In this document: piece after piece, positions 1-37,827 of the stretch | How positions within the stretch are numbered: position 1 is the stretch's first letter | Layout: each line of letters starts with the position of its first letter | DNA from: an uncultured Eubacteriales bacterium | GTDB lineage: Bacteria; Bacillota; Clostridia; Oscillospirales; Acutalibacteraceae | Assembly (NCBI GenBank): GCA_949293815.1 | Contig: CASFEZ010000023.1 | Location: 1 to 37,827, forward strand | Length of the DNA: 37,827 nt | Reading direction: 5' to 3' | The notes under the pieces: generated by a model | What the model was told of the DNA's origin: nothing | The model's input: only the letters and a program-made list of their open reading frames with translations | The model's database searches: none | Program-made: the position numbers and the translations under genes

Positions 1-194
1 CGCAATCTTTTTTGCGAGTTTTTTATTTTGAATCAGCTTGGAGAGGGTCGATCTCCTGTGGCGTGTGAGCGGTCGTCGGAGTGGGCTGCGCTACCTCCGA
101 TTTTTTGCTTTGCAAAAAATCAGTCGCCCGCTTCGCCACTCCTCCTCTTCGCAAAAAAGCTTGCTTCGCAATCTTTTTTGCGAGTTTTTTGTGC
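1..194. repeat. Intergenic hairpin-rich repeat region
   Basis: No convincing gene lies in the first 267 bases. A 24-bp sequence occurs twice as a perfect direct repeat, at 1-24 and 167-190. A perfect hairpin lies at 99-121 (10-bp arms, 3-nt loop). A second lies at 150-182 (10-bp arms) and is followed by a T-run at 185-190, so it could act as a rightward terminator. The short frames here are low-complexity and look spurious. This resembles dispersed intergenic repeats of Clostridia rather than a gene. Confidence 0.6.
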
Positions 195-267
195 CGGTGG
201 CACATTTTTAGCGAGCAGCAGCGAGACGGGTCCCCTTCGGTGCGTTTTTAAGGCTATTTGCGGATTG

Positions 268-867
268 TTATTGGAATGTGTTTTCAACAACGCCGGGGAG
301 CAGTTGATATAGGGAGCCATTGATTTTTTCTTCAAACTGCGCCTTGATTTCCAATGTTTTTTTCCAGCGTGCGGTCATAAACGGCGGCGTGCCGTAGCGC
401 AGGGCAACATCGACAAACCGTTTTTCCAAAAGACAGAACCCGCTCGGCAGCGCCAGCGCATCGCATAGCTGCACCAGACGGTCATAATCATCGTAAACCG
501 CGTTTTGGATGAATTTTTTCATAAATAAATAATCCTCCTCGGATACATCAAAAGTGCCGATGGAGGTTTCAATGTCCTGTATCATATAAGCATGTGAAAT
601 GCAGATCTGCGCGCACTTTTCCCAGCCCCGCTCCATGCAGAAGCGGTAGCCGTCAATTAAATGCCTTTCAGAGGTCACACCGGCATAGCGCCCAATGTCG
701 TGCAGCAGTCCGAAGCAATACGCCGTATCCGCGGACAATTCCGGGCACGCGGCGGCAATGTTTTGACAGGCAAGGGCAACATACCGCGAATGCGCCGTCC
801 ACGGTCCGGGATTCAATGTGGCGGCATAGGCCAGTTCCTCCTCTGCAATCTGCACATTCAAATCCAT
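268..867 (-). CDS. HD-domain protein (putative phosphohydrolase)
   Basis: This 199-aa protein carries an HD metal-dependent phosphohydrolase signature: H26, the HD pair H56-D57 in LLHDIGR, H92 and D136 in QLCDALAL. HD proteins hydrolyse phosphate esters of nucleotides and related molecules, but the substrate cannot be read from the sequence. The ATG at 867 is chosen because AAGGAA lies just upstream; a longer frame reaches 939 but would overlap the MarR gene and has no site. It is the last gene of a leftward unit (C26 hydrolase, MarR, HD), 58 bp after the MarR gene. No signal peptide or membrane segment is seen. A role linked to the C26/lyase pathway is inference from position only. Confidence 0.8.
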   Translation of the reverse strand: MDLNVQIAEEELAYAATLNPGPWTAHSRYVALACQNIAAACPELSADTAYCFGLLHDIGRYAGVTSERHLIDGYRFCMERGWEKCAQICISHAYMIQDIETSIGTFDVSEEDYLFMKKFIQNAVYDDYDRLVQLCDALALPSGFCLLEKRFVDVALRYGTPPFMTARWKKTLEIKAQFEEKINGSLYQLLPGVVENTFQ

Positions 868-925
868 AAATATGTTCCTTTCGTTCGTGGGGGGAGCGGG
901 CGCGCAATGCTGCCGCCCTTCGCTT

Positions 926-1411
926 CTACAGCGCTTCATTTTCCCGACGCAGCTTATCTACCAGCCGGATGCCGCTTTCAATCACGCGCAGAGCCGTTTT
1001 CAGCTCGTCCATGGTATGCGTTTGCAGCAGGATCTGTACCGTTTCGCTGAGCCCTTTGCGGTCGTAGGCCTTGTGCAAATCAGACAGGTGCTGACCATGC
1101 TCTGTCACATACAAATGCACGGTCTTGCGGTCGCCGGGCTCTTTCTTTTTGACGATAAGCTTCTTTTTGACCAGCTTATTGATATTCTGTGAGGCGGCGC
1201 TGACGGTGCGGTTCCACATTTTGGATACCCCGCTGACACAAATACCGGGGTTGTCGGCAATCAGGGAAAGAGTGTGAATTTCCGCCATGGTCATTTTGTC
1301 GCCGCTGCCGTAATCCCGGGGAACGGAATACAGCTCGTAGCTTTCGCAGACAAAAGTATACACCCGCTCCATGCTTTCGGCAATAAAATCGTATGCAGCC
1401 TGCTCTTTCAC
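926..1411 (-). CDS. MarR-family transcriptional regulator
   Basis: This 161-aa protein has the size and layout of MarR winged-helix repressors: an N-terminal dimerisation helix, a helix-turn-helix at about residues 55-85 (SGVSKMWNRTVSAASQNINKL), the wing KKKEPGDRKTVHLYVTEHG, and C-terminal helices. It starts with GTG, and its first four bases overlap the stop of the upstream C26 hydrolase (GTGA), so the two are probably translationally coupled. The perfect palindrome ATTGACATTGTCAAT at 2150-2164, between the divergent promoters, is the obvious candidate operator. If so, this protein represses its own unit and the lyase-permease unit. The inducer is unknown; the neighbours suggest an amino-acid or thiol compound. 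Confidence 0.88.
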   Translation of the reverse strand: MKEQAAYDFIAESMERVYTFVCESYELYSVPRDYGSGDKMTMAEIHTLSLIADNPGICVSGVSKMWNRTVSAASQNINKLVKKKLIVKKKEPGDRKTVHLYVTEHGQHLSDLHKAYDRKGLSETVQILLQTHTMDELKTALRVIESGIRLVDKLRRENEAL

Positions 1412-2100
1412 TTTTCACACACCTTCACAAATATATCAAACAGCTTTTGCTGCGTTTCACTTCTTTTGCTCATATGCTCCGGGTGCCACTGCACCGCAAG
1501 CAGGAACGGGTATTCCGGCGCTTCCAGCGCTTCCACATAGCCGTCGGCGCTTTTGGCACTCACCTGAAGCCCTTCGCCGACCTTGTCCACCACCTGGTGG
1601 TGCATGCTGTTGACCTGCAGCTGTGCCTCGCCCAACATCCGATATAGAGCGGAATCCTCGGCTACGCTGACCGGATGGCAGCTTTTTGCCCGTGAGAAAA
1701 AGTCCATATGTCGGAATTGCTGCTCTTTTTTGATATCCTGCTTCAGCGTGCCGCCGAAACAGACATTTACCAGCTGAAGCCCTCTGCAAATCGCAAAAAC
1801 CGGCCTGCCGGTTTTCATAAACGCCTCTAAAATCATCGGCTCCGCGGTATCGCGCAGCGCATTCGGCTTCCCGCAGGCATCCACGCGCTGCTGCCCGTAA
1901 AGGGACGGCTCGATATCCGCGCCGCCGGGCAAAAGCAGCCCCGCGCAGCGCGCCGCCTGTGCCGACGCTTCTACGGGGTCCTCCAGCTCGATCCAGCAGA
2001 CTTCAGCCCCTGCCCGGGCAAGACTTTGGACATACTTGCTTTTCATATATTTGCGGAACAGGCTCTCCCCCATTTGGGGCATGGCGATAACGGGTTTCAT
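1408..2100 (-). CDS. Class-I glutamine amidotransferase-like (C26) gamma-glutamyl hydrolase
   Basis: This 230-aa protein matches peptidase family C26 (PuuD-like gamma-glutamyl-gamma-aminobutyrate hydrolase). It has the nucleophile C105 in AICRGLQL and the His-Glu pair H206/E208 in AVQWHPE, with LLPGGADIEP (56-65) typical of the family. Such enzymes cleave a gamma-glutamyl amide to release glutamate and an amine or peptide in the cytoplasm. The ATG at 2100 follows a GGAAGTG site; a longer frame to 2163 would run through the promoter and is rejected. It is the first gene of the leftward unit, and its stop overlaps the MarR start. Next to a C-S lyase, it could remove the glutamyl group from gamma-glutamyl-cysteine-type compounds before lyase action (inference). 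Confidence 0.87.
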   Translation of the reverse strand: MKPVIAMPQMGESLFRKYMKSKYVQSLARAGAEVCWIELEDPVEASAQAARCAGLLLPGGADIEPSLYGQQRVDACGKPNALRDTAEPMILEAFMKTGRPVFAICRGLQLVNVCFGGTLKQDIKKEQQFRHMDFFSRAKSCHPVSVAEDSALYRMLGEAQLQVNSMHHQVVDKVGEGLQVSAKSADGYVEALEAPEYPFLLAVQWHPEHMSKRSETQQKLFDIFVKVCEK

Positions 2101-2134
2101 AAAAAAACACTTCCATGGTTGTTTATTTTTAAGT

Positions 2135-2179
2135 ATCTTAACAAAAATCATTGACATTGTCAATGAAAAATGGTATAAT
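2135..2179. promoter_or_regulatory. Divergent back-to-back promoters with a shared palindromic operator
   Basis: Rightward promoter: TTGACA at 2151-2156, 17-bp spacer, TATAAT at 2174-2179. Leftward promoter: TTGACA at 2163-2158, 17-bp spacer, TAAGAT at 2140-2135. Both -35 boxes are the two arms of one perfect palindrome, ATTGACATTGTCAAT, at 2150-2164. A protein bound there would block both promoters at once. The MarR encoded in the leftward unit is the natural candidate. The promoter fit is direct; the regulator assignment is inference. Confidence 0.88.
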
Positions 2180-2263
2180 TAAGCTGCTAAACAAAAAGAC
2201 AAGGGCGTCTACTTCTTTCCATTGTCCCTCTGTCTTTCTTTTTATATATGGGAGGTTTACCGG

Positions 2264-4039
2264 ATGAAATATGATTTCACCACCGTACCTGACCGCTCCG
2301 AATGCGGGTCCAGCAAATGGAACGCTGTCGGCGGCAGCGCACCGGACGCCATTCCGCTTTCCGTGGCGGATATGGAGTTTCCGACCCCGCCGCCGGTGGT
2401 CAGGACGCTGAAAAAGCTGGCGGAGGGCACCATTCTCGGATACAGCGAACCAACGGCGGATTACTATGATGCGGTTCTGCGCTGGATGGCACGCCGTCAC
2501 CACTATCTTATCAAAAAAGAATGGATTGTCAATACACCCGGCGTGGTCAATGCGCTGGGACTTCTGGTGGACGCGGTTACCCGTCCGGACGAGGGCGTTG
2601 TCATCTTAACGCCGGTCTATTACCCGTTTGATATGGCGGTGCTGGCCAAGGGCAGAAAAATCATTTACAGCACCCTTATCAACAACAATGGCTATTACGA
2701 AATCGACTATGACGATCTGCGAAAAAAGACCGCCGACAAAAAGGTGAAGGCCTTGTTATTCTGCAATCCCCATAACCCGGTCGGACGGGTCTGGACAAGG
2801 GCGGAATTGCAGCGCGTGGCGGATATCTGCTGCGAGAACGATATTTTCATTATTGACGACGAAATCCATCACGATTTGATTCTGCCCGGTTACGAACATA
2901 CCGTTTTTGCGAATGTGGACAGTCGCCTTTCGGAGCGCATTGCCGTCTGCACCGCACCAAGCAAAACCTTTAATCTGGCGGGGCTGCAAGGCTCAAATAT
3001 CATCATTGCCAATCCCAAAATCCGCGCAAAGGTCATTGCCTGCGGGATGCTGAATATGCAGATGAATTTGAATATTTTCGCCTATACCGCCTGCAAAACC
3101 GCCTATAACGAATGCGAGGACTGGCTCGAAGAGCTGCTGACGGTCATTGACGGCAACGCGAAATATGTGGAAAGGTTTATGGCGGAACACTTTCCGGAAA
3201 TTGTTGTCCATCCGCTGGAGGGCACCTATCTGCAATGGCTGGATCTTAGGGGACTTGGCATGACGCATGTGGAACTAAAAAAAATGCTCGAGGGCGCCCA
3301 GATTTACCTGGACAACGGCGAGCTGTTCGGCGAAGCGGGACGGGGCTTTCAGCGCATCAACCTGGCATGCGCCCGTCAAACGCTGGAGCGTACCATGGAG
3401 CGGTTCCGCCGGGCGGTGGAAAAGGTTCGCGCCGGTTGGGAAAAGCACGGGAAACCGTATCATCAGACCCTGACCGCCGGCACAAAGCTCGCGCACTTTG
3501 TCTACGACTCTCCACGCGGCAGCGCTCAGGCGCTGACGGCACCACAGCCCAAAAAGACGCTGCTGGTCTTTTCCCGCTATTATGAATGTGAAATCTGCCG
3601 GGCAGTGCTGGCGATGCTGAAAACCGCCCATCCGCTGCTGAAAGCCAAAGGCTATGAAGTAAAGGTGGTGATGCAGTCGCCTCTGTCTACGCTGCTTGCC
3701 GCACAGCAGAAATATCCCTTTGAATTGATTGCCGACCCCGACAAGCGTCTGTATGACCAATACAATGTATTTGAAGCGGATGGCGCGGTGCAGATGCTGG
3801 CCGGTGATGCTCTTTACAATGCCTTTGTGGCAAAGCATGTCAGAAAGCTGCTGGATACGGACTTTGTAAATACCATTGCGTCCGCGCTGGACAATACGCC
3901 AGCAGAGGACGATGGTCCCCGGCAATTGCAAATGTCGGCATTTATCGCGCTGGATGAAACGCTGACGGTCACCTGGTCGCACTACTGCAAGACCATTGCC
4001 GACTTCCCGACCCCAAAAGAATTATTGCAGAACCTATAA
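2264..4039 (+). CDS. MalY/PatB-type C-S lyase fused to a CxxC thioredoxin-fold-like domain
   Basis: Residues 1-395 of this 591-aa protein are a fold-type I PLP enzyme of the MalY/PatB cystathionine beta-lyase group: FCNPHNPVGR at 166-175 and the PLP lysine K234 in APSKTFNLAGLQGSN. Stand-alone members are about 390 aa. Here about 195 residues follow: a beta strand (KTLLVFSRYY), the pair C442-x-x-C445, a helix, then KVVMQSP and FELIADPDKRLYDQYNV. This recalls peroxiredoxin-like AhpC/TSA domains (the strand-CxxC-helix order and the DPD-LY-Y pattern). The lyase would release thiol or H2S, pyruvate and ammonia from a cysteine conjugate; the extra domain may handle the sulfur or reduce a disulfide (inference). 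The ATG at 2264 follows GGGAGG. The permease gene follows 20 bp downstream. Confidence 0.87.
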   Translation: MKYDFTTVPDRSECGSSKWNAVGGSAPDAIPLSVADMEFPTPPPVVRTLKKLAEGTILGYSEPTADYYDAVLRWMARRHHYLIKKEWIVNTPGVVNALGLLVDAVTRPDEGVVILTPVYYPFDMAVLAKGRKIIYSTLINNNGYYEIDYDDLRKKTADKKVKALLFCNPHNPVGRVWTRAELQRVADICCENDIFIIDDEIHHDLILPGYEHTVFANVDSRLSERIAVCTAPSKTFNLAGLQGSNIIIANPKIRAKVIACGMLNMQMNLNIFAYTACKTAYNECEDWLEELLTVIDGNAKYVERFMAEHFPEIVVHPLEGTYLQWLDLRGLGMTHVELKKMLEGAQIYLDNGELFGEAGRGFQRINLACARQTLERTMERFRRAVEKVRAGWEKHGKPYHQTLTAGTKLAHFVYDSPRGSAQALTAPQPKKTLLVFSRYYECEICRAVLAMLKTAHPLLKAKGYEVKVVMQSPLSTLLAAQQKYPFELIADPDKRLYDQYNVFEADGAVQMLAGDALYNAFVAKHVRKLLDTDFVNTIASALDNTPAEDDGPRQLQMSAFIALDETLTVTWSHYCKTIADFPTPKELLQNL

Positions 4040-4059
4040 AACAGAAAGGTGTTTTTTCT

Positions 4060-5460
4060 ATGGCTGACAAGGCACAAAACGAAGGTAAAAAGAAATTGGG
4101 CGTATTGGAGCTGACCGGCTACGGCATCGGCAACTGCATCGGCTCGGGCATTTTCGTATCCATGGGCATGGGCATCGGCTTTACCGGACATTCCATCTCT
4201 CTGGCGCTTCTGCTGGCCTGTGTGGTGGTGCTGTTTGCTTATGCCTATAAAACCATTATGGCGGGTATGTTTGTGCTGCCCGGCGGCAATTACAGCCAGC
4301 AGGCGCTTTTGCAGCCGCCGCTGCTGGTTGGCGTTTCCGCTATTTCCACAATCTTTACCGGTCTGGCATTCGCCATGTATGCGCTGTCCATTGTGGAATA
4401 TGCCGCCACGGTGGTGCCGCAGATCGAGCAATATGAAAAATGGATTGCCATCGGCATTATCACCCTGTTTTTCCTGACCACCTTTTTGGGCGGCAAATTT
4501 ATGGCGAAGTTCAACCTGATTATGGTGGTTGTGCTGATTCTTTCGCTGTTGGTCTATGTAGCCGTCGGCTTAACCGAGGTGGATTGGGCAACGGCAAATC
4601 CCTTTGGCGAGGACTATTTCAAAGGCGGCGCATCCGGACTTATTATGGCCATTGCCGCCATGAGCTTTGCCTGCCAGGGCGCAACGCTGCCCATTGCCAT
4701 GACCCCGGACGCCAAAGACCCCAAGCGCAGCATTCCGAAAGCCATTATTTTAGCGTCGGTGGTGGTCGCGATGGTCTATTGTCTGATTGGCATTGTATCC
4801 GCCGGCGTGGTACCGGTGGAAGAAGTGGCGGACAAGAATCTGGGCGTCATTGCGCGGGAGATTTTCCCCTATCCGGTCTTTGTTATTTTCATCATCGGCG
4901 GCGCGTGCTTTGCCATTGCCACCTCGCTGTACGGCGCGATTGCCAGCGTACAGCACCCGCTGATGGCCACCATTGAGGATGGCTGGCTGCCCGCCGTATT
5001 GGGCAAGAAAAACAAAAGGGGCTACCCCTGGGTCATGATGCTGGTTTTGTACATCATTGCCATTGTACCGATTTTTGTGGATATGGGACTGGACGCGCTG
5101 ATTTCGCTGATGATGATTCCGGTCATGGTGCTGAATCTGGTCAACAATATCCTGATGTTCCGCCTGATAAAAAAATATCCGGCGGCGTGGAAAAAGAGCT
5201 TTTTCCATATGCCAAAGCCGCTGTTTTATGTGGTGATGATTCTTGCGATTCTCTGTGATTTGCTGATTAGCGTCGCGCTGTTCACCACCCTGAAAAGCGG
5301 CGACCAGTACGCGATTCTGATTATGGTCATTGCGCTGTTCGCCTACAGCTTCTATCGCATCAAAGCCAAAAAAGTCAACCTGAGCGACCTCGAGAGAGCC
5401 AAAGCCGAGGCGGAAGCCGCCGCAGCTGAGGATAACGAAGCCGCCGAAAGCAACGCCTGA
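4060..5460 (+). CDS. APC-superfamily amino acid permease
   Basis: This 466-aa integral membrane protein has about 12 hydrophobic segments and the APC family's N-terminal motif GYGIGNCIGSGIFVSMG, where the first helix is broken for substrate binding. The charged C-terminal tail is rich in Ala and Glu. Such transporters bring amino acids or amines across the cytoplasmic membrane by symport or exchange. It starts at an ATG behind AAAGG, 20 bp after the C-S lyase gene, and is almost surely co-transcribed with it. The substrate is therefore probably what the lyase or the C26 hydrolase acts on, such as a sulfur amino acid or conjugate (inference). A strong terminator follows at 5519-5557. Confidence 0.88.
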   Translation: MADKAQNEGKKKLGVLELTGYGIGNCIGSGIFVSMGMGIGFTGHSISLALLLACVVVLFAYAYKTIMAGMFVLPGGNYSQQALLQPPLLVGVSAISTIFTGLAFAMYALSIVEYAATVVPQIEQYEKWIAIGIITLFFLTTFLGGKFMAKFNLIMVVVLILSLLVYVAVGLTEVDWATANPFGEDYFKGGASGLIMAIAAMSFACQGATLPIAMTPDAKDPKRSIPKAIILASVVVAMVYCLIGIVSAGVVPVEEVADKNLGVIAREIFPYPVFVIFIIGGACFAIATSLYGAIASVQHPLMATIEDGWLPAVLGKKNKRGYPWVMMLVLYIIAIVPIFVDMGLDALISLMMIPVMVLNLVNNILMFRLIKKYPAAWKKSFFHMPKPLFYVVMILAILCDLLISVALFTTLKSGDQYAILIMVIALFAYSFYRIKAKKVNLSDLERAKAEAEAAAAEDNEAAESNA

Positions 5461-5518
5461 AACCTGCATTGCGTGCTGCCAATAAAAAGCGCGGTGCGGA
5501 TTGCCGGTACATAACAAA

Positions 5519-5557
5519 AATCCTCCGTATGACCGCATGCATACGGAGGATTTTTTT
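5519..5557. terminator. Bidirectional intrinsic terminator
   Basis: A perfect stem (AATCCTCCGTATG at 5519-5531 with CATACGGAGGATT at 5540-5552) is closed by an 8-nt loop and followed by a T-run. An A-run on the left side supplies the U-tract in the other direction. It ends the rightward permease unit and can also end the leftward mntP transcript. Confidence 0.9.
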
Positions 5558-5653
5558 CAAAGCAAAAGCTCGCATATCAACACCGAAGGTCATTGCAGCG
5601 GTTGCCATATGCTTTACCCGGCGCTGCAAAAGACGGTGATATCGGCAAAGTTC

Positions 5654-6229
5654 TCATATCGGAAGCGTTAAAATTCCCAGGTCTTCCAGCAGGATTTTCA
5701 GACCGAGTAAAATCAGGATCAGACCGCCGCAAAATTCGGCTTTGGATTTGTATTTGGTGCCGAATACATTGCCCAGCTTGACGCCGATGGAGGAGAGCAG
5801 GAAGGTCATAACGCCGATGAACAGTATGGCGAACCAGATATTGGTGTTGGGGGTGCAGGCCAGCGATACACCGGCGGCGAGGGCATCGATGCTGGTAGCG
5901 AGCGCCAGAACAAGCATTTTCCTCGGCGCAAGGGAGGCGTCGGCAGGCTCTTCTTTTTTAGAAAACGACTCCTTTATCATCTGCGCGCCGATCAGCGCCA
6001 GCAGGATAAAGGCAATCCAATGGTCCACCGCCGTAATATATTCCTCAAACTGTACGCCCAAAAAGTAACCGATGAGGGGCATCAGCGCCTGAAAGCCGCC
6101 GAACCACAGACCGACAATGCCGGCATTTTTTATCGAAATTTTCTGCATGGCCAGTCCCTTGCACATGGCAACGGCAAAGGCGTCCATGGACAGCGCCACG
6201 GCAAGAATAAACAATTCAGCAAGTCCCAT
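5654..6229 (-). CDS. mntP: Manganese efflux pump MntP
   Basis: This 191-aa, six-helix membrane protein matches MntP: the first helix carries [14 protein letters not shown] and the related second-half motif [14 protein letters not shown], each with the conserved Asp used in Mn(II) passage. A charged loop ([17 protein letters not shown]) separates the halves. It exports excess Mn(II). The ATG at 6229 follows GAGGGAAA; the long upstream extension of the frame lies in the riboswitch leader and is not coding. The leader (6285-6412) is a yybP-ykoY manganese riboswitch and a strong promoter lies at 6438-6466, so synthesis should rise with intracellular Mn(II). Confidence 0.95.
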
Positions 6230-6284
6230 ATATTTTCCCTCACTAAAGCATCCTATGCGCCGGTCGTTTGCGGTAAAACAGCGG

Positions 6285-6412
6285 CAAAAGAAAAAGACCC
6301 CGGACGGTATATAAACACCGTCCGTGAGTCTCGTTTTTTCATGCAATACCGGATTTATCAAAATCAGCGTGTCGATATTACCACGGCAAAACCGCAAACT
6401 ACTCCCCCACAG
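6285..6412 (-). promoter_or_regulatory. yybP-ykoY manganese riboswitch with terminator platform
   Basis: Read leftward from the mntP promoter, the leader contains GGGGGAGTAG (6408-6399), the hallmark 5' segment of yybP-ykoY aptamers, followed by paired segments. The 3' part ends in a terminator: GACTCACGGACGGT (6330-6317) pairs with ACCGTCCGGGGTC (6308-6296) and is followed by a U-rich tract. In this class Mn(II) binding prevents the terminator and lets mntP be transcribed. The hallmark, the terminator and the mntP neighbour are directly visible. Exact helix limits were not folded. Confidence 0.87.
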
Positions 6413-6437
6413 GATGTATTTTGTTGGATTTTGATTC

Positions 6438-6466
6438 AGTATAGCGAAAAGCATATCATTTGTCAA
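6438..6466 (-). promoter_or_regulatory. Promoter of the mntP leader
   Basis: TTGACA at 6466-6461, a 17-bp spacer and TATACT at 6443-6438, read leftward. Transcription would start near 6430, just before the riboswitch hallmark. Confidence 0.88.
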
Positions 6467-6495
6467 GACAATTTTCTGATATTCCGAAAAAACTA

Positions 6496-6525
6496 TTGAC
6501 CAAAACCGGTCAAAATCGATATAAT
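6496..6525 (+). promoter_or_regulatory. Promoter of the small membrane-protein gene
   Basis: TTGACC at 6496-6501, an 18-bp spacer and TATAAT at 6520-6525, with the start codon at 6556. It stands back to back with the mntP promoter. A short inverted repeat (TTGACCAAAACCGGTCAA, 6496-6513) overlaps the -35 box and could be an operator. Confidence 0.8.
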
Positions 6526-6555
6526 AGAACCAAAGATGCCGCAAAGGAGTTTACC

Positions 6556-7005
6556 ATGACCAAAGAAAAACGAAATATTATTTTGCGCACCCTGATTCCC
6601 CTTCTCGTTCTATTGGCGGTTGGCGTTGGTTTTTTTCTGCTCGGACACAAGCTGGATTCCGGCGAACCTACCACCTTTGAGCTGCTCGCTTCGCTTGTCT
6701 GCGGCGCGCTGACACTGCTGACAGGCGTTGTTTTCGGACTGATTCATAAAAAAGGCTTTCTCTATGCCCTGCTTTTATATGTGATATGCGCGTTCCCGCT
6801 GCTGCCCACCTCCCGCTTGTTCTTCAGCCCGCTCTATGCGCTGGTGGACGCACTGGCGGCGGGGGTCTGGATTCCCTATATTCTGTTTTGCGGCGCGTTG
6901 CTGCTGCTTTTCGGCATCGCCACGGGGCTCCGCATTTTGCTGTCGCGGTACTGGAATAACGATTCTATCCCTTTTATTCCTACCTCCGGCAGGTTTCAAC
7001 GATAA
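6556..7005 (+). CDS. Small four-helix membrane protein, function unknown
   Basis: This 149-aa protein has four strongly hydrophobic stretches (about residues 11-30, 43-64, 68-88 and 98-126), a basic N-terminus and a polar basic tail. No family is recognised with confidence. The ATG at 6556 follows AAAGGAG and its own promoter; the longer upstream frame contains the promoter and is rejected. It is monocistronic, closed by the hairpin at 7022-7063. It has no visible functional link to mntP other than sharing the divergent promoter region. Confidence 0.75.
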   Translation: MTKEKRNIILRTLIPLLVLLAVGVGFFLLGHKLDSGEPTTFELLASLVCGALTLLTGVVFGLIHKKGFLYALLLYVICAFPLLPTSRLFFSPLYALVDALAAGVWIPYILFCGALLLLFGIATGLRILLSRYWNNDSIPFIPTSGRFQR

Positions 7006-7021
7006 ATGACAGGCAAAATAC

Positions 7022-7063
7022 AACGACCGGTTTCGGAACCTACACCGAAGCCGGTCGTTTTTT
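7022..7063. terminator. Intrinsic terminator between convergent genes
   Basis: AACGACCGGTTTCGG (7022-7036) pairs with CCGAAGCCGGTCGTT (7044-7058), with one G-U pair and a 7-nt loop, followed by a T-run on the plus strand. It ends the membrane-protein gene and lies directly past the prfB stop, so it probably serves both. Confidence 0.87.
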
Positions 7064-7094
7064 GGCTGTTATTGTCCGCGCTGCGGAACGCGCC

Positions 7095-8225
7095 TTATTC
7101 CTGATTTTCCGCCGCCAGCTTTTCCTGAGACTGCATTTTCAGATAGGCATTGATAAACCCGTCCAAATCGCCGTCCATCACCGCGTTGATATTGCCGTTT
7201 TCATAGCCCGTGCGGTGATCCTTCACCAGCGTATAGGGCATAAACACATAAGAGCGGATCTGGCTGCCCCAGCCAATTTCCTTCTGGTCGCCCTTGATGT
7301 CCTCGATTTTATCCAGGTTTTCCCGCTCTTTAATCTCCACCAGCTTGGATTTGAGCATTTTCATGGCAACCTCCCGGTTCTGGTGCTGGCTGCGCTCCAC
7401 CTGACAGGAAACAACAATGCCTGTCGGGATATGGGTCAGCCGCACCGCGGAGGAGGTTTTGTTCACCTTCTGCCCGCCCGCGCCGCTGGCACGGTACACA
7501 TCCATTTTAATATCCTCGGGCTTGATTTCCACTTCCACATTGTCGTCGATTTCAGGCATCACTTCCAGGGAAGCGAAAGAGGTGTGCCGCCGACCGGAAG
7601 CGTCGAAGGGGGATACGCGCACCAGCCGGTGGATGCCCATTTCGCTTTTCAGATAGCCATAGGCGTTTTCGCCCTCCACCAGAACGCTTGCGGATTTAAT
7701 GCCCGCTTCCTCGCCGTCCAACAGGTCAAGCGTGCTGACCTTAAAGCCATGGCGCTCGCCCCAGCGCACATACATACGGTAAAGCATCAATGCCCAGTCC
7801 TGCGCTTCGGTACCGCCGGCGCCCGCGTGGAAGTTCAAAATGGCGTTGTTGGCGTCGTATTCGCCGGAAAGCAAAGTTGTCAGGGTCAGGCGGTCAATCT
7901 CCGCCTGCACCTTTTTCACGCCTTCCTTGCATTCCTCCAGAAGCCCCTCGTCCTCTTCTTCATTGGCAAGCTCTATCAGCGTTAGGGTATCTTCATACAG
8001 CGATTTGATTGATTCATAATCCGCCACTCTGTTTTTCAAAGCACTGGTACGCTGTAAAACCTTTTGCGAGTTCTCCAAATTGTCCCAAAAGCCGTCCTGC
8101 GCCGCTTCGGCTTCCAGCGCGGCTATTTCCTGCCGCATTTTATCCAGCCCCAGCGCTTCGGCTAAATCTGCCAAAGGCTTTTCGGACTCCAAAAGCGTCA
8201 GGCGCAATTCCTCAAATTGTAACAT
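7095..8225 (-). CDS. prfB: Peptide chain release factor 2 (RF2)
   Basis: This 376-aa protein has the full RF2 layout: a helical N-terminal domain, the UGA-recognition tripeptide SPF at 205-207 (RVSPFDASG), and the catalytic GGQ at 250-252 (RASGAGGQKVNK) that triggers peptide release in the ribosomal centre. SPF rather than PxT identifies RF2, not RF1. The frame is uninterrupted: the usual programmed +1 frameshift site (CTT TGA C near codon 25) is absent and the region reads GCG CTG GGG CTG GAT, so UGA-dependent autoregulation is not available. The gene has its own strong promoter (8378-8406). Confidence 0.97.
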   Translation of the reverse strand: MLQFEELRLTLLESEKPLADLAEALGLDKMRQEIAALEAEAAQDGFWDNLENSQKVLQRTSALKNRVADYESIKSLYEDTLTLIELANEEEDEGLLEECKEGVKKVQAEIDRLTLTTLLSGEYDANNAILNFHAGAGGTEAQDWALMLYRMYVRWGERHGFKVSTLDLLDGEEAGIKSASVLVEGENAYGYLKSEMGIHRLVRVSPFDASGRRHTSFASLEVMPEIDDNVEVEIKPEDIKMDVYRASGAGGQKVNKTSSAVRLTHIPTGIVVSCQVERSQHQNREVAMKMLKSKLVEIKERENLDKIEDIKGDQKEIGWGSQIRSYVFMPYTLVKDHRTGYENGNINAVMDGDLDGFINAYLKMQSQEKLAAENQE

Positions 8226-8377
8226 ACTGTCTGTCCTTTCCTATATATGACCGATGGTTCACACGGTTTTTTTTCAACAACAGCGGCGCGTGCTGCCCGC
8301 CGCATCCCATTCAATCAAATACGATTCATCGCAAACCGCTCCCCGGTCAAAACATCTCATTCTGTCCATACCCATAT

Positions 8378-8406
8378 ATTATAAGCAAGAACGGGGTATA
8401 TGTCAA
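8378..8406 (-). promoter_or_regulatory. prfB promoter
   Basis: Read leftward: TTGACA at 8406-8401, a 17-bp spacer, TATAAT at 8383-8378. It matches consensus in both boxes and would give a leader of about 145 nt before the prfB ATG at 8225. The rest of the 8226-8528 gap shows nothing further except the promoter below. Confidence 0.88.
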
Positions 8407-8466
8407 ATAAAATCCGAGCAAATTGCCGTATCAAGGAAATTATTTGATAATCCGCACAAGATATGA

Positions 8467-8495
8467 TTGAAATTTTTCTGCGTATCGGTTAAAAT
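8467..8495 (+). promoter_or_regulatory. Promoter of the RING/zinc-ribbon gene
   Basis: TTGAAA at 8467-8472, a 17-bp spacer and TAAAAT at 8490-8495, followed by the GGAAGG ribosome site and the ATG at 8529. It may also drive galU and the genes after it, which follow on the same strand without an obvious terminator. Confidence 0.75.
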
Positions 8496-8528
8496 ATCCT
8501 TATCAACCACCGGGAAGGAAAATGAAGC

Positions 8529-9503
8529 ATGACTTTTCAAGATACAGAATGCCCGGTCTGTCACCGGGTATTCACCGCAGACGATGATGTAGTTGTCTGC
8601 CCGGACTGCGGCACACCCCATCACCGGGAATGCTGGCAGCAAACAGGGCACTGCGCCAACTGGGCGCGGCATGCGGGCGGCTATGCCTGGCAAAATCCAA
8701 ACGGGCAGGAAGAGCCGCCAAAGCCCCAGGAAGCCCTCCCCCATAAAAAAGTGCGCTGCGCCAATTGCGGCGCGTGGAACGAGCCGGGAACCAATGTATG
8801 CACCTCCTGCGGGGAGCGGGTCAACCGGGAAAATCGCGGAGACCGCCCGATGGGCTTCGGCTTCGGCGACCCGATGCTGAATGTGGACACGGTGCCCGAA
8901 AATGTACTGATTGACGGCATTCCCGCCGAGGAAACCGCAGCCTATGTGCGCGAAAACAGCACCCGCTATCTTTGGCATTTTATCAGCATGGATCGCCGGG
9001 ATTCTAAAATTAACTGGAACTGGGCGGCGGCGCTGTTTCGCCCATTTTGGCTTTTTTACCGCAAAATGTACGGCTGGGGCTTTTTATACCTTGCCGTTTT
9101 TCTGGTGATAATTGTCCTGACAACGCCGGGTGAAACCTTTTCCGCTTATCTTGAACTGTTACAGTCGGTAAAATCGATAGAGGATCCGGCAGCGATACCG
9201 GCACTATATGAACAATTCATAATGAATACCGCTCCCGCCGCTATTTGGCAGCAGACCCTTTCCTCTGCTTTTCAGACGATAAGCATGGTATTATTCGGGC
9301 TGTTCGGCGATGAGCTGTATAAGCGCAAAGTCAAAAAATCTATCCTTGCCCTGCGCCCGCAGGCATCGAGCATGGAGGAATATATGGCTCTTTTACAAAA
9401 AAAAGGCGGTGTTTCCATTCTGATGCTGCTTTTAACAGCTGTGCTTTCCGCCGCTGTTTCCTTTTTGGGCGTATTCCTTTCCTATTTATTGAGTCTATTG
9501 TAA
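8529..9503 (+). CDS. Prokaryotic RING finger / zinc-ribbon membrane protein with DUF2628-like region
   Basis: The N-terminus of this 324-aa protein is a RING-like zinc module (C8, C11, C24, C27, H31/H32, C35, C42), followed by a CxxC...CxxC zinc ribbon (C77, C80, C91, C94). After a linker comes WNWAAALFRPFWLFYRKMYGWG, typical of DUF2628 proteins, then two hydrophobic stretches around 183-200 and 232-262 and a C-terminal helix at about 298-322. The cytoplasmic zinc head may bind a protein or nucleic acid at the membrane; its job is not known. Prokaryotic RING domains of this type are described, but no ubiquitin-like partner is visible nearby. The start is set by GGAAGG. Confidence 0.8.
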   Translation: MTFQDTECPVCHRVFTADDDVVVCPDCGTPHHRECWQQTGHCANWARHAGGYAWQNPNGQEEPPKPQEALPHKKVRCANCGAWNEPGTNVCTSCGERVNRENRGDRPMGFGFGDPMLNVDTVPENVLIDGIPAEETAAYVRENSTRYLWHFISMDRRDSKINWNWAAALFRPFWLFYRKMYGWGFLYLAVFLVIIVLTTPGETFSAYLELLQSVKSIEDPAAIPALYEQFIMNTAPAAIWQQTLSSAFQTISMVLFGLFGDELYKRKVKKSILALRPQASSMEEYMALLQKKGGVSILMLLLTAVLSAAVSFLGVFLSYLLSLL

Positions 9504-9549
9504 CCGGTCAAAGCAAAAGCAAAGAAACAACACAAAGGAGTGTTTTTTT

Positions 9550-10425
9550 ATGAAAATCACAAAAGCTGTTATCCCCGCAGCGGGGCTCGGCACCCGCGTA
9601 TTGCCAGCCTCCAAGGCTGTGCCCAAGGAGATGCTGAACATTGTTGACAAGCCCGCCATTCAGTATCTGGTGGAGGAAGCGGCGGCATCCGGCATTACCG
9701 ATATCCTTATCATCACCAACCGCGGCAAGGAGGTCATAGAAAACCACTTTGACTATTCCTTTGAGCTGGAAGCCGGCCTGAAGAAAAATCCCGCAAAGCA
9801 GAAGATATATGACCAGGTTCATGCTGTGGCGGATTTGGCTAATATCTATTATGTACGCCAGAAAGAAACCAACGGCCTTGCGCACGCGCTGTTAAAAGCG
9901 GAGGCTTTTGCGGCAGGCGAACCGTTCGCGGTATTATACGGTGACGATGTTATTATCGGCGACGACCCCGCCACCGCCCAGCTTTGCCGCGCCTATGAAA
10001 AATACGGCAAATGCACCGTCGGCGTCAACGAATGCCCCCGGGAAGAAATTCACAAATACTGCTCGCTGGATGTCACCCCGCTGGAAGAACGGGTGATGGA
10101 TGTCCACCGCATTATTGAAAAGCCGGAAGAGGACGAAATTATGTCCCTGTTCGCCATTCTTGGCAGAAATGTCCTTTCGCCGGAAATCTTTGATTACATC
10201 CGCTTAACCCCGCCCAACCCGAAGAGCGGCGAAGTGTATCTGACTGATGCGTTCAACACCATGGGCGCGGAAGGGAAGCTGACCGCCGTCAATTTCACCG
10301 GCAAACGCTATGACATGGGCGATAAATTCGGCATTATGGAGGCCAATTGCGAAGTGGCGCTGAACCACCCGGAGATCGGCGCAAAATTCCGCGCTTATCT
10401 CAAGGAGCTGGCAAAAACGCTGTAA
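9550..10425 (+). CDS. galU: UTP-glucose-1-phosphate uridylyltransferase
   Basis: This 291-aa protein has the full length and motifs of GalU: the nucleotide-binding GLGTRVLPASKAVPKEML (12-29), the conserved YGDDVI segment, and the IIEKP and KSGEVYLTDA segments around the sugar site. It makes UDP-glucose from UTP and glucose-1-phosphate in the cytoplasm, for envelope polysaccharides, glycolipids and galactose use. The ATG at 9550 follows AAAGGAG. It sits 46 bp after the RING gene and 39 bp before the metallo-hydrolase gene, so it may be part of a longer transcript, though these products share no obvious pathway. Confidence 0.96.
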   Translation: MKITKAVIPAAGLGTRVLPASKAVPKEMLNIVDKPAIQYLVEEAAASGITDILIITNRGKEVIENHFDYSFELEAGLKKNPAKQKIYDQVHAVADLANIYYVRQKETNGLAHALLKAEAFAAGEPFAVLYGDDVIIGDDPATAQLCRAYEKYGKCTVGVNECPREEIHKYCSLDVTPLEERVMDVHRIIEKPEEDEIMSLFAILGRNVLSPEIFDYIRLTPPNPKSGEVYLTDAFNTMGAEGKLTAVNFTGKRYDMGDKFGIMEANCEVALNHPEIGAKFRAYLKELAKTL

Positions 10426-10464
10426 ACGGCTTGGATTTGGGATGTTGCAAGAGGAGGAAAGAGC

Positions 10465-11304
10465 ATGAAATTTCAGTTTTTGGGAACGGCAGCGGCGGAG
10501 GGGATTCCCGGCTTGTTCTGTAATTGCCCGACCTGCCAAAGAACCCGGGCCGCCGGGGGGAAGAACTTCCGCTCCCGGGCGCAGGCGATAATCAACGAGG
10601 ATCTGCTTTTGGACTTCGGTCCGGATACCTATATGCATGTCTGCCGGTTCGGGTTGGATTTATCCAAAATCCGCCACCTGCTGATTACCCATGCCCACGA
10701 CGACCATCTGACCCCGACCGAGCTGGCGTACCGTATCAACGGTTATGCATACCTTACGGGCGACAAAGAAAACGATGACAGCGACTTCCCGCAGCTGGAG
10801 ATGTACATATCCGAGCAGTCTCTTTCCTTTGTCCCGGAAAATCTTCAAAAAATCGAGCCGCTGCGCATACATACGGTCAAAGCATTTGAACCGTTCTCTG
10901 CCGGAAATTATACCGTCACGCCCTATACGGCCATGCATGCGCCGGGCTACGGGGCGCTGTTCTACAGCATTTCGGACGGTGAAAAAACCGTGCTCTACGC
11001 CCACGATACCGGTCTGTTCCCGGCGGATACCGTTGCTTATCTGAAACAAACCGAACAGCGGTTCGATATGGTTTCGCTGGACTGCACCGGCATGAAAAAT
11101 CCCTGCGGCGATCACCATATGGGCATTGAAAACGCTGCCAGGATGAAAGCGCTGCTGACCGAAATCGGCTGCGCGGGGGAAAACACCCGCTGGTTTGTCA
11201 ACCATTTTTCCCACAACGGCGAGTGCACCCACGATGAATTTGTACCCCTGGCGGCGGAATATGGCTTTGAAGTTTCCTACGATGGTCTGACGCTGGAGAT
11301 TTGA
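10465..11304 (+). CDS. PhnP-like metallo-beta-lactamase-fold hydrolase
   Basis: This 279-aa protein has the HxHxDH metal site at H76-x-H78-x-D80-H81 (THAHDDHL) and a cysteine cluster near the N-terminus (C19, C21, C24). That cluster is the structural zinc site seen in PhnP-type phosphodiesterases. Further histidines (HDTG, HHMG, NHFSH) complete the dinuclear centre. By family it would hydrolyse a cyclic phosphate or other phosphodiester, but the substrate is unknown and no phosphonate operon is nearby. The start follows GAGGAGGAAAG. The next gene begins one base after the stop, indicating a tight operon with the rRNA methyltransferase. Confidence 0.87.
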   Translation: MKFQFLGTAAAEGIPGLFCNCPTCQRTRAAGGKNFRSRAQAIINEDLLLDFGPDTYMHVCRFGLDLSKIRHLLITHAHDDHLTPTELAYRINGYAYLTGDKENDDSDFPQLEMYISEQSLSFVPENLQKIEPLRIHTVKAFEPFSAGNYTVTPYTAMHAPGYGALFYSISDGEKTVLYAHDTGLFPADTVAYLKQTEQRFDMVSLDCTGMKNPCGDHHMGIENAARMKALLTEIGCAGENTRWFVNHFSHNGECTHDEFVPLAAEYGFEVSYDGLTLEI

Positions 11305-11305
11305 T

Positions 11306-12676
11306 ATGCCCTACCAGAAAAACGATGAATTTCAACTGCAAATTGACGGCTACACCGCAGAAGGCAGCGGCGTTGGTCATCCGGACGGTTTCGCCGTATT
11401 TGTGCCGGGCGGCGCAAAGGGCGATACCGTTCTTTGTCATGTCATCAAAGCAAAAAAGAACTACGCCGTTGCCAGGATAAAAGAGCTGCTTACCCCGTCG
11501 CCGCACCGCATTGAGCCGGACTGCCCGGTCTTTGCGCGCTGCGGCGGCTGTGTTTACCGGCACATCACATACGAGGAGGAACTGCGCCTGAAGCGGCAGC
11601 GGGTAGAGGACTGCTTTGCCCGCCTGGGGCATTTGCAGATCGCGGTGCAGCCGGTAATTGGCGGGGCGCGTACCCGTTACCGCAACAAGGCCCAGTATCC
11701 TGTATCGCAGGATGAAAACGGGCTGCAGATTGGCTTTTACGCCGAGCGGAGCCATCGGGTGATTGACTGCAAGGACTGCCTGTTGGAACCGGCGGAATTT
11801 GCCCAAATCAACGACATTTTTCGCATATTTATTACAAAACACCATATTTCCATCTATGATGAGCGCACCGGAAAGGGTCTTTTGCGGCATATCTACCTGC
11901 GCAAAGCCTTCGCCACCGGCGAAATCATGGTCACCGCCGTGATAAACGGCGAAACACTTCCTCATGCTGATGCGCTGATTGACATGCTGACAAAATCTAT
12001 TCCCGCCATCAAGAGCATTTACAGCAATACCAATCCCGAAAAAACCAATGTGGTGCTGGGCAAAACCTGCCGCCTGGTTTGGGGAAAGGGAACCATCGAG
12101 GACGAGCTCTGCGGTCTGCGCTTGCAGCTGCACCCGCTGTCTTTCTATCAGGTCAACCACGACCAGACAGAGCTTCTCTACCGCAAGGCGGCCCAAATGC
12201 TGGGGTTGACCGGCGAGGAGACCCTATTGGATTTATACTGCGGCGCGGGTACCATCGGGCTGTCCATGGCGCAACAGGTCAAACGCCTGATTGGTGTGGA
12301 GGTCGTGCCCGAAGCCATTGCAAGCGCCAAAGAAAACGCCCGCCGCAATGGCATTGCCCATGCCGAGTTTCTCTGTGCCGACGCGGAAACTGCCGCTGCC
12401 CAGCTACAACAGGCAGGCATCAATCCGGATGTGGTCATTGTAGACCCCCCAAGAAAAGGCTGCGGCGCCACCCTGCCGCAAACCATCGACCGCATGAACC
12501 CAAAAAAGCTGCTGTACATCTCCTGCGACCCCGCCACCCTGGCGCGCGACTGCGCCGCCCTCGCTGACTTAGGCTGGCAAATCCAATCCGCCGCACCCAT
12601 AGATCTCTTCCCCGGGACAGCGCATGTTGAGACGGTGTGTTTGCTTTCCAAACTTAAAAAAGATAAACATATCTAA
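11306..12676 (+). CDS. rlmD: 23S rRNA (uracil-C5)-methyltransferase, RlmD/RlmCD type
   Basis: This 456-aa protein has the three parts of the TrmA/RlmD family. These are an N-terminal TRAM domain (about 5-62), iron-sulfur cysteines C73, C79, C82 and C155/C158, and a Rossmann methyltransferase domain with the SAM loop DLYCGAGTIGL (309-319), PPRKGCG (381-387) and the catalytic C407 in YISCDPATLARD. It methylates C5 of uridine in 23S rRNA; Firmicutes members often modify two sites, so the exact site is not certain. It begins one base after the preceding stop, with GGAG inside that gene. The base composition drops sharply right after it. Confidence 0.93.
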   Translation: MPYQKNDEFQLQIDGYTAEGSGVGHPDGFAVFVPGGAKGDTVLCHVIKAKKNYAVARIKELLTPSPHRIEPDCPVFARCGGCVYRHITYEEELRLKRQRVEDCFARLGHLQIAVQPVIGGARTRYRNKAQYPVSQDENGLQIGFYAERSHRVIDCKDCLLEPAEFAQINDIFRIFITKHHISIYDERTGKGLLRHIYLRKAFATGEIMVTAVINGETLPHADALIDMLTKSIPAIKSIYSNTNPEKTNVVLGKTCRLVWGKGTIEDELCGLRLQLHPLSFYQVNHDQTELLYRKAAQMLGLTGEETLLDLYCGAGTIGLSMAQQVKRLIGVEVVPEAIASAKENARRNGIAHAEFLCADAETAAAQLQQAGINPDVVIVDPPRKGCGATLPQTIDRMNPKKLLYISCDPATLARDCAALADLGWQIQSAAPIDLFPGTAHVETVCLLSKLKKDKHI

Positions 12677-12866
12677 GTGAAACTGAATAGGTATGAGCTT
12701 GGTTGTTGCGAAGGGTAAAGCAACTTATGTAGGTAATGAGAGATTGCATTCCGGAGCATAGCACAATTGATTAAAAGTCAGTAATTTATATGTTACATAC
12801 GTAAAGACAGTATTAAATATGTTAAAATATTTCAATATAATTTATTTATCAAATAGGAGATTAAGC

Positions 12867-13883
12867 ATGGCAAAAGATTTAACAAATTCAAGACTAGACA
12901 GACAAAATATATTAAATAATGAAATTGCATTAGAAGAGATACAACAAAAGTCAGGAATAGACGGTATTTTATGGAATGGTAAAGTATTTATAACTCGTGA
13001 AATGGCAGCTAATTTTTTTGAAGTTGACATAAGAACAATTAGTCGTTATTTGGAACAAAATGGAGAAGAGCTTTCTGCAAATGGATATCAGGTGCTTCGT
13101 GGGAAAAATTTAAAAGCTTTTTTAGAATCTGCAAAAAAATCAGGTAAGGACATTTATGTCCCTACCAAAACAACAGTACTTGGAGTGTTTGATTTTCGCG
13201 CATTTTTAAATATGGCTATGCTTTTATCTGAAAGTGATAAGGCAAGAGCGCTGCGACAGTTGATGTTGGATATAGTTATTGACCTTATTAACCGTAAAAC
13301 CGGCGGTGGAACGAAATATATCAATCAGCGAGATAAAGACTTTCTTTACTCCTCTTTGCAAGAAGATAGTTATCGCAGGCAATTTACTGATGCGTTAAAA
13401 AATTACGTTGAAGATAGTCGATATAAATACGCTCATTTTACTGATATGATATATATAAGCATATTTAAGGAGAAAGCAAAAGAATACAAGAAAATTCTGG
13501 ACTTAAAAGCAAGTGATAAGGTTCGAGATACTTTTTATAGTGAAATATTGGATATTATCGCTGCTTATGAGAGCGGTCTTGCGGATGCTATAAAGCATGA
13601 ATATGAACGAGTTGGTCACATTTTATCGCAACAAGAAACAGAAAAAGTGTTTAGATGTTTTGAAAATATGGCATTGTGGAAGCCACTTATCCAACGCGGA
13701 CGAGTAAAAATGGCAAGTCGCGATATGGCATTAAGGGATGCGTTTCATTATCAATTATCAGAGTATATACAACCTCTTGATAAAGAAGAATATCAAAAAT
13801 TTCTGGGTGCTGCTGGAGATGAATTGGACAAGCTGATGCAGGAAAATAAAGAGGTTTTACGCAGGTTGAAGGAGCGTGATTAA
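12867..13883 (+). CDS. RhuM-family protein, putative antitoxin or regulator of a Fic/Doc pair
   Basis: This 338-aa protein resembles the RhuM virulence-protein family. The N-terminal region contains a helix-turn-helix-like segment (ITREMAANFFEVDIRTISRYLEQN, about 43-66), a middle part with DFRAFLNMAMLLSESDKARALRQLML, and a charged helical C-terminus. The ATG at 12867 follows AGGAGA; an earlier in-frame start at 12819 lies in the promoter region. It ends directly against the Fic gene start (TAA then ATG). The tight coupling suggests a toxin-antitoxin-like module in which this protein neutralises or regulates the Fic enzyme (inference). The gene is strikingly AT-rich compared with galU or rlmD, a sign of transfer. 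Confidence 0.8.
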   Translation: MAKDLTNSRLDRQNILNNEIALEEIQQKSGIDGILWNGKVFITREMAANFFEVDIRTISRYLEQNGEELSANGYQVLRGKNLKAFLESAKKSGKDIYVPTKTTVLGVFDFRAFLNMAMLLSESDKARALRQLMLDIVIDLINRKTGGGTKYINQRDKDFLYSSLQEDSYRRQFTDALKNYVEDSRYKYAHFTDMIYISIFKEKAKEYKKILDLKASDKVRDTFYSEILDIIAAYESGLADAIKHEYERVGHILSQQETEKVFRCFENMALWKPLIQRGRVKMASRDMALRDAFHYQLSEYIQPLDKEEYQKFLGAAGDELDKLMQENKEVLRRLKERD

Positions 13884-14324
13884 ATGGATGGAATCATTTA
13901 TTTAACGCTCGAACAAGCAGAGGTAATACATAAAAAAACGATCAAGTATAGTGGCGGGGGAATCTATGAGTCTCTGGATATCGGAAAGCTTGACAGTGTT
14001 TTGCAGCATATACAAAACGATGAATATTATCCGACATTTGTGGATAAGTTGACACATTTATTCTTTTGCACCTGCAAATTTCATTGTTTTGCTGACGGCA
14101 ATAAAAGGCTTGCAATTACACTATCGTTGCAGTTTCTATTATTTAATGGGTATCTGGGAATTGCAAAGAATTTTATGTCAATTACAGAAAACATTAGCTA
14201 TCATGTCGCTGCTGGGAAAATAAATAAAGAACTTCTTCATAAAATAATGACGGCTATTATGGATGGCACATATGAACAAAATGAAACGCTTAAGATTGAG
14301 ATAATGAATGCTATTGCAGAGTAG
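13884..14324 (+). CDS. Fic/Doc (death-on-curing) family protein, putative toxin
   Basis: This 146-aa protein carries the Fic core HCFADGNKR at 67-75 (consensus HxFx[D/E]GNxxR), with the catalytic H67 and the phosphate-anchoring GN-KR. The small size and N-terminal YLTLEQAEVIH fit the Doc subgroup, whose founding member phosphorylates EF-Tu; other Fic proteins transfer AMP. No inhibitory [S/T]xxxE[G/N] helix is obvious inside the protein, so control is probably by the adjacent RhuM-family partner. It begins immediately after the RhuM stop with AAGGAG in that gene's 3' end. AT-rich like its partner. Toxicity has not been shown. Confidence 0.85.
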   Translation: MDGIIYLTLEQAEVIHKKTIKYSGGGIYESLDIGKLDSVLQHIQNDEYYPTFVDKLTHLFFCTCKFHCFADGNKRLAITLSLQFLLFNGYLGIAKNFMSITENISYHVAAGKINKELLHKIMTAIMDGTYEQNETLKIEIMNAIAE

Positions 14325-14430
14325 TTGACTAAGAGTATAATTATTACTATTGCTAGAGAGAGAAAGTTTGGACAATAGTGAACATGTCGAAAATGTTGCA
14401 TTGATATCAAAAGCAAAAGGAAAAGGATAG

Positions 14431-15030
14431 ATGCAAGAGCCTATTATAACAGATATTTCAAATTTTATATTCGTTTCAGAACAGCCTGAAAAAGCGGATG
14501 CTATCTTTTTGCCGGGAGGCTCACATCCACAGCAACCCGAATATGCAGCGGAGCTTTATCATAAAGGATTAGCAAAATGGCTGATTCCTTCGGGCGGCAT
14601 CAGTGTTAAGAGGGATAAATGGCCCGGTGTTCGCTCAAAAGCGGATATTTATAATAAAAACTATCATTCAGATTGCGAATTTTTTACAGATGTACTTGTA
14701 AAAAACGGTGTTCCGATTGATGTGATTATTGAAGAAAATAAATCAGGGCATACTCGTGACAATGCCTTTCTCTCACGAAAAGCTGTTGACAAAAAAGGCA
14801 TTGAAATAAAAACTGCCATCATTGTATGCAAAGCATTTCATGCTCGGCGTTGTCTTATGCTGTATCAAATGGCATTTCCTGATGTTAAAATAAAGGTCTG
14901 TCCGGTCCATTGCTATAATATTACAAAAGACAACTGGTATCAAACCGAAGAAGGTATTGACCGTGTACTTGGAGAGCTCGCTCGATGTGGCAATCAATTT
15001 GTCGGGGATGTTAAGGAATACTTACTTTGA
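14431..15030 (+). CDS. YdcF-family (DUF218) protein
   Basis: This 199-aa protein matches the DUF218/YdcF fold: DAIFLPGGS near the N-terminus, a second strand KWLIPSGG, the acidic ENKSGHTRDNA segment, AIIVCKAFHARRC, and a C-terminal helix ending in EYLL. E. coli YdcF binds SAM and a related protein, SanA, affects envelope permeability, but no firm reaction is known. There is no membrane anchor here, unlike many members. It follows the Fic gene by 106 bp, starts behind AAAAGGAAAAGGA, and shares the AT-rich composition, so it probably belongs to the same acquired segment. Confidence 0.8.
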   Translation: MQEPIITDISNFIFVSEQPEKADAIFLPGGSHPQQPEYAAELYHKGLAKWLIPSGGISVKRDKWPGVRSKADIYNKNYHSDCEFFTDVLVKNGVPIDVIIEENKSGHTRDNAFLSRKAVDKKGIEIKTAIIVCKAFHARRCLMLYQMAFPDVKIKVCPVHCYNITKDNWYQTEEGIDRVLGELARCGNQFVGDVKEYLL

Positions 15031-15069
15031 TTGCCGATATATTCCCAGTGAAAGGAAAAAGATGTTTAC

Positions 15070-15738
15070 ATGACCAAAATCGAGCTTTCTGCTTCAGTAC
15101 TTAAAAAACTGTTTCAAAATGTTTACTTTATTCATGGCACGGCATACGCCGGCAAATCCACCATGGTGAAGCTGCTCGCCGAAAAATATCAAGGTATTTG
15201 CTGCGGTGAAAATTATATTGATCCATACCTGCCGCTGCTGAATCCGGACGAGCATCCCAACCTGTGTTATTTTCAAACCATGGCAAGCTGGCAGGAATTT
15301 GTCAGCCGCTCCCCGGAGCAGTACGAAGCCTGGCTGCGCGGGTGCGCCGCCGAAGGGACGGAACTGGAAATCATGGAGCTGCTGCGCTGCTGCCAGGAAA
15401 ACAAAAGCATCTTTGTTGACACCAATATTCCCCTTTCCATTTTGCATCAAATCTCGGATTATCATCATGTTGCGGTGATGACAGCCGCGCCGTCTGTTTC
15501 GGTCAGCCTCTTTTTTGAACGGGAAGACCGGGAAAAACAGTTCTTATACCGGCAAATTTTGGCTTCCAATGAGCCTGAAAAAACCATGAAAAACTTTCGC
15601 GCCTGTCTTCAGCGAATCAACAGCGAAGAAAACAGGGCGGCATTTGAAAACAGCGGATTTTTTGTGCTCCGCCGGGATGATGCGCGCACCCCGCAGGAAA
15701 CCCTGCAAATCATAGAACACCATTTTCAGCTCGGCTGA
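15070..15738 (+). CDS. P-loop kinase/ATPase-like protein, substrate unknown
   Basis: This 222-aa protein has a Walker A loop GTAYAGKST (23-31) preceded by a hydrophobic strand (NVYFIHG), and SIFVDTNIP at about 117-125 as a likely Walker B strand. The size and layout resemble nucleoside or shikimate kinase-type P-loop enzymes, including a basic FFEREDREKQFLYRQ segment that could be a lid. The substrate cannot be assigned. It starts 39 bp after the YdcF stop behind GAAAGG, but its base composition is back to the GC-richer chromosomal level, so it probably lies outside the AT-rich island. The GNAT gene follows 29 bp downstream. Confidence 0.72.
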   Translation: MTKIELSASVLKKLFQNVYFIHGTAYAGKSTMVKLLAEKYQGICCGENYIDPYLPLLNPDEHPNLCYFQTMASWQEFVSRSPEQYEAWLRGCAAEGTELEIMELLRCCQENKSIFVDTNIPLSILHQISDYHHVAVMTAAPSVSVSLFFEREDREKQFLYRQILASNEPEKTMKNFRACLQRINSEENRAAFENSGFFVLRRDDARTPQETLQIIEHHFQLG

Positions 15739-15767
15739 GAACTGTTTTTATAGCAGAAAGGGTTTAT

Positions 15768-16370
15768 ATGCTTGACCGAATGATTCCGTATTACAACATC
15801 ATTTGCAAATGCGACCGCTATTGCCCGGTCGATGCGCCGCTGCCTTTGGGGCTGCGGATTCGCACCTGGCAACCCGGTGACGAAAAGGTGTGGGCGCGGC
15901 TCGAATATGCCATCGGTGATTTTCCCTCTCCGGAAGAAGCAGATGCCTACTTTGTTTCCCATTACCTGAAACAGCCAAAAGAAGCCGAAAAACGCTGCTT
16001 TTTTGTGGTAACGGAACGGAACGAGGTCATCGCTTCCTGTATCGCCTGGCGGGATCGCAAAGGCGCGCAAACGGTCGCCTCTCTGCACTGGCTGGTCGTA
16101 GCGCCCGAGCAGCAGGGCAAAAAAATCGGCAAGGCACTTTGCCGCCATGTTTTGGATGCCTACAACGACTGGGGAGAATGTCCCGTATACCTGCACACCC
16201 AGCCCTGGAGCTATGTTGCGCTGCTTCTGTATCTCCGCCAAGGCTTTCAAGTACAAAAGACCGATACTTTCGCCCAATACGAAAACCAATATACACAAGC
16301 CATTGATACCCTGCAATCCCTGCTGCCCCCGGCGCAATGGCAAGAGCTGCTTATGCACACCGACCCATAA
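15768..16370 (+). CDS. GNAT-family N-acetyltransferase
   Basis: This 200-aa protein has the GNAT acetyl-CoA site in LHWLVVAPEQQGKKIGKALC (about residues 105-124; the Q/R-x-x-G-x-G/A pyrophosphate loop reads QQGKKIGKA). It is followed by a helix and a C-terminal strand-helix with SYVALLLYLRQGF. It would acetylate a small molecule or peptide amine; the acceptor is unknown. The first 30 residues include three cysteines in CKCDRYC of no obvious role. It starts behind GAAAGGG and is probably co-transcribed with the preceding kinase-like gene. The 50-bp repeat begins 11 bp after its stop. Confidence 0.85.
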   Translation: MLDRMIPYYNIICKCDRYCPVDAPLPLGLRIRTWQPGDEKVWARLEYAIGDFPSPEEADAYFVSHYLKQPKEAEKRCFFVVTERNEVIASCIAWRDRKGAQTVASLHWLVVAPEQQGKKIGKALCRHVLDAYNDWGECPVYLHTQPWSYVALLLYLRQGFQVQKTDTFAQYENQYTQAIDTLQSLLPPAQWQELLMHTDP

Positions 16371-16381
16371 CCTGCCCGCTC

Positions 16382-16431
16382 CCGCCGAGCCGCTCTTCCC
16401 GGTAATGCAGGTCGGATTATTATCAAACCAT
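16382..16431 (+). repeat. 50-bp direct repeat, copy 1
   Basis: The sequence beginning CCGCCGAGCCGCTCT and ending TTATTATCAAACCAT is repeated at 17314-17363 with a single difference (T versus C at position 16 of the repeat). This copy lies between the GNAT stop and the ribosome site of the kinase-like gene. The two copies bracket that gene. Confidence 0.93.
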
Positions 16432-16447
16432 ATAACGGAGAACAGCT

Positions 16448-17311
16448 ATGGATTTTGCAACGAGAGAACCAACAGAACATGGCAAAGATTTTCATCTGCA
16501 ATACATCGATGGGCTTCCATGCAAATTGAAAAGTGCTTTTGATTTCAGCTTTTTAAAAGCATATGGAACCGTGTTCAAAATTTACGATGACCAAGATTCC
16601 GGGAACATCTGCTTTGGAACCGAAAAGCATAACCAGCGTTATTTCATTAAGTTTGCCGGTGCTCTTACCAGGCGATACAACGGAGAGCCTGCCGATGCTG
16701 TTTCCAGATTAAAAGCTGCTCTCCCTGTTTACAGCGACCTGAAGCATGAAAATTTGGTTGAGCTTCTCGATGCCAAAGAAAGCAACAGTGGATTTGCTCT
16801 GGTTTTCAAGTGGACAGACGGCGATTGCATGGGAAAAATGTACCCTGCGGCACACCGCCGCTTTATGCTGCTTCCTACCCATGCCAGACTTACAGTATTT
16901 CACCATATATTGCGTTTCTTTGCATATGTTATCTCTCAAAATTATATTGCTATTGATTTTTATGACGGCAGTATTATATATGACTTTGAAAAAGAAAAGA
17001 CAACGATATGCGATATTGATTTTTTCCGAAAACAACCGTGTATCAATGACATGGGACGCATGTGGGGCAGCTCCCGCTTTCTGTCTCCCGAAGAATACCA
17101 GCTGGGAGCCAGCCTTGACGAGATTACCAATGTTTATACATTGGGCGCCACAGCATTTGCTCTCTTTGGCGGATATCACCGTACACAGGACAGTTGGCTT
17201 CTCAGCGATAAACTCTTTCAGGTTGCAGCAAAAGCTGTAAATGATGACCGTTCGCAAAGACAACAGACAATCCGACAGTTCAAGGAAGAATGGGACGCCG
17301 CATTATATTGA
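16448..17311 (+). CDS. Serine/threonine protein kinase-like protein
   Basis: This 287-aa protein shows a divergent eukaryote-like kinase fold: the ATP-lysine K68 in RYFIKFAG, LKHENLVEL (98-106), a catalytic-loop equivalent IAIDFYDGSIIYDF (167-180) in place of HRD...N, CDIDFF (188-193) in place of DFG, SPEE (213-216) in place of APE, and DEITNVYTLGATAFALF (224-240) as helix F. The key lysine and aspartates are kept, so phosphotransfer is plausible, though the catalytic loop is atypical. It is cytoplasmic and has no sensor domain. It starts behind CGGAG and looks more AT-rich than its GNAT and MmcQ neighbours. It is flanked by 50-bp direct repeats, which suggests insertion. Confidence 0.8.
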   Translation: MDFATREPTEHGKDFHLQYIDGLPCKLKSAFDFSFLKAYGTVFKIYDDQDSGNICFGTEKHNQRYFIKFAGALTRRYNGEPADAVSRLKAALPVYSDLKHENLVELLDAKESNSGFALVFKWTDGDCMGKMYPAAHRRFMLLPTHARLTVFHHILRFFAYVISQNYIAIDFYDGSIIYDFEKEKTTICDIDFFRKQPCINDMGRMWGSSRFLSPEEYQLGASLDEITNVYTLGATAFALFGGYHRTQDSWLLSDKLFQVAAKAVNDDRSQRQQTIRQFKEEWDAALY

Positions 17312-17313
17312 TT

Positions 17314-17363
17314 CCGCCGAGCCGCTCTCCCCGGTAATGCAGGTCGGATTATTATCAAACCAT
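17314..17363 (+). repeat. 50-bp direct repeat, copy 2
   Basis: Second copy of the repeat at 16382-16431, beginning three bases after the kinase-like stop codon and ending 38 bp before the next start codon. 49 of 50 bases are identical. It has no T-run or strong hairpin and so is not a terminator. Confidence 0.93.
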
Positions 17364-17401
17364 TCTCTGCCGAAACCGGCGAAGGAGGAAAGGAGAACCT
17401 C

Positions 17402-18031
17402 ATGCGCTATGATTGGATGGACGCTTATCTGCTGCAAAAACGGGGCGTCAGCAAGGACTTTCAGCCGGTTTGGAACTGGATTCGGTACCAGGTGGGCGGA
17501 AAGATGTTTGCGGCTATCTGCCTGGACAAACAGGGAATACCATATTATATCAATCTGAAAGTCGAACCGGCGGAGGGGGAATGGCTGCGGGGGCAGTATG
17601 CGGACATGTTACCCGGGTATTATTCGGACGGGCGGAACTGGCTTTCGGTAAAGCCGAACGGTCAGGTGCCGGACGCGCTTTTGCGGGAACTTTTGGACAA
17701 AGCCCGGAATCTGATGCTCTCCTCCTTTTCCAAAAAGCGGCAGCGGGAGATTCTGGGCTTGAGCGTCTGCGGCACGGACTGCCAGACCTGCGCCCTTTAC
17801 GACCAGAGCTGCCCCGGCTGCAACGCAGGAAACGGCAGGGTCGTTCATGCGCCGGCGGGCAAAAGCTGTCCGATTTACGCCTGCTGCGTCAATCGCCATC
17901 ATTTTGTGAACTGCCAAGCCTGTGAAACGCTCCCCTGCGCCCTTTGGCAGACGGTTCGAGATCCGGCGGCGGACGATGCGGCCTTTGCCGAAAGTATCCG
18001 CGTACGGCTTGCCAATTTAAAAGGAGGTTGA
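17402..18031 (+). CDS. MmcQ/YjbR-like domain fused to a cysteine-rich DUF3795-like domain
   Basis: Residues 1-115 of this 209-aa protein resemble MmcQ/YjbR (DUF419) proteins: YQVGGKMFAAI, INLKVEPAEGEWLR, PGYYSDGRNWLSV and LLDKARNLMLSSF. Residues 120-195 are cysteine-rich in the DUF3795 pattern: VCGTDCQTCALYDQSCPGC, then SCPIYACCV and CQACETLPC, probably binding zinc or an iron-sulfur cluster. The function of either domain is not established; DUF419 is often called DNA-binding on fold grounds. The ATG follows AAGGAGGAAAGGAG. The GyrI-like gene begins three bases after its stop, so the two form a unit, a pairing that suggests stress or small-molecule response (inference). Confidence 0.82.
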   Translation: MRYDWMDAYLLQKRGVSKDFQPVWNWIRYQVGGKMFAAICLDKQGIPYYINLKVEPAEGEWLRGQYADMLPGYYSDGRNWLSVKPNGQVPDALLRELLDKARNLMLSSFSKKRQREILGLSVCGTDCQTCALYDQSCPGCNAGNGRVVHAPAGKSCPIYACCVNRHHFVNCQACETLPCALWQTVRDPAADDAAFAESIRVRLANLKGG

Positions 18032-18034
18032 CCC

Positions 18035-18676
18035 ATGGCTTTTGACTATAAAAAGGAATATAAAGAATTTTATCTCCCGCCGAAAAAGCCGACGATTGTC
18101 GAGGTGCCGCCCATGTCCTATATCGCCGTTCGCGGTCAGGGAGATCCCAATGCGGCAAACAGCGAATACAAGCAGTCCATTCCGCTTTTATATGGCATTG
18201 CATTTACCATCAAAATGAGCAAGCTGGGCACACACAAAATAGACGGCTATTTTGATTATGTGGTGCCGCCGTTAGAGGGCTTCTGGCAGCAGAACGGCGC
18301 GGCGGATATAGACTATACGCACAAGGAGCGCCTGCGTTTTCTTTCTGTCATTCGGCTGCCCGACTTTGTCAGCGAAGCGGATTTTCAGTGGGCGATAGAA
18401 GAGGCTGCCAAAAAGAAGAAAACCGATTTTTCAAAGGTCGAATTTCTGCGCTTTCACGAAGGACTATGCGTACAGTGTATGCACATCGGCTCGTATGACG
18501 AGGAGCCGAAAACCGTTGACGCCATGCACGCTTATATGGCGTCGCAAGGGTACGCGCTCGACTTTTCCGACAGCCGCCTGCACCATGAAATCTATCTTTC
18601 CGATCCCAGAAAATGCGCACCGGAAAACCTGCGCACCGTTCTGCGGCACCCGATTCGGCAAGTTGAAAAAATATGA
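18035..18676 (+). CDS. GyrI-like small-molecule-binding protein
   Basis: This 213-aa protein matches stand-alone GyrI-like (SBMC/AraC effector-binding fold) proteins: it opens with the family-typical FDYKKEYKEFY and PPMSYIAVRGQGDPN, continues with YGIAFTIKM and PLEGFW, and ends with HHEIYLSDPRKCAPENLRTVLRHP. These proteins bind hydrophobic or drug-like molecules; some hydrolyse them, some inhibit gyrase. There is no DNA-binding domain. AAGGAGG stands directly upstream and the gene is coupled to the MmcQ-DUF3795 fusion. It has no obvious terminator; the next gene has its own promoter at 18784-18812. Confidence 0.88.
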   Translation: MAFDYKKEYKEFYLPPKKPTIVEVPPMSYIAVRGQGDPNAANSEYKQSIPLLYGIAFTIKMSKLGTHKIDGYFDYVVPPLEGFWQQNGAADIDYTHKERLRFLSVIRLPDFVSEADFQWAIEEAAKKKKTDFSKVEFLRFHEGLCVQCMHIGSYDEEPKTVDAMHAYMASQGYALDFSDSRLHHEIYLSDPRKCAPENLRTVLRHPIRQVEKI

Positions 18677-18783
18677 TACGGCACAAGAAACCGGTACTTC
18701 GGCTGTCTTTTGTATAAAAACCGGTCAAGTACACGGTGTACGGAAAAAAGAAATACAGGTCAGAACTGTTTTCTGATTTTGGT

Positions 18784-18812
18784 TTGCCTTTTATCACATT
18801 CTTTTGTATACT
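18784..18812 (+). promoter_or_regulatory. Promoter of the trans-aconitate methyltransferase gene
   Basis: TTGCCT at 18784-18789, a 17-bp spacer and TATACT at 18807-18812, ending 28 bp before the ATG at 18841. The start at 18841 is preferred over the longer in-frame start at 18736, because the latter would translate through this promoter. Confidence 0.8.
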
Positions 18813-18840
18813 AAAAGATAAAAAAGAAACAGGTGATACT

Positions 18841-19599
18841 ATGTCTGGTTGGGATGCGGCGCTGTATTTGCGCTTTCAACAGGAGAGAACCCAACCCGCC
18901 CGGGACTTGGCGGCGCGGGTGCAGAGCTTAAAACCGGCACAGGCGGCGGATATCGGCTGCGGACCGGGGAACAGCACGGCGGTGTTGCGGGAGGTGTTCC
19001 CGAACGCCCATATTTTGGGCATCGACAGCTCGGAAAACATGATTGCGAAAGCCCAAAAGGAACACCCGGAGCTGACTTTTCGGTGCTGTGATGCACGAGA
19101 GCTAGAGGGCGGCTATGATTTGCTGTTTTCCAATGCCTGTTTGCAATGGCTTCCCAACCATGAGCGGCTGATCCCGCTTCTGATGGCGAAGATCAATCCG
19201 GGCGGCTGTTTGGCGGTGCAAATGCCGATGAATACAGAGGAACCGTTTTTCCGGCTGATGGTCGAGGTCTTAAGCGAGCCGCGCTGGAGCGGTTTGCAGC
19301 CATCGGAAGAGGCAAACGCCACACTGGAACCGGCAGAGTACCACGCCATTTTGTCCGACTGCGCTTCTGACTTTTCCATATGGGAGGTCAAATATTACCA
19401 CCTGCTGCCCGACCACAAGGCGCTGGTGGACTGGGTAAGAGGCACACGCCTGCGGCCGTATCTTTCCCAATTGGACGAACAGGAACAAAAGGAACTGACC
19501 GCAGAGCTGGAAGCGCGCGCCAAGCCGCTCTATCCCATACAAAAGAACGGCGGCGTCCTGCTGGGCTTCCGGCGCTTCTTCTTTACGGCCATAAAATAA
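18841..19599 (+). CDS. tam: Trans-aconitate 2-methyltransferase
   Basis: This 252-aa protein aligns along its length with Tam: N-terminal WDAALYLRFQQERTQPARDL, the SAM loop DIGCGPGNST (37-46), DSSENMI, the LLFSNACLQWLPNH segment, QMPMN, and the C-terminal WVRGTRLRPYL typical of Tam. It methylates the toxic TCA-cycle by-product trans-aconitate using S-adenosylmethionine in the cytoplasm. The ATG at 18841 lies behind AGGTGAT and its own promoter. The gene is convergent with the leftward Spo0A-like ORF and shares the terminator at 19743-19778. The assignment rests on motif order; a related small-acid methyltransferase is the main alternative. Confidence 0.9.
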   Translation: MSGWDAALYLRFQQERTQPARDLAARVQSLKPAQAADIGCGPGNSTAVLREVFPNAHILGIDSSENMIAKAQKEHPELTFRCCDARELEGGYDLLFSNACLQWLPNHERLIPLLMAKINPGGCLAVQMPMNTEEPFFRLMVEVLSEPRWSGLQPSEEANATLEPAEYHAILSDCASDFSIWEVKYYHLLPDHKALVDWVRGTRLRPYLSQLDEQEQKELTAELEARAKPLYPIQKNGGVLLGFRRFFFTAIK

Positions 19600-19608
19600 C
19601 AAGCAACC

Positions 19609-19632
19609 GGCGCGGTTTCCCCGAACCGCGCC
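19609..19632 (+). terminator. GC-rich hairpin after tam
   Basis: GGCGCGGTT (19609-19617) pairs perfectly with AACCGCGCC (19624-19632) around a 6-nt loop, ten bases after the tam stop. No T-run follows, so it may stabilise the mRNA 3' end rather than terminate. The rest of 19633-19742 shows nothing recognisable beyond a weak imperfect hairpin near 19675-19700. Confidence 0.5.
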
Positions 19633-19742
19633 AACCACGAAGAGACGATGCGCGCCCCTGGCAAAGCACAAAAACGGAGAACCTTTTTTCGGTTGCTCCA
19701 TAAAAATATGAAAACCGTCCGACTTTTTCTCTATAATAAACA

Positions 19743-19778
19743 GAGCCGCTCCGACAAAAGAACGGCTCCGTTTTTTTT
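19743..19778. terminator. Intrinsic terminator between convergent genes
   Basis: GAGCCGCTC (19743-19751) pairs with GAACGGCTC (19760-19768) with one mismatch on the plus strand (a G-U pair on the minus strand), followed by eight T at 19771-19778. It can stop rightward tam transcripts, and leftward transcripts coming through the dockerin fragment. Confidence 0.8.
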
Positions 19779-19800
19779 ACGCATCTGTAACTTGTCGGGG

Positions 19801-19977
19801 TTAAGCCAGCCCGACCGATCGGCGCAGGATGGCGCGGGCATCGGCGGAGGTTACTTTTTTATCTCCGTTGGCGTCAGCGGCTTTTCTGTATACGCCTTGC
19901 AGATTCTCCAGACTGACTGCCGAGCGCAGGGCGGTACGGGCATCGGCGGAAGCGGCGACCGTCCCGGCGCCGCTGTT
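19801..19977 (-). pseudogene. Dockerin type I fragment, in frame behind the Spo0A-like stop codon
   Basis: Read leftward, directly after the TGA of the Spo0A-like ORF and in the same frame, 58 codons run to a TAA at 19803-19801. They contain two dockerin repeats: a degenerate first one (SADARTALRSAVSLENL) and a complete second one (ADANGDKKVTSADARAILRRSVGL) with the D-x-N-x-D-like calcium loop followed by DAR-LR. Dockerins normally sit at the C-terminus of secreted proteins and bind cohesins. No start codon or ribosome site precedes it, so it is a remnant, or would only be made by reading through the TGA. Confidence 0.75.
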
Positions 19978-20478
19978 TCAGGAAACTTTCAGCCGCAGGC
20001 GCAGTTTATCACTGATCATGGCGATAAATTCGCTGTTGGTGGGTTTGCCGCGGGTATTCTGAATGGTATAGCCGAAATAGGAGCTCAATACATCCACATC
20101 GCCCCTGTCCCACGCCACCTCGATGGCATGGCGGATGGCGCGTTCCACCCGGGAGGCGGTGGTTTTATACATTTTTGCCACGGTCGGATACAGCCCGCCC
20201 TGCTCTTTCAAATCGGCAATAGCACTGTAACGGCTCCTGAGGTTATGACCGGTAAGATCAGGGTCGGTTGAGGGAATCAGATATATCATGCTGTCTGCCC
20301 GCGCGCCGTCAAAGCCGAAGAGCAGCACTTTTTTGCGCTTTTCGCCGCCGCTTTGCAGATGAGCGCGAATCAAATCGGCGACAATTGTCTGCGGATAAGC
20401 GTCCGATGCGCGGTTTTCAAAAATACCATTGTTGTCAACAGACGCCAAATACGCCTGTTCGGTGTTTTTTTCATCCAT
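19978..20478 (-). CDS. Chimeric ORF: phosphatase-superfamily-like N-terminus joined to the end of Spo0A
   Basis: Residues 101-166 of this 166-aa protein are unmistakably the C-terminal half of the Spo0A DNA-binding domain: [25 protein letters not shown] and [19 protein letters not shown], ending in VS at the normal Spo0A end. The receiver domain and the first helices of the DNA-binding domain are missing. Residues 1-95 instead look like the start of an alkaline-phosphatase-superfamily enzyme: [40 protein letters not shown]. The joint falls at GGLY/LYP, three residues both families share. The start at 20478 is placed by AAAGGA spacing. The fused half-domain is unlikely to bind DNA as Spo0A does. 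Recombination or misassembly could explain it. Confidence 0.75.
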
Positions 20479-20562
20479 ATACATCATTCCTTTCCGTTTA
20501 TGCGGAAAACCAGCGCTGCGCTTATGGAACGCGCAGTTTTTCGCTCTTCTCCCAAAATATTT

Positions 20563-22050
20563 TTATTTTACAAACGGATTCTCGGTGGGATAGGGCAGGC
20601 TCTTGGGCTGATTGTAGCTGATTTCACTGACCTCTACGCCAATCAGCTTATAGACCTCAAACAAGGCCTTGCCGTAGTGACCGAACGCCACCGCGCCGTG
20701 ATGGGGATAGTTCTTTTCAATCAGCACATGGCGGTAGAACCGACCCATTTCGGGGATGGCAAATACGCCGACGCCGCCGAAGGAGCGGGTCTGCACCGGC
20801 AAAATTTCCCCCTCCGCCGCATAGGCGCGCAGGATATTATCGGCGGTACTTTGCAGCCGGAAGAAGGTGATGTCGCCGGGCACCAAATCCCCTTCCAGGG
20901 TACCGTCGGTAACTTCCTCGGGCAGGCTTCTGGCCATAATCTTCTGGTTCTTCATGGTGCAGGAGGTCAGCTTGCGCGAGCAGGTATTGCCGCAGTGGAA
21001 GCCCATAAAGGTATCCCGATGGGTATAGTTATATACCCCTTCAATGGATTCGCGGTACATATCCGCCGGTACGGAGTTGTTGATATCCAAAAGCGTCACC
21101 GCGTCGCCGCTGACGCAGGTACCGATAAATTCGCTGAGTGCGCCGTAAATATCCACCTCGCAGGACACGGGAATGCCCATACCCGTCAGGCGGCTGTTGA
21201 CATAGCAGGGCACAAAGCCGAACTGGGTCTGGAACGCAGGCCAGCACTTGCCGGCGATGGCCACATATTTGCGGTAGCCTTTATGTTCTTCCACCCAATC
21301 CAAAAGGGTCAGCTCATACTGCGCCAGCTTCGGCAATACACCGGGCTTTTGGTTGCCCGCGCCCAGCTCTTTTTCCATATCCGCCACCACTTCGGGGATA
21401 CGCGGGTCATTGTCGTGTTTATGGAAGGCTTCAAACAAATCTAATTCGGAATTTTCTTCAATCTCAACGCCGAGATTGAACAGCTGCTTAATGGGCGCGT
21501 TGCAGGCAAGAAAATTCAGCGGACGGGGACCAAAGGTAATCAGCTTCAGCTCCGACAGCCCGACCACCGCCCGGGCAATCGGGATAAATTCGTGCAGCAT
21601 ATCCGCGCATTCATCGGCGGTGCCCACCGGATATTCGGGGATATACGCCCTGATATTGCGCAGTTTCAAGTTATAGCTGGCGTTCAGCATGCCGCAATAG
21701 GCATCGCCGCGCCCGTCCGCCAAATCGTTCTGGCTCTCCTCGGCGGCTGCCATGAACATCTTGGGACCGTCAAAATGTTTGGCAAGCAGGGTTTCGGAAA
21801 TTTCCGGACCAAAATTTCCCAGATACACGCAAAGCGCGTTGCAGCCGTTCTTTTTGATATCCTCCAGCGCCTGCACCATATGGATTTCGCTTTCCACAAT
21901 GCAGATGGGGCATTCGTATACTTCGGCGGCATCGTACTTGGCCGTGTAGGCTTCCATCAGGGCTTTGCGGCGGTTGACCGCAAGGCTTTCCGGGAAACAG
22001 TCGCGGCTGACGGCGACCAGACCGATTTTGATTTGGGGAATGTTCTTCAT
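20563..22050 (-). CDS. L-fucose/L-arabinose isomerase-family protein
   Basis: This 495-aa protein matches the fucose/arabinose isomerase superfamily, which interconverts aldoses and ketoses with a divalent metal. Candidate metal ligands are E298 (SCEVDIYGAL), D322 (TLLDINNS) and H352 (MGFHCGNT). The N-terminal Rossmann-like part has GLVAVSRDCFP and NALCVYLGNFGPE. The sugar cannot be named from the sequence and no kinase or aldolase partner sits beside it. The ATG at 22050 follows AAGGAG. It lies 84 bp upstream of the Spo0A chimera on the same strand, and behind the structured intergenic repeats at 22135-22454. Confidence 0.88.
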   Translation of the reverse strand: MKNIPQIKIGLVAVSRDCFPESLAVNRRKALMEAYTAKYDAAEVYECPICIVESEIHMVQALEDIKKNGCNALCVYLGNFGPEISETLLAKHFDGPKMFMAAAEESQNDLADGRGDAYCGMLNASYNLKLRNIRAYIPEYPVGTADECADMLHEFIPIARAVVGLSELKLITFGPRPLNFLACNAPIKQLFNLGVEIEENSELDLFEAFHKHDNDPRIPEVVADMEKELGAGNQKPGVLPKLAQYELTLLDWVEEHKGYRKYVAIAGKCWPAFQTQFGFVPCYVNSRLTGMGIPVSCEVDIYGALSEFIGTCVSGDAVTLLDINNSVPADMYRESIEGVYNYTHRDTFMGFHCGNTCSRKLTSCTMKNQKIMARSLPEEVTDGTLEGDLVPGDITFFRLQSTADNILRAYAAEGEILPVQTRSFGGVGVFAIPEMGRFYRHVLIEKNYPHHGAVAFGHYGKALFEVYKLIGVEVSEISYNQPKSLPYPTENPFVK

Positions 22051-22134
22051 AGCCTGACTCCTTATTCATAATGCTGTTTATCTTTTTGTTCCGCAGCAAT
22101 AAAAATGCCGCAGCTTGAACCTGACTTAGACATG

Positions 22135-22293
22135 ATACCATAAATCACTCCCCGGCAGGGGCATCGGCGATATGCCGCACTTTTGCCATTGGCAAAAGGA
22201 TTTACGATACCATGTTCTCAGGCGGGCGTGAAGCGCCCGCCCCCCGCGACAGCGGGGGAAATCCGCTTTAGCGGATTTGTGTCTGAGGTTATT
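22135..22293. repeat. Structured intergenic repeat, unit 1
   Basis: This 159-bp unit is followed immediately by a closely similar unit 2. Within it are successive hairpins: CTTTTGCC-ATT-GGCAAAAG, GCGGGCG-TGAAG-CGCCCGC, CCCCGC-GACA-GCGGGG and AATCCGC-TTTA-GCGGATT, plus smaller ones at the left end. A frame crossing both units would encode an 81-aa product made of the repeat, which is not a believable gene. Confidence 0.9.
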
Positions 22294-22454
22294 ATACCAT
22301 AAATCGCTCCCCGACAGGGGCAGCGGCAATATGCCGCACTTTTGCCATTGGCAAAAGGATTTATGGTACAATGTTCTCAGACGGGCATGAAGCGCCCGCC
22401 CCCCGCGACAGCGGGGGAAATCCGCCGATAGGTGGATTTGTGCCTGAGGTTATT
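22294..22454. repeat. Structured intergenic repeat, unit 2
   Basis: Tandem second copy of the preceding unit. Here the outer arms TACCATAAATC and GATTTATGGTA are perfectly complementary and enclose three hairpins. A second set of hairpins sits between CTCAG and CTGAG. The last small stem is AATCCGCC-GATA-GGTGGATT, changed in sequence from unit 1 but still paired. With unit 1 it fills most of the 467-bp gap between the isomerase and DUF4838 genes. Confidence 0.9.
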
Positions 22455-22517
22455 ATAGCACAATCTACCTTAAAAACAATAATGTTTTAAAAACAGACCG
22501 TGATTTTTCTGCGCTGT

Positions 22518-24479
22518 TCAGCTTCCTTTCTTTTTGCGGCGCGGCAGGCGCAGACCTTTCTTTTTTGCCAAAAGGAATCCGCCGACACCTAAGCCAACCA
22601 CAAGGGGCGGCACGATACAGGCGGCGGAAAGCTTCAGCGCCACGCTCTGTAAATAGGCGGGGTATTCTTCGGCAAGGAATTCCGGCATTTCGATGCCGAC
22701 CTCGGTATGGCGTTTGAGTTCCTGTGCCTCAGCCAGCGCGGAAAACTGCTCAAACGCATTCTGTTTGCGCAAATAGTTTAAGCCAGGCTCATACATCACT
22801 GCGTACAGCACATTCAGCTTGATTTCTTCCAGATAACCGATAATGCGGCTGTCGTCAACCGCCGCAATGGCGCTGTTTATCAGCTCTTCATACTGGCGGA
22901 TATTGGCGCGGGAGAGATAGTCCCGGCTGTGGCTTTCGGGCGCATCGTATAAATCCAGATTTTCGGCGTGTTCCTTCAGCTCCCGGTTCATGGTGTCCAG
23001 ATATTCCGCCACATAGGGGGCGGCATCGCCGTAGGTGACGGTAACATATTTCGCCAAAACCGCGCTGACATCGGTATCATTGTCCCAAAGCTGGCGGGAG
23101 AGGATATACGAGCGCAGACGCGCCATCTCGTTATCATGCTCCCGGCTGCCCTGATGGAAGACGGCGCGGACATTGTTTTCAAGATACAAAACATGGTTAT
23201 CCGCCTGCACATCGTAGTTGGGATAAGGCAGCAGCAAATGCTTAAAGTTAATCACATAGTCCCAAATCATCAGGCTGCTGCTCACAGCGCCCCAGCTTTC
23301 TACCAGCGCTTTGGCCTTGGCAGCGGCTTCGGTGGCGCCATAGCGGTAGCTGTATAGCTGACCGGTGGAAATAGGCGCCAAAACAATATTGACATTTGGC
23401 TCGCACGTCATCCCTTTGGGCGGCTGTTCGTTGTAAAAGTACGCAAGGGTGGAGATAATCTTATCCGGGAAACGCCGCGCCAGGCGGTTGATAATGGGCA
23501 GCATGGTGCCCATCATAGAACCGGTTTCTTCGAGAACCTTTTGGCATTTTTCGCAGGTACAGTAGTTCATATTGTCGTTCAGGCTGAAATCCCAATAGGT
23601 TTTCTCCGGCTGCTCGGCCATCAGCTCTGCCATTTTTGCCTCAATAATCGGATAAATGGCCTCCTGGCTCAGGCAAAGCTGCTGGGGCTCGCCTGCCTCA
23701 TTGTAAGTAAAAAATTCCGGATGGCTTTCGCCGTATTCATCGGGACTGACAAAGGTAAAGCTCGTATGGCACCAGGTGCCCCAGCCGGCGTGCTTTTCGA
23801 TGGCTCCCGCTTCCACGCCATTATTGCGCAGTTTCCTGTACCAGCCGTTTTGCGCGACCTCATATTGATATACCTTCCGCCAGGCAAAATCCGGATTGCT
23901 AACGGTATGGAAGGGTTCCAAAAAGATTGTCGGCAGGCTCGGCACATAGTCATAGTCCTCCCGAACGAACATACAGCCCAGCGTATCCTCCAAAAAGCCG
24001 TAAACCGCATTGCTGAGCGCTTCCTCGGTCAGGGCAAGGAAATGAATCTGCTCTTTTTGCGCATCGATAAGATACCCATCGTCCCGCACCTCGGACAGAT
24101 CCATTCCCTGGGACAGCGCCGTTTGCCCAACGGTTATCACCGCCCCGCCGTCATACGCACTTTCGGAAAGCACCGGGAACTGGTCGCTGCTGCCCAAAAG
24201 CTGATTCAGATACTTCGACAGCTCTCCGGCGGCAAACAGCGTCTCTTCGCCGCAGCCGTCCGCCACCACAATCTGAAACGCGCTTTCCCCGTCCCGGGCC
24301 AGCTCGATTTTTTCCTCCCCCGCTTCGGAAAGCTGCGCGCGCAGGGACTCCTCGCTGTAAGAGGACAGCATCTGCTGAATATGTAAAGTGTCCGATGACA
24401 TCTGCCCTGCCGCCGCAGCGTTTACCGGGGACAGACCGACCAATGCGCTTAACAGAAGCGCAGGAAATTTTGCATGCAT
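22518..24479 (-). CDS. Secreted DUF4838 protein with C-terminal membrane anchor
   Basis: This 653-aa protein begins with a signal peptide (about residues 1-25, hydrophobic FPALLLSALVGL then AAAAG). Next comes an N-terminal domain of the alpha-glucuronidase/GH20 N-terminal type (FAAGELSKYLNQLLG, ITVGQTALSQG, DGYLIDAQ, GFLEDTLGCMF) and a barrel-like DUF4838 region (HPEFFTYN, WDFSLNDNMNYCTCEKCQ). A hydrophobic segment near 617-640 and a basic tail (KKKGLRLPRRKKK) follow, so it is anchored outside the cell. A role in glycan binding or hydrolysis is likely from the family, but the catalytic residues and substrate are not established. The ATG follows GAGGGAGA and a promoter at 24512-24540. Confidence 0.85.
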   Translation of the reverse strand: MHAKFPALLLSALVGLSPVNAAAAGQMSSDTLHIQQMLSSYSEESLRAQLSEAGEEKIELARDGESAFQIVVADGCGEETLFAAGELSKYLNQLLGSSDQFPVLSESAYDGGAVITVGQTALSQGMDLSEVRDDGYLIDAQKEQIHFLALTEEALSNAVYGFLEDTLGCMFVREDYDYVPSLPTIFLEPFHTVSNPDFAWRKVYQYEVAQNGWYRKLRNNGVEAGAIEKHAGWGTWCHTSFTFVSPDEYGESHPEFFTYNEAGEPQQLCLSQEAIYPIIEAKMAELMAEQPEKTYWDFSLNDNMNYCTCEKCQKVLEETGSMMGTMLPIINRLARRFPDKIISTLAYFYNEQPPKGMTCEPNVNIVLAPISTGQLYSYRYGATEAAAKAKALVESWGAVSSSLMIWDYVINFKHLLLPYPNYDVQADNHVLYLENNVRAVFHQGSREHDNEMARLRSYILSRQLWDNDTDVSAVLAKYVTVTYGDAAPYVAEYLDTMNRELKEHAENLDLYDAPESHSRDYLSRANIRQYEELINSAIAAVDDSRIIGYLEEIKLNVLYAVMYEPGLNYLRKQNAFEQFSALAEAQELKRHTEVGIEMPEFLAEEYPAYLQSVALKLSAACIVPPLVVGLGVGGFLLAKKKGLRLPRRKKKGS

Positions 24480-24511
24480 AAGTCTCCCTCATTTCCATTG
24501 ATTCTACCGCT

Positions 24512-24540
24512 ATTGTACCAATCCACGAAAAAAAAGGCAA
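24512..24540 (-). promoter_or_regulatory. Promoter of the DUF4838 gene
   Basis: Read leftward: TTGCCT at 24540-24535, a 17-bp spacer, TACAAT at 24517-24512, about 33 bp before the ATG at 24479. The remaining intergenic bases to 24713 are AT-rich and contain TTGACA and TATAAT elements near 24664-24685, likely used for the rightward gene although their spacing is not canonical. Confidence 0.7.
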
Positions 24541-24713
24541 CCGCTATTTTTGCTTTTTCCAAGAGAAAAGCGGTTTGACAGCGTGTAAAATGCCGTTGTC
24601 CGATTGACTATTTTATCGGTTTTTCATAAAAAAAATAAAGGTCGCAACATTTTACATATTATATTGACATTATCTTATTATAATGATAGAACAATCGAAA
24701 GGATGTGTTCCCA

Positions 24714-25172
24714 ATGACCGCGAAAACAACCAAAAAACGCCTGGCTCCCCTATGGATCCTCGCGTGCATGGTGCTCATCGGCATTTGCGTTTTCTGTTAT
24801 TATTTTGACGCTTCCCCGCTGGGTGCGTATGAGCTGGATACCTGCACCGTCGGCGTCTATGACTATGCCGGGGAAGCCATTCTGGAAACGCTGTCCGATA
24901 CCGAACGGGATGCGCTGGTGCAAAGGCTCCGGGAGGCGGAACTCAGCCATTTTGTGGTGCGCAATTTCCGCTCCTCCAAACACGCGGAAGTGACCGGCAG
25001 ACAGATCGCGCTGCAGCTCCGATTCGCCGACGGCAGCACGGTGGATCTGGCGCGGATTGGGGAGTATCTGGTTATTGAAAACAAGGGCTACCGCTGTGAC
25101 AAGGAAACGCTGGCTTATATCGACAGCATATCGGATGCGGTATTGGCAGAATACTATCCGGTTTCGTCCTGA
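24714..25172 (+). CDS. Small membrane-anchored protein, function unknown
   Basis: This 152-aa protein has a basic N-terminus and one hydrophobic helix (about 14-32, PLWILACMVLIGICVFCYYF), followed by an extracytoplasmic domain of about 115 residues with the pattern LSDTERDALVQRLREAE, VTGRQIALQLRFADGSTVDLARIGEYLVIENKGYRCD. No family is recognised. The ATG at 24714 is preferred to a GTG at 24705, because the AAAGGA site would sit only two bases from the latter. It is divergent from the DUF4838 gene and closed by the terminator at 25243-25279, so it is monocistronic. An Nterm-anchored small secreted domain is all that can be claimed. Confidence 0.75.
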   Translation: MTAKTTKKRLAPLWILACMVLIGICVFCYYFDASPLGAYELDTCTVGVYDYAGEAILETLSDTERDALVQRLREAELSHFVVRNFRSSKHAEVTGRQIALQLRFADGSTVDLARIGEYLVIENKGYRCDKETLAYIDSISDAVLAEYYPVSS

Positions 25173-25242
25173 TACATAGAACCGCTCGACTCCGGATACG
25201 CCAAAACAGCACATTAACCGTTTATAAAAATATTTAAATAAT

Positions 25243-25279
25243 AAAAAACAGTCACTCCGGTTTTGAGCGACTGTTTTTT
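25243..25279. terminator. Bidirectional intrinsic terminator
   Basis: AAAAAACAGTCACTC (25243-25257) pairs with GAGCGACTGTTTTTT (25265-25279), with one mismatch and a 7-nt loop. It gives a T-run on both strands. It stops the small membrane-protein gene and the leftward redox operon. Confidence 0.92.
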
Positions 25280-25295
25280 ATGCAATGCAGCACTT

Positions 25296-25439
25296 TTACA
25301 GATTCTGTTTTGCCCAGGCGGCGACAAGGTTTCCCGACCCGGCGGCATCTGTACCGCGAACGGCAAGTCCTTTGCCGGCTTGCGGATGCTGCCGTTGCAG
25401 TAATTTTCCCCCTTGCGGGCGTAAAAAAGCATCAGAGCC
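25296..25439 (-). pseudogene. Probable remnant of a flavodoxin C-terminus
   Basis: Read leftward, the last codons before a TAA at 25298-25296 give GLAVRGTDAAGSGNLVAAWAKQNL. This resembles the ends of flavodoxins; the intact flavodoxin at 27422-28105 ends with a comparable GLQIGASALDNAQSALADWV. There is no start codon and the upstream part is not flavodoxin-like in this frame, so it is at most a frameshifted or truncated relic. It lies just after the decarboxylase-like gene, where such operons often carry a flavodoxin. The match is short, hence the modest confidence. Confidence 0.4.
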
Positions 25440-25460
25440 TTTGCCGTCTGTTATTCTTCG

Positions 25461-26258
25461 TTATTCCGATGCCATATCCGCACGCGCCGCAGCCTCCTGC
25501 TTTGCAAAATCGGCAGCCGCGTTGCTGACACAGCGCAGGGCGTTCAGGCTGCGCGGATAGCCGATATAGGGCAGGCACTGGGAAATGATTTGAATCAAAT
25601 AATTTTTGTCATTGCCGATGCGCATATTGGCCATGGCATGGCTGGTCAGCTGCGGCTCGCAGCCGCCCTGCGCCGCCAAAAAGCAAAAAGTAATCATCTC
25701 CCGCTGCCGGTAGGTAAGACCTTGGCGGGTATAGTAATCGCCGAAGCAATTGTCAGCCAGCCAGTAGTTGATATGGCGGCTCTCCTCGGGACCAAATTTC
25801 CAGAATTCACGCATCCCATCCCCGAAAAGTTCCACCTGCACCTGATTGCCGGTCTCGCAGCGGTTTTCCATGGTGTTGGTTGCCTGCCCGGGCAGCGGCA
25901 GCGCAATCCCCTGCTCGATGAAAACCTCGTTGGTTATTTTCAAAAACGGATAAACCCGCCCCATGCCAAGATATGCATTCGCTTGATAGACCACTTCCTT
26001 GATCTGCACCGGCGTTAAACCGAAACGCATGGCGGCGGGCAGCAGGACACGGAACGCATCGGTTCCGCCGCAGCCGAGAAGCGTTGCCAAAATGGCCATC
26101 CAGCGCGTTTCATCCTCTAAGCTGCCCTGATGAATCACCTCATCAAACGCAAAATTGTCGAATCGCTCTACAAATTCCGGGTCGGTCTTTGCAAGCTCCG
26201 ATTCGGTATTCGGGAACATTTTTTCATAATATTCTTTGGCAAAAGTACTGTTGCTCAT
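25461..26258 (-). CDS. Carboxymuconolactone decarboxylase (AhpD-like) family protein
   Basis: This 265-aa protein contains two CMD/AhpD-type helical units: MAILATLLGCGGTDAFRVLLPAAMRFGLTPVQIKEVV in the first half, and MITFCFLAAQGGCEPQLTSHAMANMRIGN in the second. The second has the C-x6-H spacing seen at AhpD-type redox sites. CMD proteins act as decarboxylases or as thiol-dependent peroxidase partners; beside a flavodoxin and an aldo/keto reductase, a redox role is more likely (inference). The ATG at 26258 follows GGAGAAA; an upstream in-frame start lacks a site. The gene is 73 bp downstream of the aldo/keto reductase gene on the same strand. Confidence 0.88.
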   Translation of the reverse strand: MSNSTFAKEYYEKMFPNTESELAKTDPEFVERFDNFAFDEVIHQGSLEDETRWMAILATLLGCGGTDAFRVLLPAAMRFGLTPVQIKEVVYQANAYLGMGRVYPFLKITNEVFIEQGIALPLPGQATNTMENRCETGNQVQVELFGDGMREFWKFGPEESRHINYWLADNCFGDYYTRQGLTYRQREMITFCFLAAQGGCEPQLTSHAMANMRIGNDKNYLIQIISQCLPYIGYPRSLNALRCVSNAAADFAKQEAAARADMASE

Positions 26259-26331
26259 AAAAATTTCTCCTATTATATTTTTATACTTGTAGAATATCTG
26301 CACAATGGCAAACCATTCGTTTTTTTGTTAT

Positions 26332-27375
26332 TCATTTAAGAAAAGAACCGGCTGCCTCGGTTGGCCAGATGGGCGCACTCTGGTTTTCCGGTACATTCTG
26401 CGCCATCACGCCCACCAGCTTGTGGGGCACATAGGTTTCTTCCAAATAGACCATTTCCTCCGGGGGCAGCGCCAAATCCACGGCGCGGGCAGCGCCCTCA
26501 ATATGCGACAGCTTGGTGGCGCCCACCACCGGCGCGGTCACCTTTTGCAAAAGCCAGGCAAGGGAGACTCCGGTCATGCTCACCCCGTGTCTGTCGGCAA
26601 GCTCTGCTACCCGACGAATGATTTCGGCGTCCATATCCGCCATAGCATCGTATTTTCCCTTGGCGTAGGTATCTTTTTGCAGCCGCTCGCTGGTCTCGCC
26701 CGGATGTTTGGAGAGCCGTCCGCCGGCCAGGGCGCTGTAGGGGGTCATGGCAATCTGTTCGCTGCGGCAGTAGGGCGCCATCTCCCGTTCCTCTTCCCGG
26801 AAAATCAGATTATAATGCCCCTGTACCGAAACAAAGCGGCTGAAGCCCTCCTTGTCCGCCAGCGCATTGGCCTCGGCCAGCTGCCAGGCGTAGCAGTTGG
26901 AAATGCCGAGATAGCGTACCTTGCCCTTTTCCACCTGCCGGTGCAGTGCCGCCATAATCTCATACAGGGGGGTGTGGTAATCCCACATATGGTAGATATA
27001 CAAATCCACATAGTCCAGCCCTAAATTGGCAAGGCTTTTGTTAAGCATGGTTTCGATATGTTCGGCGGCGCTGACGCCCGCCTCGATTTCTGCGGGGGTG
27101 CGGGGCAGGAATTTGGTGGCAACCACCACCTGCTCCCGCTTTGCATAGTCCTTCAACGCCCGCCCCAGGAACTGTTCGCTGGTGCCGTTTTGATAGGCAA
27201 TGGCGGTGTCGAAGAAATTAACGCCTAAATCAAGACCTCTTTTGATGATTTGGCGGCTATGCGCCTCATCTATCGTCCAGTTATGCTGTCCGGTCGCCGC
27301 ATTGCCAAACCCCATACAGCCCATGCAAATGCGGGAAACCGTTAAATCTGAACATCCTAATTTTGTATACTGCAT
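26332..27375 (-). CDS. Aldo/keto reductase
   Basis: This 347-aa TIM-barrel oxidoreductase has the complete AKR tetrad: D56 and Y61 in FFDTAIAYQNG, K88 in VVATKF, and H129 in LYIYHMWDY. It also has the cofactor-binding YLGISNCYAWQL and the C-terminal AWLLQKVTAPVVGATK. It reduces carbonyl groups with NADPH; the physiological substrate is unknown. The first two codons of the longest frame (TTG TGT) are dismissed because GGAGG sits six bases before the ATG at 27375. It is the middle gene of the leftward flavodoxin, AKR, CMD operon, a combination common in gut Clostridia and linked to redox or electrophile stress. Confidence 0.95.
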   Translation of the reverse strand: MQYTKLGCSDLTVSRICMGCMGFGNAATGQHNWTIDEAHSRQIIKRGLDLGVNFFDTAIAYQNGTSEQFLGRALKDYAKREQVVVATKFLPRTPAEIEAGVSAAEHIETMLNKSLANLGLDYVDLYIYHMWDYHTPLYEIMAALHRQVEKGKVRYLGISNCYAWQLAEANALADKEGFSRFVSVQGHYNLIFREEEREMAPYCRSEQIAMTPYSALAGGRLSKHPGETSERLQKDTYAKGKYDAMADMDAEIIRRVAELADRHGVSMTGVSLAWLLQKVTAPVVGATKLSHIEGAARAVDLALPPEEMVYLEETYVPHKLVGVMAQNVPENQSAPIWPTEAAGSFLK

Positions 27376-27421
27376 ACACAACCTCCAAAATAATAGCTAC
27401 TGTTTATACGATTGCCGGTAT

Positions 27422-28105
27422 TTATTCCGGCAGATGGAGCGAAGCGACCCAGTCGGCAAGCGCGCTTTGTGCGTTATCCAGAGCGGACGCCCCGATTTGA
27501 AGCCCCTCGGTTACAACGGCATTCGGCTCCAGTTCGGCAAGCGTCCGGCTGGCGGCAGCAATCCCGCTGCTGCCGCTGGTACAGAAAGGTGCAATGGTCT
27601 TTCCGGAAAAATCGCAGGCATCAAAAAAGGTATATAAAATGCGGGGCATATTTCCCCACCAAATCGGAAAGCCGATATAAACCGTATCATAAGCGGTCAG
27701 ATCCGGCAGTGCGCCCGCAATCGCCGGACGCGCATTCTCATCGTTCTGCTCGGCGGTGGCACGGGAATTGCTGTTGCTGTAATTCAAATCCTCGTCGGAG
27801 TAGGGCTGCTCGGGCACGATTTCATAAATCTCCGCCCCCAGCTGCGCCGCCAATGTTTCAGCAACCGTCCGCGTATTGCCGGTAGCAGAAAAATAGACAA
27901 CCAGCGTACCGCCCTGCGCACCGGTATTGTCTTCGTCCGCTGTGCTTTGCACATCGGTACGCTGTACGGGGACATTCGTACTTCCGTTTTCAGAAATGGC
28001 AGATGGCATTCCTGTTGTCATATTTTCCTCTTCTCCGCTTCCGCCGCAGGCGGAAAGACCGAAAAGGAAACACAAGCAAAGAAACACAACAATAGTTCTT
28101 TTCAT
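27422..28105 (-). CDS. Flavodoxin-domain lipoprotein
   Basis: The N-terminus of this 227-aa protein is a lipoprotein signal: basic MKR, a hydrophobic stretch and the lipobox LSAC with C20. A Ser/Thr/Asp-rich linker (about 22-65) leads to a flavodoxin domain with the FMN phosphate loop FSATGNTRTVAE, the aromatic IGFPIWWGNMP and TSGSSGIAAASRTL. It should be anchored on the outer face of the membrane and carry electrons there, unlike ordinary cytoplasmic flavodoxins. It is the first gene of the redox operon, 46 bp before the aldo/keto reductase. A strong promoter with an internal palindrome lies at 28213-28241. Confidence 0.93.
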   Translation of the reverse strand: MKRTIVVFLCLCFLFGLSACGGSGEEENMTTGMPSAISENGSTNVPVQRTDVQSTADEDNTGAQGGTLVVYFSATGNTRTVAETLAAQLGAEIYEIVPEQPYSDEDLNYSNSNSRATAEQNDENARPAIAGALPDLTAYDTVYIGFPIWWGNMPRILYTFFDACDFSGKTIAPFCTSGSSGIAAASRTLAELEPNAVVTEGLQIGASALDNAQSALADWVASLHLPE

Positions 28106-28212
28106 ACTGTACCAAATCCTTTCTTTTTGCTGCTGCCTCTGTGGAAAAACCGTTTTCCATGCGGAAGCAGGCTACATAGCTTCTCTTTTTTACAAGACCA
28201 CCATTCGCTGTT

Positions 28213-28241
28213 ATCATACAATAAAACTGACACGATGTCAA
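28213..28241 (-). promoter_or_regulatory. Promoter of the flavodoxin operon with palindromic operator
   Basis: Read leftward: TTGACA at 28241-28236, a 17-bp spacer, TATGAT at 28218-28213. The sequence TGACA-CGA-TGTCA at 28228-28240 is a perfect inverted repeat covering the -35 box and start of the spacer, placed as an operator would be. A leader of about 100 nt precedes the gene. The regulator is not identified. Confidence 0.83.
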
Positions 28242-28313
28242 TATATAGCACCATACCTTTTCTTTTGCTTTTTACATACGCAAAAGGCATGATAGACCTG
28301 TAAAAAGAAGGAA

Positions 28314-28357
28314 AGCAACGGGATTCCGTCCCCTGAAGAGGGCGCAATCCCGTTGCT
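28314..28357. terminator. Terminator after the P-II-like gene
   Basis: AGCAACGGGATT (28314-28325) pairs perfectly with AATCCCGTTGCT (28346-28357) around a 20-nt loop. The left flank gives a U-rich tract on the minus strand. It lies 26 bp past the P-II-like stop. A T-run on the right side may allow action on both strands. Nothing else is seen in 28242-28313. Confidence 0.83.
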
Positions 28358-28383
28358 CTGATTTTTTATGTTGCATAAAACAG

Positions 28384-29088
28384 TTATTCCGCACTTTCAA
28401 AGCCAATAACGCGGTCAATCGGCAGCGAAACCAGAATCCCCTTGGCTTCGCTGTGCATGCCGCATTTTTCGCCGATAGATTTCATAATATCCAACCTGTT
28501 CTCCTTATCGGCGACAATAAATACAATATCCTTTTCGCTCTGAATGCTCATCCCCCAGAAGCCCAGCGCCTGTTCATCACCAATGCGGCGGCTCGGCACC
28601 ACCGTGCCGCCGTTTGCGCCGGCTGCCCGCGCAGCATCCATTACATTTTCGCTATAGCCCTGGTTGACAATCGCCGCAATTAAAAAGTATTGACAGTCTG
28701 CCATGGAAAATTTCCCCTTTCCTTGCTCTTCCTGACATATATGCTCTTCCAGATGCTCATACAACCGAACCACCAGATGGTTCGCGCCGCTTAAGGGCAT
28801 TGTAAAGGCGATACCGCTGTTGACCGTTCCCAGTCGCAGCTCTTTTTTCAGCTTTTTAAGCATGATATCCGCAAAGGGCTTTGGCATAAAACTCATCAGC
28901 ATGGTTTTATCCGGATTGCCAAGACCGAGCATATCAATCATCTCGCTCGAAGCGGTACCAATCGCATTCCACTCGTACTGCACGGGGATCGCGCCCTGCT
29001 TGAACATATCTGCCGCCTTATCGGCAAGTTTCGGTGTTGTGATTAAAATCAACATCCGAAACGGTGTGATTTTATCCTGTGGATTCAT
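28384..29088 (-). CDS. P-II-like two-domain regulatory protein linked to DUF1538
   Basis: This 234-aa protein appears to contain two P-II-like ferredoxin-fold units: residues about 8-105 (RMLILITTPKLADKAADMFKQGAIPVQYEW) and 130-230 (YFLIAAIVNQGYSENVMDAARAAGANGGTVVPSRR, ending ILVSLPIDRVIGF). The second keeps the P-II pattern of an ANGGTV loop and a VSLPIDR end. P-II proteins bind ATP/ADP or other small ligands and gate transporters or enzymes. The ATG at 29088 follows GGAGG and starts four bases after the DUF1538 stop, so the two are a unit and this protein probably controls the transporter (inference). Confidence 0.83.
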   Translation of the reverse strand: MNPQDKITPFRMLILITTPKLADKAADMFKQGAIPVQYEWNAIGTASSEMIDMLGLGNPDKTMLMSFMPKPFADIMLKKLKKELRLGTVNSGIAFTMPLSGANHLVVRLYEHLEEHICQEEQGKGKFSMADCQYFLIAAIVNQGYSENVMDAARAAGANGGTVVPSRRIGDEQALGFWGMSIQSEKDIVFIVADKENRLDIMKSIGEKCGMHSEAKGILVSLPIDRVIGFESAE

Positions 29089-29092
29089 ACGC

Positions 29093-30616
29093 TCATTCCT
29101 CCGAAAATTCGATGATCGTATCGCTGTCATCGGGGATTTGCTTCGTCTGACTATTTTTGAGCTGTCGGTTCAGCTTAATGCGGTAAGAAAGCCCCATCAG
29201 TTGAACGGCAATCAGCGGCGTAAGCGCCACCAGCGCTACCACGCCGAACGCATCGGTCATCAAATCGCCGCCTACTGCCTCGCACGCGCCGATGCACAGC
29301 GGCAGCAGAAAGGTCGATGTCATTGGTCCGCTCGCCACACCGCCGGAGTCGAAAGCGATACCTACAAAAATTTTAGGCACAAACCGTGACAGCACCAGCG
29401 CAATGACATACCCCGGAATAATAATATATTGTAATGGCAGTCCTGTCAAGATGCGAAGCACAGAAAGTCCGATACTGATAGCAACGCCTATAGACAGGCA
29501 GAAGTTCATGGCTTTTCCGGAAATCGCACCTTTCGTAACGGTCTGCACCTGATGGTTCAGCACCTGAATCGCCGGTTCTGCCTTGACAATGAAATAGCCA
29601 ATGAGCATGCCAATGGGTACCATCAGCCATTTGCTCTCACCAGAAGCCAGCTCCATGCCCAGCATAGTGCCCACCGGCGCAAATCCGACATTGACGCCGC
29701 AGAGAAACAGAACCAAACCGATATAGGTATAGAGAAATCCAACGCCGATGCGGATACGCTGCCTTTTTTGAAAACGCTTTTTTACAAGCTGGAACAGAAC
29801 AAAAACGCCAACCAGCGGCAGAAGTGAAACCAACACCTCTTGTGCATAATGCGGCAACTGACGCGCAAACAGCAGCATGACATCCTGCATGGTTTCAACA
29901 GAGACGATTTCCGTTCCGATATTGGTCGCGTCCTGCGGATGATAGACACAGCCGAGAATCATAACCGCCAAAACCGGACCAATGCTGGATAACGCCACCA
30001 GACCAAAGCTGTCGCTGGAAGCATCTTTATCGCCGCGCATAGACGATAGACCAATGCCGAATGCCATAATAAAGGGAACGGTCATCGGACCGGTGGTCAC
30101 ACCGCCAGAATCAAAGGCAACCGCCAGAAAGTTATCCGGTACAAAAAAGGAAAAAATTAAAAGCCCGGCATACAGAACAATCAGCAAAACCGACAGATTG
30201 ATTTTTAAAATGATGCGAAGCGCTGCCAGCGCCAAAAAGATACCAACACCAACGGCAACCGTTAAGATAAGCGTGGCGTTCGGCACCGAGGGCACCTGGT
30301 TGGACAGCACCTGCAAATCCGGCTCGGCGATGGTAATCAGCAGCCCCATCACAAAGCTGATGAAAACAATCATCCATTTGTGTTTTGATTTGGACAACTC
30401 CCCTCCGATGCTTTCGCCAATAGGCGTCATGGCGGTTTCCGCGCCCAACTGGAACATGCCCATACCCACAATGAGCATCACGGTGCTGACCAGAAAAATC
30501 ATCATATTGCCCACATCCAGCGGCACCAGCAAAATACTGAGCAATAGTACGATACCGGCAACGGGCAATACGGAGGAAAGGGATTCAATGGTTTTTTCTT
30601 TTAATTTCGGTGTCAT
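29093..30616 (-). CDS. DUF1538 multi-pass membrane protein (putative transporter)
   Basis: This 507-aa protein has about 12 hydrophobic segments arranged as two related halves. Each half contains LGAETAMTPIGE/LGMELASGESKW-like and FDSGGVTTGPMTVPF/FDSGGVASGPMTSTF motifs (about 188-202 and 425-439), plus LLITIAEPDLQVLS/FIVKAEPAIQVLN. The repeated FDSGG-GPMT pair suggests an inverted-repeat transporter fold with a polar site in each half. The substrate is unknown. It starts behind AAAGGAGG, follows the MarR gene by 66 bp and is followed four bases later by the P-II-like gene, which fits a ligand-gated channel or carrier. Confidence 0.88.
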   Translation of the reverse strand: MTPKLKEKTIESLSSVLPVAGIVLLLSILLVPLDVGNMMIFLVSTVMLIVGMGMFQLGAETAMTPIGESIGGELSKSKHKWMIVFISFVMGLLITIAEPDLQVLSNQVPSVPNATLILTVAVGVGIFLALAALRIILKINLSVLLIVLYAGLLIFSFFVPDNFLAVAFDSGGVTTGPMTVPFIMAFGIGLSSMRGDKDASSDSFGLVALSSIGPVLAVMILGCVYHPQDATNIGTEIVSVETMQDVMLLFARQLPHYAQEVLVSLLPLVGVFVLFQLVKKRFQKRQRIRIGVGFLYTYIGLVLFLCGVNVGFAPVGTMLGMELASGESKWLMVPIGMLIGYFIVKAEPAIQVLNHQVQTVTKGAISGKAMNFCLSIGVAISIGLSVLRILTGLPLQYIIIPGYVIALVLSRFVPKIFVGIAFDSGGVASGPMTSTFLLPLCIGACEAVGGDLMTDAFGVVALVALTPLIAVQLMGLSYRIKLNRQLKNSQTKQIPDDSDTIIEFSEE

Positions 30617-30682
30617 GCGTTGCCTCCTTTCCGGCGAATAAAATTTGAATGCGCCGGGAAGGACGCCAGGCGAACTGTTTAC

Positions 30683-31135
30683 TCATAATGAAACCACCTT
30701 TGCCTGTTTCTGTTCTTTTAAATACATATTCGCGCTGCTTGTCATACAGTGCAAACAGTGCCCCAGTGTCTGACGCTCCTGCTCTGTCAAACCCTGACAA
30801 AGAACGGCGTACCACGCCCGCTGCGCCTCTTCACAGGCACGAATAATGTCCGCCGCGCCCTCGCAGAGCTGCAAATGCACCGCGCGGTGATCCCGCCCCT
30901 CATGACGGCAGACAACCAGCCCCCGCTCCTCCAAATCGCGAACCGAGGCAGAAATATGCGACTTTGCAATTTTCAGGGTATCTACAATATCCGACGCGGT
31001 ATTTTTCTTCTCGCGGCTTAAAAAAAGCAAAACCAAAAGCTCTGTTCGCTTGAGTTGAAAACGGGTGCAGACAGGAGCAAACATCGTCTCATGCAGCTTC
31101 AGCGCCACGCAGATATTTTCAAATAGTCCTTCCAT
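30683..31135 (-). CDS. MarR-family transcriptional regulator
   Basis: This 150-aa winged-helix protein has LKRTELLVLLFLSREKKNTASDIVDTLKIAKSHISASVRDLEERGLV as its helix-turn-helix region (about 28-75) and the wing RHEGRDHRAVHLQL. The ATG at 31135 follows AAAGGTGAG; an upstream in-frame start lies in the promoter. It sits directly upstream of the DUF1538 and P-II-like genes on the same strand and probably regulates that unit. It is shorter in the N-terminal helix than the MarR at 926-1411 and is not closely similar to it. Confidence 0.87.
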   Translation of the reverse strand: MEGLFENICVALKLHETMFAPVCTRFQLKRTELLVLLFLSREKKNTASDIVDTLKIAKSHISASVRDLEERGLVVCRHEGRDHRAVHLQLCEGAADIIRACEEAQRAWYAVLCQGLTEQERQTLGHCLHCMTSSANMYLKEQKQAKVVSL

Positions 31136-31528
31136 ATACTCACCTTTGTGCGTTATCGAACGGTTCTGTAATGAACAATTATAGCATATCAAAATAATAG
31201 ACATCTGTAAAGCATTTTGTCCTGAGATTTATAAAAAAGTTACAAAATATGCGGATGCACCGCCGCTGCCGCCTTTAGCTGCCAACCAACTTTCCGCCGC
31301 AGAAAAATACCATGTCATCCGCTTCTGTTTCCGGCAAAACAAGCATGCTTTAAACTTAAACAAGAAAAATCCCCCTGCCTCTAAGGCAGAGAGTTCCATT
31401 TACCATACCGTTGGGGATGCAATTCCCAACGAAACGACAGGCGACGATAGCCGCCTGCTTGCTGAATGACAAAACAATCCTTTATTGAACAAGCAGCCGC
31501 AAAGGACAACGCTTTGCAGCTGCTTTTC
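31136..31528. other. Gene-free stretch with several hairpins
   Basis: No convincing reading frame is seen in these 393 bases. The left part (to about 31250) is AT-rich and should hold the promoter of the MarR gene. The right part holds three inverted repeats: CGTTGGG/CCCAACG (31409-31431), CAGGCG/CGCCTG (31438-31457), and AGCAGC-C-GCAAAG/CTTTGC-A-GCTGCT (31492-31524). The last is followed by TTTCTT on the plus strand and lies five bases past the HxlR stop, so it may end that gene's transcript or a rightward non-coding RNA. Confidence 0.6.
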
Positions 31529-31852
31529 TTATAAAGAGGCTTTGTACGCCTCGCCCCAGTTTTTCATGGCGTCCAGAATCGGCTGAAGACTCTGCCCCAG
31601 CTCAGTCAGGGCGTATTCCACCCGCGGCGGCACTTCCGCGTAAACGGTACGAATCACCAGCCCGTCCTCTTCCATGGAGCGCAGCGAATCGGTCAACACC
31701 TTCTGGCTGACGCCCTCCAGATTCTTTTTCAGCTCGTTGAAGCGCCAGGGGCGCTCAAGGAGATTGCGCATAATTAACAGCTTCCACTTGCTGCCAATCA
31801 GCTGCACCGTTGTCGCCACCGGACAGGCGGGCATTTCTTCTTTTGTCATCAT
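31529..31852 (-). CDS. HxlR-family transcriptional regulator
   Basis: This 107-aa protein is a typical HxlR winged-helix regulator: CPVATTVQLIGSKWKLLIMRNLLERPWRFNELKKNL, then GVSQKVLTDSLRSMEEDGLV, then the wing VPPRVEYALTELGQSL. C10, just before the first helix, is at the position of the redox- or electrophile-sensing cysteine of several HxlR proteins. Two adjacent ATG codons (31852 and 31849) are possible, and GAGG spacing fits the second slightly better. It is divergent from the 32123-32914 gene, the usual arrangement for a regulator and its target. Confidence 0.92.
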   Translation of the reverse strand: MMTKEEMPACPVATTVQLIGSKWKLLIMRNLLERPWRFNELKKNLEGVSQKVLTDSLRSMEEDGLVIRTVYAEVPPRVEYALTELGQSLQPILDAMKNWGEAYKASL

Positions 31853-32018
31853 ACCTCATCACATCCTTTTTGCATGCAATATTATTTTTATATGCTGCAT
31901 CCTATTATAATATAATATCCCCTGCCATGTAACCCCTATCGCCGCCTTTTTTACAAGCACAGCGCAAAAGATGGTGCATGGTTACAAAAAGGTAATCTGA
32001 TAATAAAAAAGTGCGTAC

Positions 32019-32047
32019 TTTACAACGCCTTTTCTGTGATGTAAGAT
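32019..32047 (+). promoter_or_regulatory. Promoter of the MBL-fold-like gene
   Basis: TTTACA at 32019-32024, a 17-bp spacer and TAAGAT at 32042-32047. Just upstream, AAAGT-GCGT-ACTTT (32008-32021) is an inverted repeat over the -35 box, a plausible HxlR operator. On the minus strand TATAAT at about 31910-31915 probably belongs to the HxlR promoter. Confidence 0.7.
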
Positions 32048-32122
32048 AAAGCCAGAGGTCAGAAAGATGGCGCCGCTTTCGACCGCTGCAAATGATTTTT
32101 TACCAAAAGGAGCACGAAAACC

Positions 32123-32914
32123 ATGAATAAAAACACCTTCACCACCGTTAAACTCGCGAAAGGCGAGATGAATGTTTACGATTTCGGCACCATGAAGCTG
32201 CACGCCTATAAAACCAACGATTTGATTGACGATGAAGTTTTCATTGTGGAGAAAAACGGCAAAGCCGTACTCATTGAATCCCCCTGCTTTTTCGACAATA
32301 TCAAAGAGCTTACGGAATATTTGAACAATCTTGCGGTTGCGGGTATGCTCATCGCCTACCACGGCGCAGGCGCTGCTTTTCTGCCGGATGTGCCGAAATA
32401 TGCAACGCAAAATGCAGCAGCCTTTTCCGAAAACGGCGGCGGCAAAGCGCTGATTGAACATTTCACCAATGCGTTCGGGGACATTTTTGATAAGTCTGTT
32501 CATCAGATTACCAATGTGATTGAAGCGGGCAAGATAACCATTGGCGGGATTGATTTTGTTATCAAGCAGACCGCAGATGCGTTTGATGTGGAAATTCCCG
32601 AAATCAACGCGGTTTACACCCATATGCTCGGCCATGACTGCCATTCCATTGTGGCGGGCGCTGGCCATGCCGATGCCATCATTGCGGAACTGAAAGGCTA
32701 TATTGAAAAGGGGTACGACCTGATTTTAACCTCGCACTATACGCCGGAGGATTTGAAAGACGCCCAAACAAAAATCGACTATCTGGAAAATCTGAAAAAG
32801 ATTGCCGTTTCCTGCGCAGATGCCGACAGCTTCAAGGCGGAGGTACAGAAACAGTACCCCGGCTACAGTGGGCAGAATTATTTGGATATGACAGCGGGCT
32901 TCTTCTTTGCCTGA
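32123..32914 (+). CDS. Metallo-beta-lactamase-fold-like protein lacking the metal motif
   Basis: This 263-aa protein has the strand pattern of metallo-beta-lactamase-fold proteins: MNVYDFGTMKLHAYKT, DDEVFIVEKNGKAVLIESPCF, a helix, then GMLIAYHGAGAAFLP where HxHxDH would be expected, and later YTHMLGHDCHSIVAG and LILTSHYTPED. The first metal motif is reduced to a single histidine (AYHGAG), so ordinary dinuclear hydrolysis is doubtful; the later His residues and C57 could serve another chemistry. It starts behind AAAAGGAG with its own promoter, divergent from the HxlR gene. By analogy with other HxlR pairs it may respond to electrophile or aldehyde stress (inference). Confidence 0.75.
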   Translation: MNKNTFTTVKLAKGEMNVYDFGTMKLHAYKTNDLIDDEVFIVEKNGKAVLIESPCFFDNIKELTEYLNNLAVAGMLIAYHGAGAAFLPDVPKYATQNAAAFSENGGGKALIEHFTNAFGDIFDKSVHQITNVIEAGKITIGGIDFVIKQTADAFDVEIPEINAVYTHMLGHDCHSIVAGAGHADAIIAELKGYIEKGYDLILTSHYTPEDLKDAQTKIDYLENLKKIAVSCADADSFKAEVQKQYPGYSGQNYLDMTAGFFFA

Positions 32915-32974
32915 GCACCAGATGCCCTCCTGCGCAGCCCTTTGCTGACCAATATCCCCCAAAATACATGAATC

Positions 32975-33003
32975 AACCGGAGGCGTTTTTTGCGTCTCCG
33001 GTT
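32975..33003 (+). terminator. Strong hairpin with T-rich loop
   Basis: AACCGGAGGCG (32975-32985) pairs with CGTCTCCGGTT (32993-33003) with one G-U pair and loop TTTTTTG. It follows the MBL-fold-like gene by 60 bp and lies just before the ferredoxin ribosome site. There is no T-run after it, so termination is uncertain. Confidence 0.5.
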
Positions 33004-33023
33004 GCCCTGCGAGGAAAGAGAGA

Positions 33024-33248
33024 ATGCCAATGACAACAGCGCAATGCTTTTAACTTTTTTATAAAAAAGAAAAATTAACGCTTATTGCCGCCTGTACCGG
33101 CTGCCGCGCCTGTGCGCGGGTTTGTCCGCAAAACTGCATTGATTTTTCTGCTGTTCCCGCTGTGATTCAAAAAAACCACTGTCTGCGCTGCGGCAACTGT
33201 CTGGAAATTTGCCCCGAAGGCGCCGTTCAAAAGGAGGAAGCCCGATGA
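33024..33248 (+). pseudogene. 2[4Fe-4S] ferredoxin interrupted by an in-frame TAA
   Basis: Reading from the ATG at 33024 (behind GAGGAAAG) gives nine codons, then TAA at 33051-33053. The same frame then continues open to TGA at 33246-33248. The continuation has two clean cluster motifs, CTGCRACARVCP and CLRCGNCLEICP, with an 18-residue gap, the pattern of a bacterial ferredoxin. No ATG, GTG or TTG lies between the stop and the first cysteine. The end overlaps the macrodomain start (ATGA), so the gene was clearly part of that operon. Either it is a recent pseudogene, or it starts at a rare codon such as ATT 33084, or the TAA is a sequencing error. Confidence 0.65.
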
Positions 33249-34024
33249 CCCAAGACGAAAGAAGACGCTTTTTAATCCAATATCTTTTGCGGGAAGAACC
33301 CCAATATGCCCATATTGCCATACCAAAAACAGAGCTCGAACAGCGGCAGCTGCTGCGGGGGCTGATGAACATCCGGCTGCCAAAGAAGATTGGCGAAGAT
33401 TTTTTATCCGTACAGGATGAATACCTGCAAACAGAACTGAAAAATAAGGGCATTACCGATGCCGAAACGCTGCCGGTTCTGCCCGGTGATTTGGTTTTAT
33501 GGCAAGGGGATATTACGACCTTACACTGCGACGGCATTGTCAACGCCGCCAACAGCCGGCTTTTGGGCTGCTTCCATCCCTGCCACGGCTGTATTGACAA
33601 TGCCATCCACACCTATGCGGGCGTGCAGCTGCGGCTGGTCTGTGCTGAAATCATGCAAAAACAGGGACAGGCGGAAGCGGTCGGCAGCGCAAAGATAACA
33701 CCGGCGTTTAATCTGCCGAGCCGCTATGTGCTGCACACCGTCGGACCGATTGTAGCCGGCGCACTGACCGAAACGCACGAGCGGCAATTGACCGCCTGTT
33801 ACCGCTCCTGTTTGCAATTGGCGGAAGAATACGGCTTGCGCAGTCTGGCGTTCTGCTGCATCTCCACCGGCGAATTCCATTTTCCGCCAAAGCGCGCGGC
33901 GGAAATCGCCCTGCAAACCGTGCGCACCTGGAAAGCACAAACCCACAGTACCATGAAGGTGATTTTCAATGTTTTTACAAAAAGCGATGAGCAAATCTAC
34001 AAAAGACAACTCGGCATCCATTGA
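33245..34024 (+). CDS. Zinc-dependent macrodomain protein-ADP-ribose hydrolase
   Basis: The N-terminal ~80 residues of this 259-aa protein are a helical extension, followed by a macrodomain: WQGDITTLHCDGIVNAAN (86-103), the zinc-site segment C109-x4-H114-x-C116 (in LLGCFHPCHGCIDN), YVLHTVGPIV and the loop CISTGEFHFP (205-214). This is the Zn-macro type paired with class M sirtuins; family members remove ADP-ribose from the protein modified by the partner. The ATG at 33245 follows AAAAGGAGG and overlaps the ferredoxin stop. The sirtuin gene starts inside its 3' end. It is cytoplasmic. Confidence 0.92.
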   Translation: MTQDERRRFLIQYLLREEPQYAHIAIPKTELEQRQLLRGLMNIRLPKKIGEDFLSVQDEYLQTELKNKGITDAETLPVLPGDLVLWQGDITTLHCDGIVNAANSRLLGCFHPCHGCIDNAIHTYAGVQLRLVCAEIMQKQGQAEAVGSAKITPAFNLPSRYVLHTVGPIVAGALTETHERQLTACYRSCLQLAEEYGLRSLAFCCISTGEFHFPPKRAAEIALQTVRTWKAQTHSTMKVIFNVFTKSDEQIYKRQLGIH

Positions 34025-34844
34025 AAAGCTGCATGCGGTCTTACAGGAAGCGGATGCGGTCATCATCGGCGCAGGCGCCGGGCTGTCCACTGCGGCGGGT
34101 TTTACCTACAGCGGTGAGCGGTTCGAAAAAAACTTTGCCGATTTCGAGCGTAAATACGGTTTTCACGATATGTATTCCGGCGGGTTCTACCCCTTCCCCA
34201 CGCCGGAGGAGCGTTGGGGCTATTGGAGCCGGTTCATCTATCTCAACCGCTATCAGGATCCGCCGAAATCCACCTATGCGGATTTGTTTGCACTGGTAAA
34301 GGATAAGAACTATTTTGTCATTACCACCAATGTGGATCACTGTTTTCAAAAGGCGGGCTTTGATAAAAAACGCCTGTTCTACACCCAGGGGGACTACGGG
34401 CTGTTCCAGTGCAGCGAGCCCTGCCGCCAGGAAACCTTTGACAACGAAGAACAGGTTCGCGAAATGCTGCACGCGCAAAAGGATATGCGCATCCCCACAG
34501 AGCTTGTTCCCCGTTGCCCGCACTGCGGCAAGCCCATGACCATGAACCTCAGAGCAGACGACCGCTTTGCCGAGGACGAGGGCTGGCACGCGGCAGCAGA
34601 GCGGTACGAGCAGTTTCTTGGCACATATATGGATACGCGCATCCTGTTTTTGGAACTGGGCGTGGGCTATAACACGCCGGTCATTATCAAATACCCCTTT
34701 TGGCAAATGACCGCCCAAAACCCCCGCGCCACCTACGCCTGCCTGAACCCCGAAGCCCACGCCCCCCGCGAGATTGAAAAACAGGCGCTTTGCATACGGG
34801 AGGATATTGCCACGGTACTGCCTCTGCTGAACGCTCAGCCATAA
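33969..34844 (+). CDS. Class M sirtuin (SirTM), protein ADP-ribosyltransferase
   Basis: This 291-aa protein has a sirtuin NAD-binding core: GAGAGLSTAAGFTYSG (34-49) and ITTNVDHCFQKAG (118-130), plus a zinc ribbon with C148, C152, C183 and C186. The catalytic histidine of deacylase sirtuins is replaced: the segment reads YTQGDYGLFQC with Q140. With N121, this is the signature of SirTM enzymes, which transfer ADP-ribose rather than deacylate. Known SirTMs modify a lipoylated GcvH-like carrier and are reversed by the adjacent macrodomain. The ATG at 33969 (behind AAGGTG) overlaps the macrodomain gene by 56 bp; ATG 33987 is an alternative. No carrier or lipoate ligase gene is in the window. Confidence 0.92.
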   Translation: MFLQKAMSKSTKDNSASIEKLHAVLQEADAVIIGAGAGLSTAAGFTYSGERFEKNFADFERKYGFHDMYSGGFYPFPTPEERWGYWSRFIYLNRYQDPPKSTYADLFALVKDKNYFVITTNVDHCFQKAGFDKKRLFYTQGDYGLFQCSEPCRQETFDNEEQVREMLHAQKDMRIPTELVPRCPHCGKPMTMNLRADDRFAEDEGWHAAAERYEQFLGTYMDTRILFLELGVGYNTPVIIKYPFWQMTAQNPRATYACLNPEAHAPREIEKQALCIREDIATVLPLLNAQP

Positions 34845-34851
34845 AAGCAAC

Positions 34852-34886
34852 AAAAAAGGACAGGCAGCACGCCCTGTCCTTTGTTA
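34852..34886. terminator. Bidirectional intrinsic terminator
   Basis: AAAGGACAGG (34855-34864) pairs perfectly with CCTGTCCTTT (34873-34882) around an 8-nt loop. An A-run on the left and T-rich sequence on the right let it end both the SirTM operon and the leftward TIR gene. Confidence 0.87.
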
Positions 34887-37352
34887 TTACCCGACGTTTT
34901 TGTATTCAACCCATATCGCCGGACGAATGGCAATATCTTCATCGGTGGCATCCGCTTCGTTGTAGGAGCTACCGGAGGAATCGACATATTTCACTTTGCT
35001 TGATTCTGCCATAACGCTGCGCATCCACCATGCAACCGGCTCGTAGGTAGAGCGCAGCCCGGCTTCCGCCGCAACAGCGGCTGTTGGCATACATTCCTCG
35101 TCGGCAGACGGAACCAAATTGGCGAATTCCTTGCGGCTCAACAAAAATACCCGATCCATTGTATCACCGCCCGTCTCTTCGTCGCCAACAGGCACAGGCG
35201 CAAGCGGGATATGGGAGATTTCTTCCGTGGTGAATGCGGCATTTAAAAATTCCGCGTTGAGCCAGCTGCGCAGGGAACTGTTTTCCCAGCTGACCGCCTC
35301 GTCGGATGTATGAAACGGACGCATGAGCAGCGCCCGCTCGCTGAGCAGCAGTGCACGGTTTTCATCCTTCGCCAAAAGAATCCATTGAATCTGCTCTTTT
35401 CCGTTTTCGGTATGATTGTCCTGTTCATATGAGCCGTAAACAATCGTATCCCCGGTTTCTGCTTGGCGAATCAGCGCCAATTGATAATCCGGTCTTGCAC
35501 GAATGGCAGCTGCCTGCTCATCGCTATCCCGAAACCCTTGAGCATTATCAAAAAACTGATATGCATTCAGCAAATCACCATTCTGTAAATATTCCATCGC
35601 TTTTGTATAATTATACTGCGGAACAACAAAAAAAGTCAGAAACAGCAAACCGAAAATACCCAAGGCACACAAAAACACATTTCTTCTCTTTCTTTTTTTA
35701 TTATGCAGATACATTTGCTTTTTTGCTCGTTCCTGCCGATTTAACTCCTCTTGCAGCAACCGCTGACAGGTACACAGAAGTTCGTCAGCATCCCGCCAGC
35801 CAGGAATTTTCTGAAACCCAATAATGGCGGATTGATAGCCGTGAATCGTATTGGAAGCCATAGCAGCCTTTGCCAAAATATATTGCGCTTGCTGTGCGCA
35901 GTCTTTCGCATTCTGCGAACAGCATTGACAGCGATCTGCCGCATCCAGATACTCCGGAATGGTTTTATATGCGGCAGCAGCTTTGGCATACCCTTCCCCC
36001 GCGCGTATAAAAGCATCGCTGCTTTGTGCCGGAGCAGCAAGCGCTTTCGCCTGCTGACGGTTTGCGTCTGCCGCCTGCTCTTTTTGCTTTGCCGTTTGAT
36101 AAATCGTATTCAGCTGCTCATTTGCCGCGTTTTGCAGCACCTGATTTAGGGCATTGCGTACCTGTTCTGTTAACTGCATATCACCAAAACGCATGATTTT
36201 ATAATAATTTCCGTTGCTGCCAAATGCGGTACTCAGCTTTTGCAACTCTGCAAGACTGCGGCAGTGCATATCCGCCAGCAGTTTGCCGAGATAGGCGCGG
36301 GCGTTGGTGGGCTGGGCGTCCAATACTTTTTCGCAGTATTCATCCGCGCTTTGCCAATCCCCGTCCTCCAAAAACAGAAAAGCACGCTGCAACAGCGAAT
36401 CCACCGTCACCCCAACCCCCATGTGCGGCAAAGCCTGCGGCGGTTCCTTGGGGGTATCATCCGCAAACAGTTTGCGAATACCGTGGATTAAATCCTGCAT
36501 AAAGCCCAGTTTGTCCATATCCTGCGCCTGCAAATGGGCAAAGGCGTCGGGCAAATCGTAGGGAGCCATATCCCGATAGGCGGGAATCAGGGTTTTGTCC
36601 TCGCCGCTCTCAATGAGCGCAAGATACCGGCTCCACTCATTTTTCACCCAAACCGCGTTGAAGTATTCCGGCTTGGTGCCCAGAACCACCATCACCTTCG
36701 ATGAGTGGAGGGCGGCGAAAATATACGGCTCATACGCCTCGCCGAGCTTTTTTTCCAGCGTCATCCGGGCGCAGAATACCCGAAAGCCCGCCTCGGTCAG
36801 CTCCTGGTACAATTCCGTTGCCAGCACGCTGTCCGGGGTGCGGCGACCGGCGGCATCGGTTTCCTTATAACAGATAAAGACATCAAACGGCTCCTCTTTT
36901 TGGGAAAGGGCAAGAATGCCCTTTTGGATTTCATTGATTGCCTTTGCCTCCTGCTCATACAGCTGCCGACGGGGCTCGTCGGCATATTGCAGGGCGGACT
37001 TATAGTTTTCGTCGTCTAAAATGGAGGTGTACTGGGTGCGGTGTACCGTCGGCAGACGCCGGTGGGTGGCGGGGTCCTCCACATATTCCACCCCGTACCG
37101 GCAGAGCAAAAGCGACCAATACCCCTCCGCGTCCGCCGGATCCTCCAAGAGCAGCTGCTCATACAGCGCCGCCGCCCGGTCGTACTCATTCTCCCGCCGC
37201 AGATGGTTCGCCCGCTCATACAGATTCAACCGCCGTTCATCATCGAGCCGCGGCAAGGTCTGGCGCGTCCCGCAATAAGCGCAAACCCCAATTTGCGCCC
37301 CCTCCTCCGGCAAAACCTCCCCGCCGCAGATTTTACACTTAAATACCGCCAA
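34887..37352 (-). CDS. TIR-domain membrane protein: zinc ribbon, TIR, TPR-like, TM, DUF6273-like
   Basis: Domains of this 821-aa protein, in order: zinc ribbon (C6, C9, C24, C27); TPR-like helices (about 40-80); TIR domain (155-255) with FDVFICYKETD, ELYQELTEAGFRVFCAR and SSKVMVVLGT; helical repeats (315-535); a transmembrane helix (about 559-578) after a basic stretch; and a C-terminal DUF6273-like domain (about 632-821: GDTIVYGSYEQDN, IQWILLAKDENRALLLSERAL, LRSWLNAEFLNAAF). W235-V-K-N-E239 matches the glutamate position needed for NAD cleavage in SARM1 and plant TIRs, so NADase activity is plausible. The start is the TTG at 37352 behind GGGGTGG, giving the family-typical AVFKCK opening; ATG 37367 has no site. 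The TIR side is cytoplasmic and DUF6273 outside. Confidence 0.87.
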   Translation of the reverse strand: MAVFKCKICGGEVLPEEGAQIGVCAYCGTRQTLPRLDDERRLNLYERANHLRRENEYDRAAALYEQLLLEDPADAEGYWSLLLCRYGVEYVEDPATHRRLPTVHRTQYTSILDDENYKSALQYADEPRRQLYEQEAKAINEIQKGILALSQKEEPFDVFICYKETDAAGRRTPDSVLATELYQELTEAGFRVFCARMTLEKKLGEAYEPYIFAALHSSKVMVVLGTKPEYFNAVWVKNEWSRYLALIESGEDKTLIPAYRDMAPYDLPDAFAHLQAQDMDKLGFMQDLIHGIRKLFADDTPKEPPQALPHMGVGVTVDSLLQRAFLFLEDGDWQSADEYCEKVLDAQPTNARAYLGKLLADMHCRSLAELQKLSTAFGSNGNYYKIMRFGDMQLTEQVRNALNQVLQNAANEQLNTIYQTAKQKEQAADANRQQAKALAAPAQSSDAFIRAGEGYAKAAAAYKTIPEYLDAADRCQCCSQNAKDCAQQAQYILAKAAMASNTIHGYQSAIIGFQKIPGWRDADELLCTCQRLLQEELNRQERAKKQMYLHNKKRKRRNVFLCALGIFGLLFLTFFVVPQYNYTKAMEYLQNGDLLNAYQFFDNAQGFRDSDEQAAAIRARPDYQLALIRQAETGDTIVYGSYEQDNHTENGKEQIQWILLAKDENRALLLSERALLMRPFHTSDEAVSWENSSLRSWLNAEFLNAAFTTEEISHIPLAPVPVGDEETGGDTMDRVFLLSRKEFANLVPSADEECMPTAAVAAEAGLRSTYEPVAWWMRSVMAESSKVKYVDSSGSSYNEADATDEDIAIRPAIWVEYKNVG

Positions 37353-37390
37353 AAAACCACCCCGCATTCATGCTGTTTTGATTATTTTAC

Positions 37391-37827
37391 TTATTCTGGA
37401 ATTTGAATATTCTGCCAATCGAAAGTATCACACTGACCATCCTCATTCCATCCAGCTGCAACCACTGTACCATCTGATTTTAGCCCAATCGTGTGCCATC
37501 CTCCAGCGGATACTGCAACTATATCCGTCCAGTCAGACACATCACACTGACCGTATTCGTTATCTCCAGTTGCAACCACAGTACCATCCGACTTTAATCC
37601 TACCGTATGTTTGAATCCCGCTGCAACGGCAACTATATCTGTCCAGTCAGACACATCACACTGACCGTATTCGTTATATCCAGCTGCAACCACCGTTCCA
37701 TCTGATTTTAGCCCAATCGTGTGCCATATTCCAGCGGATACTGCAACTATATCCGTCCAGTCAGACACATCACACTGACCATCCTCATTCCCTCCAGCTG
37801 CAACCACTGTACCATCTGATTTTAGCC
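37391..37827 (-). CDS. RCC1-like repeat protein, 3' part
   Basis: The frame is open to the window edge, so the start lies outside. The visible 145 residues are almost pure 38-residue repeats of the RCC1/beta-propeller type (consensus GQCDVSDWTDIVAVSAG-WHTIGLKSDGTVVAAG-NE), nearly identical at the DNA level with a 114-bp period (related sites at about 37468, 37582, 37696 and 37809). Such propeller blades act as binding platforms. The protein ends in QNIQIPE. The stop lies 38 bp before the TIR gene on the same strand, so the two are probably co-transcribed. No signal peptide can be judged. The high repeat identity suggests recent amplification. Confidence 0.85.
   Translation of the reverse strand, partial: LKSDGTVVAAGGNEDGQCDVSDWTDIVAVSAGIWHTIGLKSDGTVVAAGYNEYGQCDVSDWTDIVAVAAGFKHTVGLKSDGTVVATGDNEYGQCDVSDWTDIVAVSAGGWHTIGLKSDGTVVAAGWNEDGQCDTFDWQNIQIPE

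Follow-up and report, generated by a model that had tools for sequence, protein, structure and literature searches.

The open reading frame at 20487-19978 on the minus strand is probably a recent, non-functional chimera, produced when a deletion between neighbouring genes was patched with a strand copied from spo0A through microhomology-mediated template switching. It lies in the window analysed here (37,827 bases), which is the whole of contig C23 from a draft genome of 2.46 Mb in 69 contigs, 95.98% complete. A duplication or conversion product is the reading that best accounts for the data; gene conversion was one of several offered by the original prediction.

Three pieces in one reading frame

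The chimera opens at the ATG at 20487, closes at the TGA at 19980-19978 and encodes 169 aa. Past this stop the same frame continues for 58 codons to a TAA at 19803-19801. The order originally described, i.e. a phosphatase-like start, the 3' end of Spo0A, a TGA and 58 dockerin codons, is present on the minus strand, which had been left unstated. The three-piece frame is confirmed for the sequence as assembled. Its far end had been placed correctly at the TAA (19801), but its beginning, given as 20478, is the ATG at 20487. The fucI gene ends 75 bases before this ATG on the same strand, and 963 bases of the window separate its coding region from that of the methyltransferase on the other side. 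The features discussed below are the following:

20188..20487, minus strand: phosN, 100 codons from the start of a phosphatase-superfamily-like gene; homology stops after GGLY, and by sequence comparison its final two codons (LY) overlap the spo0A copy
20188..20194, minus strand: joint 1, 7 bases (GCTGTAT) that either the phosphatase side or spo0A can supply, from a three-way comparison
19972..20194, minus strand: spo0A 3' copy of 71 codons, the TGA at 19980-19978 and 6 bases beyond; 219/223 bases as on contig C1
19966..19971, minus strand: joint 2, six bases, 4/6 equal to spo0A on C1
19801..19965, minus strand: 3' end of a dockerin-type gene with a damaged first calcium loop and the TAA at 19803-19801, from PF00404 and the alignment to a dockerin on contig C53
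19738..19773, minus strand: strong hairpin 3' of the dockerin stop, probably a terminator, from folding
20563..22050, minus strand: L-fucose-isomerase-like gene (fucI), upstream of the chimera, from PF02952
18736..19599, plus strand: methyltransferase gene on the left flank, convergent with the chimera, from annotation and comparison

The first piece is related to an intact protein of 302 aa in the congener G004, to which residues 9-100 of phosN are 61% identical (E 7e-34). This protein is encoded directly after a fucI orthologue that is 89% identical to the fucI of the window. Similar stretches were found in other genera (56% in G008, 49% in G015), and 6 of the 60 genomes searched, the source genome included, gave any match to phosN. 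The chimera shares its first 100 residues and its upstream gene with the fucose-isomerase-linked protein (G004, L017/L085), but homology to the intact relatives breaks off at GGLY. The remaining C-terminal residues, about 200, are missing together with a TSDHGGHG stretch that is likely to hold metal ligands. With only the first 100 of about 302 residues present, the catalytic core of the alkaline phosphatase superfamily, with its N- and C-terminal metal ligands, is incomplete, and nothing in the source assembly matches the remaining 200 codons at E up to 10. The assignment of residues 1-95 to a phosphatase-like protein stands through the intact relatives, not through the piece by itself, for which a Pfam search gave no match. 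When two intact relatives were scanned with PF01663 (cut-off 23 bits), L018 scored 32.4 bits, over the cut-off, and L017 21.5, below it. These weak matches, together with sequence motifs, are the basis of the phosphatase assignment; a search of solved structures with an intact relative gave a best E of only 0.038.

In a scan of named genomes, from which records of the source or very near genomes were possibly left out, the G004 protein aligned to its residue 297-302 of 302 in all 22 phosphatase loci. Ten of these loci were checked, and from the match onwards their frames stay open for 288-302 codons; with L017-L019 the overall range is about 290-335 codons. The intact relatives, of about 300 aa, carry no attached dockerin, and the sole dockerin-like match near a phosphatase locus lies about 2.7 kb off (L104). 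The source phosN is no more diverged from distant relatives than the intact G004 protein is, with amino acid identities of 61% versus 56% to L086 and 54% versus 48% to L087. Its divergence thus does not appear accelerated, as expected of a recently broken gene. This comparison uses amino acids alone and dN/dS was set aside, because synonymous sites are saturated in several pairs.

The second piece is a copy of the end of spo0A. The search for an intact spo0A elsewhere in the genome, suggested by the original prediction, found a single one (256 aa) on contig C1. The chimera is the second match, and the source genome holds no third match to the copied part. Among the seven genomes of the genus, the source genome is the only one with a second match. 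The copy (20194-19972) equals C1 in 219 of 223 bases and all four differences are synonymous, the encoded amino acids being identical to those of the intact Spo0A. The Spo0A_C match (PF08769) covers positions 40-104 of 104 with 96.1 bits for a cut-off of 25, which is far beyond chance. Residues 99-168 of the chimera pair with 50-119 of the 120 chain residues of the Spo0A effector domain structure (1LQ1/1FC3). Within the alignment to 1LQ1, the stretch presumed to be the recognition helix is identical to that of the source Spo0A. The chimera therefore resembles the end part of the Spo0A effector domain but is without its first 39 positions, and its residues 1-100 are phosphatase-like with no match to a receiver domain.

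The third piece matches positions 26-52 of the 57 of the type I dockerin family PF00404 with 20.0 bits, under the cut-off of 22.9. A dockerin on contig C53 of the same genome, itself over the cut-off, is 78% identical in nucleotides over 124 bases, and their alignment has gaps in the first calcium loop. The genome search returned 36 dockerin matches and the window piece is not among them. The low score and the gaps point to a partial, damaged dockerin end: of its repeats, the second and a portion of the first can still be made out, but two calcium-binding repeats over the cut-off, as in a type I dockerin, are not found, and the piece sits after a stop. A gene other than the phosphatase contributed this damaged 3' end. 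Since the stop of spo0A itself closes the reading frame, the in-frame position of the dockerin after the TGA is a one-in-three coincidence that carries no message. A stretch of 66 bases after the dockerin stop folds at -24.7 kcal/mol (z -3.7), and the terminator listing marks just a short part of the 19738..19773 hairpin as terminator-like.

The joints and the age of the copy

Comparison of the chimera, spo0A on C1 and the G004 phosphatase gives 7 bases (7-8), GCTGTAT, at joint 1, a length that is an estimate as the G004 gene stands in for the lost sequence of the genome's own phosphatase. That the joint falls on shared residues had been seen correctly, the first two codons of the spo0A part (LY) being common to the phosphatase part. 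No clear run is common to both sides of joint 2. The boundary there is sharper than at joint 1: the strict copy runs up to TGAAACAGC, directly after which the stem of the C1 spo0A terminator (-29.3 kcal/mol) starts. A start on a short shared sequence and a stop at a hairpin would be the pattern expected from template-switching repair synthesis. A polymerase that halts at a hairpin and switches template is also known from library PCR, which can yield like boundaries, so this pattern does not separate biology from artefact.

Chimeric pseudogenes that arise from a deletion with inserted copied DNA are a known kind. The chimera resembles them in the short run shared at a joint (seven bases), in a short block from a distant, near-identical donor (C1), in the apparent loss of the sequence between its flanks and in the end of the copy at a hairpin. 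It differs from them in the absence of clear microhomology at joint 2, and it is known here from assembled sequence alone. Repair of a break, or of a stalled replication fork, in the interval from the phosphatase-like gene to an adjoining dockerin gene would have cost the former its body and the latter its front part. A free end may then have annealed to spo0A over about 7 bases (GCTGTAT), and about 223 bases would have been copied, up to the foot of the spo0A terminator hairpin. The copied strand would finally have been joined into the first calcium loop of the dockerin gene. If transcribed with fucI, the chimera would yield a product of 169 residues, no phosphatase and no functional Spo0A, and the dockerin codons past the TGA would not be translated. 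A function of this product is unlikely.

The age of the copy can be approached from the four synonymous differences, at which third-position bases were compared among six congeners. The copy's base was found in three and that of C1 in two congeners at the first site, in three and none at the second, in one and none at the third, and in two and four (two of the latter with the same codon) at the fourth. The nearest congener over the whole of spo0A, G004 (82%), has the copy's base at three of the four sites, and G003, slightly closer over the copied stretch, at two. As both share bases with the copy and never with C1, the copy appears to lean ancestral; two sites show this clearly and the fourth does not. 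With all four changes placed on the C1 branch, a dead copy would be expected to have gathered about 17 changes where none is observed (P about 4e-8). The figures are 12.7 expected and one observed for three changes on that branch (P about 4e-5), and 8.5 expected and two observed for two changes (P about 0.01). A 4:0 split under equal synonymous rates has a P of 0.125 (calculated by hand). The lack of decay indicates that the copy is recent or was drawn from the allele of a sister strain, and it may come from the DNA of another strain. An old decaying duplicate standing beside C1 is disfavoured, decay being absent from the copy.

An ancestral joint 2, i.e. a dockerin gene normally located 3' of spo0A, was also considered and rejected, as none was flagged downstream of spo0A. 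A simple motif test on the long open frames in about 5-6 kb downstream of spo0A detected no dockerin on C1, in the six congeners, in G008 or in G015. The gene that follows spo0A differs among the nine genomes compared (L125, L131-L138); by eye, G004 and G001 have the same gene there, and G006 and G002 another.

Gene order and competing explanations

On the right flank the order DUF4838-fucI is the same in G004, and the MarR-C26-aminotransferase-permease genes of the window's left end are kept beside the G004 methyltransferase. The SGNH and trpS genes are adjacent in the source genome, G005, G003 and G006. In G004 the pair is separated, the methyltransferase block adjoining SGNH and the phosphatase block adjoining trpS; in G001 the contig ends there and G002 gave no match. 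Because of the adjacency in the other four genomes, G004 is taken as the rearranged genome. A breakpoint at phosphatase/trpS in the source genome was rejected, as SGNH-trpS is found in three congeners. Plausibly, both halves of the window lay together before G004 was rearranged, and gene order in this one draft congener gives the argument moderate support. The orientation of the methyltransferase relative to the phosphatase is unlike that expected from a single G004 inversion, so that one more local change is needed. If the flanks were once neighbours, a misjoin of unrelated contigs becomes less likely and the event looks like a local deletion patched with spo0A. The unbroken order of phosphatase, dockerin gene and methyltransferase was not found in any congener compared, and no dockerin match was detected in 14-16 kb around the methyltransferase in G001, G004 and G008.

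The assembly chimera suspected by the original prediction is unlikely in its simple form, and the broader possibility of an artefact, in which the spo0A end of a sister strain entered chimeric molecules that were built into the contig and the bin lost the true sequences, is improbable but is the main alternative. The genome is a fragmented and incomplete draft, probably a metagenome bin, the copy departs from C1 in the way expected of a sister-strain allele, and no other match seen spans both the phosphatase and the spo0A parts. Assemblers typically use k-mers of 21 or more, longer than the 7-8 bases shared at joint 1, and joint 2 offers no clear run at all. Two chimeric joints must then have existed in the sequenced molecules and have outcompeted the true path; chimeric library molecules could imitate the structure in this way. 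The phosphatase body is unmatched elsewhere in the assembly, and the gene order of G004 suggests that the two flanks belong together; both speak against an artefact. The reading in which gene conversion replaced the body of one secreted phosphatase-dockerin enzyme has next to no chance of being correct. It would explain a phosphatase-like start and a dockerin end in one frame, but it is contradicted by the intact orthologues, all 22 of which continue as phosphatase to the end. Their size of about 300 aa without a dockerin and the same fucI neighbour in the congener do not support such an enzyme, and the N-terminus of phosN is, by eye, unlike a signal peptide.

A working new regulator, expressed as a fusion from the fucI transcript and binding or competing at Spo0A sites through its recognition-helix piece, is highly improbable. 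Its open frame ends at a natural stop and lies close downstream of fucI, its Spo0A piece is unchanged in amino acids, and receiver-less short Spo0A_C proteins do exist, as open frames of 125, 135 and 143 codons in the family and as proteins of 169 and 177 aa on viral contigs. These natural proteins keep the domain nearly whole, from position 3 or 4 or over 1-104 in G079, G123 and G082 and over 1-104 in the viral L113 and L114, but the copy lacks 39 of the 104 positions of Spo0A_C and, of the 120 residues of 1LQ1/1FC3, the first 49. Recency accounts for the amino acid identity, and since no second example was seen there is no sign of selection on the fusion. The proposal of a new regulator lacking a receiver is accordingly not upheld. 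We give even less credence to a young gene expressed in the fucI transcript whose Spo0A fragment would interfere with Spo0A and link sporulation to sugar use. Just as doubtful is a relic of a mobile element with the 3' end of spo0A as its attachment site. Viral contigs do carry elements inside the 3' half of spo0A, and the ends of two G135 contigs share 141 spo0A bases, diverging at the stop. The copy begins near codon 187, but the viral junctions compared here lie, approximately, near codons 164, 217-225 and 231, and, apart from the pieces of the chimera, those 36 of the window's open frames that were scanned with Pfam include no match to a recombinase or phage family. A recent chimera patched from spo0A remains the preferred reading.

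Junctions within spo0A in other genomes and the meaning of the chimera

PF08769 was surveyed in 120 genomes of the family, drawn evenly from a larger group, and matched in 106. The matches over the cut-off that start past position 30 are the chimera on C23 (40-104), two in G135 (both 67-104 and both cut by contig ends) and one in G101 (35-83, 27.2 bits); one in G127 (36-103) is below the cut-off. The same arrangement, sought in related genomes as originally proposed, did not appear: the 22 loci of the genome scan continue as phosphatase, and all 16 matches of the viral scan start at query residue 96 or later. The loci L061 (G101) and L062 (G005:C39) were included in a tblastn search and showed no match.

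A prophage-like contig, IMG/VR 3300029305_004565 (40,216 bases), has split spo0A halves at its two ends (L115, L121), which form one continuous Spo0A frame if connected at a 2-base core (AC). A serine recombinase adjoins its left spo0A half. Another contig (L117) has a left end of this kind together with a different serine recombinase, and a third contig has the same right end as L121 (L122). The arrangement resembles a skin-type element that interrupts the master regulator. The interrupted genes named in the available text of PMC10747680 are sigK, spsM, spoVFB, gerE and yabG, without spo0A, and the titles and abstract openings among the matches listed describe no element that interrupts spo0A. 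At further viral-contig loci (L116, L118, L119, L112) the 3' part of spo0A is joined to unrelated DNA, the junctions lying near codons 217, 218, 222-225 and 164 (approximate positions, partly by eye). Complete Spo0A_C domains with no receiver match are encoded on other viral contigs (L113, 177 aa; L114, 169 aa). The available text of PMC6907783 reports PF08769 as enriched in gut mobile elements. These prophage junctions within spo0A could merit closer attention than the chimera itself.

The two G135 contig ends (L058 on C7, L059 on C52) share the same last 141 bases of spo0A up to the stop, at which they diverge. A length of 141 is a common assembler k-mer. The pair reflects strains that vary in the region downstream of spo0A, or else a real duplication, and an integrase-like stretch (HDLRHSCAS, by eye) is located about 2.4 kb from the spo0A end of L059. 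In the window, 34887-37367 (minus strand) encodes an 826-aa protein with TIR and DUF6273 matches and weak TPR-like matches, possibly a defence or signalling protein.

Annotated as a "Spo0A C-terminal protein", the chimera would pass wrongly for a regulator. If real, it is a clean case in which a deletion, filled with a piece copied from another gene, has destroyed a bacterial gene, and it suggests that such chimeras arise in the recent history of a species.
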